From Mycobacteriales bacterium (GTDB lineage: Bacteria; Actinomycetota; Actinomycetes; Mycobacteriales; SCTD01), in contig JAUJOY010000001.1 in NCBI GenBank assembly GCA_030447385.1, positions 193,993 through 257,992 of the forward strand: a DNA stretch of 64,000 nt, written 5' to 3'. The first letter of the stretch is position 1. The number at the start of each line of letters is the position of its first letter. This document shows, one piece after another, positions 1 to 64,000 of the stretch. Under the pieces are notes generated by a model. It ran no database searches. It was not told where the DNA came from and worked only from the letters and a program-made list of their open reading frames with translations. Both the position numbers and the translations under genes were made by a program.

Positions 1-870
1 ACCTGTACGGGCTGGAGCCAGGGCGAACTGGCAGGTCGGCGCGAGGATTTCGTCGACCGGCCGCTGGCCGGCGACCACGCGGCACTGGCGAGCCGGACGG
101 CGATGCTGACCCGCCCGGACTACCTCGACGTCTCGTGCACGGGCAGCTACTCCCCGAACCGATGCAACGCACCGGTCGGCGACGCAACGCCTGGTTCGAC
201 AACTACCTGCAGCGCATCGTCAGCCGTGACGCCCGCGACGTGAGTCGGCTCGCCCACCTGGACCGGTCACGACGTCGATTAGGTTGCTCTCGGCGAACAA
301 CGCCGGTGAGCTCGTCAAGGCGCGGCCGGCAGCCGGGGCCGGCATCCTCGAGACCAGCCTGTTCGGGTACCTGGACCTTCTCCAGACCCTCTACCTGATC
401 CATCAGATCCCCGCGGGCAACAACCTGACCGGTCGCGACCGGCCGGGCCAAGGTGGCCTTGCTCGACACCGGCCTGTCGGCCCGGCTGAACAACCCTCAC
501 CCCGGCGGCGATGTCACCGGGTGTGGTGAGCGACGCTGCTGGCGACCTGTTCGAGGCGTTCGTCGCCGGCGAGTTGCTTCGTCAGCTCGCGTGGTCGGAC
601 GCCGACGCGAGCCTGTTCCACCTCCGCGACCGCGACGGCCGCGAGGTCGACCTTCGTCCTGGAAGACGCCGATCGCCACGTCGCAGGCATCGAGGTCAAG
701 GCCTCCAGTGCTGTGCGCAGCGACGACTTCAAGGGTCTGATGTTCCTGCGCGACAAGCTCGGCGGTCGCTTCACGATCGGCGTTGTGCTGTACACCGGTA
801 TTAACGCCTTGCCCTTCGAGATCGGCTGTGGGCCCTGCCGTACTCGGCCCTTGTGGGCCGCCTCGCCCTT
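1..870 (+). pseudogene. DUF4143/AAA ATPase, C-terminal part, broken
   Basis: This is the C-terminal part of an ATP-binding protein of the DUF4143 family. The protein resumes in different frames: frame 1 to about 165, frame 3 to about 280, frame 2 to about 440, frame 3 to about 505, frame 1 to about 652, frame 2 to about 817, then frame 3. Joined, the pieces give recognisable DUF4143 text: RRRNAWFDNYLQR (about 175-215), then GELVKARPAA and SLFGYLDLLQTLYLI, then GDLFEAFVAGELLRQL (about 540-585). A PD-(D/E)XK-like core follows, REVDL then GIEVKAS (about 640-705). The N-terminal P-loop would lie left of the window. Six frame changes mean no full-length product. Such ATPases are common on actinobacterial mobile elements, which fits the relaxase and att fragment nearby. 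The family call is fairly sure; the function of the intact protein is not known to me. Confidence 0.8.
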
Positions 871-931
871 GAGCGCCGGCTGGCTCACCGGTCGAGGCTT
901 CGTGGCCGTGCGCGGAGGGTTGCTCGGGCAG

Positions 932-1268
932 TCAGCTGTGGCTGCGGTCCTCGGCCGTGAGCCGGTCATACCTGCCAGAGCCCTTGTCGCCGAGCGCACG
1001 CCCGATGGCGATGCCGGGGGTGCTGACGACGCTGTGGCCGGCCCGGACGGCCAGCGTGTCGCCGACGGCTCGGAAAAGCTGGCCACCCATCGCGTTGGCG
1101 ACAAACTCCTGCCGGCTGGCGGTGATGTAGGCGTCGAGGTCGTTGCTGTCGATGCGGATGTGCTTGCCGAGCTTGATGACGGCGATGCGCCGTTCGGCAC
1201 GCAACCGACGGATGAAGCGGGACGGTGGTGCCGAGGCGTTCGGCGGCCTGGTCGACGGTGAGCAGCAT
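932..1268 (-). pseudogene. excisionase-like helix-turn-helix protein, one frameshift
   Basis: This is a small DNA-binding protein of the excisionase/MerR-like HTH_17 type. The N-terminus (MLLTVDQAAERLGTT) starts at ATG 1268 and is the usual recognition-helix segment. The continuation RFIRRLRAERRIAVIKLGKHIRI and DLDAYITASR lies in another frame down to the stop at 932. One extra C in the GTCCCGC run near 1220 explains the break. Such proteins act as recombination directionality factors or small regulators on integrative elements. The gene lies downstream of the relaxase, where excisionase genes of actinobacterial ICEs often sit. The indel could be real decay or a sequencing error. Confidence 0.7.
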
Positions 1269-1531
1269 CGGGTCTCCTGGGGCTCTATGGGTGGCCTGCC
1301 GGTGCTGCCGGTGGCCGCGGTGGACCGTTGATCCCACGCCGCATCGAAAGCCGTCCAATGCCCCGAATCCGCTGCCCTGCAGCGGTTCTGGTCCGTACAG
1401 GGTCGCCCAGAGCCGCCGCGTGTCGTCTGGAGTCGTGGCGATTGCGCCCGTCCGCCACGGCGACCGCGAATCGTGAGGAAGGTGTCACTTCCCGGTAAGG
1501 CCCGTGGGGCTCTCGGCGCGCCACCGGTGGC

Positions 1532-4500
1532 TCACCGGCTCAGACCTTCGCCGAAATCGCGCTCTGCTCCCCGGTAGGGCTTGCGCCCGGCCAGCAGGTC
1601 GACAGGTCCTGCCAGCTCACCGGGGCCGGCCGGGGCCGGGCCAGTGCCGCCGGAGCGTGTCGGGTCCCATCCGTCCGGGCGTGCGCGGTGCGGTGCTGCC
1701 ACGTCGCTGGCCAGGCGCTGCCGGGTGTGGTGGTCGACCTGGCGGGTGAGCCGGTCGATCTCGGCGTCCAGGGTGGCCAGGGTCGGCTCGGTCTGCCGCA
1801 GCTGCTGCTCGCCGCTGGTGATCGTGTCGGTGAGGGCGCGGCGGCGACTACGTGCCCATCGGGGCGCCGTTTCGAGGTCCGCGCGGGTCTGGCGCAGGCT
1901 GCAGTGCAGCCTGTCGCGGTCGGCGCGCAGCCGCTCGCGTTCGGCCTGGCACTGCGTGGAGCTGCCGGAGGGCACGGGCGTGTTCGGTGGGCAGCGGCCG
2001 GGTCTGCCGGCGCTGCACCTTCTCTGCGGCCCGCTCGGCCGCGCGCTCGCGCCTGACGGGCGGTCTGCGCGGCCTGGGCGCGGGCGTGGTCGAGCGCGGT
2101 GTGGGCGGCGTCCTGCGCGCGCTGCGCGCGAGCGCGGCCTCGAGCACTCGCACCGCCTGCTCCTGCGGGTCGTCGACCGCCCCCGGCGGCCGCGTGTGCG
2201 GCTGGCCGTGGCCGTGGTGGTCGTCGTCGGTGCTGGGGTCGGGGGTGATGTAGGCGTGGTTGCCGTGCCGGCCGCGGGTCATCGCGACGTACAGGTGCTC
2301 GCGGTCCATCCCGGGCCGGACCAGCACGACCCCCACGTCGGCGGTGGCGCCTTGGGCGGCGTCGATCGTGGAGGCCCAGCCGTACTCGGCGTGCTCAGCC
2401 AGATAGGCGGCGGGCAGCACGGTCCGGCCCCGTCCGGTGAGGTCTTCCACGATCAGGCCGTCCTGCGGTCCGGGGCCGAGGACCTGGAAGCGGTCGCCGT
2501 TGCGGACATGCCCGTCCCCGACAGTCAGCCGGCGGTCGTTGCGCCGGGCCCGGAGCACATCGCCGGCCTGCCAGTCCCGGCCCCCGGCCACGGTGACCGG
2601 CCCGGCGACCTCACCCGCGGCCACAGCGGCTGCGCGGGCGCGCTGGTTGAGCGCGTCCACGTCCAGCCGGGTCCGGGCCAGCATCAACGCGTCCTGCCCG
2701 TCTGCGCGCGCAACAGCCCAGTGCGCGAAGACGCCGTCCAGGGCGGCGTCGCCGTCCGGGCAGGGGTGCAGCCGGCCGACGGTGCGGTAGGCGTCGAGCG
2801 CCTCCGCCTTGCCGTGACGCAGCGCGAGGGAAGCTTGGCCTTCCCACGGCTGGCTGAACCGGTGGATCTGGTCGAGCTCGACGCCATGCCCGGCGCGGGC
2901 GAGGGCGGCGAGCATCCCGCCCGGTCCGCTGACCACCCCGATCTGCGCTGGGTCCCCGACCAGCACCACCTTCGCCCCCACCCGGGCGGCCGCAGTGATC
3001 AGCGGGTCGAGATCCAGGGTGCTGGCCATCGATGCCTCGTCGACGATCACCACAGTCCGGCCGTCCAGCTCCGACTGCGCCGGCGTGTCTGCTGGGGTGC
3101 GGTTTTGGGTGTACAGCCACTTGGCCAGCGTGTCGGTGGTTTCGCCAGTGGCGGTGGCGAGCTCGGCGGCGGCCCGGGCTGACGGCGCCAGCCCGACCAC
3201 CCGGTACCCGGCGTCCTGCCAGGCCCGGGCAGCGGCACCCAACGTGCTGGTCTTGCCCGCCCCAGCCGGCGCGGTCAGCACCGACACCAAGTCCCCACCC
3301 CCGGCCAGGCGCAGCACCGCCAAGCGCTGGCTCGCGTCCAGCCCTCCGTCGCGACCGGCCGGCATCAGCGCGGTGAGCGTGACCTGCCCGTACCCGCCAC
3401 GCCGGCCGCGGGCGGCAAGGTCCAGGATGCGGGCCTCGACGGCCAGGACTTGCACGGTGGCGTAGCGGGCATCTGAGGCCCGGGGCGTCACCCCGACGCT
3501 CTGCAGGCCGATCGGGACCGCGTCGTCCAGGCCGAGGGCGAGGCCGGTGAGCTGCTCGACCCGCGCGACCACCTCACCCGCGGTCAAGCCGGCAGTCGGT
3601 AGGAGGGCGGCGACCTGCCCTGCGACGTCGGCGCGGGAGAACACCGCCCGCCGCGTCCCCGCCCCCTGCAACGCGGCAGCCGCCACCCCCGCGTCCGGCA
3701 CTTGGCCGGGGTCGGCGCCGGTGCCCGCGGGCAAGACTCCCGCGGCCGGTTGCGGTTCGCTCCGGTCAACGTGGGGCGGGACCGGTCCGGCCGGTCGGGC
3801 AAGACTCGTCTCGCCGGCTGGGTCGGTGGGCAAGACTCGCTGCTCGTGCTCGGCGCGCTCCGGGGGCATCTGCAGCCGCACCGCATGCCGGAGCCGGTCC
3901 GGGGTCCAGCCGAGGTGGGCGGCCTCGGCCGTCCAGCTCGCATGCAACGCCGACAGCTCGGGGTGCTGCTTGCGGGCGCGGGTCTTGAGCACCGCCGTCT
4001 TGACCACCCCGGCTCGCTCCGAGGAGCTGAGGGTGCGGCCGAGGAGCTTTTCGTACTCGGCAATCTTCGTACCGGCCTCAGCATCAATACTGGCGGTGCG
4101 CTTGCTCCACAGTCTTAGCAGCACATCGGGCACTCCGGCAATATCTGCCTGCCCGTTTTCGTTCACCTCCCGGAAAGCAACGCCGAGGCGGTGGTGCATT
4201 TCGTTGCGCAACGCGGCCTGGTAGATCATTCCGGCGCTCTTCTTGTGATGGAACAGCTCCGTGGCGTCCAGGGTGCGCCACCGGCCGTCCTCGCAGCGGA
4301 CCTTGTTCAGGACAAGGGCGTGGGTGTGCAGCTGCGGGTCCCCGGCCCGGCTGCTGCGATGGTCGAACACCGCCGCCACCAGCCCGGCCGAGCCGACCTG
4401 CTCGGTCCCGTCCGTCCCGCGCCGGGACAGCCCCGCATGGGTGTCCAGGTAGGCCAGGCCGGCGCGGACCGCGGCGCGGTGCGCCGCCATCGCCTCCGCC

Positions 4501-4823
4501 GCCGTCGCCCGATCACCCAGCGCCCACAGGGCACTGACGCTCTTGGGCGCCGAGAACGTCAGGTCGAACCCGGTCACCCCGTCGGTCCGCCAGGCCCGCC
4601 CCAGCCGGCTGCCGGCGCTCGGGTGTAGGCCGCGAGCGAACAGTGCCTCCAGCTCCCCCTCACTCACCACAGCCCCCGGCGACAGCCCGAGCTGCTCGAG
4701 CCCCCGGCCGTGCCAGCGCCCCGGCGCCTCACCCACCCCCGCGTAGTACTCGGAGGCCTGGCAGGCCACCCCGTCGGTGTAGTACCGCCAGGAGGAGGTG
4801 CCGATCTTCGCCGAGCTCAACAC
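1532..4823 (-). pseudogene. MobF-family relaxase/helicase (TraA/TrwC-like), one frameshift
   Basis: This is a conjugative relaxase that would nick oriT and unwind the transferred strand. The chosen start is GTG 4823 (VLSSAKIG), because TrwC-like proteins begin just before this motif and the open frame further upstream has no family similarity. Catalytic tyrosines lie in RYYTDG (residues 13-18) and EYYAG. The three-His HUH site is DHRSSR plus PQLHTHALV (His155, 166, 168). The helicase has Walker A APAGAGKTST (about 518-527) and Walker B VVIVDEAS (about 591-598), and a late motif YVAMTRGRHG near 2270-2300. The frame is open to about 1950, where one extra C moves the charged, probably coiled-coil tail (QAERERLRADRDRL onward) into another frame ending at 1532. 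The relaxase and helicase domains are intact, so a shortened active protein is possible. Confidence 0.88.
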
Positions 4824-4869
4824 CGCCCCGACCCCCTCGGCAACCCGGCAACCAGACCGCGCCACCGTA

Positions 4870-5010
4870 CATTCGAAGAATGCACATGTCTGCAGCTCTG
4901 ATGGATTTGCTGGAATCGGGCCAGCGACGGCTGTGAACTTATGGAGAATGGCGGTGGAGAAAGGAGAGTAGCGGCCAGCAACGGTACGCAGAAGCGAATG
5001 TAACAATGTG
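4870..5010. promoter_or_regulatory. AT-richer spacer with palindrome upstream of the relaxase (candidate promoter/oriT)
   Basis: The 220 bp between the relaxase start (4823) and the next gene is visibly less GC-rich than its surroundings. It contains the perfect inverted repeat CATTC-GAA-GAATG at 4870-4882. MobF relaxases commonly act on an oriT near their own gene, so this is the most plausible place in the window for the promoter and possibly the nic region. No nic consensus was recognised, so the oriT part is inference. Confidence 0.3.
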
Positions 5011-5045
5011 AGGCGGCTTGCTTGCCCGCGCCGCGCGGCGGCGGT

Positions 5046-5321
5046 CTACCGGCGGCGGCGCGCTCGTGGAGGAAGGGCTGACACGGCCGCTGCCAGCGCC
5101 TCGGCGAGCCCGGCGTCGGCGGGTGGCTGGCCGAGCTGGTCGCAGCACGGCGGCTTGGTCCGCTCGTCTGCAGGGACCTCGACCGTGAGTGCGTCCAGAA
5201 GCAGCGCGTAGACGTCGGCCGCGGAGCGGTCGTGCGGGCCGACGGCCAGGATGACAATCCGGTCCGGCGCAGGCCAGGCCGTCAGCATCCGGTCGCTGCC
5301 GTAGAGGTGACGACAACACAC
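5046..5321 (-). CDS. hypothetical protein, possible toxin partner of the upstream HTH protein
   Basis: The first standard start in the frame is GTG 5321 (VCCRHLYGSDRM), but protein-like sequence continues upstream in the same frame to about 5450 without ATG, GTG or TTG (VELTRTAQQQITTLRGRR, then LASGCHEAGYRL). The real N-terminus may therefore use a non-standard start, or an indel may have cut it off. The upstream part overlaps the 3' end of the HTH gene at 5456. The order HTH protein then small protein with overlapping ends resembles type II toxin-antitoxin pairs, but no catalytic motif of a named toxin family is visible. Coding status is likely, function unknown. Confidence 0.5.
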   Translation of the reverse strand: MCCRHLYGSDRMLTAWPAPDRIVILAVGPHDRSAADVYALLLDALTVEVPADERTKPPCCDQLGQPPADAGLAEALAAAVSALPPRARRRR

Positions 5322-5455
5322 ATGGTCCAGCGGAGCGCCGGCGAGGCGATACCCCGCCTCGTGACACCCACTGGCCAGCAGCCCTTCGATGGCGCGCCGG
5401 GCGGCTTGCGCCCGTCGTCCCCGCAGCGTCGTGATCTGCTGCTGTGCCGTTCGCG

Positions 5456-5929
5456 TCAGCTCGACGTCGATGCTTCGGTCCTCGTCGTCGGAAGCAGCTC
5501 GTCCAGGCGGTTCGCGTCGAGCCGACGGACCCGCCCGGCGGCCAGGTCGTCCACAGCGGCGGCGACGTCGTCGCCGGCAAGAGCCCCACGATCGCGCAGC
5601 ACCCGTAGCACCTCGGCGAGAAGCCGCCCGTCGTCCCGATGCCGGCGCAACTCATCGAGCACGCTCTTGGTTGCCGCCAACGACGTCACCTCGACCCGCA
5701 GAGGACTCGACTGCGCGACCGTCCGCAGGGCACCTGCCTTGATCCAGGCGCGCACCGTCGGTGGCGACACGCCGAGCACGTGAGCCGCCTCACCCACCTT
5801 CGCGCCGTTGTCCCGCTCAGCGACGTGCCCACGGACGGTGTCCAGTGACCGGCGTCGTCCCGCGTCGCGTTCCTGCTCCGCGAGGCGCTGCAGCGCGATC
5901 AGATCCTCGACTACTCCGCCCGCTGACAT
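5456..5929 (-). CDS. HTH protein, possible antitoxin/transcriptional regulator
   Basis: A 157-aa protein. The central region (about residues 40-75, with EAAHVLGVSPPTVRAWIKAG) is a clear excisionase/MerR-like helix-turn-helix. The N-terminus is helical and charged (LIALQRLAEQERDAGRRR). The C-terminal half (DELRRHRDDGRLLAEVLRVL) is helical and may dimerise or bind a partner. Its 3' end overlaps the upstream extension of the next small gene, suggesting translational coupling. If the pair is a toxin-antitoxin module, this would be the DNA-binding antitoxin that autoregulates from the 170-bp spacer at 5930-6100. It could equally be a plain regulator of the element. Confidence 0.65.
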   Translation of the reverse strand: MSAGGVVEDLIALQRLAEQERDAGRRRSLDTVRGHVAERDNGAKVGEAAHVLGVSPPTVRAWIKAGALRTVAQSSPLRVEVTSLAATKSVLDELRRHRDDGRLLAEVLRVLRDRGALAGDDVAAAVDDLAAGRVRRLDANRLDELLPTTRTEASTSS

Positions 5930-6100
5930 GCAACGACCGTACCTCGAACTTTCCGTAAGAGGCGACTATTCGAAAGACCGCTTCCGCTCGATTCACATCG
6001 GGTGGCACCCGAAGGACGCTCGCTCGCGAGTGCCGACTTGCACACCGGGCGGGAATCGGCACTACCGGTGCTGCGAGAACCGCCGATAGCATCCGGCGGC

Positions 6101-6349
6101 ATGAGCGTGTGGCGGTTCCTCGGTCTTTCGACGGACCGTTCCAAGCCCTTCGCCGCCCGGCTCGGGCGCTGGTGGATTCATGCGGGAGTGTCAGCGCTGA
6201 TGCTGGGCCTCTTCGGCTGGATGCTCATCGGTGTGGGCTTCGAACGCCCTGATGCGGCCCGCGACATTGCCATTTTCGTGATGCTTCCGCTCGCCGTCGT
6301 CTACGGGGTCTACGCCTTGGTCGCGTGGCGTTACCAGAAAAACCACTAG
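6101..6349 (+). CDS. small two-helix membrane protein
   Basis: An 82-aa protein starting at ATG 6101 (MSVWRFLGLSTDRSKPF). An in-frame extension to 6002 is possible but has no sensible protein character. Two hydrophobic segments are visible: about residues 28-45 (AGVSALMLGLFGWMLIGVG) and about 55-75 (IAIFVMLPLAVVYGVYALVAW), followed by a basic tail (RYQKNH). No Shine-Dalgarno is evident before the ATG. The family is not recognised. It is divergent from the HTH gene and lies inside the presumed mobile element. Confidence 0.55.
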   Translation: MSVWRFLGLSTDRSKPFAARLGRWWIHAGVSALMLGLFGWMLIGVGFERPDAARDIAIFVMLPLAVVYGVYALVAWRYQKNH

Positions 6350-6503
6350 CACGGCGCATAGGTGGCGATCTGCGACGTCCCCGTGGCCGTCCGAGAGCGG
6401 GACTACAGCCGCTACCGCTCTCGCGGCGGCGGGCGCCTCGTTTCGGCGATCCCCGCTTGTAAAGGCATGGGCGGGTGACGACACGGCAGCGCAGACTGGG
6501 TGG

Positions 6504-7421
6504 ATGCACGAGGAGAACGGGTGTCTGCCGGCCGAGCAGGCCGCCGACGTGCAAGCGCTGCTGGTTCTGGGCAACGAGCTGTCGGACGCGGGGGACGAGG
6601 GTGGGGCGGAGCCGTACTTCCGTGCGGCCGCTCGTCTGGGGTCGGCCGCCGGCTCGTTCAATCTGGGGAACTCGCTGATCAAGCAGGGCCGTCCTGTCGA
6701 GGCGGTACCGGCCTTTCTGGAGGCGGCCGCGGCCGGGGACCGCGATGCGCCGCTGAACCTGGGCCTGGCCTATGAGGAGCTCGGGGAGTGGTCGGCAGCC
6801 GAAGCTGCCTACCTGCAAGCGGTCGCAGCTGGTGATCCGCGTGCGCGTGTCTGCCTGGGCGACCTGGTGCGCTGGCACGGGGACCCGGTGGCGGCTGAAG
6901 CGCTGTGGCGGGAGGCGGCGGCGGACGGCGACGGGCTCTGCGCGGGAGCCCTCGCCCGCTGGTACCTGCTCCGAGGCCGGCCGGACGAGGCGGAGCCGCT
7001 GCTGCGTCAGGCTATGCCCGTCGATGACGACGCCCGCTCGGACATGGCGCACCTGATGCGCCGGCGCGGACAGCTCGCGGAGGCGCAGCGGCTGCTGGAG
7101 CTGGGCGTCGCTGAGGGGCACCACGACTCGATGATCAAGCTGGCCCTGCTGTTGGAGGAGGATCTCGGGGACGTGCAGCGCGCGGAGACCGTGCTCCGGG
7201 CGGCCGTGGCGGCAGGCGAGCTGCACGCGCACAACAACTTGGGCACGCTGCTGCGTGAGCGCGGCGCCGTCCTGGAAGCCCAGCAGCAGTTCCGGCTCGG
7301 CGCCCTGGGCGGCGACCGCCGCGCGGCCGACAACCTCGCGCGGCTGCACCGGACGCACCGTCGTCAGCTCAACCGCGCGTACCGGGCACGGGCGCGAGCG
7401 GCCCGGAGGGCGCATGCGTGA
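6504..7421 (+). CDS. Sel1/TPR-like repeat protein
   Basis: A 305-aa soluble protein built of repeated helix pairs of about 33-36 residues with the Sel1/TPR signature A..G....NLG....QG, for example GSAAGSFNLGNSLIKQG, DRDAPLNLGLAYEELG, DPRARVCLGDLVRWHG and ELHAHNNLGTLLRERG. Seven or eight repeats cover residues 15-280, followed by a very basic Arg/Ala-rich tail that could bind nucleic acid or a membrane surface. There is no signal peptide or transmembrane segment. Its stop overlaps the start of the HEAT-repeat gene by 8 bp, so the two are probably co-translated. These repeats mediate protein-protein contacts; the partner is unknown. Confidence 0.8.
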   Translation: MHEENGCLPAEQAADVQALLVLGNELSDAGDEGGAEPYFRAAARLGSAAGSFNLGNSLIKQGRPVEAVPAFLEAAAAGDRDAPLNLGLAYEELGEWSAAEAAYLQAVAAGDPRARVCLGDLVRWHGDPVAAEALWREAAADGDGLCAGALARWYLLRGRPDEAEPLLRQAMPVDDDARSDMAHLMRRRGQLAEAQRLLELGVAEGHHDSMIKLALLLEEDLGDVQRAETVLRAAVAAGELHAHNNLGTLLRERGAVLEAQQQFRLGALGGDRRAADNLARLHRTHRRQLNRAYRARARAARRAHA

Positions 7422-8244
7422 CCACCTGCTCGCCCTCGCGGCATGGACGGACGGGGGGGCGAGGTGGACCGAGGAGCTCTTCGCGGACTACATGACCGCC
7501 GTCCACGCCGTGGTCGACGACGTCGGGCCGGACGCCTGCCTGACCGCGGCGCTGCACGCCTGGGCGAACGAGCCGCCGCCGCTGCAGGCCGTCGCGCTCG
7601 ACCTGCTGGGGGTCCTCGCCGACCGGGATCCTCAACGGCTGCCACTGCTCCTGACCGTGGTGGAGCAAGCAGCCGGCAGCGAGGACGAGAACGTCCGCTG
7701 GGCGGCGGTGAACGCCCTTGACCACGGGGACGATTCTCGAGCCGTCCCGTACCTGGTGAGGCTGGCGCGGGACGAGGACCGGGACATCCGTTGGAAGGCA
7801 GTCGGCGCCCTCCCCCTGCTGCTCCAGGATCCGACACCCGAGCATCCCGCCGTCCAGGCCCTGCTCGATGCGTGCGACGACGACGACCCCGACGTCCGGG
7901 ACTGGGCGGTGTTCGGGCTCGGCGTGCTCCTCGACGTCGACAGCCCTGCAGTGCGGGACGCCCTATCCGCGCGGCTGAATGACGAACAGGCGGACACGGC
8001 CGGAGAGGCAGCCGTGGGCCTGGCCCGTCGACGCGACGCTCGGGTGCTCCCCTTCCTGCTCCGCGAGTTGACGAGCCCCGATGTCGGCAACCTGTACGTC
8101 GAGGCGGCAGCGGAGCTGGGTGAGCCGCTGCTGTTGCCCCTCCTGCAGCAGCTGCAGGTCCAGGGGTGGCAAGAGGATCACGAGCCCAGACCCGGCGTGC
8201 TCAACGAGGCCCTACGCAGCTGTGCGCCAAACGAGGAGCGGTGA
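7414..8244 (+). CDS. HEAT-repeat protein
   Basis: A 276-aa acidic protein starting at ATG 7414 (MRDHLLALAAW) and overlapping the stop of the preceding repeat protein. Residues about 80-240 carry HEAT/PBS-lyase-like repeats: DENVRWAAVNAL, DRDIRWKAVGAL, DPDVRDWAVFGLG and ADTAGEAAVGLARRRD. Each is a helix pair with the conserved D/R positions. There are no catalytic residues or membrane segments. It is probably a scaffold that works with the Sel1/TPR-like protein encoded just upstream. Both lie within about 2 kb of the tRNA-Ser att fragment, so they are likely cargo of the integrated element. No known defence or immunity family was recognised. Confidence 0.75.
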   Translation: MRDHLLALAAWTDGGARWTEELFADYMTAVHAVVDDVGPDACLTAALHAWANEPPPLQAVALDLLGVLADRDPQRLPLLLTVVEQAAGSEDENVRWAAVNALDHGDDSRAVPYLVRLARDEDRDIRWKAVGALPLLLQDPTPEHPAVQALLDACDDDDPDVRDWAVFGLGVLLDVDSPAVRDALSARLNDEQADTAGEAAVGLARRRDARVLPFLLRELTSPDVGNLYVEAAAELGEPLLLPLLQQLQVQGWQEDHEPRPGVLNEALRSCAPNEER

Positions 8245-8457
8245 TCGGCCCGGCCACCGAACTGGCCCTCGGGTAGATATCGCTCCCGCGGGCCGCACTG
8301 TCATGGCTGGTCACGCGGTGGTCACAGAAACGTCGGTAAAGGCCGGTCACCGGCGGATCGTCTCGGACGCGACGACGGGAGGAAAAGTGGTCCTGACCTG
8401 CGGAAATACAGCACTGTGAGTCACTTGCGGTCAGCGACGGCTCACCAGCTTGCGGGA

Positions 8458-8481
8458 GTTCAAATCCCACCGCCACCGCCA
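8458..8481 (+). other. 3' fragment of tRNA-Ser (probable attR core)
   Basis: The 24 bases match the 3' end of an actinobacterial tRNA-Ser: T-loop GTTCAAATC, T-stem 3' strand, acceptor 3' strand CGCCACC, discriminator G and CCA. Just upstream the sequence no longer pairs with the T-stem, and no anticodon or acceptor 5' half exists. This is what remains at the far side of an element integrated into a tRNA 3' end. The orientation (CCA to the right) puts the intact tRNA-Ser left of the window. Confidence 0.7.
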
Positions 8482-8482
8482 G

Positions 8483-9750
8483 TGTGATGTCTCGGGACAC
8501 CGTGCACAGGTGTCTCGAGACATCCTTCACGGCTTGGGTTGGGGTTGGTAGTCCAGGCTGGTGTCGAGGTGGAGTTCGCGTAGGAGGCTCGCCGGTGTCG
8601 GTCAAGACTCGGATCTGCAGGTCCTTGACGAGTACAAGGACCCGTCTGCCGGCGTGACGGCGGCCGATGCCGATGTGGTGCAGGCGGCTGTTGTGCCGCA
8701 GCGTGACGACGCCGGTGGCGTCGAGGCGGTCCTGACGGACGCGGAAGTGGCCGGTGTCGATGGGGGTGCCGGTTGGAACTGCTGCGGGGCGGGCGGCGAA
8801 GGCCTCGGCGGGGGTGCGGCGGCCGATCGCGCGATGCGGCCGGTGGTTGTTGTAGTAGCGGACGAAGGTGTCGAGCTGTCGCTGCAGTGAGGTTAGTGAC
8901 CGGGCGGCCGGTCGGGTCGCCAGGTGCTTTTTCAGCGTTTGGTGGAAGCGCTCGACCTTGCCGCAGGTCTGCGGGTGGTAGGGGCGGCTGTGGCTGAAGC
9001 CAATCCCGTGGCTGGCCAGGCCAGCTCGATCGCGACGCGGCCGCCGCCGCGGTAGGAGCCGGTGAACACCGCGCCGTTGTCGGACAGCATCGAAGTTGGG
9101 AGGCCGTGCATGGCAGCGGCTTTGCGGAAGCTGGTGACGACGTCGGCGGCTTTGAACACTCGGCGGGCGTGGCTGGCTACGCACAGCCGGGAGTGGTCAT
9201 CGATGACGTTGAGGACCTCGACGTCGGTGCCGTCGGCGAGCTGGACGTGGGTGATGTCGAGCTGCCAACGCTCGTTGGGCTGCTCGGCTTGAAAACGCAC
9301 GAAGGAGCTCTTGGGCCGTCTGTGCGGCTGCGGGGGACGAAGCCGCGCTTGGTGAGCACTCGCGAGATCGTCGAGGGCGCCGGCGCCTGACCGTTCCGGC
9401 GACGCAGGTGCTCGGCGATGGTCTGCGGGCCGTTGTCATGTCCGGCCGCGTGGAGTTCCTTACGGACCCTGACGATCTCGTCCTCGACGCAGTCGGGGAT
9501 CCGGTTCGGGCTTGACCGCGGCCGTCGGGAACGGGGCTCGAGCCCGGCCTGTCCCTCAGCCAGGTACCGCTGCACGAGCGTGATCACCCAACGGCGGGAC
9601 ACGCCGTAGTCGCGGGCGACCTCGCTCTTGCTGCGGCCCTCGACCAGGACCGCCGTGACGACCAGCTGCGCCATACCCCTCACTCACCCCAGATGCTCGG
9701 GTGTGAACGATGTCCCGCGACAGGTGTGAACGATGTCCTGGTCTCAGACA
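8483..9750 (-). mobile_element. IS481-family insertion sequence, 1268 bp
   Basis: The element starts TGT and ends ACA, as IS481-family members do. Both ends carry related repeats: GTGTCTCGAGACATCCTTCAC at the left and, reading inward from the right, the similar TGTCGCGGGACATCGTTCAC. It is flanked by the 16-bp direct repeat CCACCGCCACCGCCAG at 8467-8482 and 9751-9766, close to the upper size known for IS481 target duplications. It landed immediately after the CCA of the tRNA-Ser fragment. Its single transposase gene is frameshifted. Confidence 0.85.
8527..9683 (-). pseudogene. IS481-family DDE transposase, multiple frameshifts
   Basis: The N-terminal part (starting at GTG 9683 or ATG 9674) has the two helix-turn-helix segments KSEVARDYGVSRRWVITLVQRY and a GPQTIAEHLRRR region. 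Near 9310 the protein jumps to a frame with WQLDITHVQLADG (first catalytic Asp) and MLSDNGAVFTGSYRGG (second Asp). Near 9015 it changes to a frame with YHPQTCGKVERFHQTLKKHLA (catalytic Glu) and YYNNHRPHRAIGRRTP. Another shift near 8590 restores a family-like end (LLRELHLDTSLDYQPQPKP) with the stop at 8527-8529. At least three indels make it inactive unless some are sequencing errors. Confidence 0.85.
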
Positions 9751-9801
9751 CCACCGCCACCGCCAGCCCGGCCAGTAGAGCCACAGGTCAGACGCTGCGC
9801 A

Positions 9802-9833
9802 AGCCCCGGTCCACGATCCTGGACGGGGGCTTT
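9802..9833 (+). terminator. rho-independent terminator, probably of the original tRNA-Ser
   Basis: AGCCCCGGTCCA at 9802-9813 pairs with TGGACGGGGGCT at 9820-9831 (11 of 12 pairs) around the loop CGATCC, followed by TTT. If the IS is removed, it lies about 35 bp after the tRNA-Ser CCA end in the same orientation, the usual place for a tRNA terminator. This supports the chromosome side being to the right of the att fragment. Confidence 0.7.
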
Positions 9834-10443
9834 CCCAGCAAGCGGAGCGGTTGTGGAACGCCCCGCGATGCGACTGTCCGGTCGTGCGTCGAAGCTCCCG
9901 ACGTACCCGCTCGTCCGGTTCTACGAGCGGTTTCTCCGCTGGGAGGTCGAGGAGCTGGTCGGCTCGCCGTGGGGACCGCCCCCGGGTTGCGGGTGGGCCG
10001 GCTGCGGCCTGCGGACAAAGCGCCGGGCCACAAGGTCGAGGTGCAGTGGCAGGAGCAGTACCCGCCGCGACGTTGATGGCCACCGCGCCGGGCTGCCCCG
10101 ACCAACACGGCCCCCTGTTGCTGCACCTCGCCGCACGCGGGTTCGGCGCGACACCGTGCTGCTGTAGTCGACGGCCCCGGCGGGCAGGCTGCGGCTCGCT
10201 CGTCCGGCGCCACATGGCATGCGCTCGAAACGTTGCCCCCACGCAGGCGCACGGGCGGAACAACGACACAGTCGAAGCCGCGCCCGTCAGGCTGGAAGTG
10301 CTGGCGTGCTCGAAGGGGCGGCGATACGTCTCGAAACCTGTGACGGCTTCACAGCTCCAGTGAGTCGCGTACCCGTCGAGGTCGAGCGGCTCGCGGCGGG
10401 TGAAGCTGCCGCGGTCAGGCTCCAGCTCGACCAGCTGCTCTCG
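9834..10443. other. stretch without a recognisable gene
   Basis: About 600 bp in which no frame on either strand gives protein-like sequence, and no RNA structure was recognised. The open frames here are Arg/Pro/Gly-rich, as expected of noncoding high-GC DNA. A short segment on the plus strand (YPLVRFYERFLRWEVEELVGSPWG, about 9900-9975) reads more naturally than its surroundings and might be a remnant, but no family could be assigned. Confidence 0.4.
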
Positions 10444-10527
10444 CTAGAGGCGGGGAAGGATCACGAGGAACAGCAGGAGCAGAGCCGCGATCACGAGTGC
10501 AGCTATGGCGATGGTCCGGGTGTTCAT
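10444..10527 (-). CDS. candidate 27-aa single-pass membrane peptide
   Basis: ATG 10527 is preceded by a strong Shine-Dalgarno (GGAGG, 4 nt spacing). The product is MNTRTIAIAALVIAALLLLF followed by LVILPRL, a short polar start, one hydrophobic helix of about 20 residues and a C-terminal Arg-Leu, ending at TAG. This composition and the ribosome-binding site are typical of small bacterial membrane proteins. The surrounding sequence is otherwise non-coding. No family was recognised. Confidence 0.5.
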   Translation of the reverse strand: MNTRTIAIAALVIAALLLLFLVILPRL

Positions 10528-10825
10528 GTCGCCTCCAGGCGGGGTTTCGTGTCTCAACTGCCCGCCAACACAACGCGCGGCACTCGGACTTGTCTCTAGA
10601 AGTGAACCACTACGCAGAACCTGCCTCGGACGCACGGTGCCCGGACCGTCATCCCGGGTGGCAGGGTGTTCACCGACGGCGGTGAGCCCGCTTCGCGAAC
10701 GGCGAGCTCGGTAGCCGGCCAGGCGGTGACGCAGGGGCCACCTGTCGACCTCGGCCAGCGTCCGCTGTGCGCGGGCGAGCTAGGGCGGCAGCTGCCGAGT
10801 TTCGGAGGCGCTCCACCATCTGCTG
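10528..10825. other. spacer with no recognised feature
   Basis: About 300 bp between the small membrane peptide and the 3' end of the bluB-cobT gene. No frame looks coding, and no terminator-like stem with a T-run or riboswitch core was seen. Confidence 0.4.
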
Positions 10826-12526
10826 CTACCGCTCAGTCGCCGGTGTCGCCGTCCGGGCTGCCCCCATCCGTATCCGCAGCCCCATCAGCACGAGCTCGCT
10901 CGCCAGCACAGCACCGACTCCCTCACCGGACCGCAGCCGCAGGTCCAGCAGGGGCTCCAGGCCCAGCCGGCGCAGCACCGGGGGATGCGCTCGCTCCCGG
11001 CTCCGCTGGCCGGCGACGAGATGGGCGGCGACCGCGGGCTCAGCCTCCATGGCGATCAGCGCGCAGACGCTGGTGGCCAGACCGTCGAGGACGACCAGCC
11101 CGCCGGAACGAGCCGCGCCGAGGACGACCCCGGTGAGGAACGCGAACTCCGGTCCGCCGAGAGCGGCGAGCCGGGCCACCGGCCCGGGGGGCAGGCAACC
11201 GCAGCGCGACAGCGCAGCCTCGACGACCGCGGCCTTGCGTCCGACCATGTCGCTGTCGGCGCCGGAGCCGAGCCCGACCACCTCATCGGGCGCGCAGCCG
11301 AGCAGGCTCGCGGCCAGGGCAGCAGCCACGGTGGTGTTCCCAACCCCCACCTCCCCCAGCGCAACCAGACCCCTGTGCGCTGACTGCGCCCCGATCTCCT
11401 GACCGCGGTCCAGGAGTGCCTCGACGGCATGAGCAGCGAGCGCGTCCTCGTCACGCAGGTTGCCGGTGCTGCTGCCGGCGTCGACCACCTGCACGTCAAG
11501 GCCGGCCGCACGTGCCGCGACGACGCCGAGGGCCTGGCCTGCCCGCGCGGCCTCCAGCACCTCGTCGGTCACGCCTGCAGCGAAGGCGCTGACACCGAAG
11601 TCCGTGACCCGGTGCCGCCCTGCGGCCAGCACCAGCGTGCCGGTGGTGAGGCCGGCCAGGCCGAGGGCAGTCGCGCGGTCGAGGGCGCGGTCCAGCACGC
11701 CGAGCGAGCCGAGCGGCGTGAGCAGCGTGTCCGCGTCGTCCCGGGTCCCGACGACGGCGACCTGGTCCGGTGCCCGCAGCCGGGAGGGCGGCGCGGGCGG
11801 CTGGCGGTCGACGTCCGGCCAGCCGTTGCGGAGGACGACGCTGCGGAGCGGCGCGCGCCTGGACCACCCGAAGCGTTCCAGTCCCGGCGCCGGCGCGCGC
11901 TCGTCCGGCCAGCCGAGGCAGAGCCAGCCGAGCGTGACGACACCGGGCGGAACGTTCAGGAGCGCCGCCAGCTGGTCCGGCTGGAAGAGCGTGACCCAGC
12001 CGAGGCCGAGGCCCTCCGCGCGCGCGGCCAGCCACAGGTTCTCGATCGCGCAGGCGCACGACCACAGGTCGGCGTCGGGGTAGGTGGCGCGGCCGAGGAC
12101 ACCCGCGGCGGGGGTGCGCCGGTCGCAGCAGACGACCACTCCCAGCGGCGCCTCCCGGATGCCCTCCAGCTGCAGGTCCAGCAGGTGGCGCGACGACTCC
12201 GGGTCCAGCTGCGCCGCCTGGGCCAGGCGCTCCACGTCGGCCATGACGGCAGCGCGCTCCCGCACCGAGGGGTCGTCCACGACGACGAACCGCCACGGCT
12301 GGGAGTGGCCCACCGAGGGCGCCGCATGCGCCGCGCCGAGCACGCGCTCGAGCACCTCGTCGGGTACCGCATCGGGACGGAAGCGACGGACGTCCCTGCG
12401 CGCCCGCACCACGTCGTACAGGACGGAGACCGCCTCCTCGGGGAAGCGCCACCCGTCCGGCTGCGCCCCTCGCTGCGCGGCCGTGCTCTGGTCGCCGATC
12501 AGCGGGATCGGGCGAGGCCACGTCAT
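10826..12526 (-). CDS. BluB-CobT fusion: DMB synthase + nicotinate-nucleotide:DMB phosphoribosyltransferase
   Basis: A 566-aa fusion starting at ATG 12526 (MTWPRPIPLIGD). Residues 1 to about 225 are a BluB/nitroreductase-fold domain (RRDVRRFRPDAVPDEVLERVL, SVGHSQPWRFVVV, LGLGWVTLF), the family that cuts FMNH2 with O2 to give 5,6-dimethylbenzimidazole. After a Pro-rich linker (about 230-245) comes a CobT domain (PLGSLGVLDR, TDFGVSAFAAGV, ALGEVGVGNTTVAAAL, VLDGLATSVCAL) that activates DMB to alpha-ribazole phosphate. The fusion would pass the lower-ligand base directly to the activating enzyme. The gene begins 13 bp after the Ni/Co transporter and shares its riboswitch-headed transcript. A longer upstream frame is Pro/Arg noise and was not used. 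Confidence 0.9.
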   Translation of the reverse strand: MTWPRPIPLIGDQSTAAQRGAQPDGWRFPEEAVSVLYDVVRARRDVRRFRPDAVPDEVLERVLGAAHAAPSVGHSQPWRFVVVDDPSVRERAAVMADVERLAQAAQLDPESSRHLLDLQLEGIREAPLGVVVCCDRRTPAAGVLGRATYPDADLWSCACAIENLWLAARAEGLGLGWVTLFQPDQLAALLNVPPGVVTLGWLCLGWPDERAPAPGLERFGWSRRAPLRSVVLRNGWPDVDRQPPAPPSRLRAPDQVAVVGTRDDADTLLTPLGSLGVLDRALDRATALGLAGLTTGTLVLAAGRHRVTDFGVSAFAAGVTDEVLEAARAGQALGVVAARAAGLDVQVVDAGSSTGNLRDEDALAAHAVEALLDRGQEIGAQSAHRGLVALGEVGVGNTTVAAALAASLLGCAPDEVVGLGSGADSDMVGRKAAVVEAALSRCGCLPPGPVARLAALGGPEFAFLTGVVLGAARSGGLVVLDGLATSVCALIAMEAEPAVAAHLVAGQRSRERAHPPVLRRLGLEPLLDLRLRSGEGVGAVLASELVLMGLRIRMGAARTATPATER

Positions 12527-12539
12527 GACGTGCCGCCGC

Positions 12540-13303
12540 TCACTCCGCCACCAGCGGCGGCACGATCCCGCTGTAGCCCGTGAGCACCAGCAGGCCGAGG
12601 ACGAGCGAGGCGATTCCGGTGACGACCCCGAGCCCGAGCTGCACGCGCGGGGGGCGGCGCGCGCCGAGCAGGCCGGACACCCAGGTGCCCGCGATGGCGA
12701 GGTCGGCGAGCACCAGTCCGACCACGAACGCCCCCAGCACGACGGCAGCGGTGCCGGCGGACCCGCTGGCCCCGGCACTGGCGAACAGCACGACCTGGGT
12801 CGGAGTCTCGGCGCCGGTGCCGTGCAGAAGTCCCACGGTGAAGGCGCCGCGGCGGTCGACGTCGCTGAGCTGGGTCGGCACCTCGCGCCGGCGCGCACGG
12901 GCCCAGCCGCGGCGCATCGCACCGACGACCAGGCTGATCCGGCTGGCATACCGGTAGTCCCCACGGTCCCGGCCGAGCTGGTAGAGCACCACGCTGCCCA
13001 GCGTCACGAGGGTGAGGCCGACGACGTACTCGAAGGCGACGTCCAGCCCGGCGGGCAGCCCCACGCCGAGCACCAGGACGAGCGCGCCCAGCACGGCCAG
13101 CACGAGGCCGTGGCCGGCGCAGTACAGAAGGACAGGCCGAGGCCACGCCGCGCATGGCGGCGCGGAGCCTGCTCGTCGTCCTTGCGCGGCGCGGTCAGGT
13201 CGGTGATCGCGGCGATGTGGTCCCAGTCCAGGCCGTGCCGCGCGCCGAGCGCGAAGCTCGTGGCGGCCAGGGCAACCGGCAGGGCGTCGAGCAGCTCGGT
13301 CAT
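12540..13303 (-). pseudogene. NiCoT-family nickel/cobalt transporter, one frameshift
   Basis: A membrane permease for Co2+/Ni2+ uptake. It starts at ATG 13303 (MTELLDALPVALAATSFALG) and carries the NiCoT signature HGLDWDHIAAITDLT on helix II. Near 13130 one base appears missing. The next part, LLYCAGHGLVLAVLGALVLV and the remaining helices including GLLHGTGAETPTQVVLF, is in another frame to the stop at 12540. All expected transmembrane segments exist across the two frames, so a single indel separates this from an intact transporter. Its position behind a cobalamin riboswitch and before bluB-cobT indicates cobalt supply for B12 synthesis. The break may be a sequencing error. Confidence 0.85.
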
Positions 13304-13339
13304 CGGTTCCTCGTGGGCGGAGGCGGATGTGACGGCACC

Positions 13340-13450
13340 GCTCCGCCGGCGATCTGGCTCGCCGTCGCAAGACGGACGTCAGTAGCGCACCTGCACCGGA
13401 CTCACACCGGACTTCCCCGACGGAGAGTTCGCGGAACCGTACCGGACGCT
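13340..13450 (-). promoter_or_regulatory. cobalamin riboswitch before the Ni/Co transporter
   Basis: Read on the minus strand, the segment contains the conserved cobalamin-aptamer core GGGGAAGTCCGGTG, TGAGTCCGGTGCAG, a B12-box-like GCGCTACTGA, then GCGAGCCAGATCGCC before the transporter ATG at 13303. Binding of adenosylcobalamin normally represses translation or transcription of cobalt uptake and B12 genes. The element abuts or slightly overlaps the 3' end of cobC (stop at 13450), so transporter and bluB-cobT have their own B12 feedback although the upstream operon runs into them. Confidence 0.85.
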
Positions 13451-14472
13451 CACCGGGCGGCCACGAGGACGTCGGCGAGAGCGTCGAGCAGCTGCGCGCT
13501 GGTGCTGCTGTCGCGTACCGCCGTGCGCCAGTGCTCGGCGGTGAGCCCGGGGAAGGTGTCACCGCGCCGAACCGCGATGCCCCTGGTGCGCAGGGCGTCC
13601 CGGACGTCCGGACGCCCGGGCACACGGCACAGCAGGAACGGCGCCTGCGATCTCCCCGCCACCTGCACGCCCACCGCCTGCAGCTGCGCCGTCAGCCGCG
13701 TGCGCTCGTCCGCCAGAGCTCGCGCCTGGGTCTGGGCGGCGTGTACCGGGCCGGGTGCCAGGCACGTCTCGAGCGCGACGAGCGCCAGCGTCGACACCGC
13801 CCACAGCGGCTGCGCCGCGCGCAGGCGCACCACCAGGTCGGGTGCGGCGAGCAGGTAGCCGACGCGCAGCCCGGCGAGGGCCCACGTCTTGGTCAGGCTG
13901 CGGACGACCACCAGCCCGGGGAGGTCGCCGCGGCCGGCCAGCGTGTGCGGCTCACCCGGCACGGCGTCGGCGAACGCCTCGTCGACCACGACCACGCGAC
14001 CCGGACGACACAGCTGCGCGAGGTGCTCGTGCACGACCCCGGTGGGGTTGGTCGGGTTGCCGACGACGACGAGGTCAGCGTGGTCCGGGACGGCGGCCGG
14101 GTCCAGGACGTACGGCGGCTGCAGCACGAGCCGGTCCACGTCGTGCCCCGCCGCGCGCAGCGCCGCCTCCGGCTCGGTGAACGACGGGTGGACGCAGACG
14201 GCGTGCCGGGGACGGAGCACACGTGCCAGGAGCACGAAGGCCTCGGCGCCGCCGGCCGTCAGGAGCACCTCGGTGGTGTCGCGCGCGTGGCGGAGCGCGG
14301 CGGCCCGGGTCGCCGCGGTCGGGTCCGGGTAGGCGCCCAGCCGGTCGAGCGCCCGCTCGAGCCGGCCGCGCAGCCACGGCGGTGGAGCAGCGGCACGCAC
14401 GTTGACGGCGAGGTCGAGCAGCCCGCGCTCGATCTCGGCGTCGCCGTGGTGACGCAGGTCGTACCCGGTCAC
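13450..14472 (-). CDS. cobC: threonine-phosphate decarboxylase-like / CobC aminotransferase
   Basis: A 340-aa fold-type I PLP enzyme starting at GTG 14472 (VTGYDLRHHGDAEI), overlapping the cbiX stop by 4 nt (GTGA). Family signs are LTAGGAEAFVLLARVLRP, the NPTNPTG motif, VVVDEAFAD, and the PLP-lysine region VVRSLTKTWALAGLRVGYL. In cobalamin clusters this HisC-like enzyme (CobC/CobD) makes the aminopropanol-phosphate arm by decarboxylating L-threonine phosphate. Homology alone would allow histidinol-phosphate aminotransferase, but the location as last gene of the corrin operon decides the call. The cobalamin riboswitch of the next transcription unit begins at its stop. Confidence 0.88.
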   Translation of the reverse strand: MTGYDLRHHGDAEIERGLLDLAVNVRAAAPPPWLRGRLERALDRLGAYPDPTAATRAAALRHARDTTEVLLTAGGAEAFVLLARVLRPRHAVCVHPSFTEPEAALRAAGHDVDRLVLQPPYVLDPAAVPDHADLVVVGNPTNPTGVVHEHLAQLCRPGRVVVVDEAFADAVPGEPHTLAGRGDLPGLVVVRSLTKTWALAGLRVGYLLAAPDLVVRLRAAQPLWAVSTLALVALETCLAPGPVHAAQTQARALADERTRLTAQLQAVGVQVAGRSQAPFLLCRVPGRPDVRDALRTRGIAVRRGDTFPGLTAEHWRTAVRDSSTSAQLLDALADVLVAAR

Positions 14473-15353
14473 ACGTGCTCGTGGTCGTGCGCGTGCGGGT
14501 GCGCCGGGTCGTCCGGGTGGTCGTGCGGGGTCTGCGGCGCCCCGACCTTGCTCTCGAACCCCGGGAGCGTGATCCGGTACGCGCAGGTGTCGCAGTTCAT
14601 CCGCAGGTCCCCCGTCTCCAGCTCGCGCCACCGCTCGAGCACGACAGCGGCCAAGGCCTCGGTGGGGCCGAGCAACCCGGCGACTCGCACGTCGACGTCC
14701 GGGTGCTGCACCGCCCAGCCCTGCGACTGCGCGACGATCCGGTCCGGCAGCACGCCTGCGAAAAGGAACCACGGCAACGCGACGATCCGCGCGTAGCCCA
14801 GTCGCCGGGCCCGCTCCAGCCCCTCGGGCACCGACGGCCGCGCCAGCGAGATGAACGAGGTCTCGACCGTCCCGAACCCTCTGCCCTCCTGCAGCAGGCG
14901 GGCCGTCTTCGCGATCTCGCTGTTCGCGTCCGGGTCGGTGGCACCACGGCCGACGAGCACCACCGCGGTCTGTGGCCACTGCTCGCGCGGGACGGCGGCC
15001 AGCAGGCGCGCCTCCGCCTCCGCGAGCAGCATCGGGTGCGGGCCGAGCGGGCGCGCGTACCGGAACGACAGGCCGGGATGGCGGAGCTCCTCGCGCCGCA
15101 GCGCCGCGGGGATGTCGCCCTTGCTGTGACCCGCCGCGACGAGCACGAGCGGCACGACGTCGACGGTCCGGTGGCCGTCCGCCACCAGCCGCGCGGCGGC
15201 GTCCTGGATGGGCGGCGGCGACAGCTCGAGGAACCCGCCCTCGACGTCCGCGAAAGGCGCGGCGTCCTGAACCCGCTGCACCAGCTCGCCGAACTGCGCG
15301 GCGCCGGCGGGCGACGTGGTGCCGTGGCCGATCACCAGCAGGGCCGGTCTCAC
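14469..15353 (-). CDS. cbiX: sirohydrochlorin cobaltochelatase CbiX, long form with metal-binding tail
   Basis: A 294-aa protein starting at GTG 15353, with GTGA overlap to cobH. It has two chelatase-like half domains: VRPALLVIGHGTTSPAG with a conserved His near the start and LVLVAAGHSKGDIPAAL in the first, then LVGRGATDPDANSE and LPWFLFAGVLPDRI in the second. It inserts Co2+ into sirohydrochlorin, the early step of the oxygen-independent branch. After the second domain come a Cys pair (RMNCDTCAYR) and a His-rich end (PHDHPDDPAHPHAHDHEHV), probably for metal storage or delivery, as in other extended CbiX proteins. Its presence beside CobN and ChlID gives this locus both cobalt-insertion types. 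Confidence 0.9.
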   Translation of the reverse strand: MRPALLVIGHGTTSPAGAAQFGELVQRVQDAAPFADVEGGFLELSPPPIQDAAARLVADGHRTVDVVPLVLVAAGHSKGDIPAALRREELRHPGLSFRYARPLGPHPMLLAEAEARLLAAVPREQWPQTAVVLVGRGATDPDANSEIAKTARLLQEGRGFGTVETSFISLARPSVPEGLERARRLGYARIVALPWFLFAGVLPDRIVAQSQGWAVQHPDVDVRVAGLLGPTEALAAVVLERWRELETGDLRMNCDTCAYRITLPGFESKVGAPQTPHDHPDDPAHPHAHDHEHV

Positions 15354-15922
15354 GACACCTCCGCGTAGAGCAGGGCGTTCAGGGCCGCGGCGGCGACGGC
15401 CGAGCCCCCCTTCTCGCTGACGTTGCTGACCGCTGGCAGGCCGCTGTCGCGAAGAGCCTGCTTGCTCCTGGCCGCACCGACGAAACCCACCGGCAGGCCG
15501 ATGATGAGCGCGGGGCGCACGTCCAGGTCGATCAGCTCCAGAAGTGCCGTGGGGGCGCAACCCACCACCCAGACCGCGCCCGCGCCGACCTCGGCGTACG
15601 CCATCCGGACGGCAGCCGCGCTACGCGTCAGCCCGTCGTGGGCCCGCGCCTGCCGGACCCGGCAGATGGCGTCGCGCGCGGTGATGCCGGCGGCCACCAT
15701 CTCGACATCCGCGACCACGGCGGCGGCGCCGAGCAGCGCCGCCTGACCCGCGCGGAGCGCGGCCTCGTCGGTGACCAGGTCGTCGACGTAGCCCAGGTCG
15801 GCGCTGGAGTGCACGACCCGCTCGACGACCGCGCGGTGCAGGGGCGGCAGGTGCGACAGGTTCGCCCGCGAGCGCAGGATCGCGAACGACTCCAGTTCGA
15901 TCGGGTGCACGGCCGATCTCAT
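15350..15922 (-). CDS. cobH: precorrin-8X methylmutase (CobH/CbiC)
   Basis: A 190-aa protein of normal length starting at ATG 15922, preceded by GGAGGGGAC. Family motifs are HPIELESFAILR at the start, VVERVVHSSADLGY with the catalytic His, and GLPVGFVGAARSKQAL and VSNVSEKGGSAVAAAALNAL near the end. It moves a methyl group from C-11 to C-12 to give (cobalt-)hydrogenobyrinic acid. It overlaps the micro-ORF upstream (ATGA) and cbiX downstream (GTGA), so it is translated within the coupled operon. Confidence 0.93.
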   Translation of the reverse strand: MRSAVHPIELESFAILRSRANLSHLPPLHRAVVERVVHSSADLGYVDDLVTDEAALRAGQAALLGAAAVVADVEMVAAGITARDAICRVRQARAHDGLTRSAAAVRMAYAEVGAGAVWVVGCAPTALLELIDLDVRPALIIGLPVGFVGAARSKQALRDSGLPAVSNVSEKGGSAVAAAALNALLYAEVS

Positions 15923-15999
15923 GTCCCCTCCAGGTCGGGCCCGAACCAGCGCAGGGCGTCGCGCAGGCGCACGAGGTGCGCGACGCTGCCCGACCTCAT
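15919..15999 (-). CDS. 26-aa micro-ORF between ferredoxin and cobH
   Basis: The frame starts at ATG 15999, overlapping the ferredoxin stop as ATGA. It ends at a TGA (15921-15919) that overlaps the cobH ATG in the same way. It encodes MRSGSVAHLVRLRDALRWFG followed by PDLEGT, an amphipathic basic helix with a Trp-Phe-Gly-Pro end. Coupling at both ends suggests it is translated, either as a real small protein or as a device that carries ribosomes to cobH. The cobH Shine-Dalgarno lies in its last codons. No family was recognised. Confidence 0.5.
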   Translation of the reverse strand: MRSGSVAHLVRLRDALRWFGPDLEGT

Positions 16000-16169
16000 G
16001 CCCGCACCTCGACGAGAGCGTCCACGGGACACACCTCGATGCACTCTCCGCACGCGGTGCACCGGTTCGCGCGTACCTGCAGCGGCAGGCTCGGCACGAC
16101 CGCGTGCTCGGGACAGGTGAGCAGGCACGCGCCGCATGCGGTGCAGGCATCGGTGACGAGGTAGGTCAC
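15996..16169 (-). CDS. 2[4Fe-4S] ferredoxin in the cobalamin operon
   Basis: A 57-aa ferredoxin with two CxxCxxCxxxC[P] clusters: CTACGACLLTCPEH and CTACGECIEVCPVD. The chosen start is GTG 16169 (VTYLVTDAC), which overlaps the stop of the cbiG-cobJ gene as GTGA, like its neighbours. An ATG at 16178 would add three residues and is equally readable. It probably supplies electrons to a reductive step of corrin synthesis, for example a precorrin-6 reductase or cobalt reduction. The partner is not shown by the sequence. Confidence 0.88.
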   Translation of the reverse strand: MTYLVTDACTACGACLLTCPEHAVVPSLPLQVRANRCTACGECIEVCPVDALVEVRA

Positions 16170-17818
16170 TCCATCCACCGGTACCCCCGAGGCGTGACCA
16201 TCCGGCCGGCGACGAGCCGCGTCTGCGTGGAGCCGACGACGACGACGGCGAGCATCGTCACCTGCTCCACGTCCAGCTCCCCCAGGGTGGTCAGGTGCAC
16301 GCGCTGGTTCGGCCGGCTCGCCTCGGTGACGACCCCCACGGGAGTCGTGGCCGGACGGTGCTCGAGAAGCAAACCGACAGCCCGAGGCAGCTGCCAGTCA
16401 CGGCCGCGGCTACGCGGGTTGTAGAAGGTCACCACGAGGTCGGCCTCGGCGGCAGCCCGGATGCGCGTCTCGATCGCCGGCCACGGGGTGTGCAGGTCTG
16501 ACAGGCTGATGCTGGCGTGGTCGTGTCCCAGCGCAGCCCCGAGCAGGCTGCTCGCCGCGAGCGCGGCCGTGACGCCGGGGACGCCGACGACGTCGATGTC
16601 CTCCCCCGCCACCTCGAGTGCCGGGCTGGCCATCGCGTAGACGCCGGCGTCACCGGAGCCGACCAGCGCCACCGCGTGTCCCTGCTCGGCCTCCCGCACC
16701 GCGCTGTGCGCCCGTTCCTCCTCCTTTCCCAGCCCCGTCTCGAGGATCCGGGTGCCGGGACGGGCGAGGTCGCGGACCTGGTCGACGTACTGGTCGAGGC
16801 CGACCCAGACCGACGCGCGGCGCAGCTCGGCCTTCGCGCGCGGCGTCAGCAGGTCACGCGCCCCCGGGCCGAGGCCGACCAGTGCGAGCCGTCCCCGCGG
16901 GCTCCGCCTGGCGACCGCGACGGTGGCCATGGCGGACTTCGTCTTCGCGACGACCAGGACACCGCTGCTGTGCAGCAGCGCGGCCGCCTCCGCGACGCTC
17001 GGCGTCCCGAGGACCTTCGCCGGCTCGTCGCTCGGGTTCGGGACGTCCACCTCGGCGAGCTGCGCGGCGTTGTACGTGGCCAGCCGCCAGCCGCGGCGGC
17101 GGCACATCTGCACGAGCCCGGCCTCATCGGCCTTCGCGTCCACTGTGGCGGCGGCGGCGACACTGCCGGCGCTGAGGCCGGCATCCGCGAGCGTGCGGTC
17201 CACGAGCTGCTCGACCTCGTCGGCGGCCACGCCGCGCGAGGCGCCGATGCCGAGCACCAGGGACGGTGGTCGCAGCACGACGGTGCCGTCGTCGGTGCCG
17301 ACGACCCGGTCCGTCACGCGCAGCACATGCTCGCCCTGCTGCCCGACGGGCAGCGGCGGCAGCGGCCACACGGCGTCGGCGTCGAGCCGGACTGCCTCAC
17401 CGTCGAGCAGGGCGCGTGAGACCGCGGCCACAGCCCCCTCGACCGGCCAGCCCAGCGTGTCCAGCGCCGACAGCCCGGCGGCATCGGTCGCGGTGGTGAC
17501 CACCGCCTGCGCACCGAGCACGTCGGCGACCTGCTGCGCGAGGTCGTTCGCGCCGCCCTGGTGGCCGCCGACGAGCGCGACGGCGAACCGCTGGCCCTCG
17601 TCGACGCAGACGACCCCGGGCTCGCTCGCCTTGTCGTGCAGCAGCGGCGCGAGCAGCCGGACGGTGGCGCCGGTGGCGAGAAAGCAGACGACACCGTCGC
17701 ACTCGGAGAAGGCGGTCGCCAGGTCACGGACGTCGTAGGACCGGGTGTCCGGCAGCGCGTCGGCCAGTCGGCCGGCGGCGCGGCGGCCGGCGCGGGTGGT
17801 GGGAACGAGGCCGATCAC
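16166..17818 (-). CDS. CbiG-CobJ fusion: cobalt-precorrin-5A hydrolase + precorrin-3B C17-methyltransferase
   Basis: A 550-aa fusion starting at GTG 17818 (VIGLVPTTRAG), 4-nt overlap with cobL. Residues 1 to about 300 are CbiG: DGVVCFLATGATVRLLAPLL, ALVGGHQGGANDLAQQV, then GIGASRGVAADEVEQLV and the C-terminal SVAAAATVDAKADEAGL. CbiG opens the ring-A lactone and releases the C-2 fragment as acetaldehyde. Residues about 308-550 are a CobJ/CbiH class III methyltransferase (LVGLGPGARDLLTPRAKAEL, GSGDAGVYAMASPALEV, VTFYNPRSRGRDWQL, VVVGSTQT) that methylates C-17 with ring contraction. CbiG belongs to the oxygen-independent route. The two activities act in neighbouring steps, which explains the fusion. 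Confidence 0.92.
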   Translation of the reverse strand: MIGLVPTTRAGRRAAGRLADALPDTRSYDVRDLATAFSECDGVVCFLATGATVRLLAPLLHDKASEPGVVCVDEGQRFAVALVGGHQGGANDLAQQVADVLGAQAVVTTATDAAGLSALDTLGWPVEGAVAAVSRALLDGEAVRLDADAVWPLPPLPVGQQGEHVLRVTDRVVGTDDGTVVLRPPSLVLGIGASRGVAADEVEQLVDRTLADAGLSAGSVAAAATVDAKADEAGLVQMCRRRGWRLATYNAAQLAEVDVPNPSDEPAKVLGTPSVAEAAALLHSSGVLVVAKTKSAMATVAVARRSPRGRLALVGLGPGARDLLTPRAKAELRRASVWVGLDQYVDQVRDLARPGTRILETGLGKEEERAHSAVREAEQGHAVALVGSGDAGVYAMASPALEVAGEDIDVVGVPGVTAALAASSLLGAALGHDHASISLSDLHTPWPAIETRIRAAAEADLVVTFYNPRSRGRDWQLPRAVGLLLEHRPATTPVGVVTEASRPNQRVHLTTLGELDVEQVTMLAVVVVGSTQTRLVAGRMVTPRGYRWME

Positions 17819-18996
17819 GGGAGGGCCCCTGAGACGACGAAGACCGGGTTGGTGGGGACGAGGCGGGAGCCGCCGGCGAGCGGCTGCAGACGCTTGCTCT
17901 CCAGCAGCACCGCCTCCGGCGACCACGCGCGCAGCGCGTCGATGACGGGCACGACGCGCTCCAGAGTCGTCAGCGTCACGACGAGCCGCTCGGGCCGGCG
18001 CGCCACGACTGCGTGCACGACGTCCAGGCCACCGCCGCCGACGAAGACGGCAACGGGCTGCGGAAGGCCGTCGAGTGCGGCGGGAGCCGCGCCGTGCACG
18101 ACCTGCACGTCGACGCCGTACGCCTTCACGTTGGCCTCGAGGTGGCTGGCGTCGTCCTTCTCGACGGCGACGACAGCCGCACCCAGGCGGGCGCACTCCA
18201 CGGCCACTGAGCCGCTACCGGCGCCGACGTCCCACACCAGGTCCCCGAGCCGCGGGCCGAGCCGTGCCAGCACCAGCGCGCGCACCTCCGGCTTGGTCAC
18301 CATGCCGCCGCGGTGCTCGAAGCGGTCCTCCGGGAGCGCCCAGCCGGCGGGCTGCAGCCGGCCGGCGAGCCAGCCCTTGTCGCCGCCGATGGCGCGCGCG
18401 GGGTCGACGACGAGGACGACGTTGAGCGGGTCCCAGTCCCTGCCGTCGGCTGCCGCCCCGGGGGTGAGCCAGGTGACCCGCTCCCCCTCGAGCCCGGCGC
18501 GCTCGACGACGCACATGCGCCGCTCGACACCGGCGAGCGCCGCGCCGAGCTCGGCGGGCCCGGCGCCCTGCGCGGTCAGCACGGCGACCTTCGGGTGCGC
18601 GCGGCAGGCGGCGACCGCGTGACGCGGGTCGCGGCCGTGGGCGGAGACGACCACGGCGTCGTCCCACGGCAGCCCTGCGCGGGCGAACGCCAGGGCGATG
18701 CTGGACACCCCCGGCAGCACCTCGATCTGGTCGGCGGGCACTCGCTCGCGCAGCAGCCGAAGGACTCCGAAGAAGCCGGGGTCGCCGGAGGCGAGGACGA
18801 CGACGGGGCCCTCGACCTCGAGCACCTGGCGCAGGGCCTCAGCCGGGTCGTCGCGCAGCGCGACGACGGAGGTGCCTGCCGGGAGCGGGACCTCGCGCAG
18901 GTGCCGCCGACCTCCCATGACCAGGGTCGCCCCGGCGAGCCGCTCCTGCGCAACCGCGCCCAGTGGGGAGCCGTCGAGCCCGATCACGGTGATCAC
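17815..18996 (-). CDS. cobL: precorrin-6Y C5,15-methyltransferase (CobL; CbiE-CbiT)
   Basis: A 393-aa bifunctional protein starting at GTG 18996 (VITVIGLDGSPLG), GTGA overlap with cbiD. The N-terminal CbiE domain (to about residue 200) has ASGDPGFFGVLRLL and VLPGVSSIALAFARAGLPW. The CbiT domain (about 225-393) has GGMVTKPEVRALVLARL and the SAM-binding loop DVGAGSGSVAVE (256-267). It methylates C-5 and C-15 and removes the C-12 acetate carboxyl. Length and domain order are normal for CobL. Confidence 0.93.
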   Translation of the reverse strand: MITVIGLDGSPLGAVAQERLAGATLVMGGRRHLREVPLPAGTSVVALRDDPAEALRQVLEVEGPVVVLASGDPGFFGVLRLLRERVPADQIEVLPGVSSIALAFARAGLPWDDAVVVSAHGRDPRHAVAACRAHPKVAVLTAQGAGPAELGAALAGVERRMCVVERAGLEGERVTWLTPGAAADGRDWDPLNVVLVVDPARAIGGDKGWLAGRLQPAGWALPEDRFEHRGGMVTKPEVRALVLARLGPRLGDLVWDVGAGSGSVAVECARLGAAVVAVEKDDASHLEANVKAYGVDVQVVHGAAPAALDGLPQPVAVFVGGGGLDVVHAVVARRPERLVVTLTTLERVVPVIDALRAWSPEAVLLESKRLQPLAGGSRLVPTNPVFVVSGALP

Positions 18997-20132
18997 GCAG
19001 CGGCCACCCAGGCCGGTTCCGTGGCGGCCACCACTCGCGCGCCCTGTGGGTCCACCATCGCCACCTTCGCCGGCAGCCCGCAGAAGCGCGTCAGCACCGA
19101 GGCGACTCGTCCGCAGAGCAGGTCGCCGGCTTCGCGCAACAGCCCCGCCGCCTCCCACAGCTCGTAGGCGTGCCGGGCGGTGTTCGCTCCGTCCACCGCC
19201 TCGACGAGTGCGGCAGCACCGCCGATCTCGGTGGTGATCTGGACCAGAACCGCGTTGTCGACCTTGCTGCGGGTGTAGTGCGTCATCAGGACGCCGCTGG
19301 CCAGCTTGGTGAGCTTGCCCACCATCCCGACGAAGACCACGTCGCGCAGCCCGTCGGAGACCGCCCGCTTCAGGGCGGCGCCGGTGAAGTCGCCGACTTC
19401 GACGAAGCAGACCTGCGGCAGGTCGGGTAGCAGCCGCATGGCGGCCTTCTCGGTGCGGCCGCCGGTGGCCAGCACGAGCGTCGGCAGGCCCTGCGCCGCC
19501 ATGACGTCGACGGCCTGCACCACTGAGGCGCGCCACGACTCCGTGCTGAACGGGCGGACGATCCCCGTCGTCCCGAGGATCGAGATGCCGCCGAGGATGC
19601 CGAGCCGCGCGTTTGTCGTCTTCTTCGCGCGCTTCTCTCCGTCCGGGACGCTGAGAACCACGACGAGGCCACGCTCGGCGAGATCGACTGCCTCGCCGAC
19701 GTTCTCGAGCAGCATCTGCCGCGGGACCGGGTTGATGGCCGGCCCGCCGACCTCCAGTCCGAGGCCCGGCTTGGTGACGACGCCGACGCCGACGCCGCCC
19801 TCGATGGTGAGGCCCGCGCTGCCGCTCCAGCGGACGGTGGCCGTCAGGTGCGCGCCGTGCGTGACGTCGGGGTCGTCACCGGCGTCCTTCACCACGACTG
19901 CCTCGGCGTGCTCTGCGTCCACCTCGCAGCGCTCGACGGGGAAGCGCACGCGGCGGCCATCCGGGAGCACGACCTCGACCTCTGTCGGCGGCGTCTGCGT
20001 GAGCAGGGCTGTCACGGCGGCCTTGGCTGCCGCGGCGCTGCACGTGCCGGTGGTCCAGCCGCTGCGCAACGGGCCCGTACGCACCTTCGCGGTACGCGGC
20101 AGGTCCGGCTCACGCAGGTCCGGCTCGGTCAC
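18993..20132 (-). CDS. cbiD: cobalt-precorrin-5B C1-methyltransferase (CbiD)
   Basis: A 379-aa protein starting at GTG 20132 (VTEPDLREPD), overlapping the cobM stop by 4 nt. CbiD motifs are RSGWTTGTCSAAAAKAAV at the N-terminus, GGVGVGVVTKPGLGL, INPVPRQML, TGIVRPFSTESW, VGDFTGAALKRA and GMVGKLTKLASGVLMTHY. CbiD methylates C-1 and is diagnostic of the oxygen-independent branch; the aerobic CobF is not seen. The family is unrelated to the class III methyltransferases encoded around it. Confidence 0.95.
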   Translation of the reverse strand: MTEPDLREPDLPRTAKVRTGPLRSGWTTGTCSAAAAKAAVTALLTQTPPTEVEVVLPDGRRVRFPVERCEVDAEHAEAVVVKDAGDDPDVTHGAHLTATVRWSGSAGLTIEGGVGVGVVTKPGLGLEVGGPAINPVPRQMLLENVGEAVDLAERGLVVVLSVPDGEKRAKKTTNARLGILGGISILGTTGIVRPFSTESWRASVVQAVDVMAAQGLPTLVLATGGRTEKAAMRLLPDLPQVCFVEVGDFTGAALKRAVSDGLRDVVFVGMVGKLTKLASGVLMTHYTRSKVDNAVLVQITTEIGGAAALVEAVDGANTARHAYELWEAAGLLREAGDLLCGRVASVLTRFCGLPAKVAMVDPQGARVVAATEPAWVAAA

Positions 20133-20956
20133 GACGCGGCCGTCCTCGCCGCCTGCCGCCTGGCCCGCAGCTCCGCCCGCGCGGCTGGGTCCTCCACCTT
20201 GCGGTGCTCGTGGAAGTGGCCCGGGTGGTACAGGTGCGACCGGGTGCCCCCGGCGGACAGCGCGGGCCCCACCAGCACGAGCGTCTGCCTGTACAGCCCC
20301 TGCTCGCGGACCCTCGACGCGAGCTCGCCGAGCCGGCACTCGAAGACCAGCTCATCTGGCCAGGTGGCGGCGTAGGCGACGACGCACGGGGTGTCCTCGT
20401 CGTACGTCCCTGCCGCAAGCAGCTCCTCCTGCAGCTGCTTGGTCCGCGCCGCCGACAGGAACAGCGCCATCGTCGTCCCGTGCGCGGCGAAGGCGCGGAC
20501 GGTCTCACCTGGCGGCATCGGCGTCTTCCCTCCCTCGAGCCGCGTCAGGACGACAGACTGCGCCACCTCGGGGACGGTGAGCTCGCGCTGCACGAGCGCC
20601 GCCACAGCGCTGAAGCTGCTGACGCCGGGGATGACCTCGGTCTGCAGTCCGAGCCGCGTGCAGAGCTCGTGCTGCTCCTGCGTCCCGCCCCACAGCCCCG
20701 GGTCGCCGGAGTGGATGCGCGCCACGCGCAGGTGCTCCCGCGCCGCCCTCTCGTAGAGGTGCGTGATGCCCTCCATCGAGTGCCCGGCGGAGCTGACGAC
20801 CTCCGCGCCCTCGCGCACGTGCTGCAGCACGTCCTCGTGCACGAGTGACGCCGCCCAGATGACGATGTGCGCCTCGGCGATCCGCTGCGCCGCCCGAAGG
20901 GTGAGCAGATCGGCCGCCCCCGGCCCTGCGCCGATGAAGGAGACGAGGCCGGTCAT
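20129..20956 (-). CDS. cobM: precorrin-4 C11-methyltransferase (CobM/CbiF)
   Basis: A 275-aa class III SAM methyltransferase starting at ATG 20956 (MTGLVSFIGAGPGAADLLTL), ATGA overlap with cobI. Diagnostic motifs are GPGAADLLTLRAAQRI, ASLVHEDVLQHV, ARIHSGDPGLWGGTQEQ, VIPGVSSFSAVAALVQREL and the end YRQTLVLVGPALS. It methylates C-11. The C-terminal tail (RARRQAARTAAS) is basic and longer than the core needs. Confidence 0.94.
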   Translation of the reverse strand: MTGLVSFIGAGPGAADLLTLRAAQRIAEAHIVIWAASLVHEDVLQHVREGAEVVSSAGHSMEGITHLYERAAREHLRVARIHSGDPGLWGGTQEQHELCTRLGLQTEVIPGVSSFSAVAALVQRELTVPEVAQSVVLTRLEGGKTPMPPGETVRAFAAHGTTMALFLSAARTKQLQEELLAAGTYDEDTPCVVAYAATWPDELVFECRLGELASRVREQGLYRQTLVLVGPALSAGGTRSHLYHPGHFHEHRKVEDPAARAELRARRQAARTAAS

Positions 20957-21696
20957 GTCGTCCCGGTATCGGTGAGCTTGCTGGCGCGACCTCCGCGGCG
21001 GGGCGGGACCAGCACCGTCGAGAGGTACGCCGCCTCGCCCTCGACCTCGGCCGCCGGCCGCACCTGCTCGTCCGGGAGGCCGAGGGCAGCACCGAAGACG
21101 GCGTCGTCGATCCTGCCCTGCGCGCGCAGCACCTCGAGGACGGCCGGCATGTGGCGCCCACCCTTGTACGCGACGACGGTGTCGAAGTGCGCGAGCGCCC
21201 CCTCGAGCGCCGCCACGCCCGCCGTGAGCGGCAGCAGGGCGAGGGACTCGGTTCCCTCGCACAGCACGGTGCCGCTTCGGGACGCGAGGTCCTGCATCGC
21301 GGTGATGCCGGGGACGGTCTCGACGACCACCTCCGGCATCCGCTCGCGCACGGCGTCGGCGAGGTAGGTGAAGGTGCTGTACACGTTCGGGTCGCCGATC
21401 GTCGCGAAGGCGATCGTGCCGCCGTGCTCGCGCAGTCGGGTGGCGACGGTGTCGGCCGCCGCCTCCCACGCCGCGAACCGCGCAACGGTCGCGCCGCCGC
21501 GGTCGTCCAGCGCGAAGACCAGGCGCAGCAGGCGGTCGTGCCTGACGTTCGCCCGCGCCGTCGCCTCGGCCCGGCCCTGCTCGGCCGCTTCCATGACCGG
21601 AACCACGACGAGGTCCGCCTCCTGCAGGACCCGGACCCCCTTGACCGTGACCAGCTCAGGGTCGCCCGGCCCCATGCCCACCCCGACGAGCCTCAT
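20953..21696 (-). CDS. cobI: precorrin-2 C20-methyltransferase (CobI/CbiL)
   Basis: A 247-aa class III SAM methyltransferase starting at ATG 21696 (MRLVGVGMGPGDPELVTVKG), ATGA overlap with cobB. Motifs are GPGDPELVTVKGVRVL, IAFATIGDPNVYSTFTYLA and VETVPGITAMQDLASRSG. It is the first corrin-specific methylase and commits precorrin-2 (or its cobalt form) to B12. CobI is separate from CobJ here, unlike organisms that carry a CobIJ fusion; CobJ is instead fused to CbiG. Confidence 0.94.
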   Translation of the reverse strand: MRLVGVGMGPGDPELVTVKGVRVLQEADLVVVPVMEAAEQGRAEATARANVRHDRLLRLVFALDDRGGATVARFAAWEAAADTVATRLREHGGTIAFATIGDPNVYSTFTYLADAVRERMPEVVVETVPGITAMQDLASRSGTVLCEGTESLALLPLTAGVAALEGALAHFDTVVAYKGGRHMPAVLEVLRAQGRIDDAVFGAALGLPDEQVRPAAEVEGEAAYLSTVLVPPRRGGRASKLTDTGTT

Positions 21697-22997
21697 GCGG
21701 GCACCAGCGCGCTCACCGCACGGTCGACGAACGCCGCCGCGAGCTCGGGCCGGCCGGCCCAGTGCACGTGCAGGTAGCTGGCATGCACGCCGCCCTGCAC
21801 CCAGCCCTCAGGGGCGCCGTCCAGCACATAGGCGGCCTGCGTCCCGGCGCGTGGCTCGACCACCGTGCGGTGGAACTCGTGACCCGTCACTCCCTCTGCC
21901 GCCGTGCGGTAGCCGAGCGTGAGCCGGTCGGTCATCCGGCCGACAGCGGGCAGCACGCCGCACATCGGCAGGCCGTCCAGCTCCTCGCACAGGTAGAGCA
22001 GGCCCGCGCACTCGGCGCGGATCGGGGCGCCGGCCGCGGCCAGCCGCCGGACGTCGGAGCGCAGCCCGGCGTTCACCGACAGCTGCGCCGCGTAGACCTC
22101 CGGGAACCCGCCGCCGAGGACCAGGCCCGCGGTTCCCTCGGGCAGCCGGGTGTCACGCAGCGGGTCGACCACGACGACGTCAGCCCCGGCCGCGTCCAAC
22201 AGCTCGGCCGTCTCGGCGTAGGAGAACGTGAACGCCTCGCCGCCGGCCACCGCGACAATCGGCCGGCGGGGCCGCTGGACCATCGGTGGGCTCCAGGGCT
22301 GCGCCCTCAACGGGGGCGCCGATCGGGCCAGGTCGAGCAGCGCGTCGAGGTCCAGGGCGCGAGCGCAGAGCTCCCCGAGCCGGCGGACGGTGCTCACCGC
22401 CTCCGCGGAGCGCTCCGCGGCCGGGATCAGCCCGAGATGACGGCTCGGGCACGCGACGGCCTCGTCACGGCGGAGCACGCCGAGCACAGGGGCGACATCG
22501 TCGAGCGCCTCGCGCAGCAGCGCCTCGTGCCGGTCGCTGCCGACACGGTTGAGCACGATGCCGCCGAGCCGGACCCGCGGGTCGAACTGCCCGAAGCCCC
22601 GCACCAGCGCGGCTACCGACCGCGACATCGACGCGGCGTCGAGGACGAGCACGACGGGCGCGTCGAGCAGTCGGGCGACGTGTGCCGTCGACCCCTCGTC
22701 GGTCGCTGCCCGGCCGTCGAACAGCCCCATCACCCCTTCGACGACGGCGACGTCGGCCCCGCGCGCACCGTGCAGCAGCAGCCGTGCGACGAGGTCCTCG
22801 CCGACCATCACCGGGTCGAGGTTGCGGCCGGGGCGGCCGGTCGCGAGCGCGTGGTAGCCCGGGTCGATGTAGTCCGGCCCGACCTTGTGGGGGGAGACCT
22901 CGAGCCCGCGCGTCCGGAGCGCCGCCATCAGCCCGATGGCCACGGTGGTCTTGCCGGCGCCGGACGACGGCGCGGCGACGACGAGGCGAGGGGTCAC
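21693..22997 (-). CDS. cobB: cobyrinate a,c-diamide synthase (CobB/CbiA)
   Basis: A glutamine-dependent amidase of about 434 aa. Start GTG 22997 overlaps the cobO stop as GTGA; GTG 23000, one codon earlier, is also possible. The N-terminal P-loop is APSSGAGKTTVAIGLM, followed by HKVGPDYIDPGYH and VEGVMGLFDG. The C-terminal glutamine amidotransferase domain has GGGFPEVYAAQLS, the nucleophile region RAECAGLLYLCEEL (Cys about 330) and GHEFHRT. It amidates the a and c side chains. Confidence 0.94.
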   Translation of the reverse strand: MTPRLVVAAPSSGAGKTTVAIGLMAALRTRGLEVSPHKVGPDYIDPGYHALATGRPGRNLDPVMVGEDLVARLLLHGARGADVAVVEGVMGLFDGRAATDEGSTAHVARLLDAPVVLVLDAASMSRSVAALVRGFGQFDPRVRLGGIVLNRVGSDRHEALLREALDDVAPVLGVLRRDEAVACPSRHLGLIPAAERSAEAVSTVRRLGELCARALDLDALLDLARSAPPLRAQPWSPPMVQRPRRPIVAVAGGEAFTFSYAETAELLDAAGADVVVVDPLRDTRLPEGTAGLVLGGGFPEVYAAQLSVNAGLRSDVRRLAAAGAPIRAECAGLLYLCEELDGLPMCGVLPAVGRMTDRLTLGYRTAAEGVTGHEFHRTVVEPRAGTQAAYVLDGAPEGWVQGGVHASYLHVHWAGRPELAAAFVDRAVSALVPA

Positions 22998-23598
22998 CAC
23001 TCGATCCCCCGCTGGCCCTTCTGCCCCTGGTCCATCGGGTGCTTGACCTTCGTCATCTGCACGACGAGGTCGGCCGCCTCGACCAGGCGCGGGTCGGCGT
23101 CCCGCCCGGTGATGACCACGTGCTGGTGCCCGGGGCGGTCGCGGAGCGTCTGCACGACGTCATCGACGTCGACCCACCCCCACTTGATGGGGTAGGTGAA
23201 CTCGTCCAGCACGTAGAACCGGTAGGTCTCGGCGGTCAGGTCGCGCTGCACCTGCGCCCAACCCTCCAGGGCGTTCGCGGCGTGGTCGTCGTCGGTGCCG
23301 GACTTGCGGGTCCAGGACCAGCCTTCACCCATCTTGTGCCAGTCGACCGTCCCGCCCGCGCCGCTCTCGCCGAGGGTGCGCAGCGCGGTCTCCTCGCCGA
23401 CCTTCCACTTGGCGCTCTTGACGAACTGGAACACCCCGATCGGCCACCCCTGGTTCCACGCGCGCAGCGCGAGCCCGAAGGCGGCGGTCGACTTGCCCTT
23501 CATCTCGCCGGTGTGCACCACGAGCAGCGGCCGGTTGCGGCGCTGGCGGGTGGTGAGCCCGTCTTCCGGGACGGCGGCCGGCTGGCCCTGCGGAGCCA

Positions 23599-23599
<1 letters not shown>
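22994..23599 (-). CDS. cobO: cob(I)yrinic acid a,c-diamide adenosyltransferase (CobO/CobA type)
   Basis: A 201-aa protein starting at ATG 23599, whose A overlaps the last base of the chelatase stop (TGATG). It contains the variant P-loop HTGEMKGKSTAAFG (residues 29-42), the partner segments GVFQFVKSAKWKVGEE and VLDEFTYPIKWGWV, and VITGRDADPRLVEAADLV. It transfers the 5'-deoxyadenosyl group from ATP to Co(I) to form the upper ligand. Normal length for the family. Confidence 0.94.
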
Positions 23600-25629
<2,030 letters not shown>

Positions 25630-25689
25630 AGGTGGTGGGCAGGCGGCGTCATGAGCGCCTTCCTCGAGGTCCGCGCCCCGCGAGAGCTG

Positions 25690-25805
25690 GTCGACGGCGG
25701 GAGTGTCTGGCTCCCCGGGTCGGGACCCGGGTCACAGTGGCGGGACCGCGCCGGGTTCGCACCGGCTTCCTCCGCTGCCGTCGGATGGCGCAGCCGACTG
25801 TACGC
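25690..25805 (-). promoter_or_regulatory. cobalamin riboswitch heading the corrin operon
   Basis: On the minus strand the conserved aptamer core is clear: GGAAGCCGGTGCGAACCCGG, then GCGGTCCCGCCACTGT (canonical B12 box), then a GC-rich hairpin ACCCGGGTCCCGACCCGGG and GAGCCAGACACTCCCGCC. It lies between the cobN stop (25904) and the chelatase start (25629), so it sets B12 feedback on the coupled gene run down to cobC. The rest of the 275-bp spacer shows nothing else recognisable. Confidence 0.93.
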
Positions 25806-25903
25806 GCTGGCTGGAGCGGGCACGGCGGCGGCGGAGCGGCCCCGCGGAGACGCTTGTCGTGCGGTGTTCCCGCTGCGCCGCAACGATCTGGCGCCCACGT
25901 CGC

Positions 25904-28900
25904 TCACTCCCCCTCGAGGTCGCCCTCTAGGTCGAGGTAGGTCTGCTTCAGGCCGTCGAGCATCTGCGCCGACGGCTCCTCCCAGAGCCCGCGGTCGGCC
26001 GCCTCGAGCAGCCGCTCCGCCACCCCGCGCAGCGCCCACGGGTTGCTCTTCTGCATGAAGGCGCGGTTCGTCTCGTCGAAGACGTACGACTGGGCGAGCT
26101 TCTCGTACATCCAGTCGTCGACGACGCCGGCCGTCGCGTCGTAGCCGAACAGGTAGTCCACGGTCGCCGCCATCTCGAACGCGCCCTTGTAGCCGTGCCG
26201 CTGCATGGCCGCGATCCACTTCGGGTTGACGACGCGGGCGCGGAACACCCGGTGCATCTCCTCCTGCAGCGTCCGTGTCCTGACCGTGTCCGGGATCGCG
26301 CTGTCACCGACGTAGGCCTCGGGCGAGGAGCCGGTCAGGGCGCGCACGGCCGCGACCATGCCGCCGTGGTACTGGAAGTAGTCGTCGCTGTCGACGATGT
26401 CGTGCTCGCGGGTGTCCTGGTTCTTCGCGGCCACGCGCACCCGCCGGTAGACGCGTTCCATGTCGCCGCGCGCCTCCGCGCCGTCGAGGCCCCGGCCGTA
26501 CGCGTAGCCGCCCCACACGGCGTAGACCTCGGCGAGGTCGGCGTCGGTCTTCCAGTCGCGGCTGTCGATGAGCGGCAGCAGGCCGGCGCCGTACGCACCC
26601 GGCTTGCTGCCGAAGACGCGTGCGGTGGCGCGGCGCAGGTCCGCACCGGCCGCCACGTCGGCGTCGACGTGTGCCTTGAGCAGGTTGTCGGAGCCGGCCT
26701 CGTCGAGGCCGGCGACGAGGCGCACCGCGTCGTCGAGCATCGCGACGACGTGGGGGAACGCGTCGCGGAAGAAGCCGCTGATGCGCAGCGTGACGTCGAC
26801 CCGCGGGCGGCCGAGCTCGTCCAGCGGCACGGCCTCCAGCCCCGTGACCCGTCGCGATGCGGGGTCCCACACCGGCCGGACGCCCAGCAGCCACAGTGCC
26901 TCCGCGATGTCATCGCCCGAGGTCCGCATCGCGCTGGTCCCCCAGACCACGAGCCCGACGGAGGCCGGGTACTCGCCGTGGTCGGCCAGGTAGCGCGACA
27001 GCAACGAGTCCCCGAGCGCCTTGCCGACCTCCCAGGCGTTGCGGGACGGGATCGCCTTGGGGTCGACCGAGTAGAAGTTGCGCCCGGTCGGGAGCACTCC
27101 GACCAGCCCGCGCGTCGGTGAGCCGGATGGGCCGGCCGGCACGAAGCCGCCGTTCAGCCCGTGCAGCAGGTGGTCGATCTCGTCCGTGGTGCGGGCCAGC
27201 CGCGGCACGACCTCCTCGCAGGCGAAGCGCAGCACGGCCTCGACGTCGGCCAGGTCGTCGCGCTCCAGGACGTCCCGGACGATCGCCGGCACGCAGGCGG
27301 TGTCCCAGCCCTTGACGTCGACCGACTGGACGAGCCGGCGGGCCATGTCCTCGAGCTGGTCGGCCTGCCGCCGGTCGTCCTCGACCAGGCCGTACGCCGT
27401 GCCGAGCGCCCGTCGCAGGCCTGGCAGCGCATCGGCGGTGCCGCCCCACGTCTGCTGCGCGCGCAGCACCCCGAGCACCAGGTCGACCCGGGCCTCGCCC
27501 GCGGGCGGCAGTCCGAGCACGTGCAGGCCATCGCGGATCAGGACGTCCTTGACCTCGCACAGGTAGCCGTCGACGTGCAGCAGGAAGTCGTCGAACTCCT
27601 CATCGCTCGGCGTCTCGGACACGTGCAGGTCGTGGTGCAGCTGCGCGGCGGTGACGAGGTCCCAGATCTGCCCGCGGATCGTCGGCAGCTTGGCCGGGTC
27701 CATCGCCTGCACCTGGGCGTACTCGTCGAGCAGCTGCTCGAGCTGGGCCATCTCGTCGTAGGACTCCGCCCGCGCCATCGGCGGCACCAGGTGGTCGACG
27801 ACAGTGGCGTGCGCGCGCCGCTTGGCCTGCGTGCCCTCGCCGGGGTCATTGACGATGAACGGGTAGAACAGCGGCAGGTCCCCGAGCACCGCGTCGGGCG
27901 CGTCCTCGGCCGCGAGGCCGAGGCCCTTGCCCGGCAGCCACTCCAGCGTCCCGTGCTTGCCCAGGTGGACCACGGCGTGTGCGCCGAAGCCCTCTGCCAA
28001 CCAGCGGTACGCGGCGAGGTAGTGGTGGCTCGGCGGCAGGTCCGGGTCGTGGTAGATCGCGATCGGGTTCTCGCCGAAGCCGCGCGGCGGCTGGATCATC
28101 AGCACGACGTTGCCGTACTGCAGCGCGGCCAGCACGATGTCGCCGCCGTCGACGTAGAGCGTGCCCGGCGGCGGCCCCCAGTGCTCGAGCATCCCGTCGC
28201 GCAACGACTGCGGGAGCGCGTCGAGCCAGCGCGTGTAGTCCGCCAGCGGTACGCGCGCGACGGCCGCCTGCAGCTGCTCCTCGGTGAGCCACTCGACGTC
28301 GTGGCCGCCGGCGGCGATGAGGGTGTGCACCAGCTCGTCGCCGTCCTCGGGGAAGGAGTGGCCATTGCCGGCTCCGCCGGAGCCGCCCACGTCGTAGCCG
28401 GCGGCGCGCATCGCCTGCAGCACGCGCACCGCGCTCGCCGGGGTGTCCAGCCCCACCGCGTTGCCTACCCGGCTGTGCTTGGTGGGGTAGCTCGACAGCA
28501 CGAGCGCGAGCTTCTTCTCGGCGTTCGGCACGTGCCGCAGGCGGGCGTGCGCCACCGCGGTCCCGGCCACACGCGCGGCCCGCTCGTGGTCGGCGACGTA
28601 GGCGTGCAGGCCGTCCTCGGACATCTCCTTGAACGAGAACGGCGCCGTGATCAGGCGACCGTCGAACTCCGGGATCGCCACCTGCATCGCCGCGTCGATC
28701 GGCCCGAGCCCAGCGGCGGAGGCGGCCCACGCGGTGCGCGAGGAGGTGACGCATAGCGCCTGCAGCACCGGAACGTCCAGCGCGGTGAGCGCGCCCGCGT
28801 CCCATCCCTCGGCGTCGGAGGCGTTGGAGCCGCCGGACGCGAGGACGGTGACGACCAGCGCGTCCACCCTGCCCGCGAGCAGCTCGTCGACGACCGGCAG

Positions 28901-29497
28901 CGCGCCGGCGGCGTCCGGCCGCAGCGACCCGGCGTAGACCGGCAGAGCGTTGGCGCCCTTCGCCTCGATCGCGTCGCACAGGACGTCGACGAACGCGGTG
29001 TTGCCCGAGAGCTCGTGCGCCCGGTAGTAGACGACGCCGATGGTCGGCCGTGTCGGGTCGTGCGCGCGCTGCCCGCGAACGCCGTGCGCCGGCAGCGACT
29101 GCGGCGGCGCGAATCCGTGGCCCGTGAGCAGCACCGTGTCGGACAGGAACGCGACGAGCTCGCGCAGGTTGTCGCTGCCCCCCTCGCGCAGGTACGCGCC
29201 CGCGTCCGCGACGACGCCGGCCGGGACGCTGGAGGCGGCGGTGAGCTCGGCGTCCACGCCCTCGCCGCCGACGGCGACGACCGGGATCCGGCGCGCCGCG
29301 GCGTCGGCCAGCAGCGCGTCCAGGCCCGCCCACACACGACGGCCGCCGAGCAGGCGGACCACCACGAGCTGCACGCCCTCGAGGTCGGCTGACTCGAGCC
29401 GCGCGGGGTTGCCCAGGCGCAACGGCAGGACGGGGTCAGGCACGGCTCGCGCGGCGAGCAGGTCGGTGTCGGCGGTGGACAGCAGCAGCAAGCTCAC
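25904..29497 (-). CDS. cobN: cobaltochelatase large subunit CobN
   Basis: A 1197-aa protein, normal for CobN. The start chosen is GTG 29497 ([16 protein letters not shown]), 23 bp after the cobQ stop. Typical regions are [83 protein letters not shown] with catalytic-domain His, [21 protein letters not shown] and [20 protein letters not shown]. CobN is the catalytic subunit of the aerobic, ATP-dependent chelatase that inserts Co2+ into hydrogenobyrinic acid a,c-diamide. It would work with the ChlI-ChlD fusion encoded beyond the riboswitch. H-subunits of Mg-chelatase are related, but no chlorophyll genes are present. Confidence 0.94.
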   Translation of the reverse strand: [1197 protein letters not shown]

Positions 29498-29519
29498 CCG
29501 GACATCCTGCCTGCTGCGG

Positions 29520-31019
29520 CTACGGGGGTCCCGGCGGCACGAAGGGCAGCCCGTCCGGCACACCGGAGGTGATCAGGCGCAGCACGGCGGCGGTGTCCAG
29601 GTGGTCCGCGACCAGGTCGCCGAGCGCGTCGAGCCGCGCCTGGCGCACCGTCTCGAAGGACGTGTCGCCGGGCAGCCACCGTCGGCCGGCTGCCTGCGCG
29701 ACCTCGGCAAGGTACGCCCGACGCATCCCGTCGCTCTCCAGCGCGCCGTGCCACACCGTGCCGGTGACCGCCCCGGTGCGGCAGCCCTCGGACGGTTCGA
29801 AGACCGGCGAGCCGCCCTCGACCTCCACGACGCCGTGGTGGATCTCGTACGCGGTCGTGACCGGATGACCCCGATAGGTGCCCTGCGGACGCTCGAGCAC
29901 CTTCTCGCGCGCGAAGCTCGTCCGCACCGGCAGCAGCCCCAGAGCCTCGACCCGACCGGCCTCGGACTCGACGTCGTCGTCGATGGCGCCGCCGAGCATC
30001 TGGTAGCCGCCGCAGATGCCGAGCACGGGCCGCTGGTCGGCGGCGCGGCGGGCGAGCGGCGCCTCCAGGCCGCGGCTGCGCAGCCACGATAGGTCGCTGA
30101 CCGTCGCGCGCGTGCCGGGCAGCACAACCAGGTCGGCGTCGGCGAGCTCCTGCGGCGTGCTCGCGAACCGGACGAGGACGCCCGGCTCGCTCCTCAACGC
30201 GTCCACGTCTGTCCAGTTCGACATGCGCGGGAAGCGCAGCACCGACACGCGCAGGACATCGGCACCCACCGGCGGCAGCGAGGCGACCCCGGCAACCAGG
30301 TCGAGGGAGTCCTCGGCGTCGAGCTGCAGCGCGCGGATCCACGGCAGGACGCCCAGTGTCGGCCGGCCCGTCAGCTGCTCGAGCATCCGCAGTCCCGGCG
30401 CCAGCAGCGCCCCGTCACCGCGGAACTTGTTGACCACGAAGCCGGCGACCAGCGCCTGGTCCTGCGCGTCGAGCAGCGCGAGCGTGCCGAACATCGACGC
30501 GAAGACGCCGCCGCGGTCGATGTCGCCGACGACCAGCACCGGAAGCCGGGCTAGGCGCGCCAGCCCCATGTTGGCGATGTCGGTTCCCCGCAGGTTGATC
30601 TCCGCCGGAGACCCCGCGCCCTCGCAGATGACGACGTCGTACCGCGAGCGCAGGTCCGCCAGGCACTCCAGCGCGACCTCGAGCAGCGCAGCCTTGTGCT
30701 CGCGGTAGCTCACCGCGGACACGTCCGCCCACGGCTTGCCGAGGACGACGACCTGGCTGGTGCGCTCGCTCCCCGGCTTGAGCAGTACCGGGTTCATCGC
30801 GGCCTCCGGGGCCACGCGGGCGGCGGCGGCCTGCATCGCCTGCGCCCGGCCGATCTCGGCGCCGTCGGCGGTGACGGTGCTGTTCAGTGACATGTTCTGC
30901 GCCTTGAAAGGAGCGACGCGGACTCCTTCCCTCGCCAGCCACCGGCACAGGCCGGCGGTGACCACCGACTTGCCGGCGTCAGAGGTGGTGCCGGCCACCA
31001 GGAGCGCGCCGCGCATCAT
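29520..31019 (-). CDS. cobQ: cobyric acid synthase (CobQ/CbiP)
   Basis: A 499-aa glutamine-dependent amidase starting at ATG 31019, overlapping the cbiB stop (ATGATG context). The N-terminal nucleotide-binding region is [17 protein letters not shown], then [21 protein letters not shown] (CobQ signature), [16 protein letters not shown] and [18 protein letters not shown]. The C-terminal amidotransferase has [14 protein letters not shown] and the nucleophile region [13 protein letters not shown]. It amidates side chains b, d, e and g of adenosylcobyrinate diamide. Confidence 0.95.
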
Positions 31020-31999
31020 CGGCGCCGCCCGTCGAGCGCGAGGCGCACCGCGACCGCGAGGACCCCGGCAGCCGCTGAGACGGCGGCGGACAGCCGCGCC
31101 GCACGAGCGATGTCGGCCGGCTCAGGTGTGGGGCCCGTGCCGAGCGAGGGGCGGTGCTCGACGCGACCGGCGTAGCCGACCGGGCCGCCGAGCCGGCGGC
31201 CGAGGGCACCGGCGAAGGCCGCCTCCACAGGCCCGGCGTTCGGGCTCGGGTGCTTCCCGCCGTCGCGCCGCCACGCGCGGGTCGCGTCGCCGGGGCGGCC
31301 GCCGATGAGCGGCGCGAACAAGGCCGCCAGCCCTGCCGAGATCCGGGCCGGGAGCAGGTTGGCGACGTCGTCCGCGCGGGCCGAGGCCCAGCCGAAGCGG
31401 AGGTAGCGCTCGCTGCGGTGACCGACCATCGCGTCCAGCGTGTTCACGGCGCGGTAGCCGAGCAGGCCTGGCACGCCGAACAGCGCCCCCCACACCAGTG
31501 GCCCGACGTGGGCGTCGCTGGTGTTCTCGGCGACCGACTCCACGACGGCCCGCGCCAGCCCGGCGCCGTCGAGCTCCCCGGCGTCACGGCCGCACAGGTG
31601 CGACAGGCGCCGCCGAGCCCCCGGAAGATCGGTCGCCTGCAGGAGCGTGGACATCGCGGCGGCCTCGCGCCGCAGCGTCGTGCCGCCCAGGACCGACCAG
31701 GCGGTCAGCGCCGTGAGCAGGACCCGTGGCGCGGTGCCGCCGGGCGTGCGGCCGGCGACCACGCCGAGGCCGGTCGCGCCGCCGACGAGCAGCGCCGCGT
31801 AGGCCGCTCCGGGCAGGCGTGCGTCGGCGTACAGCAGGCGCTCGCCCGCGCCGGCGACCCGGCCGAACGACGCGACCGGGTGGCCGCGAGGCGGGTCCCC
31901 GATGAGCCGGTCGAGCAGCAGCCCACCGGCCAGTCCTGCGCCTGTGGCCCACCAGCCGGGAGCACGTCGTTCAGGGGCCGGCTGGGTCACCGGCGGCAC
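31016..31999 (-). CDS. cbiB: adenosylcobinamide-phosphate synthase (CobD/CbiB)
   Basis: A 327-aa membrane protein starting at GTG 31999, divergent from the cobU fusion with about 50 bp between the two starts. CbiB motifs are [21 protein letters not shown] near the N-terminus, [54 protein letters not shown], and a [19 protein letters not shown] region. Several hydrophobic helices are present. It attaches the aminopropanol (phosphate) arm to adenosylcobyric acid, using the product of cobC. Named cobD in the aerobic nomenclature. Confidence 0.92.
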
Positions 32000-32050
32000 G
32001 ATACGGACCTCTCACCGCGTCTCCCGCATGCAGTGGCTACGGTCGACCGG

Positions 32051-33334
32051 ATGGAGGTCGTCCTGCTCGGCACCGGCAGCGCACGGGGCTGGCCGGAGCC
32101 TGGTTGTCCCTGTGCGTCGTGCTCGACTGCTGTCACGCTCCGGACATCGCGGGGACCGTCCGCCGCCCTGGTCGACGACGTCCTGCTGCTCGACGGGAGC
32201 CACGGCGTCCAGCGGGCGGCGGCGCGGGCCGGGCGCACGTTGGCGGGTGTGCGCCGGGTGCTCCTCTCGGACATCGCGCAGCACATGACGGCGCCTCTCG
32301 ACGGGTTGCTCGGCTCGGGGCGTGCCGTCGACGTGCTGGGGCCTCCGGCTGCACTGGCGCCGTACGGATTGCCTGCGACGGGGCAGGGCGGCCAGCTCGT
32401 GCCGGTCTCGCCTGGTGACCGGCTGCCGGCCGGCGACCACCTGCTGCAGGCCCGCGCGCAGGGCCACGGGGTGGCCTGGGACGTCACGGCGCCGGACGGC
32501 GCTCGGCTGCTCTATGCGCCGGGTGCCGCTCCGCTGCAGGACCACCCGGGTGCGGCGGAGCCGTACGACCTGGTGGTGCTGGGCATCGGGTCGGGCGCGT
32601 GCGCTTCGACGCTCGCGCGGCTGCGCGCGTCCGGTGACGTGACCGGATCGACGCGGGTCGTGATGACCGGTCACGGCCACGACGACGGGCTGCCCGACGC
32701 GCTGGAGCCTCGTGTGCGTGCCTGGGGTGCGCAGACGCCGCCCGACGGCACCACGGTCGTCGTGCAGCGCAGCAAGCAGAGCCGGGCGGCGGATGAGGGC
32801 CGGCTGCGGGGCCGGACTCTGGTGCTGGGCGGCGTCCGATCCGGGAAGTCGGCGCTGGCTGAGCACCTGGTCGCCGCCTCCCCCGGCGTCACCTACGTCG
32901 CCACCGGCGGCACCCGCGCAGATGACCCCGAGTGGCAGGACCGCGTCGCGGCGCACGTCGCGCGACGACCGGCGAGCTGGGCGACCATCGAGACGGCGGA
33001 CGTCGCGGGATGCCTGCGCGCGGCGCAGGGACCGCTCCTGATCGACTGCCTCGGCACGTGGCTCACCGGCAGGCTCGACCACCACCGCGTGTGGACCGGC
33101 GGCCCGCTGACGGCCGTGGAGACCGACATCGGGGAGCTCGTCGCGGCGTGGCGTGCCGCGGCCGTCCCGGTGGTCGCTGTCAGCAACGAGGTCGGGAGCG
33201 GCATCGTCCCGGCGACGGCCTCCGGTCGCCTGTTCCGGGACCTGCTCGGCCGCCTGAACGCGGCGGTCGCCGCCGAGTCGGAGACCGTGCTGCTCACGGT
33301 GGCGGGGATCGCCGTGCCGCTTCGCCGCACGTGA
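32051..33334 (+). CDS. CobU-type adenosylcobinamide kinase/guanylyltransferase with N-terminal MBL-like domain
   Basis: A 427-aa protein starting at ATG 32051. Residues 1 to about 240 resemble a PhnP-type metallo-beta-lactamase fold (MEVVLLGTGSARGWPEPGCP with a GCPCASC Cys motif; later LLYAPGAA and DLVVLGIGSG). The expected HxHxDH metal site is replaced by LLSDIAQHMTAPLDGLL, so hydrolase activity is doubtful. Residues about 255-427 are CobU: GGVRSGKSALAEHL P-loop (260-273), VTYVATGGTRADDPEWQDRVAAH, PLLIDCLGTWLTG and VVAVSNEVGSGIVP. CobU phosphorylates adenosylcobinamide and makes the GDP derivative. The stop overlaps the cobS start (GTGA). Confidence 0.9.
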   Translation: MEVVLLGTGSARGWPEPGCPCASCSTAVTLRTSRGPSAALVDDVLLLDGSHGVQRAAARAGRTLAGVRRVLLSDIAQHMTAPLDGLLGSGRAVDVLGPPAALAPYGLPATGQGGQLVPVSPGDRLPAGDHLLQARAQGHGVAWDVTAPDGARLLYAPGAAPLQDHPGAAEPYDLVVLGIGSGACASTLARLRASGDVTGSTRVVMTGHGHDDGLPDALEPRVRAWGAQTPPDGTTVVVQRSKQSRAADEGRLRGRTLVLGGVRSGKSALAEHLVAASPGVTYVATGGTRADDPEWQDRVAAHVARRPASWATIETADVAGCLRAAQGPLLIDCLGTWLTGRLDHHRVWTGGPLTAVETDIGELVAAWRAAAVPVVAVSNEVGSGIVPATASGRLFRDLLGRLNAAVAAESETVLLTVAGIAVPLRRT

Positions 33335-34125
33335 GCCGGACCGGGGACACCGGCCGCACGACCCTCGCCGGCGCACGGCTGGCGCTCGGCCTGCTGACGG
33401 TCCTGCCGGTCGGGAACGTGGTCACGGACCGGCGAGCAGTGCGCCACGCGCTGCTACTCGCCCCCCTCGTGGGACTGACGATCGGCACCGTCGCGTGGAT
33501 CCTCGGCGGGCTCGTGCAGATCAGCGGTGGGGGATCGCTGCTGGCCGCCGTGACGTCGGTGGCCACCTTGGCGGTCGCGACCCGCGCGCTTCACCTCGAC
33601 GGGCTCGCCGACCTCGCGGACGGGCTCGGCAGCGGACGTCCTGCCGACGAGGCGCTCGCCATCATGCGCCGCTCGGACACCGGGCCGTTCGCCGTCGTGA
33701 CCCTCGTCCTGGTACTGCTGGCGCAGGTGGCCGCAGTCGCGCAGGCGTGGGAGGTCGCGCTGGCCGGGCCCGCGCTGCTGATCGGCTGCGTCACGGGCCG
33801 GCTCGCCCTGCTGTGGTCCTGCCGCCCGAAGGTGCGCGCTGCGCGACCGGATGGACTCGGAGCTCTCGTGGCAGGTGCCGTGCCGATACGCGCCGCAGCG
33901 CTTGCCACGGCAGCGGTCTGCCTGGGGGCGGCCGCATGGGGGGCGTCCTTCGGCACCCGTGCGGCGGTGGCCTTCGCACTTGCTGTGCTGGTCGGCATCG
34001 GTGCCGCCGAGGTGCTGCTGCGGCGGGCCGTCGGCCGCCTGGGCGGCGTGACGGGGGACGTCCTGGGCGCACTCGTCGAGACGGCCACGACGGCCGCGGT
34101 GCTCGCGCTGATGCTTGCTGCCTGA
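33331..34125 (+). CDS. cobS: adenosylcobinamide-GDP ribazoletransferase (CobS/CobV)
   Basis: A 264-aa integral membrane enzyme starting at GTG 33331, overlapping the cobU stop by 4 nt. The family signature TRALHLDGLADLADGLGSG (about residues 84-102) contains the Asp-rich active site, followed by EALAIMRRSDTGPFAVV. Several transmembrane helices are visible. It joins adenosylcobinamide-GDP to alpha-ribazole (phosphate) in the membrane to finish adenosylcobalamin. The first residues are a soluble, polar stretch (SRTGDTGRTT). The 240 bp after its stop hold nothing convincing. Confidence 0.94.
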   Translation: MSRTGDTGRTTLAGARLALGLLTVLPVGNVVTDRRAVRHALLLAPLVGLTIGTVAWILGGLVQISGGGSLLAAVTSVATLAVATRALHLDGLADLADGLGSGRPADEALAIMRRSDTGPFAVVTLVLVLLAQVAAVAQAWEVALAGPALLIGCVTGRLALLWSCRPKVRAARPDGLGALVAGAVPIRAAALATAAVCLGAAAWGASFGTRAAVAFALAVLVGIGAAEVLLRRAVGRLGGVTGDVLGALVETATTAAVLALMLAA

Positions 34126-34367
34126 CGAGGGCGGCTGAGATGAACCTCGGTGCCGTCACGGCTGGTCCCTGCGCAGAACGCGTCTCCGCGGGAACGCTCC
34201 CACCCGACCACTGCGAACCACGGATCGAGCTCGGCTACGTCGTCAGCGTCCTACGGCAGCGAACCTCCTGAGCACGCGCGGCGCAGCCGACACGACGCCT
34301 CCGCTGGGTCCACGAGATGGTCCTGACCATGGCACCCGGGGGACGGGGCCGGCCGCCGCTCCTCGCC

Positions 34368-36512
34368 TCAGCGGCGGCCGCCCAGGGCCGCCTGGCAGCG
34401 CTTGAGGTCGACCTTCTGCGCGGACCCCCGGTCGACCACCACCTGGACCGTCTCGTGCACGGTGCCGTCAGGCCCGGCGCAGGACAGCGTCCAGCTCTCC
34501 ACCAGCCCACCGACCACCTCATCAGGACCGGCGGCGAACGTGGCCGCCGTCACCGTGTAGGTCGGGCTCGCGGAGGCGAAGTTGATCACCCGCGCCACGT
34601 AGTCGCCGGCCTGCGGGTTCTCGATGAAGACCTCCTCCTTGACGCCCACGAAGCCGCCGGACGAGCCGATCTTCGTCAGCGACTTGTCGGCCTCGACCCG
34701 GTAGAGCTCGAGGTCCATGTCGTCGGGCGAGGGCCAGTCGAGGTTGACCTGCAGCACGGCGGCCGGCGTCTTGGTGATCGTGAACGGCACGTCCACGTGC
34801 CCCACCACCGGCGTCGGCGCGATTCCCTCGAAGACGAACTTCTCGAGCGGATCACCCGCCACCGTCTTCAGCCGCCGCTCCTCCACCAGCGGGCGCGTCG
34901 AGGGGTTGACGTGCCAGGTGTAGCGACCGTCCGCCGGGACCGTCATCGACGTCGAGAGCCGGTCCTGGAGCATCTGCACCTCGCCGGCCGTGCCGGTGAG
35001 GTCCACGACCGGGGAGGTGGGGGTGAGGAAGGCCTTCTCGAGCGTCAGCCGGGCCCCCGCCGCAGTCTTGCCGGCGATGACGGAGTGCATCGCGGTGCTG
35101 ACGGTGTTCTCGAGGGCGATGAGGTAGGCCTCACGGTTGCCCCTGCCCGCGAACTCGCCGACGCCCAGGTAGTGGTCGACCACCCGGTTGTACGGCGGGT
35201 GGAACTCCTCGCCGATCTCGAAGGTGAAGCCGAGTCCACCAGTGGCGTAGTAGGACCAGTCCTCGGTCGTGCCGGTCGTGTCGTAGAGCTCGAAGCTCTT
35301 CTGGTTGACGTAGCCGTTCTGCGAGGCCATGCGCGCACCGAGGTCGGCGTAGGCGATCTCGTCGGGGGTGTCGCCCTGCGAGCGGATGCCCGGCGGGCGG
35401 AGCACGAGGTTGCTGAAGGTGTGGTTGGTGATCAGCGTGGTCACCTGCCGGCTGGAGACGAGCTCGCGCACGTTGCGAGTCTCCGGCTCGCTGAACGGGC
35501 CCTCGCCGCGGTAGGTCGGGCCGACCGGCTCGGCCTCGGCGCCGGGTCCGCCCCAGAACCCTCCGTAGTTTCGGTTGAGGTCCACGCCGATGCCGAACCC
35601 GGCCTGGCTCGGGACCGTGCAGACGCCTTCGGGGGTGCTGGTGACGCCGTCGGCAACCCGGCAGTTCTTGCGCTTGTAGGCGTTGCCGGGCGTGCCGAGG
35701 ATGGTGACCGTCCCGCCCTCGTCGACCTGGCGCAGGTCGACGAACTGCCCCTGCACGTAGGACTGGTTGAAGCCGTCCGGGTTGACCACCGGAACGACGA
35801 TCACCCGGGCCTGCTCGAGCAGCCCGGTGATCCGCGCGTCGGTGCCGAACCCCTTCGCCAGGTCCGTCGCGAACTCCATCGCGTGCTCGCCGGAGGGCCA
35901 CTCACGGGCGTGGTGCAGCCCCATCATCAGGAAGACCGGCTTGCCGTCGGAGGCCGCCACGTCCTTGGTGATCTCGACGCCCTTGACCGCCCGGCCCTCG
36001 AGCGTGCGATGCGGCAGCGTGAGCGGCTTCACCAGCCCCGGGTTCGCGGAGGCGAGCGCGTCGAGGTCGGCCTCGTACGCCGCGAGCGAGCGGTAGGCGT
36101 CGCGGCCGCTGGGCAGCGGGGAGACCGCCGTCGCCGCGGCGTAGGCGGCGCTGGCCTGGTTGCTCCGTGCCCACGCCACCCCCACGTCCGGCACCTCGAC
36201 CTCCCACACGAACCCGGCCTGGCCGAGCAGGTCGGCATCGTCGGCCCCGTGCAGCAGCACCTCGACGAACCCCGGTCCCCCGTGCTCGGTCATGTCCAGG
36301 CCGAGGGCCGTGAGCCGGTCGCGCGCGGCGAAGTCCGGCGTCGACACGCGCACGATCTGCGACACCTCGGTCGAGGTGTCCGTCGTGAGCGGGTCGAGGG
36401 CCAGCGCAGGCGGCACAGCCAGGACCGACCCTGCCAGGGCCACGCCCGCGATCGAGCCGGCGAGCACGAGGCGCTGCCCCCGGGCGCGCCTGGCGAGGTG
36501 GTCCTGAATCAC
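34368..36512 (-). CDS. secreted M14-family zinc carboxypeptidase
   Basis: A 714-aa exported protein. Start GTG 36512 was chosen for the GGAGGA Shine-Dalgarno just upstream. Residues 1 to about 39 are a signal peptide (basic start HLARRARGQR, hydrophobic core, AXA-type end PALALD). The peptidase domain (about 135-450) has zinc ligands in GLHHAREWPSGE (His201, Glu204) and NHTFSNLVLRPPG (His), substrate-binding DLNRNYGGFWGG, and the catalytic Glu in FTFEIGEEFHPPYN. A C-terminal beta-rich region (about 500-714) resembles a pre-peptidase C-terminal/binding module (SPDDMDLELYRVEADKS, NPQAGDYVARVINFA). It probably digests peptides outside the cell. Divergent from the methyltransferase gene. Confidence 0.9.
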   Translation of the reverse strand: MIQDHLARRARGQRLVLAGSIAGVALAGSVLAVPPALALDPLTTDTSTEVSQIVRVSTPDFAARDRLTALGLDMTEHGGPGFVEVLLHGADDADLLGQAGFVWEVEVPDVGVAWARSNQASAAYAAATAVSPLPSGRDAYRSLAAYEADLDALASANPGLVKPLTLPHRTLEGRAVKGVEITKDVAASDGKPVFLMMGLHHAREWPSGEHAMEFATDLAKGFGTDARITGLLEQARVIVVPVVNPDGFNQSYVQGQFVDLRQVDEGGTVTILGTPGNAYKRKNCRVADGVTSTPEGVCTVPSQAGFGIGVDLNRNYGGFWGGPGAEAEPVGPTYRGEGPFSEPETRNVRELVSSRQVTTLITNHTFSNLVLRPPGIRSQGDTPDEIAYADLGARMASQNGYVNQKSFELYDTTGTTEDWSYYATGGLGFTFEIGEEFHPPYNRVVDHYLGVGEFAGRGNREAYLIALENTVSTAMHSVIAGKTAAGARLTLEKAFLTPTSPVVDLTGTAGEVQMLQDRLSTSMTVPADGRYTWHVNPSTRPLVEERRLKTVAGDPLEKFVFEGIAPTPVVGHVDVPFTITKTPAAVLQVNLDWPSPDDMDLELYRVEADKSLTKIGSSGGFVGVKEEVFIENPQAGDYVARVINFASASPTYTVTAATFAAGPDEVVGGLVESWTLSCAGPDGTVHETVQVVVDRGSAQKVDLKRCQAALGGRR

Positions 36513-36663
36513 GCGTTCCTCCACAGCGGCGAGCGGTCGATCCCCCCGGCCGGCGGCCTCAGAAGGCCGCACACCCCGATCTGTTCGACACCGCGACCGC
36601 CATCCCTGCCGCGAAGGGGACAGACGGCTGGCGAAGCGGGCCTCCTCGGCGAAGGATGTCGCC

Positions 36664-37323
36664 ATGACCGAGACGACCCCGCACCATGCCCCGGACCCGG
36701 ACGGCGGCGGCGGGCCGGCACCCGCAACCGTGGACTGGGACGAGCGGTACGCGGTGGCCGAGCAGGTCTGGAGCGGCCGGCCGAACCGTGCGCTCGTCGC
36801 CGAGGTCGCCGGTCTGCGACCCGGCCGGGCGCTGGACGTGGGCTGCGGCGAGGGCGCTGATGCGGTGTGGCTGGCCCAGGAGGGGTGGGACCTGACCGCG
36901 CTGGACGTGTCCGCGGTGGCTCTCGAGCGCGCGGCCGCGGCGGCCCGCAGCGCGGGGGCGCAGGTGCACTGGGTGCACGCCGGGCTGCTGGAGGCGGGTC
37001 TGCCGCCGGGTGCGTTCGACCTGGTGTCGGCGCAGTACTTCGCCCTGCCCCGGACACCGCAGGCCGCCGCGGAGCACGCGCTGCTCGCTGCCGTCGCACC
37101 CGGAGGCACCCTGCTGGCGGTGCACCACGCCGGCTTCGGCACCGACTACAGCGGGCTGGACGGAGTCGACCCCGCCGACTACGTGAGCCCGTCGGACATC
37201 GCCGCGCTGCTGGACGAGGCCTGGGAGGTCGAGGTGGACGAGGGGCGGGAGCGGCAGGTGGAGGGCGGCGCAGGCGCGCATCACGTCGAGGACCTGGTCC
37301 TCCGCGCCCGGCGCCTGCGCTAG
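36664..37323 (+). CDS. class I SAM-dependent methyltransferase
   Basis: A 219-aa soluble protein starting at ATG 36664 after a Pro/His/Gly-rich N-terminus. The SAM site is ALDVGCGEGADAVWLAQEG (about residues 57-75), followed by LTALDVSAVALERA and FDLVSAQYF. WDERYAVAEQVWSGRPN near residue 24 is common in small-molecule and thiol/metalloid methyltransferases of this type; the substrate is not predictable. The TAG stop (37321-37323) is part of the 5-bp target duplication of the neighbouring IS, so the insertion left the reading frame unchanged. Confidence 0.85.
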   Translation: MTETTPHHAPDPDGGGGPAPATVDWDERYAVAEQVWSGRPNRALVAEVAGLRPGRALDVGCGEGADAVWLAQEGWDLTALDVSAVALERAAAAARSAGAQVHWVHAGLLEAGLPPGAFDLVSAQYFALPRTPQAAAEHALLAAVAPGGTLLAVHHAGFGTDYSGLDGVDPADYVSPSDIAALLDEAWEVEVDEGRERQVEGGAGAHHVEDLVLRARRLR

Positions 37324-38959
37324 TTACTTCGACCTGAAGAAGTCCCTGGCTGGAGATTGAGGCCTGGCGGCTTTTGCGTGCCACGCCTCTTGGCGGTCTG
37401 AGTGGCGAGATCATGTTCGTGGCGGGTCGGGCGAGCGTGGGGAGCGGCTTGTGCTGCGGACACGAGCGGTGGATGTGAGCTTGTGGCAGGCGGTGTTGCC
37501 GCCGGAGGTGCTGCGGCTGCCGGACGAACTGGCCCGGGTGGACGCGCTGCTGGATGACCCGGTGTTCTTCGCGCCGTTCGTGCCGTTCTTCGACCCGCGG
37601 GTGGGCCGGCCGTCCACGCCGATGGAGGTCTACCTGCGGATGATGTTCTTGAAGTTCCGCGGCTGGGCTACGAGCTGTGCCGGGAGGTCGGTGACTCGAT
37701 CACCTGGCGCAGGTTCTGTCGGATCCCGCTCGCGATGGGAAGGTTCCGCACCCGACGACGTTGATGAAGCTCACCACTCGCTGCGGCACGGCCGCGGTCG
37801 ACGGCTGCAACGAGGCGCTGCTGGCGAAGGCGGCCCAGGCCGGCTGCGCACCAACCGGCTGCGGGCCGACACCACGGTGGTCCCCGCGGATGTGGCCTAC
37901 CCGACCGATTCGGGGTTGCTGGCCAAAGCGATCCGGCGGATCGCGGCCACCGGCCGGCGGATCCAGGCTGCCGGTGGGGCAACGCGCACGTCGGTGCGGG
38001 ACCGCAGCCGGGCGGCTGGGAAGCGGGCGCACGGGATCGCCGCGAAACTGCGGATGCGCAGCGCGCAAGGCAAGGACGAAGTCCACGCGGTCGTGAAGCG
38101 GATCACCGGTGAGCTCGCGCAGTTGGCGGTACGCGCCGCCGATGGCGCCGAAGGCTGCTGAGCAACGCCCGGCGCGCGCTGCGAAGGACGCAGACCAAGG
38201 CGCAGGCGCTGGCCGCGGCCGGTGTTCAGGACGCCGCTGCGGGTCGACGTCGCGGCGGTCGGTTGCGGCGGTCAACGTCAACGACCTGACCGCTTTGCTG
38301 CAGGCGACCCGTCAGGTCGCCGCGCAGACCCGGCAGCGCGTCGCCGGTGTCACCCCGGCCGGGGCGTCCCGCGGGTCAGCCTGCACGAGCGTGACGCCCG
38401 GCCGATCGCCAAGGGACGGCTCGGCAGGCCAGTGGAGTTCGGCTACAAGGCTCAGGTGCTCGACAACGACGACGGTGTCGTGCTCGACCACAACGTCGAG
38501 CAGGGCAACCCGCCGGCTGGCTCCGGCGGTCGAGCGGGTCAAGCGCCGCACCGGACGAAAGCCCCGGACCGTGACCGCTGACCGTGGCTACGGTGAGAAG
38601 AGCGTCGAGGACGAGCTGCACGAGGCCGGGGTGCGCCACGTCGTCATCCCCGCAAGGGCAAGCTAGGCAAGGCCCGGCAAGCCGAGGAACGACGGCCGGC
38701 GTTCCGCAGGACGATCAAGTGGAGAACCGGCAGCGAGGGCCGGATCAGCAGCCTCAAACGCGGCTACGGCTGGGACCGCACCCGCCTGGACGGCACCGAA
38801 GGAGCCCGGATCTGGACCGGACAGGCCGTCCTGGCGCACAACCTGGTCAAGATCGGAGCCCTGGCCGGCTAACGGAACGGAGTTGGGAGATCAACAAGTC
38901 CCAGTCCCGGACGCCGCCAGGCCTCAATCACAAGCCAGGGACTTCTTCAGTCGAAGTAA
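37324..38959 (+). mobile_element. insertion sequence (ISNCY/IS1182-like), 1636 bp, with GCTAG target duplication
   Basis: The ends are long inverted repeats: TTACTTCGACCTGAAGAAGT at the left and, reading inward from the right, TTACTTCGACTGAAGAAGTC, continuing in parallel through CCCTGGCT and GATTGAGGCCTGGCGGC for about 50 bp with few mismatches. The direct repeat GCTAG lies at 37319-37323 and 38960-38964. The well-preserved ends contrast with the broken transposase. Confidence 0.9.
37451..38872 (+). pseudogene. DDE transposase of the IS, multiple frameshifts
   Basis: The N-terminal DUF772-type region is intact from GTG 37451: VDVSLWQAVLPPEVLRLPDE, DPRVGRPSTPMEVYLRMMFLKFR. It then shifts frame near 37660 (YELCREVGDSITWRRFCRIP and PTTLMKLTTRCG are in another frame), returns near 37850 (TNRLRADTTVVPADVAYPTDSG), and breaks again near 38150, 38250, 38345, 38510 and 38655. 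Later pieces still show the family: GRLGRPVEFGYKAQVLDND, RTVTADRGYGEKSVEDELHE and RISSLKRGYGWDRTRLDGTEG, ending at the TAA at 38870. Family assignment within IS5-superfamily-like elements is tentative; inactivity is clear as read. Confidence 0.82.
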
Positions 38960-38992
38960 GCTAGCGGCGCATCCTCTCGGACGCGACGTGCC

Positions 38993-39586
38993 TCAGGCCA
39001 GCCCCATCGCGCGCACGTACTGCTCCGCGACGTTCTCCTCGGGCGCCGCATCGGAGGAGGGCAGCGCGTAGCTGCCGTTGCCGCGCACCAGGAGGCCGCT
39101 GTCGACGAGGTAGCGCCGCACAGTCACGTGGTCCACGCTCCCGTGGGCGCACCAGGTGCCCAGCAGCTCGTTGACCGCGCGCTCGTCGTAGCGCACGTCC
39201 GGCGCGAACGTCACGGACACGAGATGCGAGAGGACCTCCCGGCGGCGGCTCTGCCGGGCAGGCAGCGACACGAGCCGCCGCCCGACGACGTACGGGCGCA
39301 GTCCCTCAGCACCTGGCTCGACCTCCTCCGCCGAAGGGCTCCGCCTCGTGGCGGCCTGCTCCCTCGCCGCTGACCGCAACGCGGTGTAGTCCACCGCCCA
39401 GCCGTCCGGTGCCTGCACGAGCAGGCCGGCGTCGCTGAGCTTCCGGCGCGCCACCGCGGCTTCCTTCGCCGCAAGCCCCGCGCCGAAGGACATGTCGGCG
39501 GCAGTGCGCGCGCCGAGCGCGACGGCGGCGAGCACGCGCATCCGAGCCGGGTCGGCGAGCAGTCCCACAAGCGCTTCTGGCGTCAT
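38993..39586 (-). CDS. DUF2087-domain protein with winged-helix N-terminus
   Basis: A 197-aa protein starting at ATG 39586. The N-terminal 70 residues look like an ArsR-type winged helix (ALVGLLADPARMRVLAAVALG, AAVARRKLSDAGLLVQAPDGW). The C-terminal domain has the DUF2087 pattern: RREVLSHLVSVTFAPDVRYDERAVNELLGTW followed by DHVTVRRYLVDSGLLVRGNGSYAL. It is likely a small transcriptional regulator with unknown ligand. It is the first chromosomal gene after the IS and is convergent with the upstream methyltransferase. Confidence 0.8.
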   Translation of the reverse strand: MTPEALVGLLADPARMRVLAAVALGARTAADMSFGAGLAAKEAAVARRKLSDAGLLVQAPDGWAVDYTALRSAAREQAATRRSPSAEEVEPGAEGLRPYVVGRRLVSLPARQSRRREVLSHLVSVTFAPDVRYDERAVNELLGTWCAHGSVDHVTVRRYLVDSGLLVRGNGSYALPSSDAAPEENVAEQYVRAMGLA

Positions 39587-39664
39587 CGCATCTACCGGTC
39601 CGCGCCGCTCACGCGTCCCTTCTCCTCCGCCTCACCGTAGAGCCCGGCGCCAGCGGATTGCTGC

Positions 39665-40012
39665 TCAGCAGGCGACCGGCAGGGGGTCGGCCACGGTCTC
39701 GCGCCGCTGCCCCCCGCGCGTACGCCGCTGGATCGGTGCCGGCCAGCAGAGCGTCGCCAGGTGGGCGCTCACCTCACCGGCAGTCACGGCGCCGGACCGG
39801 CCGGTCGCGAGCAGGCGGTGCGCCCTGCCCAGGCGACGCTGGAGCACCACGAGCGGGTCGCCCTCGGTCGGGCCGAGCGAGCTCCCGGCGGAGCTCTCCA
39901 GGCTGAGCACCACGGCGGACAGCGCGGTCCGGGCGCAGGCGTCGTCCTGGGTCGCTGCGGCTGCGCCGGCCAGCTCGTCCAGTGCGCTGCCTACCCCGTC
40001 GTCGGTCCTCAT
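39665..40012 (-). CDS. hypothetical protein
   Basis: A 115-aa protein starting at ATG 40012, mostly helical (SALDELAGAAAATQDDACARTALSAVVLSLES, VVLQRRLGRAHRLLATG) with an Arg-rich tail ending PLPVAC. No family was recognised and there are no membrane segments. It is divergent from the GlxA-like regulator with about 110 bp between, an arrangement common for a regulator and its target. Coding is supported by codon-position GC bias and the isolated frame, but only moderately. Confidence 0.5.
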   Translation of the reverse strand: MRTDDGVGSALDELAGAAAATQDDACARTALSAVVLSLESSAGSSLGPTEGDPLVVLQRRLGRAHRLLATGRSGAVTAGEVSAHLATLCWPAPIQRRTRGGQRRETVADPLPVAC

Positions 40013-40124
40013 CGTCGTCTCCCTCGTTCCTCCCGGCGTGCCTGGGACAACGATGGCGCGCCCGGAGAAGAGGGACCAGTGGCAGGAGTGACATTATCCG
40101 CCAACTTCCTGCCACAATGTCGTC

Positions 40125-41150
40125 ATGCTGAAGAACGTGGTGGCGCTGGTCTACGACGGGGTCGGCTCCTTCGGGCTCGGCGTGATCTGCGAGGTGTTCG
40201 GCTACGACCGCTCCGCCGACGGCCTCCCGAGCTACGCCTTCGCCGTGGCCGGGGTGGCCCCAGGACGCGTACGCACCGACACCGGGCTGCAGATCGTCGT
40301 CGAGCACGGGCTGGAGCGGCTGGCCGATGCCGACCTGGTGTGCGTGCTCAGCTGGGACCGCCCCGACCTGCTCCCGCCGGAGCCCCTGCTGCAGGCGCTG
40401 CGGGACGCCGTCGCCCGGGGCGCGCAGGTCATGAGCCACTGCAGCGGCGCCTACGTCCTGGCCGCGGCCGGGGTGCTGGACGGGCGCACGGTGGCCACGC
40501 ACTGGATGCACGCCGCCGACCTCGCCGCGCGATATCCCGCCGTCAAGGTGAACCCGGACGTGCTCTACGTCGACGACGACCCGATCCTGTCCAGCGCCGG
40601 GACCGCCGCCGGCATCGACACCTGCCTCTACCTGCTGCGGCGCGAGCACGGCGCGGAGGTCGCCAACGCCGTCGCCCGGCGGATGGTGGTGCCGCCGCAC
40701 CGGGAGGGCGGGCAGGCGCAGTACGTCGCCGCGTCGGTGCCGGCCGTGGACGACACCTCCCGGCTGCGCCAGGTGCTCGTGTGGGCGCAGGAGAACCTCG
40801 CGAGCGACCTGAGCGTCGACGAGCTGGCGGCGCGCGCGCTGATGTCGCCACGCAGCTTCGCCCGCCACTTCCGCGGCGCCACCGGCTCGACCCCGCACGC
40901 CTGGCTCCTGGGTCAGCGCATCTCGCACGCCCAGCTGCTGCTGGAGACCACCGACCTCAGCGTCGAGGAGGTCGCGCAGCGCAGCGGCCTCGGTGCGCCC
41001 ACCACGCTGCGCCACCACTTCGCCCAGCGCCTCGGGACCTCGCCGCAGGCGTACCGCCGGACCTTCCGCGGTGCGACGCCCGAGCCCGCGGGCACCCGAC
41101 CGGCCGGGCCTCCCGCCGTAGGTCAGTCCCCGGCCCGCAGCGCCAGCTGA
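40125..41150 (+). CDS. GlxA-family regulator (DJ-1/PfpI domain + AraC HTH)
   Basis: A 341-aa protein starting at ATG 40125. Residues 1 to about 190 form a class I amidotransferase-like DJ-1/PfpI domain with the elbow MSHCSGAYVLAAAGVLDGR (Cys about 107) and TAAGIDTCLYLLRREHG, as in GlxA-type regulators. Residues about 215-320 are an AraC/XylS HTH pair (LSVDELAARALMSPRSFARHFRGATGSTP, LSVEEVAQRSGLGAPTTLRHHF). The tail is Pro-rich. It is probably a ligand-sensing activator or repressor; the target may be the divergent hypothetical gene. Its 3' end overlaps the convergent MFS gene by 28 bp. Confidence 0.9.
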   Translation: MLKNVVALVYDGVGSFGLGVICEVFGYDRSADGLPSYAFAVAGVAPGRVRTDTGLQIVVEHGLERLADADLVCVLSWDRPDLLPPEPLLQALRDAVARGAQVMSHCSGAYVLAAAGVLDGRTVATHWMHAADLAARYPAVKVNPDVLYVDDDPILSSAGTAAGIDTCLYLLRREHGAEVANAVARRMVVPPHREGGQAQYVAASVPAVDDTSRLRQVLVWAQENLASDLSVDELAARALMSPRSFARHFRGATGSTPHAWLLGQRISHAQLLLETTDLSVEEVAQRSGLGAPTTLRHHFAQRLGTSPQAYRRTFRGATPEPAGTRPAGPPAVGQSPARSAS

Positions 41151-42421
41151 GCGGCCAGCACCAGGCCGAGCACGGGAAGCGCCGCCGCCACCGCGAAGCC
41201 CAGGGACGTGCTCGCCGGCAGCGCCAGCGCGAGCCCGCCGCCGATCACCCAGGCCAGCTGCAGTGCAGTCTCGGTGCGGGCGAAGGCGGTGCTCAGGAAG
41301 CGGGGGGCGATGTGCTGCTGGACGGCCGCGTCGAGCGCGAACTTCGACAGCGACACCGCGACGCCCGTCGCTCCGGCCGCGGCCACGACCCAGAACGACG
41401 AGCCGCTCAGCGCCGCCAGCGCACAGGTGACGAACGGCAGCCCGAGCGCGACCCTTGACAGCAGCCGCGAGCTCCCCCCGGGCAGCCGTGCGGCCGCGGC
41501 GGTGCCGCCGACCTGTCCGAGCGCTGCCGCCGCCACCACGGCGGCCACGAGCACCGCGGGCGCCCCCTCCGAGCGCAGCAGGAATGCCAGGAAGATGGTG
41601 AGCAGCCCGGCGAGCGCGCGGATGACGAGGGCGGCCGACAGGGGACCGGTCACCTCCGGCGGCGTGCGGAGGAGGCGGAAGCGGGTCTGCCCGGACTCCG
41701 CCCTCGCCTCCGCCGCGCTCGGCGGCTCGTCCACGTGCTCGGGCAGTCGCAGGGCCAGCACCCCGCCGAGGATCAGCAGCACGCTCGCCAGCCGCAGGAC
41801 CATCCCCGAGCCGAACAGGGCGCCGATGCCAGCGCCCACGGCCGCTGCCCCGGCTCCGGCGGTCACGGCCGCGACGTTGAGCCGGGCGTTGGTGGAGACG
41901 AGACCGACGGCGGGCGGCCGGACCCGGGGCACCGCGGCCGAGCGCGCCACGCCGTACGCCCGCGACAGCACCAGCACCAGCAGAGTGAGCGGATAGAGCG
42001 CGAGGCCGGCCAGCACCCCCGCCATGACCCAGGTGAGCAGTCCGCGTCCGCCGGTGGTCACCGCGAGGACGGTGCGCCGGCCGTGCGGGAACCGGTCGAG
42101 CAGCGGCCCGGCAACCGGCACGAGCAGGGAGAAGGGCAGCATCGTCAGGATGAGGTAGAGGGCCACCCGGCTGCGGGCCTCGCCCAGCGGCACGGAGAAG
42201 AACAGCGTGCCGGCCAGCGCCACCGCGACGAGCGCGTCACCGGCGGCGTGCAGCGCGTGCACGGTGATCAGCGAGGACAGCCCGCTGCGTCCGGCGCCGT
42301 CTGCCCGGGCGGCCGCGCGCAGGCGCCGCACGCCGCTGCGCGAGACCCCCGTGGCCCGCGCGGCCGCCCCGAGACCGACCCGTCGGACGTCGGCGCGCGA
42401 GGGCCGGCGCGGACCGTTCAT
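41123..42421 (-). CDS. MFS transporter
   Basis: A 432-aa membrane protein starting at ATG 42421 (MNGPRRPSRADVRRVG). After a long Arg/Ala-rich cytoplasmic start (about 45 residues) there are about 11-12 hydrophobic helices. Between helices 2 and 3 lies the MFS-like loop GPLLDRFPHGRRTVL. The middle loop (EHVDEPPSAAEARAESGQTRFRLLRTPPE) separates the two six-helix halves. The substrate is unknown; drug-type exporters and uncharacterised MFS proteins share this layout. It overlaps the GlxA-like gene tail to tail. Confidence 0.82.
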   Translation of the reverse strand: MNGPRRPSRADVRRVGLGAAARATGVSRSGVRRLRAAARADGAGRSGLSSLITVHALHAAGDALVAVALAGTLFFSVPLGEARSRVALYLILTMLPFSLLVPVAGPLLDRFPHGRRTVLAVTTGGRGLLTWVMAGVLAGLALYPLTLLVLVLSRAYGVARSAAVPRVRPPAVGLVSTNARLNVAAVTAGAGAAAVGAGIGALFGSGMVLRLASVLLILGGVLALRLPEHVDEPPSAAEARAESGQTRFRLLRTPPEVTGPLSAALVIRALAGLLTIFLAFLLRSEGAPAVLVAAVVAAAALGQVGGTAAAARLPGGSSRLLSRVALGLPFVTCALAALSGSSFWVVAAAGATGVAVSLSKFALDAAVQQHIAPRFLSTAFARTETALQLAWVIGGGLALALPASTSLGFAVAAALPVLGLVLAAQLALRAGD

Positions 42422-42462
42422 GGCCGCAGCCTGCCAGGGATGTGTGACAGCCGAAACGGCGA

Positions 42463-42485
42463 GAGCCGCCCGTCTCGGGCGGCTC
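42463..42485 (-). terminator. terminator downstream of tRNA-Ser(GGA)
   Basis: GAGCCGCCC at 42463-42471 and GGGCGGCTC at 42477-42485 form a perfect 9-bp stem with a 5-nt loop, 8 bp past the tRNA 3' end. On the minus strand a TTT lies about 9 nt beyond the stem. It also separates the tRNA from the MFS gene. Confidence 0.6.
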
Positions 42486-42493
42486 CCAGGGTG

Positions 42494-42579
42494 CGGAGGA
42501 TGCGAGATTCGAACTCGCGAGGGGTTGCCCCCAACACGCTTTCCAAGCGTGCGCCATAGGCCAACTAGGCGAATCCTCC
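42494..42579 (-). tRNA. tRNA-Ser(GGA)
   Basis: An 86-nt type II tRNA. The acceptor GGAGGAT pairs with ATCCTCC, discriminator G. The anticodon stem-loop CACGCTTGGAAAGCGTG carries anticodon GGA. A long variable arm (TTGGGGGCAACCCCT) and the T-arm GCGAGTTCGAATCTCGC are present. CCA is not encoded. This is a different serine isoacceptor from the fragment at 8458-8481, whose acceptor ends CGCCACC-G-CCA. Confidence 0.97.
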
Positions 42580-42720
42580 TGAGCGTGGCTGCATCGGCGA
42601 TCCTAGCCGAGCGGGCCTCCGCGGGGCTGCTGCCCGGCGGCGCAGCCGGATGGCGAGCCTGCACATTTCCCTCACCGATCTCCCGCAGGAACCGCACGAG
42701 GCCGCCCTAGCCTTCGCCGG

Positions 42721-43403
<683 letters not shown>

Positions 43404-43407
<4 letters not shown>

Positions 43408-44418
43408 GGCCGCTGGACCGGGTGCGCAGCATCAAGATCAAGTTCGGCGCGGTCATCCTCGTGGCGGTCGGCATGACGCTGGTCCTCAACGAGGTGGGCC
43501 TCGCCCTCAACGTGTCCCCCAAGGCCCGGTGGGCATTGGCCGCGGTGCTCTCGCTGGCGATGGTGCAGCTGCTCGCCCACGGCATGACGTCCCCGCTGCG
43601 GGAGATGGCTGCGGCCGCGGGCGATGGCGTGCGGGAACTACAGCCGGCGGGTGACGACGAGCTCGCGGGACGAGGTGGGCGAGCTGGCAAGGGCCTTCGA
43701 GTCGATGGCGCGCGACCTCGCGGCGGTGGACGCCGAGCGGCGGCGGCTCGTGGCCGACGTGAGCCACGAGCTGCGTACGCCGCTGGCCGCCCTGCAGGCG
43801 CTTCTCGAGAATCTCGCCGACGGTGTCACCCCTGCCGACCCGGAGACGTTCGAGACGGCGCTCGCGCAGACCCGCCGGCTCGGCCGGCTGGTCACCCAGC
43901 TGCTCGACCTGTCGCGGCTGGAGTCCGGCGTCGTGCCGCTCGAGCGGCGGCCCACACCGCTAGGCCCGCTGCTGGAGCAGGCCGTGCGGGAGACCGAGGC
44001 CAGCGGGCGGGACGTCGTGCTGCGGTCGGACGTGCGCCCGCCGGAGCTGTGCGCCGAGGTCGACCCCGAGCGGCTGCACCAGGTGCTGTCCAACCTGCTC
44101 GACAACGCGACCCGGCACAGCCCGGCCGGCGGCGTCGTGACCGTGTCGGCCCTGCGCAGCGACGGTGCGCTGCGCCTCGCCATCTGCGACGCGGGGCCGG
44201 GCATCGCCGATCCCGACAAAGAGCGGGTCTTCGAGCGCTTCGCCCGGGCCGACCCTGCCCGTACCGGCCGGGAGGGCGGCAGCGGCCTGGGGCTCGCGAT
44301 CGCCCGCTGGGTGGTCGACCTGCACGGCGGGGTGATCCGGGCCGAGGACGCCGACCCGCCGCCCGGGTGCTGCGTCGTGGTCGAGCTGCCCGACGGCCGG
44401 CGGAGGGAGCACGCGTGA
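43404..44418 (+). pseudogene. sensor histidine kinase, one frameshift
   Basis: The kinase starts at ATG 43404 (MRPLDRVRSIKIKFGAVILV) with two transmembrane helices and a HAMP-like start (TSPLREMAAAA). At about 43619 one base seems missing. The continuation RAMACGNYSRRVTTSSRDEVGELARAF is in another frame and runs to 44418. That part holds the H-box LVADVSHELRTPLAALQALLEN, N-box LSNLLDNATRHSPAGG, G1 CDAGPGIADPD and G2 GGSGLGLAIARWVV. Restoring one base gives a normal kinase of about 338 aa. Either the gene is newly broken or the base was lost in sequencing. Confidence 0.85.
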
Positions 44419-45906
44419 CCACCACCGACGTCTGGACGGGTCCCGCCGGTCCGGCCGGCCAGCACTTCGCCTTCGGCCCACGGCCGCAGCGGAGGCCGCC
44501 TCCCGCGGCGTCGCGGACGGTCGTGGGTCGCGCGGCCGCTGCCGGGCTGGCATCCGCGGGCCTGGTCCCGGGACATCGACTCGGCCTCGGGGTGGTCGTC
44601 GCGGCGCTGGTGTCTGGCCCTCGCCGTTGCGCCGCGGAGCCGGCTGCGCAGCGCGTCCGGTCCTGCGCTGGCCGCGACCGCCGCCGGGCTCGTGACGATC
44701 AGCGCGCTGCGGGACGCCGCCTGGATCGCCGGGTCCTGCCTCCTCGTCGCCCTCGGCACCTGGTCGCTGCTGCTCAGCGGCGGCCGCGGATGGAGACCCA
44801 CCGCGCTCGGCCTGCTCGCAGTCCCGCTGCGGGAGCTGGCCGGGCTCGGGTCACTGCTGCGCGGCGCCCTGCGCCTCGGCGCGGGTCGGCATCTCGGCGC
44901 GGCGCTCCCGGCGGCCCGGGGGATCGCGGTCACGGCCCTCCTCCTCGCGGTGTTCGGCGGGCTGTTCGCGACGGCCGACGCGGCCTTCCGCGAGCTGTTC
45001 GCCCGCCTCACCCTGCCGACACCTGGCCCGATGCTCGTCGCCCGGCCGCTCGTCTTTTCCGCCGCCGCCGCCCTCGTCGGGGCTGCCGCGCTCGTGACGA
45101 CGGCGCCGCGACGGGACGGGGCGCTCCCCGCGTACACCGGCCGGGTCCTGCGCCCGGTCGAGTGGGTGCTGCCGCTGCTGGTGCTCGACCTGCTGTTCGC
45201 CGCGTTCGTGTCCGTGCAGCTCACCGTGCTGTTCGGCGGCCGCGACCACGTCCTGTCGACCGCCGGCCTGACCTACGCGCAGTACGCAAGGCAGGGCTTC
45301 GGGCAGCTGGTCGCCGCAGCGGTGCTGACCCTCGGCGTGGTCGCGATCGCGGCGCGTGTCGTCCCCCGCTCCCCGGGAGCTGACCGCGTGCGCGCGCTGC
45401 TGCTCGGCGCCCTGTGCCTGATGACCCTCGTCGTGCTGGCCTCGGCCTCGCGCCGACTGGGGCTGTACGAGCAGGAGTTCGGCTTCACGCGGCTGCGGGT
45501 GTCGGTGGACGCGGCCATCGCCTGGCTGGGTGCCGTCCTGCTGCTGGTGGTCGCCGCCGGCACGCGCCTCGGCGCCCGCTGGCTCCCCCGCGGGGTCGTC
45601 CTGTCCGGGGCGGCCGGCCTGCTCGTCTTCGCCCTCGCCGACCCCGACGCGCGCATCGCGCAGCGCAACGTCGAGCGCTTCGCGGCGACAGGTGGCCTGG
45701 ATGCCCGCTACCTCGCCGGCCTGTCCGCCGACGCCGTACCCGCCCTGCAGGAACTGCCCGAGCCGGAGCGCTCCTGCATCCTGCGCGCGCTCGTGCCGGA
45801 GCCCGACGCGTGGCCCGCCTACAACCTGTCCCGCGAGCGCGCCCGCGACGCCCTGCGAGGGCTGCCTCCCGGGATCTGCCGGCCTGTGCACGCACCCCGC
45901 CGGTAG
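44415..45906 (+). pseudogene. DUF4173-type membrane protein, one frameshift
   Basis: It starts at GTG 44415, overlapping the kinase stop (VTTTDVWTGPAGPAGQHFAF). The first helix (GLASAGLVPGHRLGLGVVVAALV) is cut near 44610, where the sequence moves to another frame (CLALAVAPRSRLRSASGPAL, then TISALRDAAWIAGSCLLVALG) that stays open to 45906. That long part has about ten hydrophobic helices, the charged loop FGGRDHVLSTAGLTYAQYARQGFGQL typical of DUF4173/DUF4153 proteins, and a soluble C-terminal tail with NVERFAATGGLDARYLAGLS. Function unknown; its coupling to a two-component pair suggests a role in an envelope response. A second start at 44692 could still give a shortened protein. Confidence 0.75.
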
Positions 45907-45931
45907 CGCCTTCGGACCCGGTAGGGTGCCG

Positions 45932-46027
45932 GCTGACCCCTCGTGCGGCGCCGATCTCGCTGAACCCCCCCAGGGCCGGAAGGCAGCAAGGGCAGGCGGG
46001 CTCTGGGCGGGTGTGCGGGGGGTCGCT
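45932..46027 (+). ncRNA. ffs: bacterial small SRP RNA (4.5S RNA)
   Basis: The apical loop of SRP RNA domain IV is recognisable (AGGGCCGGAAGGCAGCAAGGG at about 45968-45988), with the GGAA tetraloop-type cap and the asymmetric AGCA side. The 5' strand GACCCC.TCGTGC (from 45935) pairs with GTGCGGGGGGTC (to 46024), closing a long hairpin of about 95 nt. Location directly before dnaX is typical of actinobacteria. The RNA binds Ffh for co-translational targeting. Confidence 0.92.
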
Positions 46028-46058
46028 TGGATGACGACGACGCGCCGGGAGGACGACC

Positions 46059-48011
46059 GTGAGCCTGGCGCTCTACCGGAAGTACCGACCCGGCAGCTTC
46101 GCCGAGGTGATGGGACAGGCCCACGTCACCGAGCCGCTGCGGCGGGCGCTGGCCAACGACCGCATCTCGCACGCCTACCTGTTCAGCGGCCCTCGCGGCT
46201 GCGGCAAGACCTCCAGCGCGCGCATCATGGCCCGGTCGCTGAACTGCCTGCAGGGGCCGACGCCCGAGCCCTGCGGCGAGTGCGACTCGTGCGTGGCCCT
46301 CGCCCCGAACGGGCCCGGCTCCCTGGACGTCATCGAGATCGACGCGGCCTCCCACAACGGGGTCGACGACGCGCGCGACCTGCGGGAGCGGGCCTTCTTC
46401 GCCCCGGTCTCCAGCCGGTTCAAGGTCTACATCATCGACGAGGCCCACATGGTCACGACGGCGGCGTTCAACGCGCTGCTGAAGCTGGTGGAGGAGCCAC
46501 CGGAGTTCGTGAAGTTCGTCTTCGCGACCACCGAGCCGGAGAACGTCCTGCCGACGATCCGGTCGCGTACGCACCACTACCCCTTCCGCCTCATGTCGCC
46601 CAAGGCGCTCACCGAGCTGCTGTCCCGCGTGGTCGCCGCGGAGGGCATCCCCGTCGACGAGACCGTCCTGCCCCTGGTCGTGCGCGCCGCCGCGGGCTCG
46701 GCCCGCGACGGCCTGTCGATCCTCGACCAGGTGCTGGCTTCGGCCAGCCCGCAGGGGGTCACCCGCGAGGGTGCCGCGGCCCTGCTGGGCGTCACCCCCG
46801 ACACGCTGCTCGACGGGATCGTCGACGGCTTCGCGGCGCACGACGCGGCTGCGGTGTTCGGCCTGCTCGACCAGGTCATGGAGGGTGGGCACGACCCGCG
46901 GCGGTTCGCAACCGACGTGCTGGAGCGGCTGCGCGACCTGGTGATTCTCGACGCGGTGCCGGACGCAGGGGCCACCGGGCTGCTGGAGTGTCCGTCCGAC
47001 CAGCTGGAGCGGATGGGCCGGCAGGCCGTCGCCATGGGTACGGCCGGGCTGTCCCGGGCCGCGGACCTGTTCCACGCGGGCCTGGTCGAGATGCGCGGGA
47101 AGACCGCGCCCCGGCTGCTGCTGGAGCTGGTGTGCGCCCGGGTGCTCCTGCCGGCGGCCCGGGCCGATGACGCCGCACTGCTCGTACGCCTCGAGCGGCT
47201 CGAGCGCCGGCTCGACATCGCGGGGCCGCCCGCCGCAGCCCAGCGGGGCGCCGCCGCAGCACGGGACCGGCCCCCGACCGCGGCCGCCGACCAGGAGGCG
47301 GCGCAGGGCGGGGGTCCCACGACCCCCTCCCCCGCGGTCCGCGAGAGCCCCCATGGCACCCCGGCTGCGGGTGCCTCCGGAGCCGCGGCAGCGCCGGCGC
47401 CGCGTGCGGGGACGGGTGCGATCCCCGCAGCGGTGGAGCGGGGCAGCGCGCCACCTGAGCCGCCTGATCCGCCACCGGTGTCGCCAGCCTGGCCGAGCCC
47501 GGCCGCGCTCGGGGGGCCGCGCACCCCGGCCCCGGCCGTAGCCAGTCGCGATGTCCCCCCGGCACCCTCGGGCGGCCTCGACGCCGCGGCGCTGCGCAAC
47601 GCCTGGACGGAGGTGCTTGCCGAGGTGAGGTCGCGCAAGCGCACCGCGCATGCCCAGCTCGCCGATGCCCAGGTCATGCAGGTCTCCGGCCGCACCCTGG
47701 TGCTCGGCTTCCTGCACGCGCCGATCCTGCGGCAGTTCCAGTCGAGCACCGGCCCCGACGTGCTGCGCGAGGCGTTGCAGGCCAGCCTCGGCGCGGACCT
47801 CGAGGTGACGTGCGTGCTGCACAGCAGCCACACCGGTTCCCCGGCAGCAGCGGTGCGACCGGGCACCGAGTTCGCCCCCGGTGACGAGGTGGTGCCGGAG
47901 GACCCCGACGCGCCCCCTCCGCCCGAGGGCCCGCGTGGTGAGGACGCAGCGCTGGAGCTGCTGCGCAGCCAGCTCGGAGGCACGGTGGTCAGCAGCACCG
48001 GTGACCCCTGA
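46059..48011 (+). CDS. dnaX: DNA polymerase III subunits gamma/tau
   Basis: A 650-aa clamp-loader ATPase starting at GTG 46059 (VSLALYRKYRPGSFAEVMGQ). Walker A GPRGCGKTSSARIMARSL (44-61), the zinc motif starting CLQGPTPEPCGECDSC, Walker B VYIIDEAHMVTTAAFNALLKLVEEPP, and sensor TTEPENVLPTIRSR. Residues about 385-515 are a Pro/Ala-rich linker, followed by a tau-like C-terminal domain (AWTEVLAEVRSRKRTAHAQL, LVLGFLHAPILRQFQ). No frameshift-stimulating slippery run was noticed, so a separate gamma form is not supported here. Confidence 0.96.
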   Translation: MSLALYRKYRPGSFAEVMGQAHVTEPLRRALANDRISHAYLFSGPRGCGKTSSARIMARSLNCLQGPTPEPCGECDSCVALAPNGPGSLDVIEIDAASHNGVDDARDLRERAFFAPVSSRFKVYIIDEAHMVTTAAFNALLKLVEEPPEFVKFVFATTEPENVLPTIRSRTHHYPFRLMSPKALTELLSRVVAAEGIPVDETVLPLVVRAAAGSARDGLSILDQVLASASPQGVTREGAAALLGVTPDTLLDGIVDGFAAHDAAAVFGLLDQVMEGGHDPRRFATDVLERLRDLVILDAVPDAGATGLLECPSDQLERMGRQAVAMGTAGLSRAADLFHAGLVEMRGKTAPRLLLELVCARVLLPAARADDAALLVRLERLERRLDIAGPPAAAQRGAAAARDRPPTAAADQEAAQGGGPTTPSPAVRESPHGTPAAGASGAAAAPAPRAGTGAIPAAVERGSAPPEPPDPPPVSPAWPSPAALGGPRTPAPAVASRDVPPAPSGGLDAAALRNAWTEVLAEVRSRKRTAHAQLADAQVMQVSGRTLVLGFLHAPILRQFQSSTGPDVLREALQASLGADLEVTCVLHSSHTGSPAAAVRPGTEFAPGDEVVPEDPDAPPPPEGPRGEDAALELLRSQLGGTVVSSTGDP

Positions 48012-48062
48012 CGAGCCCACTAGGCTCGGCGCCGACGACACCGGCGAGGAAGGCAGACCGAC

Positions 48063-48401
48063 GTGGCAGGTCCACCGCAGCAGCAGCCGAACATGCAGCA
48101 GCTGATGAAGCAGGCGCAGAAGATGCAGCAGCAGATGGCGCAGGCGCAGCAGCAGCTGGCCGAGACGCAGGTGACGGGCACCGCCGGTGGTGGCCTCGTG
48201 ACCGCGACCGTCACCGGCGCCGGCGACGTGGTCGCGGTGAAGATCGACCCGAAGGCGGTCGACCCGGACGACGTCGAGACCCTGGAGGACCTCGTGGTCG
48301 CCGCGATCCGCGACGCCGCGAGCAGTGCGCAGGAGCTCCAGCAGAGCGCCATGGGGCCGCTCGCCGGTGGGCTCGGCGGCCTCGGCCTGCCGGGCATGTA
48401 G
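48063..48401 (+). CDS. YbaB/EbfC nucleoid-associated protein
   Basis: A 112-aa DNA-binding protein starting at GTG 48063. It opens with a Gln/Met-rich helix ([20 protein letters not shown]) and contains the family core [49 protein letters not shown] split by short turns. The end is Gly-rich. It lies between dnaX and recR, the conserved place for ybaB/ebfC, and ends directly before the recR start. Confidence 0.95.
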
Positions 48402-49001
48402 GTGTACGAAGGCGTCGTCCAGGACCTGATCGACGAGCTCGGGCGGCTGCCGGGAGTGGGTCCCAAGAGCGCGCAGCGCATCGCCTTCCACCTGCTCGCG
48501 GCGGATCCTGCCGACGTGCGTCGGCTGACCGCGGCCTTGACCGAGGTCAAGGACAAGGTCCGGTTCTGCGCCGTCTGCGGCAACGTCAGCGAGCAGGAGC
48601 AGTGCCGGGTCTGCCGGGACCCGCGCCGGGACCTGTCGGTCATCTGCGTGGTCGAGGAGAGCAAGGACGTCGTCGCGATCGAGCGGACGCGCGAGTTCCG
48701 CGGCCGCTACCACGTCCTCGGCGGGGCGATCAGCCCGATCGAGGGCATCGGGCCGGACGACCTGCGGGTGCGCGAGCTGCTCATACGCCTGCAGGACGGC
48801 TCGGTCACCGAGCTCATCCTCGCCACCGACCCCAATCTCGAGGGTGAGGCCACGTCGACCTACCTCGCGCGCCTGATCGGCCCGATGGGGCTGCGCATCA
48901 CCCGCCTGGCCAGCGGTCTGCCGGTGGGGGGCGACCTGGAGTACGCCGACGAGGTCACCCTCGGTCGTGCATTCGAAGGACGGAGGCAGGTCGATGTCTG
49001 A
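48402..49001 (+). CDS. recR: recombination mediator RecR
   Basis: A 199-aa protein starting at GTG 48402, immediately after the ybaB stop. It has the helix-hairpin-helix [20 protein letters not shown], the four-Cys zinc finger [16 protein letters not shown], and a Toprim domain ([37 protein letters not shown]). RecR works with RecF/RecO to load RecA at gaps. Its 3' end overlaps the DUF5063 gene by 8 bp. Confidence 0.97.
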
Positions 49002-49524
49002 GCCGGCGGCGGACCTGGAGCTCGCGACGGACGTGGCGCGCGACGCCCGCTCGTTCCTCCAGACCCTCGAGCTGGTCGCCTCCGGCGAGGCCGGACCGCG
49101 CGCCGTGGCGCTGCTGCTGCTCGACGTCGCCCAGATGTGCGTCGCCGGAGCGCATCTCGGTGCCCGCACGGACGTCATCCTCGACAGCAACGTCGAGCCC
49201 GACCTCGACGACGCGGCCCCCGACCTCGACCGCGTGCGGCAGGGGCTCGCGGAGCAGCTCGACCCGATCGACCCCTACGTCGAGGTCTTCGACCCCTACA
49301 GCGACGACCCTCCGGTGACCTACCGGCTGTCGGACGACCTCGCCGACATGGGGCAGGACCTGATGCGCGGGCTCCAGCACTACGACGCGGCCCGGGGCCG
49401 CGAGGCGCTGTGGTGGTGGCAGTACACCTACCTCAACTCCTGGGGCGGCTCGGCCGGCGCGGCCCTGCGTGCGCTGCAGAGCGTCGTCGCCCACGTACGC
49501 CTGGATGCCGTCATCGACGACTGA
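48994..49524 (+). CDS. DUF5063-domain protein
   Basis: A 176-aa acidic protein starting at ATG 48994 inside the recR 3' end. It is predicted mostly helical ([45 protein letters not shown]) with a [25 protein letters not shown] segment and an aromatic region [21 protein letters not shown]. This family regularly follows recR in actinobacteria; its function is not known. No membrane or signal sequence. Confidence 0.85.
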
Positions 49525-49549
49525 CCCCCACCGACCCCCACCGCGCGCC

Positions 49550-49609
49550 CGATCATGGAACTCGTGCTCACCGCCGGAGCGTGACGGGTGGGCAACAACT
49601 CCATGATCG
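49550..49609. repeat. REP-like inverted repeat before lysC
   Basis: CGATCATGGA and TCCATGATCG are perfect complements at the two ends of a 60-bp segment; the next bases (ACTCGTGCTCACC versus GGTGGGCAACAACT) pair partly. Preceded by two copies of ACCCCCACCG. It sits in the intergenic space between the DUF5063 gene and lysC. It may be an extragenic palindromic element or a terminator; no T-run follows. Confidence 0.55.
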
Positions 49610-49658
49610 GCGCCAAGGGGGCAGGCGGGGCCGGGCTGCGCCACTAGACTTCGAACCC

Positions 49659-53096
<3,438 letters not shown>

Positions 53097-53100
<4 letters not shown>

Positions 53101-53636
53101 AGCGCTCCCTCGCCCTGCCCGCCCTCCTGCTCTGCGTCGTCCTGTCCGGGTGTGCGGCCGCGGATCCGGAGGCCGAGCTGCGCGGCAGGACGCAGGACGT
53201 TCTCGACGCGGCCAACCGCGAGGACACGGCCGCTCTGCGGGACTCGGCGCAGGACCTGCTCTCGACGATCAGCAAGCTGGGCGGCTCCGGCAAGCTGACG
53301 CCGTCCCGGGAGGAGGAGCTGCGCAAGCTCACCCTCGCCATCCTCGAGGACGCCGGCCTGCTCGACGTCGCCGAGGTGCCCTCTCCGGCGCCGACCTCGG
53401 CGGCCCCCAAGATCAGCCCCAAGGCCAGCCCCTCGCCCTCACCCAGCCCGCTGCCTCCCCCGCCTCCGCCGTCCCCGTCCCCCAGCCCGCCGCCGCCCCC
53501 GCCCCCGCCGTCGCCCTCGCCGACCGAGAGCAAGGGGCCGAAGATCAAGCTGCCGGTCAACCCGTCCTCCGAGCCGCCGGCGAGCCCGGCCGGCGTCGCC
53601 TCCGCATCGCCTTCGCCCACGTCCCGCCCGGCCTGA
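53097..53636 (+). CDS. proline-rich lipoprotein
   Basis: A 179-aa exported lipoprotein starting at GTG 53097, GTGA overlap with the kinase gene. Signal VKRSLALPALLLCVVLSGC with lipobox LSGC (Cys19). Residues 20-95 are a charged helical region (EAELRGRTQDVLDAANREDTA, SREEELRKLTLAILEDAG). Residues about 97-145 are Ser/Pro repeats, probably spanning the wall, ending with KGPKIKLPVNPSSEPP. Function unknown. The coupling suggests it is a partner or ligand-side component of the kinase's outside tail. Confidence 0.82.
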
Positions 53637-53645
53637 CCTCCCGGG

Positions 53646-55418
53646 TCAGCCCGGGGGAGCCAGGCCGAGGATCCGCGCGACGAAGGTGAGCTCGGCGCGC
53701 AGCTGCCGCACCCGCTCGTCCACCACCAGCGAGCCGTGGCCGGCGTCGAAGCGGTAGACCTCGACGTCCTTGTCGTGCCCGGCGGCGGCGGCCAGCCAGT
53801 TCTCGATCTGGCGGATCGGGCAGCGCGGGTCGTTCGCACCGGCCAGGACCAGCACCGGGGCGCGGACGTCCCCGACGTAGGTCAGCGGCGAGCAGCGGCG
53901 GTACACCTCGGGGACCTCTGACGGCGACCCGCCGAACAGCGAGCGGTCGAAGGCGCGCAGCGGCTCCATCTCGTCCTCGTACGCCGCGACGTAGTCCGCG
54001 ACGGGCACCGCCGCGACCCCGGCCGTCCAGCGGTCGGGCTGGGTCCCGAGCCCGAGCAGCGTGAGGTAGCCACCCCAGGAGCCGCCGGCCAGCACCACCC
54101 GCTCGGGATCGGTCAGGCCGCTGTCCACGGCCCACGAGCGGACGGCCGCGACGTCCTCCAGCTCGGTGAGGCCGGGGCGTCCGGTCAGCGCGTCGCGCCA
54201 GGCGGTGCCGTATCCGGTCGACCCCCGGTAGTTCACCTGCACGACGGCGCAGCCGAGGTCGACGTAGGCCGCCCGGTGCGCCGCGAAGGCATCGCTGTCG
54301 TGCCAGGTGGGGCCGCCGTGCAGGAGGAAGACGGTGGGCCACGGGCCGGCTCCGGGCGGCGTCGCGACCAGGGCGTGGATGGCTCCGCCCGGGCCGTCGA
54401 CGAAGGCGTCGGCTACCGGGACCGAGGACGGCGCGGGCGGCCCGGGAGGGGCGAGCACCACCTCGCCGGTCGTCGATCGGATCACCGGAGGATGGCCGGC
54501 CGAGGACCAGGAGAACTCCACGGTCGCGTCGGGGCGCGCGGTGGCAGCCGCCACCGTTCCCCGCGGCGTCGGCAGGCTCGCGCACTCGCCGTCGAGGGTC
54601 ACCCGGTGCAGCGTGGACCGGCCCCTTGCCTCGGCCCGCACCAGCAGCGCGGAGCCGTCCGCGTACCAGTCCGCATCGAGGTCACCCTCGAGCGAGCTGA
54701 GGTCGGGATGCGCCTCGGTCCCGGCCGCCGGGTCCACGACGAACGGAAGCACCCGGCCGGCCCGCTCATGCATGGCCAGCAGCCGGTCGTCCCCGGGAAA
54801 CGGCGAGAAGCCCACCGCCGACAGGCCGAGCCCGTGGCCGTCGTAGCGCTCCCAGACGACGTCCCCGTCCACGGTCAGCACGCGCAGGGCCCGGTGGCGC
54901 GAGTCGCCGTGCTCGGAGTGCTCGAGGACCACCAGGCGCTCGGACCGCGACAGCCCGGCGACCTCGGCGTCGTGCTCGCTCTCGTACAGCAGCTCGGTGC
55001 CCGTGGGCCGAACCACGAAGACCGACGTGCCCTCGTCGGTCGAGCAGCCGACCACGGTGAGCGTCCGGCCGATCTCGAGGCCGGCGGGGTAGGCAGGGGG
55101 TACGCCCGGTGCGGCCTCGACGTCCGCGCCACCCTCGAACGGCTGGCGCTTCCAGGTCCCGAACTCGTTGCCCCCCTCGTCGTCGAACCACCACACCTGG
55201 GCGCCGTCCGGGCAGAGCGCTCCGTCGCTGGTGCCGTCCTTGCGGGCGGTGACCTGCCGAGTCGTCGCGCTGTCGCGGTCCCAGGCGTACAGCTCGAAGG
55301 TCCCGCTGGGGTTGCTGAGGTAGAGGCAGCGGTGCGGTGCGTCCGGTGCCCAGTCCGGCAGGGTGACGCGGGTGGCGCGTACCCGCTGCTCCCACAGGGG
55401 GGCGGAGGGTTCAGGCAC
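53646..55418 (-). CDS. S9-family prolyl oligopeptidase-like peptidase
   Basis: A 590-aa enzyme starting at GTG 55418 (VPEPSAPLWEQRVRATRV). Residues about 30-310 form a beta-propeller-like domain (RCLYLSNPSGTFELYAWD, SGDRDGD-type turns such as LSSLEGDLDADWYADGSALLV). The alpha/beta hydrolase domain follows, with the oxyanion region VFLLHGGPTWHDSDAFAAHRAAY, the nucleophile Ser in VVLAGGSWGGYLTLLG, Asp in VLVLAGANDPRCPIRQIE, and His in DAGHGSLVVDERV. No signal peptide; cytoplasmic peptide or acyl-peptide hydrolase activity is likely. Convergent with the lipoprotein gene. Confidence 0.92.
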   Translation of the reverse strand: MPEPSAPLWEQRVRATRVTLPDWAPDAPHRCLYLSNPSGTFELYAWDRDSATTRQVTARKDGTSDGALCPDGAQVWWFDDEGGNEFGTWKRQPFEGGADVEAAPGVPPAYPAGLEIGRTLTVVGCSTDEGTSVFVVRPTGTELLYESEHDAEVAGLSRSERLVVLEHSEHGDSRHRALRVLTVDGDVVWERYDGHGLGLSAVGFSPFPGDDRLLAMHERAGRVLPFVVDPAAGTEAHPDLSSLEGDLDADWYADGSALLVRAEARGRSTLHRVTLDGECASLPTPRGTVAAATARPDATVEFSWSSAGHPPVIRSTTGEVVLAPPGPPAPSSVPVADAFVDGPGGAIHALVATPPGAGPWPTVFLLHGGPTWHDSDAFAAHRAAYVDLGCAVVQVNYRGSTGYGTAWRDALTGRPGLTELEDVAAVRSWAVDSGLTDPERVVLAGGSWGGYLTLLGLGTQPDRWTAGVAAVPVADYVAAYEDEMEPLRAFDRSLFGGSPSEVPEVYRRCSPLTYVGDVRAPVLVLAGANDPRCPIRQIENWLAAAAGHDKDVEVYRFDAGHGSLVVDERVRQLRAELTFVARILGLAPPG

Positions 55419-55464
55419 ACCGCAACCCTACGGCCCGACGGGCTCCGCCCGGGCAGCGCGAAGG

Positions 55465-55521
55465 GGGGACGGCGAAGGGCACCGGCCCGAGGCCGATGCC
55501 CTTCCCGGGACTGCCGTCCCC
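55465..55521 (-). terminator. nested hairpin downstream of tRNA-Pro
   Basis: GGGGACGGC (55465-55473) pairs with GCCGTCCCC (55513-55521), and inside it GAAGGGCA (55474-55481) pairs with TGCCCTTC (55497-55504), with a further GGCC/GGCC pair near the loop. The stem is long and perfectly matched apart from a one-sided bulge. It lies about 20 bp past the tRNA-Pro 3' end on the minus strand. There is no clear T-run, so it may be a tRNA-trailer terminator or another structure. Confidence 0.5.
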
Positions 55522-55538
55522 ACCGCGGCGGGGAGCTT

Positions 55539-55613
<75 letters not shown>

Positions 55614-55633
55614 GATCCTCGTGCGCGGCAAGA

Positions 55634-56557
55634 CTACCGGACCGCCTTGACCGGGACGAGCTCGAGCAGGGTCGCCTCCGGGCGGCAGCACAGCCGCACC
55701 GGCGCGTAGGGCGAGGTGCCGAGCCCCGCGCTGACGTGCAGCCAGCCGCCGTCGGCCAGCTCCTGCATCCGCGGGCCTCCTGGTCGCGGGTCCACCGGTC
55801 GCCGGTTGCGGGTCAGTCCGCGCGCGCGGGCGCGCTCGAGGTCGCAGTTGGTGATCAGCGCCCCCATCCCCGGCAGCCGCAGCTGCCCGCCGTGGGTGTG
55901 CCCGGCCAGCACGAGCGCGTAGCCGTCAGCGGCGAAGCGCCTCAGCAGACGGCGGACCGGCGTGTGGGTGACCCCGATGCCCAGCCCCTCCGCCGGCCCG
56001 GCCACCTCCCGGTAGCGGTCCCGCCGCAGGTGCCCGTCCGCGGTCCCGGTCAGGGTCACGCGGTGTCCGGCCACCGTCAGCGTCAGCCGGCGCTGGGTCA
56101 GGTCTGTCCACCCCACGCCCTCGAGGGCCTCCACCGCGGCCTGCCACGGCAGGTCCGGGCGGCGGCGTACGGGCTCCCCGCCGCCGCGCAGGTAGTCGGA
56201 GAAGGAGGGCCGGGCGGGCGTGAAGAAGTCGTTGTTGCCGGGGACGAACACCGCCGGGGTCCCGTCCGCGGTGAGGGCGCCCAGAGCCGACGTCAGCAGG
56301 TCCAGCGCGCCGATCGAGGACCAGTGGTCGCCTGTGGAGACGACCAGGTCCGGTCGCTCGAAGGCCAGCCGGCGCACCCACGCCGCCCGCCGGACGTGAC
56401 GCGGCAGCAGGTGCAGGTCGGACACGTGCAGCACCCGGATCGGCCTGCTGCCCGCCGGGAGCACGGGCACGCGCGCCCGGCGCAGGACCGGCAGGTGCGG
56501 CTCGACCAGCGGCCAGGCCACCAGGGCCGCGAGCGGCAGCAGCGGGCGGAGGCGCAC
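55634..56557 (-). CDS. metallophosphoesterase
   Basis: A 307-aa protein starting at GTG 56557 with a hydrophobic N-terminus ([16 protein letters not shown]) that is probably a membrane anchor. All five calcineurin-like metal motifs are present: [35 protein letters not shown] and [15 protein letters not shown]. It is a predicted two-metal phosphodiesterase/phosphatase of the UDP-2,3-diacylglucosamine-hydrolase-like group; the substrate is unknown. It neighbours yqeY and ponA, as its homologues do in mycobacteria. Confidence 0.92.
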
Positions 56558-56597
56558 GCCGCCAGACTAGGAGCCCGGCGCGGCTACCTTGGCCGGC

Positions 56598-57053
56598 ATG
56601 GGTGAGCTCAAGGACCGGCTGAAGAACGACCTGACGGCGTCGATGAAGGCCCGCGACGAGCTGCGGACGGCGACGCTGCGGATGGCGCTGACCGCGCTGG
56701 GGACCGAGGAGGTGGCCGGGAAGGCGGCCCGGTCGCTGTCCGATGCCGAGGAGCTCACGGTGCTCACCCGGGAGGCCAAGAAGCGGCGGGAGGCCGCCGA
56801 GGCGTTTCGTTCCGGCGGGGCCACCGAGCGGGCAGCCCGGGAGCTGGCCGAGGAGGAGGTCCTGGCGCACTACCTGCCGGCACCGCTGTCCGACGACGAG
56901 CTCGACGGGCTCGTCGCGGAGGCCGTGTCGCAGAGCGGCGCCGCCGGCCCGCAGGCGATGGGCGCGGTCATGAAGGTGGTGGGCCCGCGCGTGGCCGGTC
57001 GGGCGGAGGGAGGCCGGGTGGCGGCGGCCGTACGCGCTGCCCTGGCCCGCTGA
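56598..57053 (+). CDS. GatB/YqeY-domain protein
   Basis: A 151-aa helical protein starting at ATG 56598 (MGELKDRLKNDLTASMKARDE). Family motifs: LRTATLRMALTALGTEE, LTREAKKRREAAEAF, EEEVLAHYLPAPLSDDELDGLV and AMGAVMKVVGPRVAGRAEGGRV. The C-terminal part matches the tRNA-binding tail domain of GatB, suggesting a role around tRNA or amidotransferase. Convergent with ponA, 20 bp apart. Confidence 0.92.
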   Translation: MGELKDRLKNDLTASMKARDELRTATLRMALTALGTEEVAGKAARSLSDAEELTVLTREAKKRREAAEAFRSGGATERAARELAEEEVLAHYLPAPLSDDELDGLVAEAVSQSGAAGPQAMGAVMKVVGPRVAGRAEGGRVAAAVRAALAR

Positions 57054-57073
57054 CGACCTGACACCGCCTGCGG

Positions 57074-59560
57074 CTACGGCGGCTTGCCCTTGCCCCTCCG
57101 CTGGGTGCTGGGCGATGGCGTCGGCGCATCGGTGGTGCCTCCGGTGGTGCCTCCGGTGGTGCCGCCCGTCGACCCGCCGGTCGACCCGCCCGTCGATCCA
57201 CCGGTCGACCCGCCGGTGCTCCCGGAGGTCGGCGTGGGCCGGCGCCCGTTGGAGGAGAACAGCGTCACCGTCGTCCCGAACGGCAGCTCCGTCCCCGCTC
57301 GCGGCGAGGTGTAGGCGGCGGCTCCCGAGGGCACCGGACCGGCCGAGACGCGACCGCCCTTGCGTACGGAGAAGCCGGCGGCCACCAGCGTCGCCTCCGC
57401 CTCGTCCAGAGGCTGCCCGCGTACGTCCGGCACCTGCACGGCGCGCCCGTCCGTGGCGCCCTTGCCCGGCGTGCTGAACTCCACGACCGGCTGGCCCTTG
57501 AGCGCGGCGCTCATCGTCTTCTGCCAGATCGTGGCCGGGATCGTCCCGCCGTAGACCTGCGGGTAGAAGCGCCCGTTGATCCTGACCGACTTCATGTCCC
57601 TCACCGGCTTGCCGGGGCCGCCCGGGTCGCCGACCCAGACCGACGTGGCGAGCTGCGGGGTGTAGCCGATGAACCAGGCGGCCTTGGAGCCGTTGGTCGT
57701 GCCGGTCTTGCCGGCCGCCGGGCGGCCGATCGACGCGCCCCGGCCAGTACGCCCGCGGGTGGTGCCGTCGATCACGCCGGTGAGGACCTGGTTGACCGTG
57801 TCGGCGACCGGCTGCTCGAGCACCTGGGTGCAGCGCGGCTGCGCGAGGTTGATCGGCGCGCCGCGCGAGTCGAGGACCTGCAGGACCGGCGTCGGCGGGC
57901 AGTGCAGCCCCCTCGCCGCGAAGGTCGCGTAGGCCGCCGCCATCTCGAGCGGGCTCACCTCGGCGGTGCCGAAGACGAACGACGACACGCGCGGCAGCGG
58001 CGCGGATGGCGCGCCGTTCTTGAACTGCCTCACGCCGAGCGTCTCGGCGAGGGCCGCAGCCGGCTCGATGCCGATCCGCTCCTCGATCTGGATGTAGTAG
58101 GTGTTGACCGAGTCGTGCGTCGCCGTCTCGAGGGTGAACGTGCCGGACTCCGAGTCGCCGGCGTTCTCCGGCGAGTAGTCCTCGACGCCCTTGGGCGTGT
58201 AGTCCTTGAAGACCTTCGAGAAGTACTCCTGCGGCGCGAAGAGCGTGAGGTCGAGCGGCGTGCCCTGCTTGAGGGCTTCGGCGAGCACGAACGCCTTGAA
58301 CGTCGAGCCTGCCTGGAAGCCCGCCGATCCGCCGATCGCGAGGTTGACCTTGGTGTGGCCCAGGATCTCCTGCTCGCTGTAGCGGCGGTTGAGCGCCATC
58401 GCCTTGACCTGGCCGGTCCCGGGCTGGACGACGTTGACGGCCGCCCCGGCGCCGAACGGGTCGTTGATCGGCACGGCCTCCTCGGCCGACTTCTGCGCCG
58501 CCGCCTGGATGGCCGGGTCCAGCGTCGTGATGATCGTGAGCCCGCCGGCGAGGAGCTTGTCCTGCCGCTCCTCCCGGGTGTTGCCGAGCACCTTGCCGAG
58601 GTCGGTGTCCTCGAGCGCGCGCCGGACGTAGTCGCAGAAGAAGGGGGCGGTCACCTCCGGGTTCTCGCACCCGCTCGCCACCGGCCGCGGCGCGAACAGC
58701 GGAGCGGCCGGCGTCCCGCGCTCCGCGTTGGCCTCCGCCCGCTGCGCCTCGGTGATGAACCCGAGGTCACGCATCCGGTTGAGGACCGTCTCGCGCCGCC
58801 CGAGCAGCGACTGCATGACGTCGGGGTCCTTCATCGCGATCACGGGGTCGAAGCGGCCCGGGCTCTGCACGAGCCCGGCCAGCAGCGCCCCCTGCGCGAG
58901 GGTGAGCTGCTGGACCGGCTTGCCGAAGTAGAAGCTCGCCGCCGTACCCATGCCGTAGACGCCGTTGCCGTAGTAGGCGATGTTCAGGTAGCGCTCGAGG
59001 ATCTGGTCCTTGGTGAGCTCCTTCTCGATGGCCAGCGCGTAGCGCGCCTCCTTGAGCTTGCGGTCCAGCGTGAGCTCACGGGCGGCCTCCTGGCTCTCCT
59101 TGCTGCCGCGCGCCGCCTGGAGCAGGGCGTTCTTGACGTACTGCTGGGTGAGCGTGGACCCGCCCTGGCTGACCCCGCCGGCCTGGGCGTTCTCCACCGC
59201 GGCGCGCACGGTGCCCTTGTAGTCGACGCCCTTGTGGGCGTAGAAGCGCGCGTCCTCGATCGCGATGACGGCCTTGCGGGTGAGCTCGGGAACGTCCTGC
59301 AGCGCAGCGTTGACGCGGTTCTCGCGGTAGAGGACCGCCAGCTCGGTCCTGCCATCGGCAGCGAGGATGCGGGTGCGCTGTGCCAGTGGCGGGGTCGTGA
59401 GCTCGTCGGGGAGCACGAGGAACTCCTCGGCGCCGGCCTTGGCCGTCAGGCCGAGGCCGCCCACCACCGGAAGGGCGGCGGCGGCCAGGAGAAGACCGGT
59501 GAGGGCGCTGGCCAGCAGGGCGGAGCCCAGCCGCGAGGCGGCCGTGGGGGGACGGGGCAC
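57074..59560 (-). CDS. bifunctional penicillin-binding protein (PBP1/PonA type)
   Basis: An 828-aa murein synthase starting at GTG 59560. One N-terminal transmembrane helix (about 15-40). Glycosyltransferase family 51 domain: IAIEDARFYAHKGVDYKG (catalytic Glu), GGSTLTQQYVKN, RKLKEARYALAIEKELTKDQILERYLN. Transpeptidase domain: GSTFKAFVLAEAL (SxxK), DSVNTYYIQ (SxN) and GKTGTTNGSKAAWFIGYTP (KTG). A single PASTA domain (about 695-765, VPDVRGQPLDEAEATLVAAGF) is followed by a GGST/GGTT repeat tail and a basic end. Orthologous by context to mycobacterial ponA2, next to WhiB4/WblA. Polymerises and cross-links peptidoglycan outside the membrane. Confidence 0.95.
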   Translation of the reverse strand: MPRPPTAASRLGSALLASALTGLLLAAAALPVVGGLGLTAKAGAEEFLVLPDELTTPPLAQRTRILAADGRTELAVLYRENRVNAALQDVPELTRKAVIAIEDARFYAHKGVDYKGTVRAAVENAQAGGVSQGGSTLTQQYVKNALLQAARGSKESQEAARELTLDRKLKEARYALAIEKELTKDQILERYLNIAYYGNGVYGMGTAASFYFGKPVQQLTLAQGALLAGLVQSPGRFDPVIAMKDPDVMQSLLGRRETVLNRMRDLGFITEAQRAEANAERGTPAAPLFAPRPVASGCENPEVTAPFFCDYVRRALEDTDLGKVLGNTREERQDKLLAGGLTIITTLDPAIQAAAQKSAEEAVPINDPFGAGAAVNVVQPGTGQVKAMALNRRYSEQEILGHTKVNLAIGGSAGFQAGSTFKAFVLAEALKQGTPLDLTLFAPQEYFSKVFKDYTPKGVEDYSPENAGDSESGTFTLETATHDSVNTYYIQIEERIGIEPAAALAETLGVRQFKNGAPSAPLPRVSSFVFGTAEVSPLEMAAAYATFAARGLHCPPTPVLQVLDSRGAPINLAQPRCTQVLEQPVADTVNQVLTGVIDGTTRGRTGRGASIGRPAAGKTGTTNGSKAAWFIGYTPQLATSVWVGDPGGPGKPVRDMKSVRINGRFYPQVYGGTIPATIWQKTMSAALKGQPVVEFSTPGKGATDGRAVQVPDVRGQPLDEAEATLVAAGFSVRKGGRVSAGPVPSGAAAYTSPRAGTELPFGTTVTLFSSNGRRPTPTSGSTGGSTGGSTGGSTGGSTGGTTGGTTGGTTDAPTPSPSTQRRGKGKPP
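57133..57225. repeat. tandem repeat coding the Gly-Ser/Thr tail of the PBP
   Basis: Short tandem units (CGGTCGACCCGC and CCGGTGGTGCCT variants, 12 bp) encode about eight GGST or GGTT units on the minus strand. Units of one type are clustered, as expected from slippage or unequal recombination. The tail is a flexible, probably wall-spanning linker. Confidence 0.75.
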
Positions 59561-59728
59561 CTCCCGAGGGTACGGGGCGACGTGGGCGATCTTCGTGCCG
59601 ACGCGGCAGATGGCCGAAAGTACTAGACGAAGATGGGCCGTTCGGGTCCTGCGCGCGGCACCTCGAGTTCCTACGGTGAGCAGGCCGGTCCCTCCGCCCG
59701 GCGCCCCTCACGTGAGGACTCATCGCAG

Positions 59729-60025
59729 ATGAGCGTCGACGCCGCCGACCCCCAGGCATGGGTGGCCCAGTCCGCCTGCCGCAACGCCGACCCGGACGTG
59801 CTGTTCGTGACCGGAGCGGCGCAGAAGCGCGCGAAGGTGGTGTGCCTCGGCTGCCCGGTGCGCACCGAGTGCCTGTCGGACGCGCTGGACAACCGCGTGG
59901 AGTTCGGCGTGTGGGGCGGCATGACCGAGCGCGAGCGCCGCGCCCTGCTCCGCCGCCGGCCCGACGTCACCTCCTGGACCGCGCTCCTGCAGCAGGCCCG
60001 CGCGGAGCACCTCGCTGCCGGCTGA
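59729..60025 (+). CDS. WhiB-family regulator, WblA/WhiB4-like
   Basis: A 98-aa [4Fe-4S] protein starting at ATG 59729. The four cluster cysteines are Cys17, 39, 42 and 48 (SACRNADPDVLF, VVCLGCPVRTECLSDAL). Then the G[VI]WGG turn (EFGVWGGMTERERRALLRRRPDVTSW) and a basic C-terminus. The sequence and the position beside ponA and the ArsA-like pair match WblA of Streptomyces and WhiB4 of mycobacteria, redox-sensitive regulators. Divergent from ponA, with about 170 bp of shared promoter region. Confidence 0.92.
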   Translation: MSVDAADPQAWVAQSACRNADPDVLFVTGAAQKRAKVVCLGCPVRTECLSDALDNRVEFGVWGGMTERERRALLRRRPDVTSWTALLQQARAEHLAAG

Positions 60026-60054
60026 GCCCGCCCGCCGGCTCGCCGCCGGGCCTG

Positions 60055-61248
60055 CTAGGCGCAGACCGCCGTCGTCGTTGCACCAGCGAGCCCGGCGCCC
60101 ACCGACCGCAGCCCCTCCAGGTCGTGCACGTCCCCCGGCAGCGCGGCGACCTCGACCAGCGGCACCCCGGGATGCGCGCCGGTGAAGCGCTCCTGCAGGC
60201 GGCGCTCGCGGCTCGCCAGGGCCACGCGTTCGGCATGCACCCGGAGCACGGCCGCCGCCAGCTCGTGCCCGCCGGCCTCCTCCAGCGCCTGCGCCGCCAC
60301 GTGCGCCCGCTCGGCGCTCAGCGCCTCGCCCGCCGAGCGGTGGACCCGGTTGACGACCAGCCCGGCCAGCGGCATCGACTCCTCGCCGAGCCGCTCCACG
60401 AAGTAGGCCGCCTCCCGCAGCGCGTCCCGCTCCGGCGCCGCCACCACGACGAAGGCCGTGCCGGGCGCCTTGAGCAGGTCGTACGTCGCCTGCGCCCGCT
60501 CGCGAAAGCCCCCGAACATCGTCTCGAGCGCCCCGACGAACTGTGAGACGTCCTGCAGGACCCCCGCCCCGATCACCTTGGTGAGCACACCGGTGAACAC
60601 GGAGAAGCCGGCGCTCATGACCTTGACGTACGCGCGGCTGCCCGCCTTCGCCGGGGCCAGCAGGACGCGGATCATCCGCCCGTCGAGGAACGTGGTCATG
60701 CGCTCGGGCGCGTCGAGGAAGTCGAGCGCCGACCGGGTGGGCGGGGTGTCGACGACCACCAGGTCGTAGTCGCCGGTCGCCTGCAGCTGGCCGAGCTTCT
60801 CCATGGCCATGTACTCCTGCGTACCGGCGAAGGAGGAGGACAGTGCCTGGTAGAAGGGGTTCTGCAGGATCTGCTCGGCCTTGCCGGGCTCGGCGTGGGT
60901 GAGGACGATCTCGTCGAAGGTCCGCTTCATGTCGAGCATCATCGCGTCCAGCGAGCCCCCCTCGGCCGCGCTCACGCCGGCCACGCGGCGCGGCGTGTTG
61001 TCCAGCGAGGTCAGCCCCATCGACTGCGCCAGGCGCTTCGCCGGGTCGATCGTGAGGACCGCCGTGCGGCGTCCGCTCTCGGCCGCGCGCAGTGCCAGCG
61101 CGGCTGCGGTGGTCGTCTTGCCCACGCCGCCCGAGCCGGTGCAGACGAGGATCGCCGCCGTCGCCAGGGTGGCGTCGACGTCGAAGTGCGGGGGCGGCCC
61201 TTTCCTCGCGGAGCCCGGCCGGGCCGCGTCCTTCGAGTTCCTCGTCAC
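60055..61248 (-). CDS. ArsA/Get3-like ATPase, second of a pair
   Basis: A 397-aa cytoplasmic P-loop ATPase starting at GTG 61248, GTGA overlap with the upstream paralogue. Deviant Walker A VCTGSGGVGKTTTAAALAL (35-53), VLTIDPAKRLAQSMG, VVVDTPPTRSALDFLDAPER, and a LAGLVVNRVHRSAGEAL segment. It has only one ATPase domain, so it probably pairs with the upstream gene product as a heterodimer. Annotated in many genomes as anion-transporting ATPase, but no ArsB-like pump is near, and in mycobacteria the pair (Rv3679-Rv3680 type) has another role. Convergent with the WhiB gene. Confidence 0.9.
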   Translation of the reverse strand: MTRNSKDAARPGSARKGPPPHFDVDATLATAAILVCTGSGGVGKTTTAAALALRAAESGRRTAVLTIDPAKRLAQSMGLTSLDNTPRRVAGVSAAEGGSLDAMMLDMKRTFDEIVLTHAEPGKAEQILQNPFYQALSSSFAGTQEYMAMEKLGQLQATGDYDLVVVDTPPTRSALDFLDAPERMTTFLDGRMIRVLLAPAKAGSRAYVKVMSAGFSVFTGVLTKVIGAGVLQDVSQFVGALETMFGGFRERAQATYDLLKAPGTAFVVVAAPERDALREAAYFVERLGEESMPLAGLVVNRVHRSAGEALSAERAHVAAQALEEAGGHELAAAVLRVHAERVALASRERRLQERFTGAHPGVPLVEVAALPGDVHDLEGLRSVGAGLAGATTTAVCA

Positions 61249-62234
61249 GCCATCCCCTGCGCCTTCAGCATGTCGGCGAGCTCGTAGAGGCTCCCGAGGT
61301 CGACCGCCTCGGCAAGCATGGGCAGCTCGTAGGTCGGCCGGTGCAGCGCGCCCAGGCTGTCGCGCCCGCGCTCCTCGAGGGCCACCCGGACGGCATGGTC
61401 GCCGGCCTCGCCCACGAGCGTGTCGACCAGGTCGTCCGGCGCGTCCAGCGCGGCCTTCTCCAGCCCGGACGCGATCTGCGCGCGGTCCAGCGTGCCGGCC
61501 TCCGCCGCGCTCAGGGCGGCGGGTGGGAGCAGCGGCGGACGGATGCCGTTGACGACCACCCCACCCACCGGCAGCCTGACCTGCTCGAGCTCGGCCACGC
61601 CGTCGATCGTCTCCTGCACGGGCATCTCCTCGAGCAGCGTGCACAGGTGGATCGCCGTCCGCTGGGAGCGCAGCACCGCCATGACCCCGTCGGACTGCGC
61701 CTTGATCGGCCCGACCTTGGCCAGGCCGCTCACCTCCTGGCTGATGTTGAGGAACCGCGCGATGCGTCCGGTCGGCGGTGCGTCGAGGACGACGGCGTCG
61801 TACGCGGCGGTGCCGTTGCCGCCACGGCGGACCACCGCCTCCTTGACCTTCCCGGTCAGCAGCACGTCCCGCAGCCCGGGGGCCACGGTCGTCGCGAACT
61901 CGATCGCGCCCATCCTGCGAAGGGTGCGGGCGGCAACACCGGTCCTGGAGAGCTTGTAGAACATGTGCAGGTAGTCCAGCAGCGCGTCCTCGGGGTCGAT
62001 CGACAGCGCGAAGACGTCGCCGCCGCCGGGCGCCACCGCGACCTTGCGCTCCTCGTAGCGCAGGGGCGGGCAGTCGAACAGCTGAGCCAGCCCCTGGCGG
62101 CCCTCGACCTCCGCGAGCAGGACCTTGCGCCCCCCGCCGGCCAGCGCAAGGGCGAGCGAGGCAGCGACCGTCGTCTTGCCGGTTCCGCCCTTGCCGGTGA
62201 CCACGTGCAGCCGCACGCCGGGGAAGTCCGCCAC
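61245..62234 (-). CDS. ArsA/Get3-like ATPase, first of a pair
   Basis: A 329-aa P-loop ATPase starting at GTG 62234 (VADFPGVRLHVVTGKGGTGKTTVA, Walker A at 14-21). Other motifs: VLLAEVEGRQGLAQLF, FALSIDPEDALLDYLHMFY, AVVLDAPPTGRIARFLN and GGVVVNGIRPPLLPP. An upstream in-frame extension to 62432 is less likely, as it crosses the AT-richer promoter region shared with the divergent WhiB gene. Translationally coupled to the second ATPase. Function unknown beyond ATP-driven binding or sorting of a client. Confidence 0.9.
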   Translation of the reverse strand: MADFPGVRLHVVTGKGGTGKTTVAASLALALAGGGRKVLLAEVEGRQGLAQLFDCPPLRYEERKVAVAPGGGDVFALSIDPEDALLDYLHMFYKLSRTGVAARTLRRMGAIEFATTVAPGLRDVLLTGKVKEAVVRRGGNGTAAYDAVVLDAPPTGRIARFLNISQEVSGLAKVGPIKAQSDGVMAVLRSQRTAIHLCTLLEEMPVQETIDGVAELEQVRLPVGGVVVNGIRPPLLPPAALSAAEAGTLDRAQIASGLEKAALDAPDDLVDTLVGEAGDHAVRVALEERGRDSLGALHRPTYELPMLAEAVDLGSLYELADMLKAQGMA

Positions 62235-62282
62235 GTCCCGAGCGTAGGTGAGCAGAGGCCTGCCACCATCCGCCGGACCGGT

Positions 62283-62421
62283 TCGCGCGGGTTTGGCGGT
62301 AAGTGTCTTGTCACTATAGCGAGATCTTTCACTCGAGTCGGCAGGAACAACGGCCGGCGTAGCGAACACCGTTGATGTGACGCGGGCCACAGCCGCCTCC
62401 CGGAAGCGACGGAGACCTCCG
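62283..62421. promoter_or_regulatory. divergent promoter region between the ArsA-like operon and a WhiB gene
   Basis: The segment around 62300-62335 is distinctly AT-richer than the neighbourhood (AAGTGTCTTGTCACTATAGC, then GAGATCTTTCACTCGAG). Both flanking genes point outward. TATAGT on the minus strand and TTGTCA on the plus strand are possible promoter hexamers, but spacing is not canonical. GGAGACCTCCG just before ATG 62422 is the WhiB Shine-Dalgarno region. Confidence 0.4.
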
Positions 62422-62724
62422 ATGCACATCACCCGACTGTCGGCCGAGCGCAGCAGCGAGCCCAGCTGGCGTGTCGACGCCCAGTGCCGCCAGAAGAACG
62501 CCGTCTACTTCTTCCCCCCGGCCCACTTCGAGCGCAAGGGCGAGAAGGACACCCGCGAGGGCGCAGCCCGGGCGCTGTGCGGGGCGTGCAAGGTGCGCGA
62601 GCAGTGCCTCGACTACGCCCTGACCGCTCGGGAGCCGCACGGCATCTGGGGCGGCCTCAACGAGCTGGAGCGCCGGCGGCTGCTCCGCAAGCTCGCCGCC
62701 GAGGCGGAGAGCGTCACGGCCTGA
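62422..62724 (+). CDS. WhiB-family regulator (second)
   Basis: A 100-aa protein starting at ATG 62422 (MHITRLSAERSSEPSW), supported by a Shine-Dalgarno GGAG. Cluster cysteines: Cys22, 53, 56 and 62 (DAQCRQKNAVYFFPP, ALCGACKVREQCLDYAL), then the HGIWGGLNELERRRLLRKL turn and DNA-binding end. The 30-residue spacing of the first two cysteines and the FFPPAHFERKGEKDTRE segment resemble house-keeping WhiB types. Divergent from the ArsA-like pair, so it could regulate that operon. Confidence 0.92.
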   Translation: MHITRLSAERSSEPSWRVDAQCRQKNAVYFFPPAHFERKGEKDTREGAARALCGACKVREQCLDYALTAREPHGIWGGLNELERRRLLRKLAAEAESVTA

Positions 62725-62757
62725 GGACCGGCGGGCCCCCCCGCTAGTCTCCGCAGC

Positions 62758-62916
62758 ATGCAGAAATGGGAGTACGCCACCGTCCCCCTCCTCGTCCACG
62801 CGACGAAGCAGATCCTCGACAACTGGGGTGAGGACGGCTGGGAGCTCGTGCAGGTCGTTCCGGGTCCCGGTGGGGGCGAGCAGGTCGTCGCCTACCTCAA
62901 GCGGCCCAAGAGCTGA
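62758..62916 (+). CDS. DUF4177-like small protein
   Basis: A 52-aa protein starting at ATG 62758: MQKWEYATVPLLVHATKQIL, then DNWGEDGWELVQVVPGPGGG and EQVVAYLKRPKS. The pattern KWEY...LN.WG.DGWELV is typical of DUF4177. It lies just upstream of the RidA gene, 5 bp apart, as the corresponding small gene does in mycobacteria (Rv3678A position). Function unknown. Confidence 0.85.
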   Translation: MQKWEYATVPLLVHATKQILDNWGEDGWELVQVVPGPGGGEQVVAYLKRPKS

Positions 62917-62921
62917 CCGCC

Positions 62922-63401
62922 GTGGGCGTCCGCGAGCGGCTGGCCGAGCTCGGGCTGACCCTGCCGGTCGTCGTACCTCCCGTAGGCGCCTACGTGCCGG
63001 CCGTCCGCACGGGGAACCTCGTGTTCACCTCCGGCCAGCTGCCGATGGTCGAGGGCTCGCTGCCTGCCGTGGGCCGGGTGGGTGCGCTGGTCACGCCCGA
63101 GCAGGCCAAGGACCTCGCTCGCACCTGCGCGCTCAACGGGCTCGCCGCGATCGAGGCGCTGGTCGGGCTGGAGGCCGTCGTCCGGGTGGTGAAGGTCGTC
63201 GGGTTCGTGGCCAGCGCACCGGGGTTCATCGGGCAGCCGGCCGTGGTGAACGGGGCCTCCGAGCTGCTCGGGGAGCTGTTCGGGGAGACCGGCCGGCATG
63301 CACGGTCCGCCGTCGGCGTGATGAGCCTTCCGCTGGACGCCCCCGTCGAGGTCGAGCTGGTCGTGGAGGTCACACCCGCCGAGGTCGAGCTGGTCGGCTG
63401 A
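62922..63401 (+). CDS. RidA/YjgF-family protein
   Basis: A 159-aa protein starting at GTG 62922, 5 bp after the small DUF4177-like gene. Family features: [53 protein letters not shown], and [31 protein letters not shown] including the Arg near the end expected for an enamine/imine deaminase site. The longer type (about 155 aa) is common in actinobacteria at this locus. It detoxifies reactive enamines or has a related role. Confidence 0.9.
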
Positions 63402-63402
63402 C

Positions 63403-64000
63403 GTGGCCGACCCGCGGGGACGGGCTGGACCGGCCGGCACGGACCTCGCCGAGCGGGTCCGCCTGCACCGCGCGGGCGAGCTCGAGGTCGCGCCGGCCCG
63501 GGACGCCGCCACGGTCGCGCTGCTGCGGGACGGCGCCGACGGCCCGGAGGTCTACCTGCTGCGTCGGGTCCGCTCGATGGCCTTCGCCGCGGGGATGCAC
63601 GTCTTCCCGGGTGGCTCCGTGGATCCGGCCGATGCCCGGTCCGAGGTCGCGTGGAGTGGTCCCTCCCCTGCGGGCTGGGCCGTAGAGCTCGGGTGCGACG
63701 AGCCGCTGGCCAGGGCGCTGCTGTGCGCCGCGGTCCGGGAGACGTTCGAGGAGTGCGGGGTGCTGCTCGCGGGCCCTGGTGCCCGGGAGGTGCTCGCGGA
63801 CGTGAGCACCGAGGACTGGGAGGCCGAACGCGCCGCGCTGGAGAACCGCGAGCAGACGCTGTCGGAGCTGCTCGGGCGCCGCTCGCTCGTCCTGCGCACC
63901 GACCTGCTCCGGCCGCTCGCGCACTGGATCACCCCCGAGGTGGAGCCCAGGCGCTTCGACACCCGTTTCTTCCTGGCCGCGATGCCGGACGGGCAGGCGT
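63403..64000 (+). CDS. Nudix hydrolase, 5' part (runs off the window)
   Basis: The open frame starts at GTG 63403 ([19 protein letters not shown]), 1 bp after the RidA stop, and remains open to the window end (199 codons). A Nudix box is visible: [12 protein letters not shown], then later [17 protein letters not shown], which gives the REx2EExGxL core with an insertion between the Gly and the Glu helix. The longer insertion is typical of actinobacterial CoA-pyrophosphatase/NUDT-like proteins with about 270 residues. The C-terminal part is outside the window. Confidence 0.88.

Follow-up and report, generated by a model that had tools for sequence, protein, structure and literature searches.

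A decayed IS481-family insertion sequence and an integrated mobilizable element appear to share one tRNA-Ser(CGA) 3' end, with evidence for an IS481 lineage that targets tRNA ends

Introduction

Simple insertion sequences (ISs) are mostly thought to pick their targets loosely, and the target duplications of the IS481 family are mostly 6 bp, within a reported range of 2-15 bp. The locus described here raises the question of why an IS481-type element should abut the 3' end of a tRNA gene that has no 5' half. The window, by which we mean the whole stretch of 64,000 nucleotides that was analysed (C9:193993-257992, C9 being a contig of its own genome, G000), carries this tRNA-Ser fragment near an IS that the original prediction had treated as incidental. 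We conclude, with a probability of roughly 0.9, that two mobile elements used the 3' end of tRNA-Ser(CGA) as a common landing site: an element of ~10 kb and a decayed IS481 of a kind that targets tRNA ends. The features of the window on which this conclusion draws are collected in Table 1.

Table 1. Positions of the integrated element, the IS and their flanks in the window.
Feature	Position	Strand	Remark
Excisionase-like gene region	932-1204	-	61 nt repeated at contig end left of N gap
TrwC-type relaxase/helicase of the element	1848-5006	-	Pfam TrwC 5.9e-83, AAA_30 4e-54
MerR/HTH_17 protein of the element	5456-5929	-	Pfam
TPR and HEAT-repeat cargo ORFs of the element	6504-8244	+	
Arm-like repeat GTGGTCACAG near attR	8318-8327	+	
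tRNA-Ser(CGA) 3' end, 24 nt, GTTCAAATCCCACCGCCACCGCCA	8458-8481	+	attR core and IS target
Target duplication CCACCGCCACCGCCAG, 16 bp, left copy	8467-8482	.	
tRNA-targeting IS481-family IS, 1268 bp	8483-9750	- (transposase)	TGT...ACA ends
16-bp hairpin, tRNA-proximal IS end	8486-8524	+	fold z = -5.1
Transposase C-terminal part (rve_3 and C-terminal domain, third frame)	8540-9184	-	open frame continues to 8201
Transposase middle part (DDE core, second frame)	8932-9300	-	
Transposase N-terminal part (HTH)	9177-9683	-	
Target duplication CCACCGCCACCGCCAG, 16 bp, right copy	9751-9766	.	
Hairpin downstream of the original tRNA-Ser site	9801-9833	+	fold z = -2.8

Results

The tRNA-Ser fragment at 8458-8481 had been predicted to be a 24-nt 3' end without a 5' half, which was right, as ARAGORN reported no tRNA there. 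When the window was searched with the 3' 21 nt of this core, allowing up to three mismatches, matches were found only at 8461 and in the duplicated 15-nt end at 9751, and the same search on dinucleotide shuffles gave 0.00 matches. A 28-nt tRNA-Ser end has a single further copy in the whole genome (C9:192477-192504), with which an intact tRNA-Ser(CGA) gene (C9:192415-192504) ends, 1,488 bp left of window base 1. Between this gene and the window lies a gene for a tyrosine integrase of 396 aa (C9:192597-193787; Phage_integrase, 2.7e-24). The intact tRNA-Ser and the integrase that had been expected left of the window are therefore present, 0.2-1.6 kb from base 1 and with an identical 24-nt core, and together with the core repeat they bear out the earlier reading of the fragment as attR.

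The two cores are 9,969 bp apart, with the integrase adjoining the intact tRNA and the repeat of the tRNA 3'-end core at the far side. As judged from its gene order (tRNA, integrase, xis, relaxase, cargo, attR), the segment is a ~10-kb mobilizable element with a TrwC relaxase, integrated at tRNA-Ser. It shares the integrase by an intact tRNA, the attR core repeat and the relaxase with known tRNA-integrated mobilizable elements of the tyrosine integrase type, and is ordinary among them apart from an attR that is occupied by an IS. The sequence GTGGTCACAG has two further copies beside the integrase (L002 1596-1616), so that repeats are found at both ends of the element, and is a candidate arm-type repeat. 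In G004, G006 and G008, among several species of the genus, integrases 75-93% identical adjoin tRNA-Ser(CGA). Comparison within the genus indicates that this locus is an integration hot spot.

The region left of attR had been described as mobile, and the relaxase and the excisionase-like gene fit that description; the DUF4143 remnant that had been counted with them is a doubtful sign of mobility, as it lies at an assembly gap and is absent in G004. The gap is a one-base N (C9:193992) directly left of the window, on either side of which 61 nt of the excisionase region are repeated exactly, and the remnant (window 1-1106 stretch) begins at this N. In G004, where the integrase is 93% identical, xis and int are contiguous and no DUF4143 remnant lies between them; in G006, a segment resembling window 987-1101 sits between xis and int. 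The remnant may thus have been misplaced by assembly, or may be a real insertion.

The IS that follows the attR core has its ends at 8483 (TGTGATGTC...) and 9750 (...AGACA), with inverted termini TGTGATGTC.../TGTCTGAGACC..., and the duplication that flanks it, CCACCGCCACCGCCAG, is exactly the tRNA-Ser 3' end plus one base. The TTC of the T-loop begins 24 nt before the IS. The transposase gene is broken by two frameshifts that leave its pieces in three frames, although matches to Pfam rve_3 (4e-20) and HTH_32 (4e-13) are retained. Because its own transposase is broken, this copy is unable to move by itself. Two intact relatives, L083 and L107, score 243.6 and 246.2 bits against the IS481 model NF033577, above its cut-off of 224 bits, and the score of the window's C-terminal piece, 86 bits, is low because the gene is broken. 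By the curated cut-off, the transposase is assigned to the IS481 family.

To place this insertion among others, we used a survey in which the query was the transposase alone, with no reference to tRNAs, and which covered 84,980 species genomes. The best 80 loci came from Actinomycetota, Chloroflexota, Acidobacteriota, Dormiibacterota and others. Sixty-nine of these 80 loci were assayable and comprised 44 with an intact tRNA, 18 with a tRNA 3' fragment, 1 with a tRNA at the other end and 6 with neither ("fragment" and "unassayable" being assigned by regex and eye, with a few degenerate fragments, L110, L112 and L145, and with at least one element, L101/L163, identical and counted twice). At all 62 loci with an intact tRNA or a fragment, the tRNA faces the 3' side of the transposase. 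Among relatives at least 44% identical, 70 of the 78 that were assayable adjoin a tRNA gene or 3' fragment in this same orientation; the remainder, about 8, have no tRNA at the expected end and may be damaged, may have inserted elsewhere or may be a sign of imperfect specificity.

The position of the insertions is as uniform as their orientation. Over 71 junctions, drawn from the loci of the transposase survey and from a graded search within the order, the distance from the first T of TTC to the IS start was 24 nt (43 junctions), 23 nt (26) or 25 nt (2). The IS thus starts 0-2 nt past tRNA position 76, and it makes no difference whether CCA is encoded or not. The tRNAs used belong to 13 isotypes and to several phyla, and where the target duplication could be resolved, it mostly measures 15-16 bp. 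The tRNA remains complete to one side of the IS. Copies within one genome that are at least 99% identical to each other follow the same rule: in Mycobacterium bohemicum, 3/3 lie at tRNA ends, two of them at tRNA-Met and tRNA-Arg and one at a 3' fragment of a Pro-like tRNA, and in M. ahvazicum, 3/3 full copies do so, two at tRNA-Leu and tRNA-Ser and one at a degenerate 3' fragment of a tRNA. A strong hairpin at the tRNA-proximal IS end, like that of the window copy, is found in several relatives as well.

The sole other copy of the window IS in its own genome is partial (C1:8018). It too begins 24 nt behind the TTC of a tRNA 3' fragment, here of tRNA-Met, whose intact gene is at C2:26311. The region in question (G000:C1:7974-8540; L048, L080) consists of 29 nt of the tRNA-Met 3' end followed by a rearranged IS copy. 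This fragment is probably the attR of another element, lost or present. A degenerate pattern for the IS end, searched in 399 genomes of the order, gave three matches only, and 3/3 are at tRNA 3' ends. Two are the window copy and the one at C1:8018; the third, in G009, is an IS-end-like hairpin past an intact tRNA-Ser, at the same spacing and with no transposase. We considered whether it could be a native terminator and disfavour this; the restriction of IS-end matches to tRNAs and the family survey point to an IS relic, a reading that is favoured, short of proof.

More distant IS481s, used as controls, also came from the graded search, which covered 121 genomes of the order. Elements at least 44% identical again adjoined tRNAs, and the distant IS481s of the order, a second tRNA lineage apart, showed no tRNA adjacency. 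In four distant controls (L191, L207, L209 and L210), the duplications were 6 bp long and contained CTAG, which is the classic target of IS481, so targets of other kinds are visible to the assay. CTAG was found in these four only, and the lineage of the window IS, with tRNA 3' ends as its target, falls outside the classic CTAG subgroup. All tRNA-abutting rows of the first type fall within one clade of 88 rows (SH-aLRT 94, from a quick search with no mixture model).

The second lineage at tRNA 3' ends (L171, L173, L174, L186, L197 and L203; 33-36% identity) has the opposite IS end facing the tRNA, 29-30 nt from TTC, with duplications of 15-16 bp where resolvable. A third lineage (L170, L194) is inserted in a palindromic repeat, ATTTCGGTGCGC...GCGCACCGAAAT, with a 15-bp duplication in L194. 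Transposases of the tRNA lineage have ~100-110 aa after the RPH motif, compared with ~20 aa in the CTAG-type controls. Relatives that are not at tRNAs, such as L170, also have a longer tail after RPH, and the ~100-110-residue tail may serve to bind the target or the IS ends.

The hairpin right of the IS had been called the original terminator, at 9802-9833. A hairpin is indeed present, and its flank aligns with the sequence that follows tRNA-Ser in G014 (CAGGTCAG...GCAAG...GATC...GGGGGC), which supports the view that the flank right of the IS is the native region downstream of tRNA-Ser; the terminator function is less secure, as the T run is short and a consensus terminator scan did not list the hairpin at 9801-9833. 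Use of the G014 flank as proof of an empty site was considered and dropped, the alignment being only partial.

It had further been claimed that the whole sequence to the right looks chromosomal; this proved weak, as the stretch at 9.8-41 kb is absent from the tRNA-Ser locus of relatives. In G007, tRNA-Ser is followed after 0.39 kb by a homologue of window 41133, and in G002 the distance from tRNA-Ser to the counterpart of window 41-49 kb (MFS-dnaX-recR) is 2.4 kb. Across G007, G002, G016 and G009, tRNA-Ser(CGA) leads to MFS, tRNA-Ser(GGA) or the dnaX-recR region, which here starts at 41-46 kb. The cobalamin region at window 9.8-41 kb is therefore extra at this locus, because the tRNA-Ser of relatives leads directly to the 41-49 kb region. 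The tRNA-Ser genes of G007 and G002 are also without the ~10-kb element, but the cobalamin region to its right is missing there too. This region is 91-93% identical to G003, compared with 78-86% for core genes, and the cobalamin biosynthesis region (9800-41100) was possibly moved horizontally. A remnant of an ISNCY-type transposase lies at window 37451-38161, close to the far end of the region.

These comparisons raise the possibility that the ~42.6 kb from tRNA-Ser to window 41133 are one island, or the product of island accretion, with the attR at 8458 internal to it. The junction of tRNA-Ser with the 41-kb region in G007 and G002 and the high identity to G003 speak for such an island; against it, searches of the window and the genome found no second copy of the 24-nt attR core near 41 kb, the sequence that adjoins the IS on its right is similar to what natively follows the tRNA in G014, and cobalamin genes are commonly chromosomal. 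An outer attR near 41 kb was rejected, as no second core copy is found there. We regard such an island or accretion as possible, if doubtful. It concerns the integrated element and not the IS, and is compatible with our conclusion that two mobile elements share the tRNA-Ser landing site.

Discussion

The treatment of the IS481 as incidental was wrong: the position of the IS is dictated by the tRNA 3' end. A single look at the window alone would allow that the IS came to lie beside attR by chance, yet the tRNA adjacency of its relatives at a fixed offset of 23-25 nt and in one orientation, and the location of the other copy in its own genome, likewise at a tRNA end, make this exceedingly improbable. 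The T-arm motif has a background density of only 1.7e-4 per nt on the surveyed loci, therefore chance is excluded for tRNA adjacency, and a query consisting of the transposase alone carries no retrieval bias to tRNAs. It is also very unlikely that the IS inserts broadly and that copies at tRNA ends merely survive because they are harmless. Although the tRNA stays undamaged when an IS enters beyond its 3' end, so that such insertions should be neutral, survival would not yield a 2-nt window of positions or a single orientation, nor would it place 3/3 near-identical, and so recent, copies at tRNAs or their fragments in each of two genomes, and no such bias is seen in other IS481s of the order.

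A different explanation is that the target is a tyrosine integrase or att complex bound at these sites, as has been proposed for XerC and the IS1202 family (PMC10132070). This precedent for protein-guided choice, and the share of tRNA 3' fragments among the targets (about 18/62), such as attR sites would supply, count in its favour, but at 44/62 targets the tRNA gene is intact, with many isotypes represented, and the cores of integrated elements vary among tRNAs whereas the IS offset is always set from the T-loop. We consider this explanation unlikely. Our best reading of the sequence comparisons is that the tRNA-end IS481s are a lineage of DDE ISs for which the conserved T-arm of tRNAs marks a safe place to insert. 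It is likely that a lone DDE transposase, unaided by any helper protein or guide RNA, is specific for the T-arm across tRNAs and attRs, and that this property arose at least twice in IS481.

At the present locus, we propose that the ~10-kb element entered tRNA-Ser(CGA) by tyrosine recombination and that the decayed IS481 came to sit right of the attR core, ahead of the native downstream hairpin. From the position of the insertions, we infer that the transposase, and no other encoded protein, would recognise conserved T-arm DNA (GGTTCRANNCC), that it would cut one and a half turns downstream of the T-arm, and that the staggered cuts would be made 15-16 bp apart across the acceptor 3' strand. 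Fragments at attR would also be targeted, because only the 3' part of the tRNA is needed. Transcription of the tRNA may stop at the hairpin of the IS end, which may also, or instead, be a binding site for the transposase. Alternatively, the IS may already have been at the tRNA and have been pushed behind attR by the incoming integrative element; both orders of arrival leave the same sequence.

Compared with the IS481 family of the Bordetella IS481 type, the tRNA-end lineage has the same single ORF, TGT...ACA ends and length of 1.1-1.3 kb, but classic IS481 makes 6-bp duplications of the CTAG type, whereas those here are 15-16 bp and lie at tRNA ends. Duplications of ~15 bp have been reported for some IS481s in the IS481EU paper, which nowhere mentions tRNA (PMC10045372). 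The IS1202/ISAjo2 family targets dif/pdif, inserting 5 bp from the XerC/dif site with a 5-bp duplication, and no target was found for the IS1202 members with long duplications (PMC10132070). This family resembles the tRNA-end lineage in its lone DDE transposase, its TGT ends and its insertion at a set distance from a conserved site, always in one orientation; it differs in its larger transposase, its dif/pdif target and its 5-bp duplication, compared with the T-arm at 23-25 nt and 15-16 bp here, and the tRNA-end lineage falls outside it. An IS481-family element of Pseudomonas fluorescens SBW25 targets REP sequences with a 4-bp duplication (PMC11708052); it belongs to the same family and likewise uses a repeated target sequence, but the target is REP and the duplication 4 bp.

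Among eukaryotes, the Dada DNA transposons are described as specific for tRNA or snRNA genes (PMC3706591, PMC8869645). As described there, Dada is a eukaryotic superfamily whose members are inserted into multicopy RNA genes, whereas the elements here are bacterial and lie past the tRNA end. Our literature searches, with ISfinder and subscription journals outside their scope, returned no earlier report of tRNA-end targeting by IS481, and such targeting by an IS481 lineage is likely, not certain, to be new.

Our data suggest that a lone transposase can read the tRNA T-arm, a structure that is present in every cell. Targeting of the T-arm would explain how these ISs have spread over Actinomycetota, Chloroflexota, Acidobacteriota and other phyla without killing their hosts. 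It also calls for caution when genomic islands are delimited by tRNA fragments and ISs. If this view is correct, the lineage would offer a compact tool for DNA insertion at tRNA ends and a system in which to test how DDE enzymes choose their targets, and integrative elements and ISs would be direct competitors for one site.
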